Shown in pieces: positions 1 through 21,099 of a DNA stretch of 21,099 bases. The notes under the pieces were generated by a model. It saw only the letters and a list, made by a program, of their open reading frames with translations. It was not told the origin of the DNA and searched no databases. The position numbers were made by a program, and so were the translations under genes. The stretch spans positions 1 to 21,099 of the forward strand of contig NEEC01000447.1 of NCBI GenBank assembly GCA_002189035.1. The letters run 5' to 3'. Position 1 is the stretch's first letter, and each line of letters begins with the position of its first letter. Source of the stretch: Utricularia gibba (Eukaryota > Streptophyta > Magnoliopsida > Lamiales > Lentibulariaceae).

Positions 1-87
1 CCCATGGGTCATGCAAACTGTAATACCCAGAATTTCATCGGGTTGGGTCCGAACCTGAATGGATCCAACCCAGGCCCATCTCTAATC
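1..87 (+). other. Junction module left of the foldback (copy 1)
   Basis: GGGTTGGG, an NcoI-type ccatgg (2-7) and the single BamHI site ggatcc (61-66) lie in this stretch, ending ctctaatc at the foldback terminus. It continues the GGGTT/AACCC-rich tail of the preceding unit without a visible boundary, so the two probably form one module of about 160 bp. Confidence 0.65.
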
Positions 88-187
88 ATAATCATATGAT
101 ATAGGTTTATTAAATTATAAATAATTGAAATACATTATTTATTAAACCGTAGGATAACTGTGAAAGCTTCTTTGACTTAATTATTAC

Positions 188-549
188 CATTTGATCCTCA
201 GTTGTACTTTGGATGGAGTGTGTATTTTTACTTTAGTCAATTTAATTAGCATTCGATCCTTGGTTATGATTCAGATCATATTTGCTATTTTTTTACTTTA
301 AATATTTTTATTATCATTCGATCCTTAAGTATAATGCGGATCGAGCGCGTTTTTTTATTTTAATATTTTTTATTAGCATTCGACGTTAGGTATGCTGCGG
401 ATCGAGCGTATATTTTTCACTCTCATATTTTTATTAGCCTTAGATCCTTAGGTATACTTTGGATCGAGTGCATATTCATTTATTTTAAATCTTAATTAGC
501 GTTCCACCGTTAGGAGCAATTTAGAACGTGTATACATTACAATGCCATG
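188..549 (+). repeat. Six ~62-bp direct subrepeats, left arm of foldback (copy 1)
   Basis: Subrepeats begin at 188, 250, 315, 377, 438 and 500, a spacing of 61-65 bp. The loose consensus is cattcgatccttaggtat, then a few bases, ggatcgagtg, and a T-rich tract ending in attag. The fourth starts cattcgac in this copy, and the sixth is the most diverged (ggatcgag replaced by tagaacg). The left arm holds one more subrepeat than the right; the third and fourth both resemble the single partner at about 697-758, so one probably arose by local duplication. Confidence 0.88.
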
Positions 550-550
550 C

Positions 551-588
551 CACACGGGCGTGGTTTACGCACAACCCACGCCCGTGTG
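551..588. repeat. GC-rich apical hairpin at the foldback centre (copy 1)
   Basis: cacacgggcgtgg plus tt (551-565) is complementary to aacccacgcccgtgtg (573-588), with one extra C on the right side and the loop tacgcac (566-572). The stem is strongly GC-rich inside an otherwise AT-rich foldback. The equivalent in copy 2 is 2866-2903. It is intact in all nine complete copies except copy 8, which has lost one stem G near 16711. Confidence 0.92.
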
Positions 589-882
589 CCCTTGCAATGT
601 AAACACGCTCCACATTGCTCCTAAGGATCGAGCGTTAACACAAGTTTCAAGTAAACCATCTCCACTCGATCCGAATCATGTCTAAAGACCGAAAGCCAAT
701 AAAAATATTAAAATAAAAAATATACGCTCGATCCGCATCATATCTTAGAATCGAATGCAAATAGAATCGTTCAAATAAAAAATATACACTCGATTGGAAT
801 CTTAACCAAGGATCGAATGCTAATTAAAATGATTAAAATAAAAATGCACACTCCATCCAAAGTATAACTAAGGGTCGAATGC
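589..882 (-). repeat. Five ~62-bp subrepeats in reverse orientation, right arm of foldback (copy 1)
   Basis: Reading the minus strand, subrepeats start at about 882, 820, 758, 696 and 634, a spacing of about 62 bp, each with the gcattcgatcc...ggatcgag pattern. By sequence, the outermost pairs with left subrepeat 1, the next with 2, the third with 3 or 4, the fourth with 5 and the innermost with 6. The missing sixth partner explains why the right arm (about 412 bp) is shorter than the left (about 478 bp). Confidence 0.86.
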
Positions 883-984
883 TAATAAAATTAAAAACTA
901 AGAAACTTTCACATGTAGTATATGCTTTAATAACTAACGTATTTACATTATTTATATTTTAATAAACATATATCACATGATTAT

Positions 985-1257
985 AAAATATTTTTTTTGT
1001 CATTGTAGAAAGCTCATCACGCCACGCACACCACCCTGGAGAGGTTTCAACAGCTGTTATGAACTCACAACCCTTGCTCAGCAGATTCAGTAAAATTCTC
1101 TAACACTTGGGCTTCCAACGGATCATATCCCATATTCATTCATACGAAATTGTGCAAGAATAATGTGACTTTGAGTTTGAACTAGATAGTAGGACGCTGA
1201 TCGAAGAATGGCCCATCGAGTCTCTAAAATTGGCCGTCCTCGCTCAACAAATGTGGG
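985..1257. other. Spacer without internal repeats (copy 1), no gene recognised
   Basis: Begins with an A/T run (aaaatatttttttt) next to the foldback terminus, then about 260 bp of mixed composition. I find no open frame conserved across the copies, no inverted repeat, no tRNA-like boxes, and no similarity to the ~62-bp or ~150-bp repeats. It is among the best conserved parts of the unit, which makes it the best hybridisation landmark. The equivalent stretch is present in all nine complete copies. Confidence 0.8.
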
Positions 1258-2107
1258 GTGCACGTGACATCCCAATTTCAACAAATGCATCATGATTTTC
1301 GTCGAGTGGGCCCATGAGCCCGTCCGAACCCGGGGCCGGGCCAAGGGCCCCTCGAGAGCGCCCGCCTCAATACGAGGAGGTGTTCCTTCAAAAACCATAT
1401 ACGCGTCTCGTCACAACCCAACGTTAATAAATGCATCACTTTTTTTGGCGCGCTACTGCTGACTTTGGGCCTGAGTTCGGCACGACCTCCGGCTCGATCA
1501 GGGTGCCCCACCGAGAGCTCCTTAAGTATAAAGTGTGTTGTTGAAAAAAAACCGTGTGCGGTTCTCGTGACATCCTAACTTCAACAAATGCATCACGATT
1601 TTCGTCGAGTCGGACGGGACCGGGCTCCCGGGGCCCGGACGAGGCGCAGCGCCCGCTCCCCTCCCCCCCAAAACTAGAAGGTGTTCCATGGAAAACCATT
1701 TAGGCGGCTCGTGACAACCCAAAGTTAATAAATGCATCACTTTCTTTGCCGGGCTACAATGACTTTACGCTCGAGCCTGGTACGACGTATGGGAAGATTC
1801 GAGTGCCCCCCGAGAGCGTCTCCACAAGTATAAAGCGTGTTGTTGAAAAAACCGTGTTGGGTGCACGTGACATCCTAATTTCAACAAATGTGTCACGATT
1901 TTCGCCGAGTGGGACCAGAGTGGGCTCATCAGCCAGACCGAACCCGGGGCCCAAGCCAAGGGCCCCTCGAGAGCGCCCCCCCACAAAACTAGATGGTGTT
2001 CCACGAAAAAAAATTAGGCGGCTCGTGATAACCCAACGCTAAGAAATGCATCCCTTTTTTCGCCGGGCTAAAACTGACTTTGGGCTCATGCCCGGCGCGA
2101 CCCCCAG
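1258..2107 (+). repeat. GC-rich nested subrepeat block: ~150-bp a/b monomers forming ~300-bp dimers (copy 1)
   Basis: Six monomers can be anchored on the cgtgac/cgtcac core at 1263 (a1), 1409 (b1), 1566 (a2), 1710 (b2), 1866 (a3) and 2023 (b3). Spacings are 146, 157, 144, 156 and 157, so a-to-a distance is 303 then 300. The a type reads cgtgacatcc, then ttcaacaaatgcatca, then gattttcg. The b type reads cgt(g/c)acaaccc, then gttaataaatgcatcac, then a T-rich tract. Later in each monomer come a gagagc motif and a purine-rich end. The b2 and b1 monomers end aagtataaag-gtgttgttgaaaaa. The third dimer stops early: b3 diverges at about 2108. No protein is encoded. Confidence 0.88.
1652..1669 (-). 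other. C-rich run, possible G-quadruplex on the minus strand (copy 1)
   Basis: cccgctcccctccccccc reads on the minus strand as a 7-G run, a 4-G run and a 3-G run separated by 1 and 3 bases. The 7-G run can supply two tracts, giving a quadruplex-capable pattern. It recurs in monomer a2 of every complete copy with varying run lengths. Formation in vivo is not shown. Confidence 0.5.
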
Positions 2108-2197
2108 CCCGTGTGCATACGCAGCAGCACCACGAGGCCACATGGGCTTGGTTAATGCCCGCGTGCTCGAGCAGCAGCCACAAGGCCATACGGCCGT
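2108..2197 (+). repeat. Diverged 50-bp direct duplication in the unit tail (copy 1)
   Basis: cccgtgtgcatacgcagcag at 2108 and cccgcgtgctcgagcagcag at 2158 start two related segments that both continue with cca(c), ag(g)cca and a catgggc or catacggcc motif. The second ends in the palindrome ggccatacggcc type sequence. The duplication abuts the point where the third ~300-bp dimer breaks off. Confidence 0.72.
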
Positions 2198-2329
2198 GGA
2201 AAAAAAGAAAAACAACCATAAAATACAATAAGCCAAAAATAAAAAATAAAATTGATAAACCCTTGGTTCGGTTCGGGCCCAATCAAAACCCGTAGGGTTT
2301 AACCCGTTCGGGTTGAACAGAAAGACAAC
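2198..2329 (+). other. A-rich tract and GGGTT/AACCC-rich unit junction (copy 1)
   Basis: An A-rich tract (about 2198-2262) is followed by ggttcggttcggg, a telobox-like tagggttt (2293-2300), gggtttaaccc and gttcgggttgaac. It runs into the GGGTTGGG and cccaggcccatctctaatc sequences of the next unit. Such motifs are common in plant intergenic repeats. No transcription unit can be assigned. Confidence 0.65.
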
Positions 2330-2416
2330 CCCATGGGTCATGCAAACTGTAATACCCAGAATTTCATCGGGTTGGGTCCGAACCTGAATGGATCCAACCC
2401 AGGCCCATCTCTAATC

Positions 2417-3299
2417 ATAATCATATGATATAGGTTTATTAAATTATAAATAATTGAAATACATTATTTATTAAACCGTAGGATAACTGTGAAAGCTTCT
2501 TTGACTTAATTATTACCATTTGATCCTCAGTTGTACTTTGGATGGAGTGTGTATTTTTACTTTAGTCAATTTAATTAGCATTCGATCCTTGGTTATGATT
2601 CAGATCATATTTGCTATTTTTTTACTTTAAATATTTTTATTATCATTCGATCCTTAAGTATAATGCGGATCGAGCGCGTATTTTTTATTAGCATTCGAAC
2701 GTTAGGTATGCTGCGGATCGAGCGTATATTTTCACTCTCATATTTTTATTAGCCTTAGATCCTTAGGTATACTTTGGATCGAGTGCATATTCATTTATTT
2801 TAAATCTTAATTAGCGTTCCACCGTTAGGAGCAATTTAGAACGTGTATACATTACAATGCCATGCCACACGGGCGTGGTTTACGCACAACCCACGCCCGT
2901 GTGCCCTTGCAATGTAAACACGCTCCACATTGCTCCTAAGGATCGAGCGTTAACACAAGTTTCAAGTAAACCATCTCCACTCGATCCGAATCATGTCTAA
3001 AGACCGAAAGCCAATAAAAATATTAAAATAAAAAATATACGCTCGATCCGCATCATATCTTAGAATCGAATGCAAATAGAATCGTTCAAATAAAAAATAT
3101 ACACTCGATTGGAATCTTAACCAAGGATCGAATGCTAATTAAAATGATTAAAATAAAAATGCACACTCCATCCAAAGTATAACTAAGGGTCGAATGCTAA
3201 TAAAATTAAAAACTAAGAAACTTTCACATGTAGTATATGCTTTAATAACTAACGTATTTACATTATTTATATTTTAATAAACATATATCACATGATTAT
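2417..3299. repeat. Foldback element, copy 2 (883 bp)
   Basis: Same termini as in copy 1. It carries the 15-bp deletion between left subrepeats 3 and 4, leaving a single attttttatt. Confidence 0.87.
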
Positions 3300-3574
3300 A
3301 AAAATATTTTTTTTGTCATTGTAGAAAGCTCATCACGCCACGCACACCACCCTGGAGAGGTTTCAACAGCTGTTATGAACTCACAACCCCTTGCTCAGCA
3401 GATTCAGTAAAATTCTCTAACACTTGGGCTTCCAACGGATCATATCCCATATTCATTCATACGAAATTGTGCAAGAATAATGTGACTTTGAGTTTGAACT
3501 AGATAGTAGGACGCTGATCGAAGAATGGCCCATCGAGTCTCTAAAATTGGCCGTCCTCGCTCAACAAATGTGGG

Positions 3575-4424
3575 GTGCACGTGACATCCCAATTTCAACA
3601 AATGCATCATGATTTTCGTCGAGTGGGCCCATGAGCCCGTCCGAACCCGGGGCCCGGGCCAAGGGCCCCTCGAGAGCGCCCGCCTCAATACGAGGAGGTG
3701 TTCCTTCAAAAACCATATACGCGTCTCGTCACAACCCAACGTTAATAAATGCATCACTTTTTTTGGCGCGCTACTGCTGACTTTGGGCCTGAGTTCGGCA
3801 CGACCTCCGGCTCGATCAGGGTGCCCCACCGAGAGCTCCTCCTTAAGTATAAAGTGTGTTGTTGAAAAAAACCGTGTGCGGTTCTCGTGACATCCTAACT
3901 TCAACAAATGCATCACGATTTTCGTCGAGTCGGACGGGACCGGGCTCCCGGGGGCCGGACGAGGCGCAGCGCCCGCTCCCTCCCCCCAAAACTAGAAGGT
4001 GTTCCATGGAAAACCATTTAGGCGGCTCGTGACAACCCAAAGTTAATAAATGCATCACTTTCTTTGCCGGGCTACAATGACTTTACGCTCGAGCCTGGTA
4101 CGACGTATGGGAAGATTCGAGTGCCCCCCGAGAGCGTCTCCACAAGTATAAAGCGTGTTGTTGAAAAAACCGTGTTGGGTGCACGTGACATCCTAATTTC
4201 AACAAATGTGTCACGATTTTCGCCGAGTGGGACCAGAGTGGGCTCATCAGCCAGACCGAACCCGGGCCCAAGCCAAGGGCCCCTCGAGAGCGCCCCCCCA
4301 CAAAACTAGATGGTGTTCCACGAAAAAAAATTAGGCGGCTCGTGATAACCCAACGCTAAGAAATGCATCCCTTTTTTCGCCGGGCTAAAACTGACTTTGG
4401 GCTCATGCCCGGCGCGACCCCCAG
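3575..4424 (+). repeat. ~300-bp dimer block, copy 2
   Basis: Six monomers in the same order. In a2 the CG-rich core reads cccgggggccggac near 3948, against cccggggcccggac in most copies. Confidence 0.86.
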
Positions 4425-4731
4425 CCGTGTGCATACGCAGCAGCACACGAGGCCACATGGGCTTGGTTAATGCCCGCGTGCTCGAGCAGCAGCCACAAGG
4501 CCATACGGCCGTGGAAAAAAAGAAAAACAACCATAAAATACAATAAGCCAAAAATAAAAAATAAAATTGATAAACCCTTGGTTCGGTTCGGGCCCAATCA
4601 AAACCCGTAGGGTTTAACCCGTTCGGGTTGAACAGAAAGACAACCCCATGGGTCATGCAAACTGTAATACCCAGAATTTCATCGGGTTGGGTCCGAACCT
4701 GAATGGATCCAACCCAGGCCCATCTCTAATC

Positions 4732-5614
4732 ATAATCATATGATATAGGTTTATTAAATTATAAATAATTGAAATACATTATTTATTAAACCGTAGGATA
4801 ACTGTGAAAGCTTCTTTGACTTAATTATTACCATTTGATCCTCAGTTGTACTTTGGATGGAGTGTGTATTTTTACTTTAGTCAATTTAATTAGCATTCGA
4901 TCCTTGGTTATGATTCAGATCATATTTGCTATTTTTTTACTTTAAATATTTTTATTATCATTCGATCCTTAAGTATAATGCGGATCGAGCGCGTATTTTT
5001 TATTTTAGCATTCGAACGTTAGGTATGCTGCGGATCGAGCGTATATTTTTCACTCTCATATTTTTATAGCCTTAGATCCTTAGGTATACTTTGGATCGAG
5101 TGCATATTCATTTATTTTAAATCTTAATTAGCGTTCCACCGTTAGGAGCAATTTAGAACGTGTATACATTACAATGCCATGCCACACGGGCGTGGTTTAC
5201 GCACAACCCACGCCCGTGTGCCCTTGCAATGTAAACACGCTCCACATTGCTCCTAAGGATCGAGCGTTAACACAAGTTTCAAGTAAACCATCTCCACTCG
5301 ATCCGAATCATGTCTAAAGACCGAAAGCCAATAAAAATATTAAAATAAAAAATATACGCTCGATCCGCATCATATCTTAGAATCGAATGCAAATAGAATC
5401 GTTCAAATAAAAAATATACACTCGATTGGAATCTTAACCAAGGATCGAATGCTAATTAAAATGATTAAAATAAAAATGCACTCCATCCAAAGTATAACTA
5501 AGGGTCGAATGCTAATAAAATTAAAAACTAAGAAACTTTCACATGTAGTATATGCTTTAATAACTAACGTATTTACATTATTTATATTTTAATAAACATA
5601 TATCACATGATTAT
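4732..5614. repeat. Foldback element, copy 3 (883 bp)
   Basis: Carries the 13-bp deletion between left subrepeats 3 and 4, reading tattttttattttagc near 4994. A 2-bp loss in tgcacactcc occurs near 5478. Confidence 0.87.
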
Positions 5615-5888
5615 AAAAATATTTTTTTTTGTCATTGTAGAAAGCTCATCACGCCACGCACACCACCCTGGAGAGGTTTCAACAGCTGTTATGAACTCAC
5701 AACCCCTTGCTCAGCAGATTCAGTAAAATTCTCTAACACTTGGGCTTCCAACGGATCATATCCCATATTCATATACGAAATTGTGCAAGAATAATGTGAC
5801 TTTGAGTTTGAACTAGATAGTAGGACGCTGATCGAAGAATGGCCCATCGAGTCTCTAAAATTGGCCGTCCTCGCTCAACAAATGTGGG

Positions 5889-6698
5889 GTGCACGTGACA
5901 TCCCAATTTCAACAAATGCATCATGATTTTCGTCGAGTGGGCCCATGAGCCCGTCCGAACCCGGGGCCCGGGCCAAGGGCCCTCGAGAGCGCCCGCCTCA
6001 ATACGAGGAGGTGTTCCTTCAAAAACCATATACGCGTCTCGTCACAACCCAACGTTAATAAATGCATCACTTTTTTTTGGCGCGCTACTGCTGACTTTGG
6101 GCCCGGGCACGACCTCTCGATCAGGGTGCCCCCCGAGAGCTCCTCCTTAAGTATAAAGTGTGTTGTTGAAAAAAACCGTGTGCGGTTCTCGTGACATCCT
6201 AACTTCAACAAATGCATCACGATTTTCGTCGAGTCGGACGGGACCGGGCTCCCGGGGCCCGGACGCAGCGCCCGCTCCCCTCCCCCCCAAAACTAGAAGG
6301 TGTTCCATGGAAAACCATTTAGGCGGCTCGTGACAACCCAAAGTTAATAAATGCATCACTTTCTTTGCCGGGCTACTTCTGAGCCGGTACGACGTATGGG
6401 AAGATTCGAGTGCCCCGAGAGCGTCTCCACAAGTATAAAGCGTGTTGTTGAAAAACCGTGTTGGGTGCACGTGACATCCTAATTTCAACAAATGTGTCAC
6501 GATTTTCGCCGAGTGGGACCAGAGTGGGCTCATCAGCCGAACCGGGGCCCAAGCCAAGGGCCCCTCGAGAGCGCCCCCCAAAAACTAGATGGTGTTCCAC
6601 GAAAAAAAATTAGGCGGCTCGTGATAACCCAACGCTAAGAAATGCATCCCTTTTTTCGCCGGGCTAAAACTGACTTTGGGCTCATGCCGGCGACCCAG
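5889..6698 (+). repeat. ~300-bp dimer block, copy 3 (shortest, several internal losses)
   Basis: Monomer b1 has lost several bases around gggcccgggcacgacc (6099-6114), a2 has lost gaggc near 6264, and b2 has lost about 13 bases around 6374-6388. Losses concentrate in the most GC-rich segments. Confidence 0.86.
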
Positions 6699-7005
6699 CC
6701 CGTGTGCATAGCAGCAGCACCACGAGGCCACATGGGCTTGGTTAATGCCCGCGTGCTCGAGCAGCAGCCACAAGGCCATACGGCCGTGGAAAAAAAGAAA
6801 AACAACCATAAAATACAATAAGCCAAAAATAAAAAATAAAATTGATAAACCCTTGGTTCGGTTCGGGCCCAATCAAAACCCGTAGGGTTTAACCCGTTCG
6901 GTTGAACAGAAAGACAACCCCATGGGTCATGCAAACTGTAATACCCAGAATTTCATCGGGTTGGGTCCGAACCTGAATGGATCCAACCCAGGCCCATCTC
7001 TAATC

Positions 7006-7879
7006 ATAATCATATGATATAGGTTTATTAAATTATAAATAATTGAAATACATTATTTATTAAACCGTAGGATAACTGTGAAAGCTTCTTTGACTTAATT
7101 ATTACCATTTGATCCTCAGTTGTACTTTGGATGGAGTGTGTATTTTTACTTTCAATTTAATTAGCATTCGATCCTTGGTTATGATTCAGATCATATTTGC
7201 TATTTTTTTACTTTAAATATTTTTTCATTCGATCCTTAAGTATAATGCGGATCGAGCGCGTATTTTTTATTTTAGCATTCGAACGTTAGGTATGCTGCGG
7301 ATCGAGCGTATTTTTTCACTCTCATATTTTTATTAGCCTTAGATCCTTAGGTATACTTTGGATCGAGTGCATATTCATTTATTTTAAATCTTAATTAGCG
7401 TTCCACCGTTAGGAGCAATTTAGAACGTGTATACATTACAATGCCATGCCACACGGGCGTGGTTTACGCACAACCCACGCCCGTGTGCCCTTGCAATGTA
7501 AACGCTCCACATTGCTCCTAAGGATCGAGCGTTAACACAAGTTTCAAGTAAACCATCTCCACTCGATCCGAATCATGTCTAAAGACCGAAAGCCAATAAA
7601 AATATTAAAATAAAAAATATACGCTCGATCCGCATCATATCTTAGAATCGAATGCAAATAGAATCGTTCAAATAAAAAATATACACTCGATTGGAATCTT
7701 AACCAAGGATCGAATGCTAATTAAAATGATTAAAATAAAAATGCACACTCCATCCAAAGTATAACTAAGGGTCGAATGCTAATAAAATTAAAAACTAAGA
7801 AACTTTCACATGTAGTATGCTTTAATAACTAACGTATTTACATTATTTATATTTTAATAAACATATATCACATGATTAT
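7006..7879. repeat. Foldback element, copy 4 (874 bp, shortest complete one)
   Basis: Carries the same 13-bp deletion as copies 3 and 5, plus private losses near 7153, 7223, 7503 and 7818 (tagtatgc for tagtatatgc). Confidence 0.87.
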
Positions 7880-8155
7880 AAAAATATTTTTTTTTGTCAT
7901 TGTAGAAAGCTCATCACGCCACGCACACCACCCTGGAGAGGTTTCAACAGCTGTTATGAACTCACAACCCCTTGCTCAGCAGATTCAGTAAAATTCTCTA
8001 ACACTTGGGCTTCCAACGGATCATATCCCATATTCATTCATACGAAATTGTGCAAGAATAATGTGACTTTGAGTTTGAACTAGATAGTAGGACGCTGATC
8101 GAAGAATGGCCCATCGAGTCTCTAAAATTGGCCGTCCTCGCTCAACAAATGTGGG

Positions 8156-8994
8156 GTGCACGTGACATCCCAATTTCAACAAATGCATCATGATTTTCGT
8201 CGAGTGGCCCATGAGCCCGTCCGAACCCGGGGCCCGGGCCAAGGGCCCTCGAGAGCGCCCGCCTCAATACGAGGAGGTGTTCCTTCAAAAACCATATACG
8301 CGTCTCGTCACAACCCAACGTTAATAAATGCATCACTTTTTTGGCGCGCTACTGCTGACTTTGGGCCTGAGTTCGGCACGACCTCCGGCTCGATCAGGGT
8401 GCCCCCCGAGAGCTCCTCCTTAAGTATAAAGTGTGTTGTTGAAAAAAACCGTGTGCGGTTCTCGTGACATCCTAACTTCAACAAATGCATCACGATTTTC
8501 GTCGAGTCGGACGGGACCGGGCTCCCGGGGCCCGGACGAGGCGCAGCGCCCGCTCCCTCCCCCCCAAAACTAGAAGGTGTTCCATGGAAAACCATTTAGG
8601 GCTCGTGACAACCCAAAGTTAATAAATGCATCACTTTCTTGCCGGGCTACAATGACTTTACGCTCGAGCCTGGTACGACGTATGGGAAGATTCGAGTGCC
8701 CCCCGAGCGTCTCCACAAGTATAAAGCGTGTTGTTGAAAAAACCGTGTTGGGTGCACGTGACATCCTAATTTCAACAAATGTGTCACGATTTTCGCGAGT
8801 GGGACCAGAGTGGGCTCATCAGCCAGACCGAACCCGGGGCCCAAGCCAAGGGCCCCTCGAGAGCGCCCCCACAAAACTAGATGGTGTTCCACGAAAAAAA
8901 TTAGGCGGCTCGTGATAACCCAACGCTAAGAAATGCATCCCTTTTTTCGCCGGGCTAAAACTGACTTTGGGCTCATGCCCGGCGCGACCCCCAG
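8156..8994 (+). repeat. ~300-bp dimer block, copy 4
   Basis: Six monomers. Losses of three bases in ttaggcggctcg near 8598, two in ccgagagcgtc near 8706, and one in tttcgccgag near 8796. Confidence 0.86.
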
Positions 8995-9301
8995 CCCGTG
9001 TGCATACGCAGCAGCACCACGAGGCCACATGGGCTTGGTTAATGCCCGCGTGCTCGAGCAGCAGCCAAGGCCATACGGCCGTGGAAAAAAAGAAAAACAA
9101 CCATAAAATACAATAAGCCAAAAATAAAAAATAAAATTGATAAACCCTTGGTTCGGTTCGGGCCCAATCAAAACCCGTAGGGTTTAACCCGTTCGGGTTG
9201 AACAGAAAGACAACCCCATGGGTCATGCAAACTGTAATACCCAGAATTTCATCGGGTTGGGTCCGAACCTGAATGGATCCAACCCAGGCCCATCTCTAAT
9301 C

Positions 9302-10184
9302 ATAATCATATGATATAGGTTTATTAAATTATAATAATTGAAATACATTATTTATTAAACCGTAGGATAACTGTGAAAGCTTCTTTGACTTAATTATTAC
9401 CATTTGATCCTCAGTTGTACTTTGGATGGAGTGTGTATTTTTACTTTAGTCAATTTAATTAGCATTCGATCCTTGGTTATGATTCAGATCATATTTGCTA
9501 TTTTTTTACTTTAAATATTTTATTATCATTCGATCCTTAAGTATAATGCGGATCGAGCGCGTATTTTTTATTTTAGCATTCGAACGTTAGGTATGCTGCG
9601 GATCGAGCGTATATTTTTCACTCTCATATTTTTATTAGCCTTAGATCCTTAGGTATACTTTGGATCGAGTGCATATTCATTTATTTTAAATCTTAATTAG
9701 CGTTCCACCGTTAGGAGCAATTTAGAACGTGTATACATTACAATGCCATGCCACACGGGCGTGGTTTACGCACAACCCACGCCCGTGTGCCCTTGCAATG
9801 TAAACACGCTCCACATTGCTCCTAAGGATCGAGCGTTAACACAAGTTTCAAGTAAACCATCTCCACTCGATCCGAATCATGTCTAAAGACCGAAAGCCAA
9901 TAAAAATATTAAAATAAAAATATACGCTCGATCCGCATCATATCTTAGAATCGAATGCAAATAGAATCGTTCAAATAAAAAATATACACTCGATTGGAAT
10001 CTTAACCAAGGATCGAATGCTAATTAAAATGATTAAAATAAAAATGCACACTCCATCCAAAGTATAACTAAGGGTCGAATGCTAATAAAATTAAAAACTA
10101 AGAAACTTTCACATGTAGTATATGCTTTAATAACTAACGTATTTACATTATTTATATTTTAATAAACATATATCACATGATTAT
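9302..10184. repeat. Foldback element, copy 5 (883 bp)
   Basis: The last copy with the 13-bp deletion between left subrepeats 3 and 4. An A is lost in attataaataattg near 9333. Confidence 0.87.
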
Positions 10185-10459
10185 AAAAATATTTTTTTTG
10201 TCATTGTAGAAAGCTCATCACGCCACGCACACCACCCTGGAGAGGTTTCAACAGCTGTTATGAACTCACAACCCCTTGCTCAGCAGATTCAGTAAAATTC
10301 TCTAACACTTGGGCTTCCAACGGATCATATCCCATATTCATTCATACGAAATTGTGCAAGAATAATGTGACTTTGAGTTTGAACTAGATAGTAGGACGCT
10401 GATCGAAGAATGGCCCATCGAGTCTCTAAAATTGGCCGTCCTCGCTCAACAAATGTGGG

Positions 10460-11312
10460 GTGCACGTGACATCCCAATTTCAACAAATGCATCATGATTT
10501 TCGTCGAGTGGGCCCATGAGCCCGTCCGAACCCGGGGCCCGGGCCAAGGGCCCCTCGAGAGCGCCCGCCTCAATACGAGGAGGTGTTCCTTCAAAAACCA
10601 TATACGCGTCTCGTCACAACCCAACGTTAATAAATGCATCACTTTTTTTGGCGCGCTACTGCTGACTTTGGGCCTGAGTTCGGCACGACCTCCGGCTCGA
10701 TCAGGGTGCCCCACCGAGAGCTCCTCCTTAAGTATAAAGTGTGTTGTTGAAAAAAACCGGTGTGCGGTTCTCGTGACATCCTAACTTCAACAAATGCATC
10801 ACGATTTTCGTCGAGTCGGACGGGACCGGGCTCCCGGGGCCCGGACGAGGCGCAGCGCCCGCTCCCCTCCCCCCCAAAACTAGAAGGTGTTCCATGGAAA
10901 ACATTTAGGCGGCTCGTGACAACCCAAAGTTAATAAATGCATCACTTTCTTTGCCGGGCTACAATGACTTTACGCTCGAGCCTGGTACGACGTATGGGAA
11001 GATTCGAGTGCCCCCCGAGAGCGTCTCCACAAGTATAAAGCGTGTTGTTGAAAAAACCGTGTTGGGTGCACGTGACATCCTAATTTCAACAAATGTGTCA
11101 CGATTTTCGCCGAGTGGGACCAGAGTGGGCTCATCAGCCAGACCGAACCCGGGGCCCAAGCCAAGGGCCCCTCGAGAGCGCCCCCCCACAAAACTAGATG
11201 GTGTTCCACGAAAAAAAATTAGGCGGCTCGTGATAACCCAACGCTAAGAAATGCATCCCTTTTTTCGCCGGGCTAAAACTGACTTTGGGCTCATGCCCGG
11301 CGCGACCCCCAG
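10460..11312 (+). repeat. ~300-bp dimer block, copy 5
   Basis: Six monomers, close to the consensus apart from an extra G near 10759 and a lost C near 10902. Confidence 0.86.
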
Positions 11313-11608
11313 TGTGCATACGCAGCAGCACCACGAGGCCACATGGGCTTGGTTAATGCCCGCGTGCTCGAGCAGCAGCCACAAGGCCATACGGCCGTGG
11401 AAAAAAAGAAAACCCAATACAATAAGCCAAAAATAAAAATAAAATTGATAAACCCTTGGTTCGGTTCGGCCCAATCAAAACCCGTAGGGTTTAACCCGTT
11501 CGGGTTGAACAGAAAGACAACCCCATGGGTCATGCAAACTGTAATACCCAGAATTTCATCGGGTTGGGTCCGAACCTGAATGGATCCAACCCAGGCCCAT
11601 CTCTAATC

Positions 11609-12507
11609 ATAATCATATGATATAGGTTTATTAAATTATAAATAATTGAAATACATTATTTATTAAACCGTAGGATAACTGTGAAAGCTTCTTTGACTTA
11701 ATTATTACCATTTGATCCTCAGTTGTACTTTGGATGGAGTGTGTATTTTTACTTTAGTCAATTTAATTAGCATTCGATCCTTGGTTATGATTCAGATCAT
11801 ATTTGCTATTTTTTTACTTTAAATATTTTTATTATCATTCGATCCTTAAGTATAATGCGGATCGAGCGCGTATTTTTTATTTTAATATTTTTTATTAGCA
11901 TTCGAACGTTAGGTATGCTGCGGATCGAGCGTATATTTTTCACTCTCATATTTTTATTAGCCTTAGATCCTTAGGTATACTTTGGATCGAGTGCATATTC
12001 ATTTATTTTAAATCTTAATTAGCGTTCCACCCGTTAGGAGCAATTTAGAACGTGTATACATTACAATGCCATGCCACACGGGCGTGGTTTACGCACAACC
12101 CACGCCCGTGTGCCCTTGCAATGTAAACACGCTCCACATTGCTCCTAAGGATCGAGCGTTAACACAAGTTTCAAGTAAACCATCTCCACTCGATCCGAAT
12201 CATGTCTAAAGACCGAAAGCCAATAAAAATATTAAAATAAAAAATATACGCTCGATCCGCATCATATCTTAGAATCGAATGCAAATAGAATCGTTCAAAT
12301 AAAAAATATACACTCGATTGGAATCTTAACCAAGGATCGAATGCTAATTAAAATGATTAAAATAAAAATGCACACTCCATCCAAAGTAAACTAAGGGTCG
12401 AATGCTAATAAAATTAAAAACTAAGAAACTTTCACATGTAGTATATGCTTTAATAACTAACGTATTTACATTATTTATATTTTAATAAACATATATCACA
12501 TGATTAT
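11609..12507. repeat. Foldback element, copy 6 (899 bp)
   Basis: Long form, with both attttttatt repeats present between left subrepeats 3 and 4. It loses two bases in aaagtataactaagg near 12387. Confidence 0.87.
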
Positions 12508-12780
12508 AAAAATATTTTTTTTGTCATTGTAGAAAGCTCATCACGCCACGCACACCACCCTGGAGAGGTTTCAACAGCTGTTATGAACTCACAACCCCTT
12601 GCTCAGCAGATTCAGTAAAATTCTAACACTTGGGCTTCCAACGGATCATATCCCATATTCATTCATACGAAATTGTGCAAGAATAATGTGACTTTGAGTT
12701 TGAACTAGATAGTAGGACGCTGATCGAAGAATGGCCCATCGAGTCTCTAAAATTGGCCGTCCTCGCTCAACAAATGTGGG

Positions 12781-13616
12781 GTGCACGTGACATCCCAATT
12801 TCAACAAATGCATCATGATTTTCGTCGAGTGGCCCATGAGCCCGTCCGAACCCGGGGCCCGGGCCAAGGGCCCCTCGAGAGCGCCCGCCTCAATACGAGG
12901 AGGTGTTCCTTCAAAACCATATACGCGTCTCGTCACAACCCAACGTTAATAAATGCATCACTTTTTTTGGCGCGCTACTGCTGACTTTGGGCCTGTTCGG
13001 CACGACCTCCGGCTCGATCAGGGTGCCCCACCGAGAGCTCCTCCTTAAGTGTGTGTTGTTGAAAAAAACCGTGTGCGGTTCTCGTGACATCCTAACTTCA
13101 ACAAATGCATCACGATTTTCGTCGAGTCGGACGGGACCGGGCTCCCGGGGCCCGGACGAGGCGCAGCGCCCGCTCCCTCCCCCCCAAAACTAGAAGGTGT
13201 TCCATGGAAAACCATTTAGGCGGCTCGTGACAACCCAAAGTTAATAAATGCATCACTTTCTTTGCCGGGCTACAATGACTTTACGCTCGAGCCTGGTACG
13301 ACGTATGGGAAGATTCGAGTGCCCCCCGAGAGCGTCTCCACAAGTATAAAAGCGTGTTGTTGAAAAAACCGTGTTGGGTGCACGTGACATCCTAATTTCA
13401 ACAAATGTGTCACGATTTTCGCCGAGTGGGACCAGAGTGGGCTCATCAGCCAGACCGAACCCGGGGCCCAAGCCAAGGGCCCCTCGAGAGCGCCCCCACA
13501 AAACTAGATGGTGTTCCACGAAAAAAATTAGGCGGCTCGTGATAACCCTAAGAAATGCATCCCTTTTTTCGCCGGGCTAAAACTGACTTTGGGCTCATGC
13601 CCGGCGCGACCCCCAG
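12781..13616 (+). repeat. ~300-bp dimer block, copy 6
   Basis: Six monomers. The tataaag motif at the end of b1 is destroyed near 13048 (cttaagtgtgtg), and b3 lacks part of aacccaacgct. Confidence 0.86.
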
Positions 13617-13924
13617 CCCGTGTGCATACGCAGCAGCACCACGAGGCCACATGGGCTTGGTTAATGCCCGCGTGCTCGAGCAGCAGCCACAAGGCCATAC
13701 GGCCGTGGAAAAAAGAAAAAACAACCATAAAATACAATAAGCCAAAAATAAAAATAAAATTGATAAACCCTTGGTTCGGTTCGGGCCCAATCAAAACCCG
13801 TAGGGTTTAACCCGTTCGGGTTGAACAGAAAGACAACCCCATGGGTCATGCAAACTGTAATACCCAGAATTTCATCGGGTTGGGTCCGAACCTGAATGGA
13901 TCCAACCCAGGCCCATCTCTAATC

Positions 13925-14820
13925 ATAATCATATGATATAGGTTTATTAAATTATAAATAATTGAAATACATTATTTATTAAACCGTAGGATAAACTGTG
14001 AAAGCTTCTTTGACTTAATTACCATTTGATCCTCAGTTGTACTTTGGATGGAGTGTGTATTTTTACTTTAGTCAATTTAATTAGCATTCGATCCTTGGTT
14101 ATGATTCAGATCATATTTGCTATTTTTTTACTTTAAATATTTTTATTATCATTCGATCCTTAAGTATAATGCGGATCGAGCGCGTATTTTTTATTTTAAT
14201 ATTTTTTATTAGCATTCGAACGTTAGGTATGCTGCGGATCGAGCGTATATTTTTCACTCTCATATTTTTATTAGCCTTAGATCCTTAGGTATACTTTGGA
14301 TCGAGTGCATATTCATTTATTTTAAATCTTAATTAGCGTTCCACCGTTAGGAGCAATTTAGAACGTGTATACATTACAATGCCATGCCACACGGGCGTGG
14401 TTTACGCACAACCCACGCCCGTGTGCCCTTGCAATGTAAACACGCTCCACATTGCTCCTAAGGATCGAGCGTTAACACAAGTTTCAAGTAAACCATCTCC
14501 ACTCGATCCGAATCATGTCTAAAGACCGAAAGCCAATAAAAATATTAAAATAAAAAATATACGCTCGATCCGCATCATATCTTAGAATCGAATGCAAATA
14601 GAATCGTTCAAATAAAAAATATACACTCGATTGGAATCTTAACCAAGGATCGAATGCTAATTAAAATGATTAAAATAAAAATGCACACTCCATCCAAAGT
14701 ATAACTAAGGGTCGAATGCTAATAAAATTAAAAACTAAGAAACTTTCACATGTAGTATATGCTTTAATAACTAACGTATTTACATTATTTATATTTAATA
14801 AACATATATCACATGATTAT
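13925..14820. repeat. Foldback element, copy 7 (896 bp)
   Basis: Long form. A T is lost near 14795 (atatttaataaac), which opens a chance frame at 14716-14898. Confidence 0.87.
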
Positions 14821-15094
14821 AAAAATATTTTTTTTGTCATTGTAGAAAGCTCATCACGCCACGCACACCACCTGGAGAGGTTTCAACAGCTGTTATGAAC
14901 TCACAACCCCTTGCTCAGCAGATTCAGTAAAATTCTCTAACACTTGGGCTTCCAACGGATCATATCCCATATTCATTCATACGAAATTGTGCAAGAATAA
15001 TGTGACTTTGAGTTTGAACTAGATAGTAGGACGCTGATCGAAGAATGGCCCATCGAGTCTCTAAAATTGGCCGTCCTCGCTCAACAAATGTGGG

Positions 15095-15947
15095 GTGCAC
15101 GTGACATCCCAATTTCAACAAATGCATCATGATTTTCGTCGAGTGGGCCCATGAGCCCGTCCGAACCCGGGGCCCGGGCCAAGGGCCCCTCGAGAGCGCC
15201 CGCCTCAATACGAGGAGGTGTTCCTTCAAAAACCATATACGCGTCTCGTCACAACCCAACGTTAATAAATGCATCACTTTTTTTGGCGCGCTACTGCTGA
15301 CTTTGGGCCTGAGTTCGGCACGACCTCCGGCTCGATCAGGGTGCCCCACCGAGAGCTCCTCCTTAAGTATAAAGTGTGTTGTTGAAAAAAAACCGTGTGC
15401 GGTTCTCGTGACATCCTAACTTCAACAAATGCATCACGATTTTCGTCGAGTCGGACGGGACCGGGCTCCCGGGGCCCGGACGAGGCGCAGCGCCCGCTCC
15501 CCTCCCCCCCAAAACTAGAAGGTGTTCCATGGAAAACCATTTAGGCGGCTCGTGACAACCCAAAGTTAATAAATGCATCACTTTCTTTGCCGGGCTACAA
15601 TGACTTTACGCTCGAGCCTGGTACGACGTATGGGAAGATTCGAGTGCCCCCCGAGAGCGTCTCCACAAGTATAAAGCGTGTTGTTGAAAAAACCGTGTTG
15701 GGTGCACGTGACATCCTAATTTCAACAAATGTGTCACGATTTTCGCCGAGTGGGACCAGAGTGGGCTCATCAGCCAGACCGAACCCGGGGCCCAAGCCAA
15801 GGGCCCCTCGAGAGCGCCCCCCACAAAACTAGATGGTGTTCCACGAAAAAAAATTAGGCGGCTCGTGATAACCCAACGCTAAGAAATGCATCCCTTTTTT
15901 CGCCGGGCTAAAACTGACTTTGGGCTCATGCCCGGCGCGACCCCCAG
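15095..15947 (+). repeat. ~300-bp dimer block, copy 7
   Basis: Six monomers, nearly consensus; differences are mainly in homopolymer lengths. Confidence 0.87.
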
Positions 15948-16252
15948 CCCGTGTGCATACGCAGCAGCACGAGGCCACATGGGCTTGGTTAATGCCCGCG
16001 TGCTCGAGCAGCAGCCACAAGGCCATACGGCCGTGGAAAAAAAGAAAACAACCATAAAATACAATAAGCCAAAAATAAAAAATAAAATTGATAAACCCTT
16101 GGTTCGGTTCGGGCCCAATCAAAACCCGTAGGGTTTAACCCGTTCGGGTTGAACAGAAAGACAACCCCATGGGTCATGCAAACTGTAATACCCAGAATTT
16201 CATCGGGTTGGGTCCGAACCTGAATGGATCCAACCCAGGCCCATCTCTAATC

Positions 16253-17140
16253 ATCATATGATATAGGTTTATTAAATTATAAATAATTGAAATATTATTT
16301 ATTAAACCGTAGGATAACTGTGAAAGCTTCTTTGACTTAATTTACCATTTGATCCTCAGTTGTACTTTGGATGGAGTGTGTATTTTTACTTTAGTCAATT
16401 TAATTAGCATTCGATCCTTGGTTATGATTCAGATCATATTTGCTATTTTTTTACTTTAAATATTTTTATTATCATTCGATCCTTAAGTATAATGCGGATC
16501 GAGCGCGTATTTTTTATTTTAATATTTTTTATTAGCATTCGAACGTTAGGTATGCTGCGGATCGAGCGTATATTTTTCACTCTCATATTTTTATTAGCCT
16601 TAGATCCTTAGGTATACTTTGGATCGAGTGCATATTCATTTATTTTAAATCTTAGCGTTCCACCGTTAGGAGCAATTTAGAACGTGTATACATTACAATG
16701 CCATGCCACACGGCGTGGTTTACGCACAACCCACGCCCGTGTGCCCTTGCAATGTAAACACGCTCCACATTGCTCCTAAGGATCGAGCGTTAACACAAGT
16801 TTCAAGTAAACCATCTCCACTCGATCCGAATCATGTCTAAAGACCGAAAGCCAATAAAAATATTAAAATAAAAAATATACGCTCGATCCGCATCATATCT
16901 TAGAATCGAATGCAAATAGAATCGTTCAAATAAAAAATATACACTCGATTGGAATCTTAACCAAGGATCGAATGCTAATTAAAATGATTAAAATAAAAAT
17001 GCACACTCCATCCAAAGTATAACTAAGGGTCGAATGCTAATAAAATTAAAAACTAAGAAACTTTCACATGTAGTATATGCTTTAATAACTAACGTATTTT
17101 ACATTATTTATATTTTAATAAACATATATCACATGATTAT
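16253..17140. repeat. Foldback element, copy 8 (888 bp)
   Basis: Long form. The left terminus is shortened by three bases (atcatatgat instead of ataatcatatgat), and there are losses near 16293, 16342 and 16653 and in the apical stem near 16711. Confidence 0.86.
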
Positions 17141-17415
17141 AAAAATATTTTTTTTGTCATTGTAGAAAGCTCATCACGCCACGCACACCACCCTGGAGAG
17201 GTTTCAACAGCTGTTATGAACTCACAACCCCTTGCTCAGCAGATTCAGTAAAATTCTCTAACACTTGGGCTTCCAACGGATCATATCCCATATTCATTCA
17301 TACGAAATTGTGCAAGAATAATGTGACTTTGAGTTTGAACTAGATAGTAGGACGCTGATCGAAGAATGGCCCATCGAGTCTCTAAAATTGGCCGTCCTCG
17401 CTCAACAAATGTGGG

Positions 17416-18263
17416 GTGCACGTGACATCCCAATTTCAACAAATGCATCATGATTTTCGTCGAGTGGGCCCATGAGCCCGTCCGAACCCGGGGCCCGGGC
17501 CAAGGGCCCCTCGAGAGCGCCCGCCTCAATACGAGGAGGTGTTCCTTCAAAAACCATATACGCGTCTCGTCACAACCCAACGTTAATAAATGCATCACTT
17601 TTTTTGGCGCGCTACTGCTGACTTTGGGCCTGAGTTCGGCACGACCTCCGGCTCGATCAGGGTGCCCCACGAGAGCTCCTCCTTAAGTATAAAGTGTGTT
17701 GTTGAAAAAAACGTGTGCGGTTCTCGTGACATCCTAACTTCAACAAATGCATCACGATTTTCGTCGAGTCGGACGGGACCGGGCTCCCGGGGCCCGGACG
17801 AGGCGCGCGCCCGCTCCCCTCCCCCCCAAAACTAGAAGGTGTTCCATGGAAAACCATTTAGGCGGCTCGTGACAACCCAAGTTAATAAATGCATCACTTT
17901 CTTTGCCGGGCTACAATGACTTTACGCTCGAGCCTGGTACGACGTATGGGAAGATTCGAGTGCCCCCCGAGAGCGTCTCCACAAGTATAAAGCGTGTTGT
18001 TTGAAAAAACCGTGTTGGGTGCACGTGACATCCTAATTTCAACAAATGTGTCACGATTTTCGCCGAGTGGGACCAGAGTGGGCTCATCAGCCCAGACCGA
18101 ACCCGGGGCCCAAGCCAAGGGCCCCTCGAGAGCGCCCCCCACAACTAGATGGTGTTCCACGAAAAAAAATTAGGCGGCTCGTGATAACCCAACGCTAAGA
18201 AATGCATCCCTTTTTTCGCCGGGCTAAAACTGACTTTGGGCTCATGCCCGGCGCGACCCCCAG
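17416..18263 (+). repeat. ~300-bp dimer block, copy 8
   Basis: Six monomers. Two bases are lost or rearranged in gaggcgcgcgcccg near 17801, and single bases are gained or lost near 17670, 17711 and 18000. Confidence 0.86.
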
Positions 18264-18562
18264 CCCGTGTGCATACGCAGCAGCACCACGAGGCCACATG
18301 GGCTTGGTTAATGCCCGCGTGCTCGAGCAGCAGCCACAAGGCCATACGGCCGTGGAAAAAAAGAAAAACAACCATAAAATACAAAAATAAAAAATAAAAT
18401 TGATAAACCCTTGGTTCGGTTCGGGCCCAATCAAAACCCGTAGGGTTTAACCCGTCGGGTTGAACAGAAAGACAACCCATGGGTCATGCAAACTGTAATA
18501 CCCAGAATTTCATCGGGTTGGGTCCGAACCTGAATGGATCCAACCCAGGCCCATCTCTAATC

Positions 18563-19458
18563 ATAATCATATGATATAGGTTTATTAAATTATAAATAAT
18601 TGAAATACATTATTATTAAACCGTAGGATAACTGTGAAAGCTTCTTTGACTTAATTATTACCATTGATCCTCAGTTGTACTTTGGATGGAGTGTGTATTT
18701 TTACTTTAGTCAATTTAATTAGCATTCGATCCTTGGTTATGATTCAGATCATATTTGCTATTTTTTTACTTTAAATATTTTTATTATCATTCGATCCTTA
18801 AGTATATATGCGGATCGAGCGCGTATTTTTATTTTAATATTTTTTATTAGCATTCGAACGTTAGGTATGCTGCGGATCGAGCGTATATTTTTCACTCTCA
18901 TATTTTTATTAGCCTTAGATCCTTAGGTATACTTTGGATCGAGTGCATATTCATTTATTTTAAATCTTAATTAGCGTTCCACCGTTAGGAGCAATTTAGA
19001 ACGTGTATACATTACAATGCCATGCCACACGGGCGTGGTTTACGCACAACCCACGCCCGTGTGCCCTTGCAATGTAAACACGCTCCACATTGCTCCTAAG
19101 GATCGAGCGTTAACACAAGTTTCAAGTAAACCATCTCCACTCGATCCGAATCATGTCTAAAGACCGAAAGCCAATAAAAATATTAAAAAAAAAATATACG
19201 CTCGATCCGCATCATATCTTAGAATCGAATGCAAATAGAATCGTTCAAATAAAAAATATACACTCGATTGGAATCTTAACCAAGGATCGAATGCTAATTA
19301 AAATGATTAAAATAAAAATGCACACTCCATCCAAAGTATAACTAAGGGTCGAATGCTAATAAAATTAAAAACTAAGAAACTTTCACATGTAGTATATGCT
19401 TTAATAACTAACGTATTTACATTATTTATATTTTAATAAACATATATCACATGATTAT
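18563..19458. repeat. Foldback element, copy 9 (896 bp)
   Basis: Long form. Small changes near 18613, 18665, 18805 and 19185-19194. The A run at the last site opens a chance plus-strand frame at 19153-19341. Confidence 0.87.
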
Positions 19459-19732
19459 AAAAATATTTTTTTGTCATTGTAGAAAGCTCATCACGCCACG
19501 CACACCACCCTGGAGAGGTTTCAACAGCTGTTATGAACTCACAACCCCTTGCTCAGCAGATTCAGTAAAATTCTCTAACACTTGGGCTTCCAACGGATCA
19601 TATCCCATATTCATTCATACGAAATTGTGCAAGAATAATGTGACTTTGAGTTTGAACTAGATAGTAGGACGCTGATCGAAGAATGGCCCATCGAGTCTCT
19701 AAAATTGGCCGTCCTCGCTCAACAAATGTGGG

Positions 19733-20576
19733 GTGCACGTGACATCCCAATTTCAACAAATGCATCATGATTTTCGTCGAGTGGGCCCATGAGCCCGTCC
19801 GAACCCGGGGCCCGGGCCAAGGGCCCCTCGAGAGCGCCCGCCTCAATACGAGGAGGTGTTCCTTCAAAAACCATATACGCGTCGTCACAACCCAACGTTA
19901 ATAAATGCATCACTTTTTTTGGCGCGCTACTGCTGACTTTGGGCCTGAGTTCGGCACGACCTCCGGCTCGATCAGGGTGCCCCACCGAGAGCTCCTCCTT
20001 AAGTATAAAGTGTGTTGTTGAAAAAAACGTGTGCGGTTCTCGTGACATCCTAACTTCAACAAATGCATCACGATTTTCGTCGAGTCGGACGGGACCGGGC
20101 TCCCGGGGCCCGGACGAGGCGCAGCGCCCGCTCCCCTCCCCCCAAAACTAGAAGGTGTTCCATGGAAAACCATTTAGGCGGCTCGTGACAACCCAAAGTT
20201 AATAAATGCATCACTTTCTTTGCCGGGCTACAATGACTTTACGCTCGAGCCTGGTACGACGTATGGGAAGATTCGAGTGCCCCCCGAGAGCGTCTCCACA
20301 AGTATAAAGCGTGTTGTTGAAAAACCGTGTTGGGTGCACGTGACATCCTAATTTCAACAAATGTGTCACGATTTTCGCCGAGTGGGACCAGAGTGGCTCA
20401 TCAGCCAGACCGAACCCGGGCCCAAGCCAAGGGCCCTCGAGAGCGCCCCCCACAAAACTAGATGGTGTTCCACGAAAAAAAATTAGGCGGCTCGTGATAA
20501 CCCAACGCTAAGAAATGCATCCCTTTTTTCGCCGGGCTAAAACTGACTTTGGGCTCATGCCCGGCGCGACCCCCAG
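19733..20576 (+). repeat. ~300-bp dimer block, copy 9
   Basis: Six monomers. Two bases are lost near 19880 at the a1/b1 border, and G/C runs are shorter near 20396, 20417 and 20434. Confidence 0.86.
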
Positions 20577-20796
20577 CCCGTGTGCATACGCAGCAGCACC
20601 ACGAGGCCACATGGGCTTGGTTAATGCCCGCGTGCTCGAGCAGCAGCCACAAGGCCATACGGCCGTGGAAAAAAGAAAAACAACCATAAAATACAATAAG
20701 CCAAAAATAAAATAAAATTGATAAACCCTTGGTTCGGTTCGGGCCCAATCAAAACCCGTAGGGTTTAACCCGTTCGGGGTTGAACAGAAAGACAAC

Positions 20797-21099
20797 CCCA
20801 TGGGTCATGCAAACTGTAATACCCAGAATTTCATCGGGTTGGGTCCGAACCTGAATGGATCCAACCCAGGCCCATCTCTAATCATAATCATATGATATAG
20901 GTTTATTAAATTATAAATAATTGAAATGCATTATTTATTAAACCGTAGGATAACTGTGAAAGCTTCTTTGACTTAATTGTTACCATTTGATCCTCAGTTG
21001 TACTTTGGATGGAGTGTGTATTTTACTTTAGTCAATTTAATTAGCATTCGATCCTTGGTTATGATTCAGATCATATTTGCTATTTTTTTACTTTAAATA
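20797..21099 (+). repeat. Satellite unit copy 10, truncated by the window edge
   Basis: The first 303 bp of a further unit: the junction module and the outer part of the left foldback arm. It shows two clean A-to-G changes not seen in the nine other copies (G at 20928 in tgaaatgcat and G at 20979 in ttaattgttacc), plus loss of one T near 21023. The array evidently continues past the window. Confidence 0.96.
20884..21099. repeat. Foldback element, copy 10, left-arm fragment only
   Basis: The left terminus and left subrepeats 1 and 2 are visible before the window ends. Carries the two private A-to-G changes. Confidence 0.85.

Follow-up and report, generated by a model that had tools for sequence, protein, structure and literature searches.

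A palindrome probably derived from a Mutator-like family in the unit of a composite Utricularia gibba satellite

How did an inverted repeat of about 0.9 kb come to stand at the same place in every unit of a tandem array in Utricularia gibba, and does its symmetry do anything there? The window considered here, the whole stretch of 21,099 nucleotides (contig C256), is a tandem array in which nine full units, each 2274-2329 bp long, are joined by a partial one, and long head-to-tail arrays of such a near-identical unit are satellite DNA. A sequence-only reading had proposed that a foldback transposon was captured here as a fixed part of the unit, amplified in tandem rather than dispersed, and that its read-through transcripts could feed small-RNA silencing of the array. 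We followed these proposals through 100.09 Mb of genome sequence in 516 contigs.

The satellite unit and its array

Aligning the left half of each foldback with the reverse complement of its right half recovers the inverted repeat in all nine full units, over 269-359 aligned bp at 81.0-84.0% identity and with 10-15 gaps. Unit 1 scores 319, whereas 200 resamplings from a first-order Markov model average 23.4 (sd 3.1) and never exceed 36. As first described, then, every full unit carries an inverted repeat of ~0.9 kb with arms of ~62-bp subrepeats, and long inverted repeats made up of direct subrepeats are the anatomy of foldback transposons. The features of the window are the following, with the limits in units 2 to 9 taken from the half-against-half alignment.

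88..984, no strand: foldback (inverted repeat) of unit 1; homology to dispersed arms reaches ~1006 on the right
2417..3299, no strand: foldback of unit 2
4732..5614, no strand: foldback of unit 3
7006..7879, no strand: foldback of unit 4
9302..10184, no strand: foldback of unit 5
11609..12507, no strand: foldback of unit 6
13925..14820, no strand: foldback of unit 7
16253..17140, no strand: foldback of unit 8
18563..19458, no strand: foldback of unit 9
181..488, plus strand: left-arm 62-bp direct subrepeats, 4.9 copies (TRF)
663..891, minus strand: right-arm 62-bp direct subrepeats, 3.7 copies (TRF)
549..590, no strand: central GC-rich near-palindrome, the proposed hinge (217 pattern matches; motif positions in 16 loci)
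1002..1231, minus strand: decayed DDE_Tnp_4-related transposase fragment (86% DNA identity to locus L033)
1252..2102, plus strand: GC-rich repeats of ~300 bp, 2.8 copies (TRF; relatives in loci L028 and L034)
2235..2414, no strand: segment spanning the unit junction, like dispersed sequence in locus L036 (74.6% over 181 columns)

In all nine units TRF reports the right-arm subrepeats at 62 bp; the left-arm row has a period of 62-63 bp in units 1, 6, 7, 8 and 9, and of 48-50 bp in the other four, where gaps shorten the subrepeats. The position of the foldback within the unit is indeed fixed, as had been claimed, and two details of that claim required correction: the arms are unequal, with about one subrepeat more on the left, and homology to dispersed relatives ends at ~85-88 on the left and extends to ~1006 on the right. 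Since the units are near-identical copies, this constant place is not evidence of selection, and a fixed position is the expected outcome of recent amplification. Across the nine units the 897 bp of the foldback (88-984) contain 0 substitutions and 26 indel sites, and positions 1252-2331 differ by substitutions in 24 columns and by indels at 50 sites, differences of which a part may reflect residual sequencing error.

The array is not confined to the window. A 42-base pattern from the centre of the foldback, with up to 3 mismatches, matches 217 places in the genome (150 forward, 67 reverse; control 0), and the first 100 of these, those listed, are on C150, C183, C196, C209, C210, C211, C215, C217, C219, C252 and C253; a DNA search with 88-984 finds foldback sequence on C257 likewise. 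On C402, a contig of 2,629,907 bp, the array begins at 2605372 and extends to the contig end in the two stretches read (2605372-2616000 and 2628400-2629907). Its edge units match the window unit at ~97-98% identity, and additional hairpin copies lie between the arms in the two closest to the edge. These contigs also bear on whether the array might be an artefact of assembly. The array contigs C256, C209, C150 and C257 are only 21-42 kb long, the ends that were read (both of C150, the start of C209 and the end of C257, with matches over 250 bp) are array sequence, and the leftover indels resemble long-read errors. However, the array meets non-array sequence at C402:2605372, within a contig of 2.63 Mb, and the edge units there are ~97% alike and differ in the loop, so that an artefact appears extremely improbable.

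The array edge on C402 adjoins ORFs with matches to the integrase zinc-binding domains PF17921 and PF09337, with rve just below the cut-off. These integrase-type ORFs lie in L037:1-5372 (C402:2600000-2605371), and over 330 columns L037 matches sequence to the right of the L028 foldback at 84% identity. In Rfam, positions 1-5000 of the window have no match at the gathering threshold.

The rest of the unit brings together further repeats. The DDE_Tnp_4 fragment is one that we take to be of PIF/Harbinger type. At L033 one ORF passes the PF13359 cut-off (1.5e-7) and two neighbours remain below it, including the homologue of the window ORF; the window's own ORF (1002-1231) has no PF13359 match and in one stretch agrees with L033 at 23 of 26 residues. 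The transposase piece at L033 flanks a MULE arm on its outer side, the same arrangement as in the array, and relatives of the 1252-2102 repeats, ~78% identical, adjoin arms in L028 and L034. The segment across the unit junction (2235-2414) is presumably hAT-like, judging by its end motif. These comparisons show a composite unit, and several of the repeats that compose it are already together at other loci. L034 (positions 1-2638; C460:84300-86937) also holds a 315-bp GC-rich tandem array of at least 8.6 copies with 93% matches, ~70% like 1252-2102.

Dispersed relatives and a Mutator-like family

Because array copies score best and mask all others, dispersed relatives were sought with patterns designed to mismatch the array. 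The direct DNA search with 88-984 (best 40 of 303 candidates) placed all 80 matches listed on array contigs and is uninformative on dispersal. The first array-mismatching pattern gave 212 matches, the only non-array places among the 100 listed being C2:2159747 and two on C4. Outside the array, an outer-arm pattern matches 25 places, 11 on the forward and 14 on the reverse strand, with none in the control, one subrepeat pattern 14 places and a second one 9, at partly overlapping loci. A pattern across the junction of arm and hairpin matches 10 places, and 8 of the 10 are four head-to-head pairs, located by pattern search at:

C1:5416787 and 5416920
C2:3690823 and 3690946
C413:1951442 and 1951806
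C451:4457937 and 4458179

All of these dispersed counts are lower bounds, since the number of mismatches was limited. A motif search in 16 loci also finds clusters of the central near-palindrome at dispersed loci. Dispersed copies, as foldback transposons have, are present in the genome, and the contrast drawn earlier between tandem amplification and dispersal has to be abandoned: foldback sequence is both.

Where the dispersed arms have a recognizable end, they belong to a transposon family. A common left boundary, which begins with GGGGTG or a close variant, marks the copies at L015, L016, L017, L018, L029, L030 and L031; behind it come a subterminal sequence of ~700 bp, an arm and, after the arm, hairpins. 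L020 has this subterminal sequence but not the GGGGTG-type end. A left-terminus pattern (up to 3 mismatches) finds 10 places, and at 2 of the 10 left ends, on C1 and C2, a PF10551 match lies ~4.1 kb inward on the opposite strand (among the best 150 of 240 candidates). One member has both family ends and transposase domains:

C1:3322133-3328982, 6.85 kb: Mutator-like member (L039 and L041)

This C1 copy is flanked by a perfect 10-bp repeat, CTGAAAATTC, and its terminal inverted repeat is imperfect (18/26), as is that of L030 (17/26). ORFs in L039 match PF10551 (MULE, 2.6e-10) and PF03108 (DBD_Tnp_Mut, 8.3e-9) above the cut-off, with PF00872 (Transposase_mut) and a zinc knuckle below it; the putative transposase ORFs are fragmented. 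Mutator-like elements make target-site duplications of ~9-11 bp. Perfect duplications of 9-10 bp flank 4 of the 8 left-end copies examined (L030, L018, L031 and the C1 copy), and in the arm-bearing L030, L031 and L018 the repeats are at the ends or within ~1 base of them. The other four (L015, L016, L017 and the C2 copy, L029+L040+L042) lack a perfect 9-10-bp duplication of their own, L017 having an 8/9 repeat within a T-run in its flanks. With target duplications of this length and MULE/MuDR domains in the C1 copy and its relatives, the arm is, on comparison of these copies, a subterminal module of a Mutator-like family. The suspicion of a mobile origin is borne out in this form: the array has dispersed relatives, and its arms come from a family in which half of the eight left-end copies examined have target duplications.

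Two details of these copies merit separate mention. L015 (C4:1959124) and L016 (C4:1967032), on the same strand and 7.9 kb apart, have crosswise flanking repeats, the right flank of L015 equalling the left flank of L016 (10/10) and the left flank of L015 resembling the right flank of L016 (9/10), which suggests a rearrangement between both copies. Inside the transposase-coding MULE, at L039:1087-1508, hairpin-motif copies are spaced ~101 bp apart or at multiples of this.

Inverted arms are found at 7 dispersed loci (L013, L014, L019, L028, L043, L044 and L045). The motif search places the hairpin motif between the arms in 5 of the 7; it finds none in L014 or L019, and in L019 a degenerate hairpin is visible on reading the sequence. 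At L044 one arm leads outward to the MULE left end; beyond the hairpin cluster is the start of another arm, in inverted orientation, which is then cut off. L028 has both arms, with an insertion of ~0.9 kb flanked by a 5-bp repeat inside its hairpin cluster. At L021:2260-2616 (C413) the palindrome is inside out, with hairpin motifs outside and 62-bp parts central. In L013, L014 and L019 the inverted arms are inside a different type of element, which starts with TAAGGCCTCGTTTGTTAGG (TAA-GGCC) or one base off and which we assume to be Harbinger-like, so that the module is not exclusive to a single family. Copies of this second family (L013:686, L014:125, L019:1297) are ~90% identical over several kb, their palindromes have the 62-bp arms nested within another inverted repeat, and L019 has a PF04195 match.

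If the foldback were a whole transposon, a foldback MULE inserted in a pre-existing satellite unit and then co-amplified, its anatomy and its MULE kinship would be accounted for, and foldback MULEs are already known from elsewhere (PMC4486113 and PMC3169594, in the text available for them). The array copy, however, has no MULE termini, its homology limits of ~88 and ~1006 being well within the element and unlike each other on the two sides. It has no flanking direct repeat of 5 bp or more and no target duplication, and none of the 9 window units is without the foldback. We consider such an insertion unlikely. The proposal that a foldback element was captured must be qualified accordingly, the more so as other modules of the unit also adjoin arms (L028, L033, L034). 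The search that the sequence-only reading had suggested, for dispersed copies with target-site duplications, thus succeeded for the copies themselves, and no duplication was found around the two-armed form either at the array copy or at L044.

Age, origin and possible roles of the palindrome

The history of the palindrome can be read from the divergence of its arms. We compared the array arms, from window unit 1 and from 8 C402 copies (4 left, 4 right), with 12 dispersed arms. Against 9 of the 12 dispersed arms the right arm of the array reaches 86.4-91.1% identity; the values for L017, L033 and L029 are 81.2%, 70.0% and 67.5%, the last two loci being only partly homologous over the stretch. 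With the left arm of the array its identity is 79.5%. When window unit 1 is set against the C402 copies, identity is 98-100% for left arms and 91-100% for right arms, and the lowest value (91%) comes from a C402 edge unit with a deletion. Because the arms are far more diverged from each other than the same arm is between units, the palindrome must predate the amplification by far; the same comparison led us to reject a fresh inverted duplication. Homogenisation, as these alignments have it, proceeds between units and not between arms, and frequent cruciform-based conversion would predict the opposite. In the arm tree the left-arm branch is long (0.34) and the two array arms are joined with a support of 0.75, so that both may, but need not, come from one event.

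We consider it probable that the foldback is a truncated, Mutator-derived palindrome that was amplified with a composite satellite unit and is carried in it as a passenger. Its arm would be the left subterminal module of a MULE, consisting of an AT-rich outer stretch, the multiplied 62-bp subrepeats and the GC-rich near-palindromic hairpin. Two left modules may have been placed head-to-head with the hairpin as the hinge, and since the two strands of the hairpin are almost the same in sequence, recombination or template switching at this point would be a likely cause. The palindrome would have formed long before the satellite arose; more recently the foldback, the GC-rich tandem repeat and the DDE-transposase fragment, together at one locus, would have been amplified as a 2.3-kb unit, through unequal exchange or rolling-circle reinsertion. 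Having no MULE ends, the array foldback would be immobile by itself, and it is most likely a passenger without function. Several observations count against the truncated palindrome as explanation: the array copy lacks ends and any flanking repeat of 5 bp or more, 4 of the 8 left-end copies examined lack a duplication, 3 of 12 dispersed arms are less alike, inverted arms are found in a second type of element too, the support joining the two array arms is 0.75, and the motif search finds no hairpin in L014. The missing target duplication at L044 counts against it too, as it leaves movement of a two-armed foldback as a unit without support.

The predicted RNA fold of the foldback has -367 kcal/mol on the plus strand and -401 kcal/mol on the minus strand (z -27 and -40), 0 of 20 shuffles being as good on either strand, and the plus-strand fold contains uninterrupted helices of 31, 26 and 22 bp. 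That a read-through transcript would be a long hairpin, as had been proposed, is therefore possible in silico. If the palindrome acted in this way, with the RNA feeding small-RNA silencing of the array, the folding strength on both strands and the long helices would be understandable, but the arms have drifted to ~80% identity, which implies that perfect pairing is not maintained. U. gibba also has a truncated DCL3, and 24-nt RNAs make up 14.4% of its small-RNA reads (PMC8333044, from the portion available), so that 24-nt silencing should be weak, with 21-22-nt routes still possible. Three Dicer_dimer matches in the genome fit the published DCL3 without that domain and do not prove it. On this balance a role in silencing seems doubtful.

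A second possible role for the dyad symmetry is that it marks or aids a centromere or pericentromere as a cruciform-prone satellite. The array lies at the end of a large contig and adjoins integrase ORFs, and satellites rich in dyads have been proposed to be important at (peri)centromeres (PMC13081366, as far as its available text goes); on the other hand, the arms are not homogenised with each other, and this role appears rather improbable. In a more elaborate version, a young, homogeneous 2.3-kb satellite made from Mutator ends and other repeats would help, through the dyad of its unit, to found a new (peri)centromeric domain, which we hold to be very unlikely. Whatever the role of its symmetry, the satellite bears on the printed description of putative centromeric regions of U. 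gibba as being without satellite repeats (PMC8333044, in the same portion).

Significance and comparison with known systems

Transposon ends are already known as a source of satellites; here a whole two-armed MULE palindrome is kept in each unit. One small genome displays a coding MULE, one-armed relatives, two-armed foldbacks, loci where the modules adjoin, a diverged array edge and a homogenised core, and with all stages in one genome the route from transposon end to satellite can be tested one stage at a time. Set against each other, the arm-to-arm identity of 79.5% and the same-arm identity of 91-100%, moreover, give a clean measure of homogenisation between units and not across the palindrome. 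In titles and abstract openings of the literature on U. gibba repeats and small RNAs, on foldback and MULE satellites and on dyad satellites, we found no account of this satellite.

The nearest precedent among the systems considered is Tetris/TIR-220 of Drosophila virilis (PMC4079207), which according to the text available is also of the foldback type, with a suggested Mutator kinship, a link to a satellite, target duplications of 8-10 bp and subrepeats within its arms. In Tetris, however, an arm subrepeat became the satellite monomer, whereas in U. gibba each monomer, long and composite, contains the whole two-armed palindrome once, and the 62-bp subrepeat does not serve as monomer. MuTAnT of Medicago and, as cited there, FARE of Arabidopsis (PMC4486113, in part) share the Mutator kinship and the long modular inverted repeats of foldback elements; MuTAnT is described as comprising 218 related elements, in contrast to the end-less, tandemly amplified array copy of U. 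gibba. The Tm1 Mutator/foldback elements of root-knot nematodes (PMC3169594), likened here by description and not by sequence, have inverted repeats that are composite and vary in length, target duplications of 9 bp, relatives that encode transposase and a group with a (histone) hairpin motif; they differ in their host, and their abstract mentions no satellite. The macro-dyad satellites of Tribolium (PMC13081366, again from the text available) resemble the U. gibba array in that large hairpins or cruciforms can form in satellite regions, but their symmetry relates one array to another across tens of kb, whereas in U. gibba it is inside each unit.
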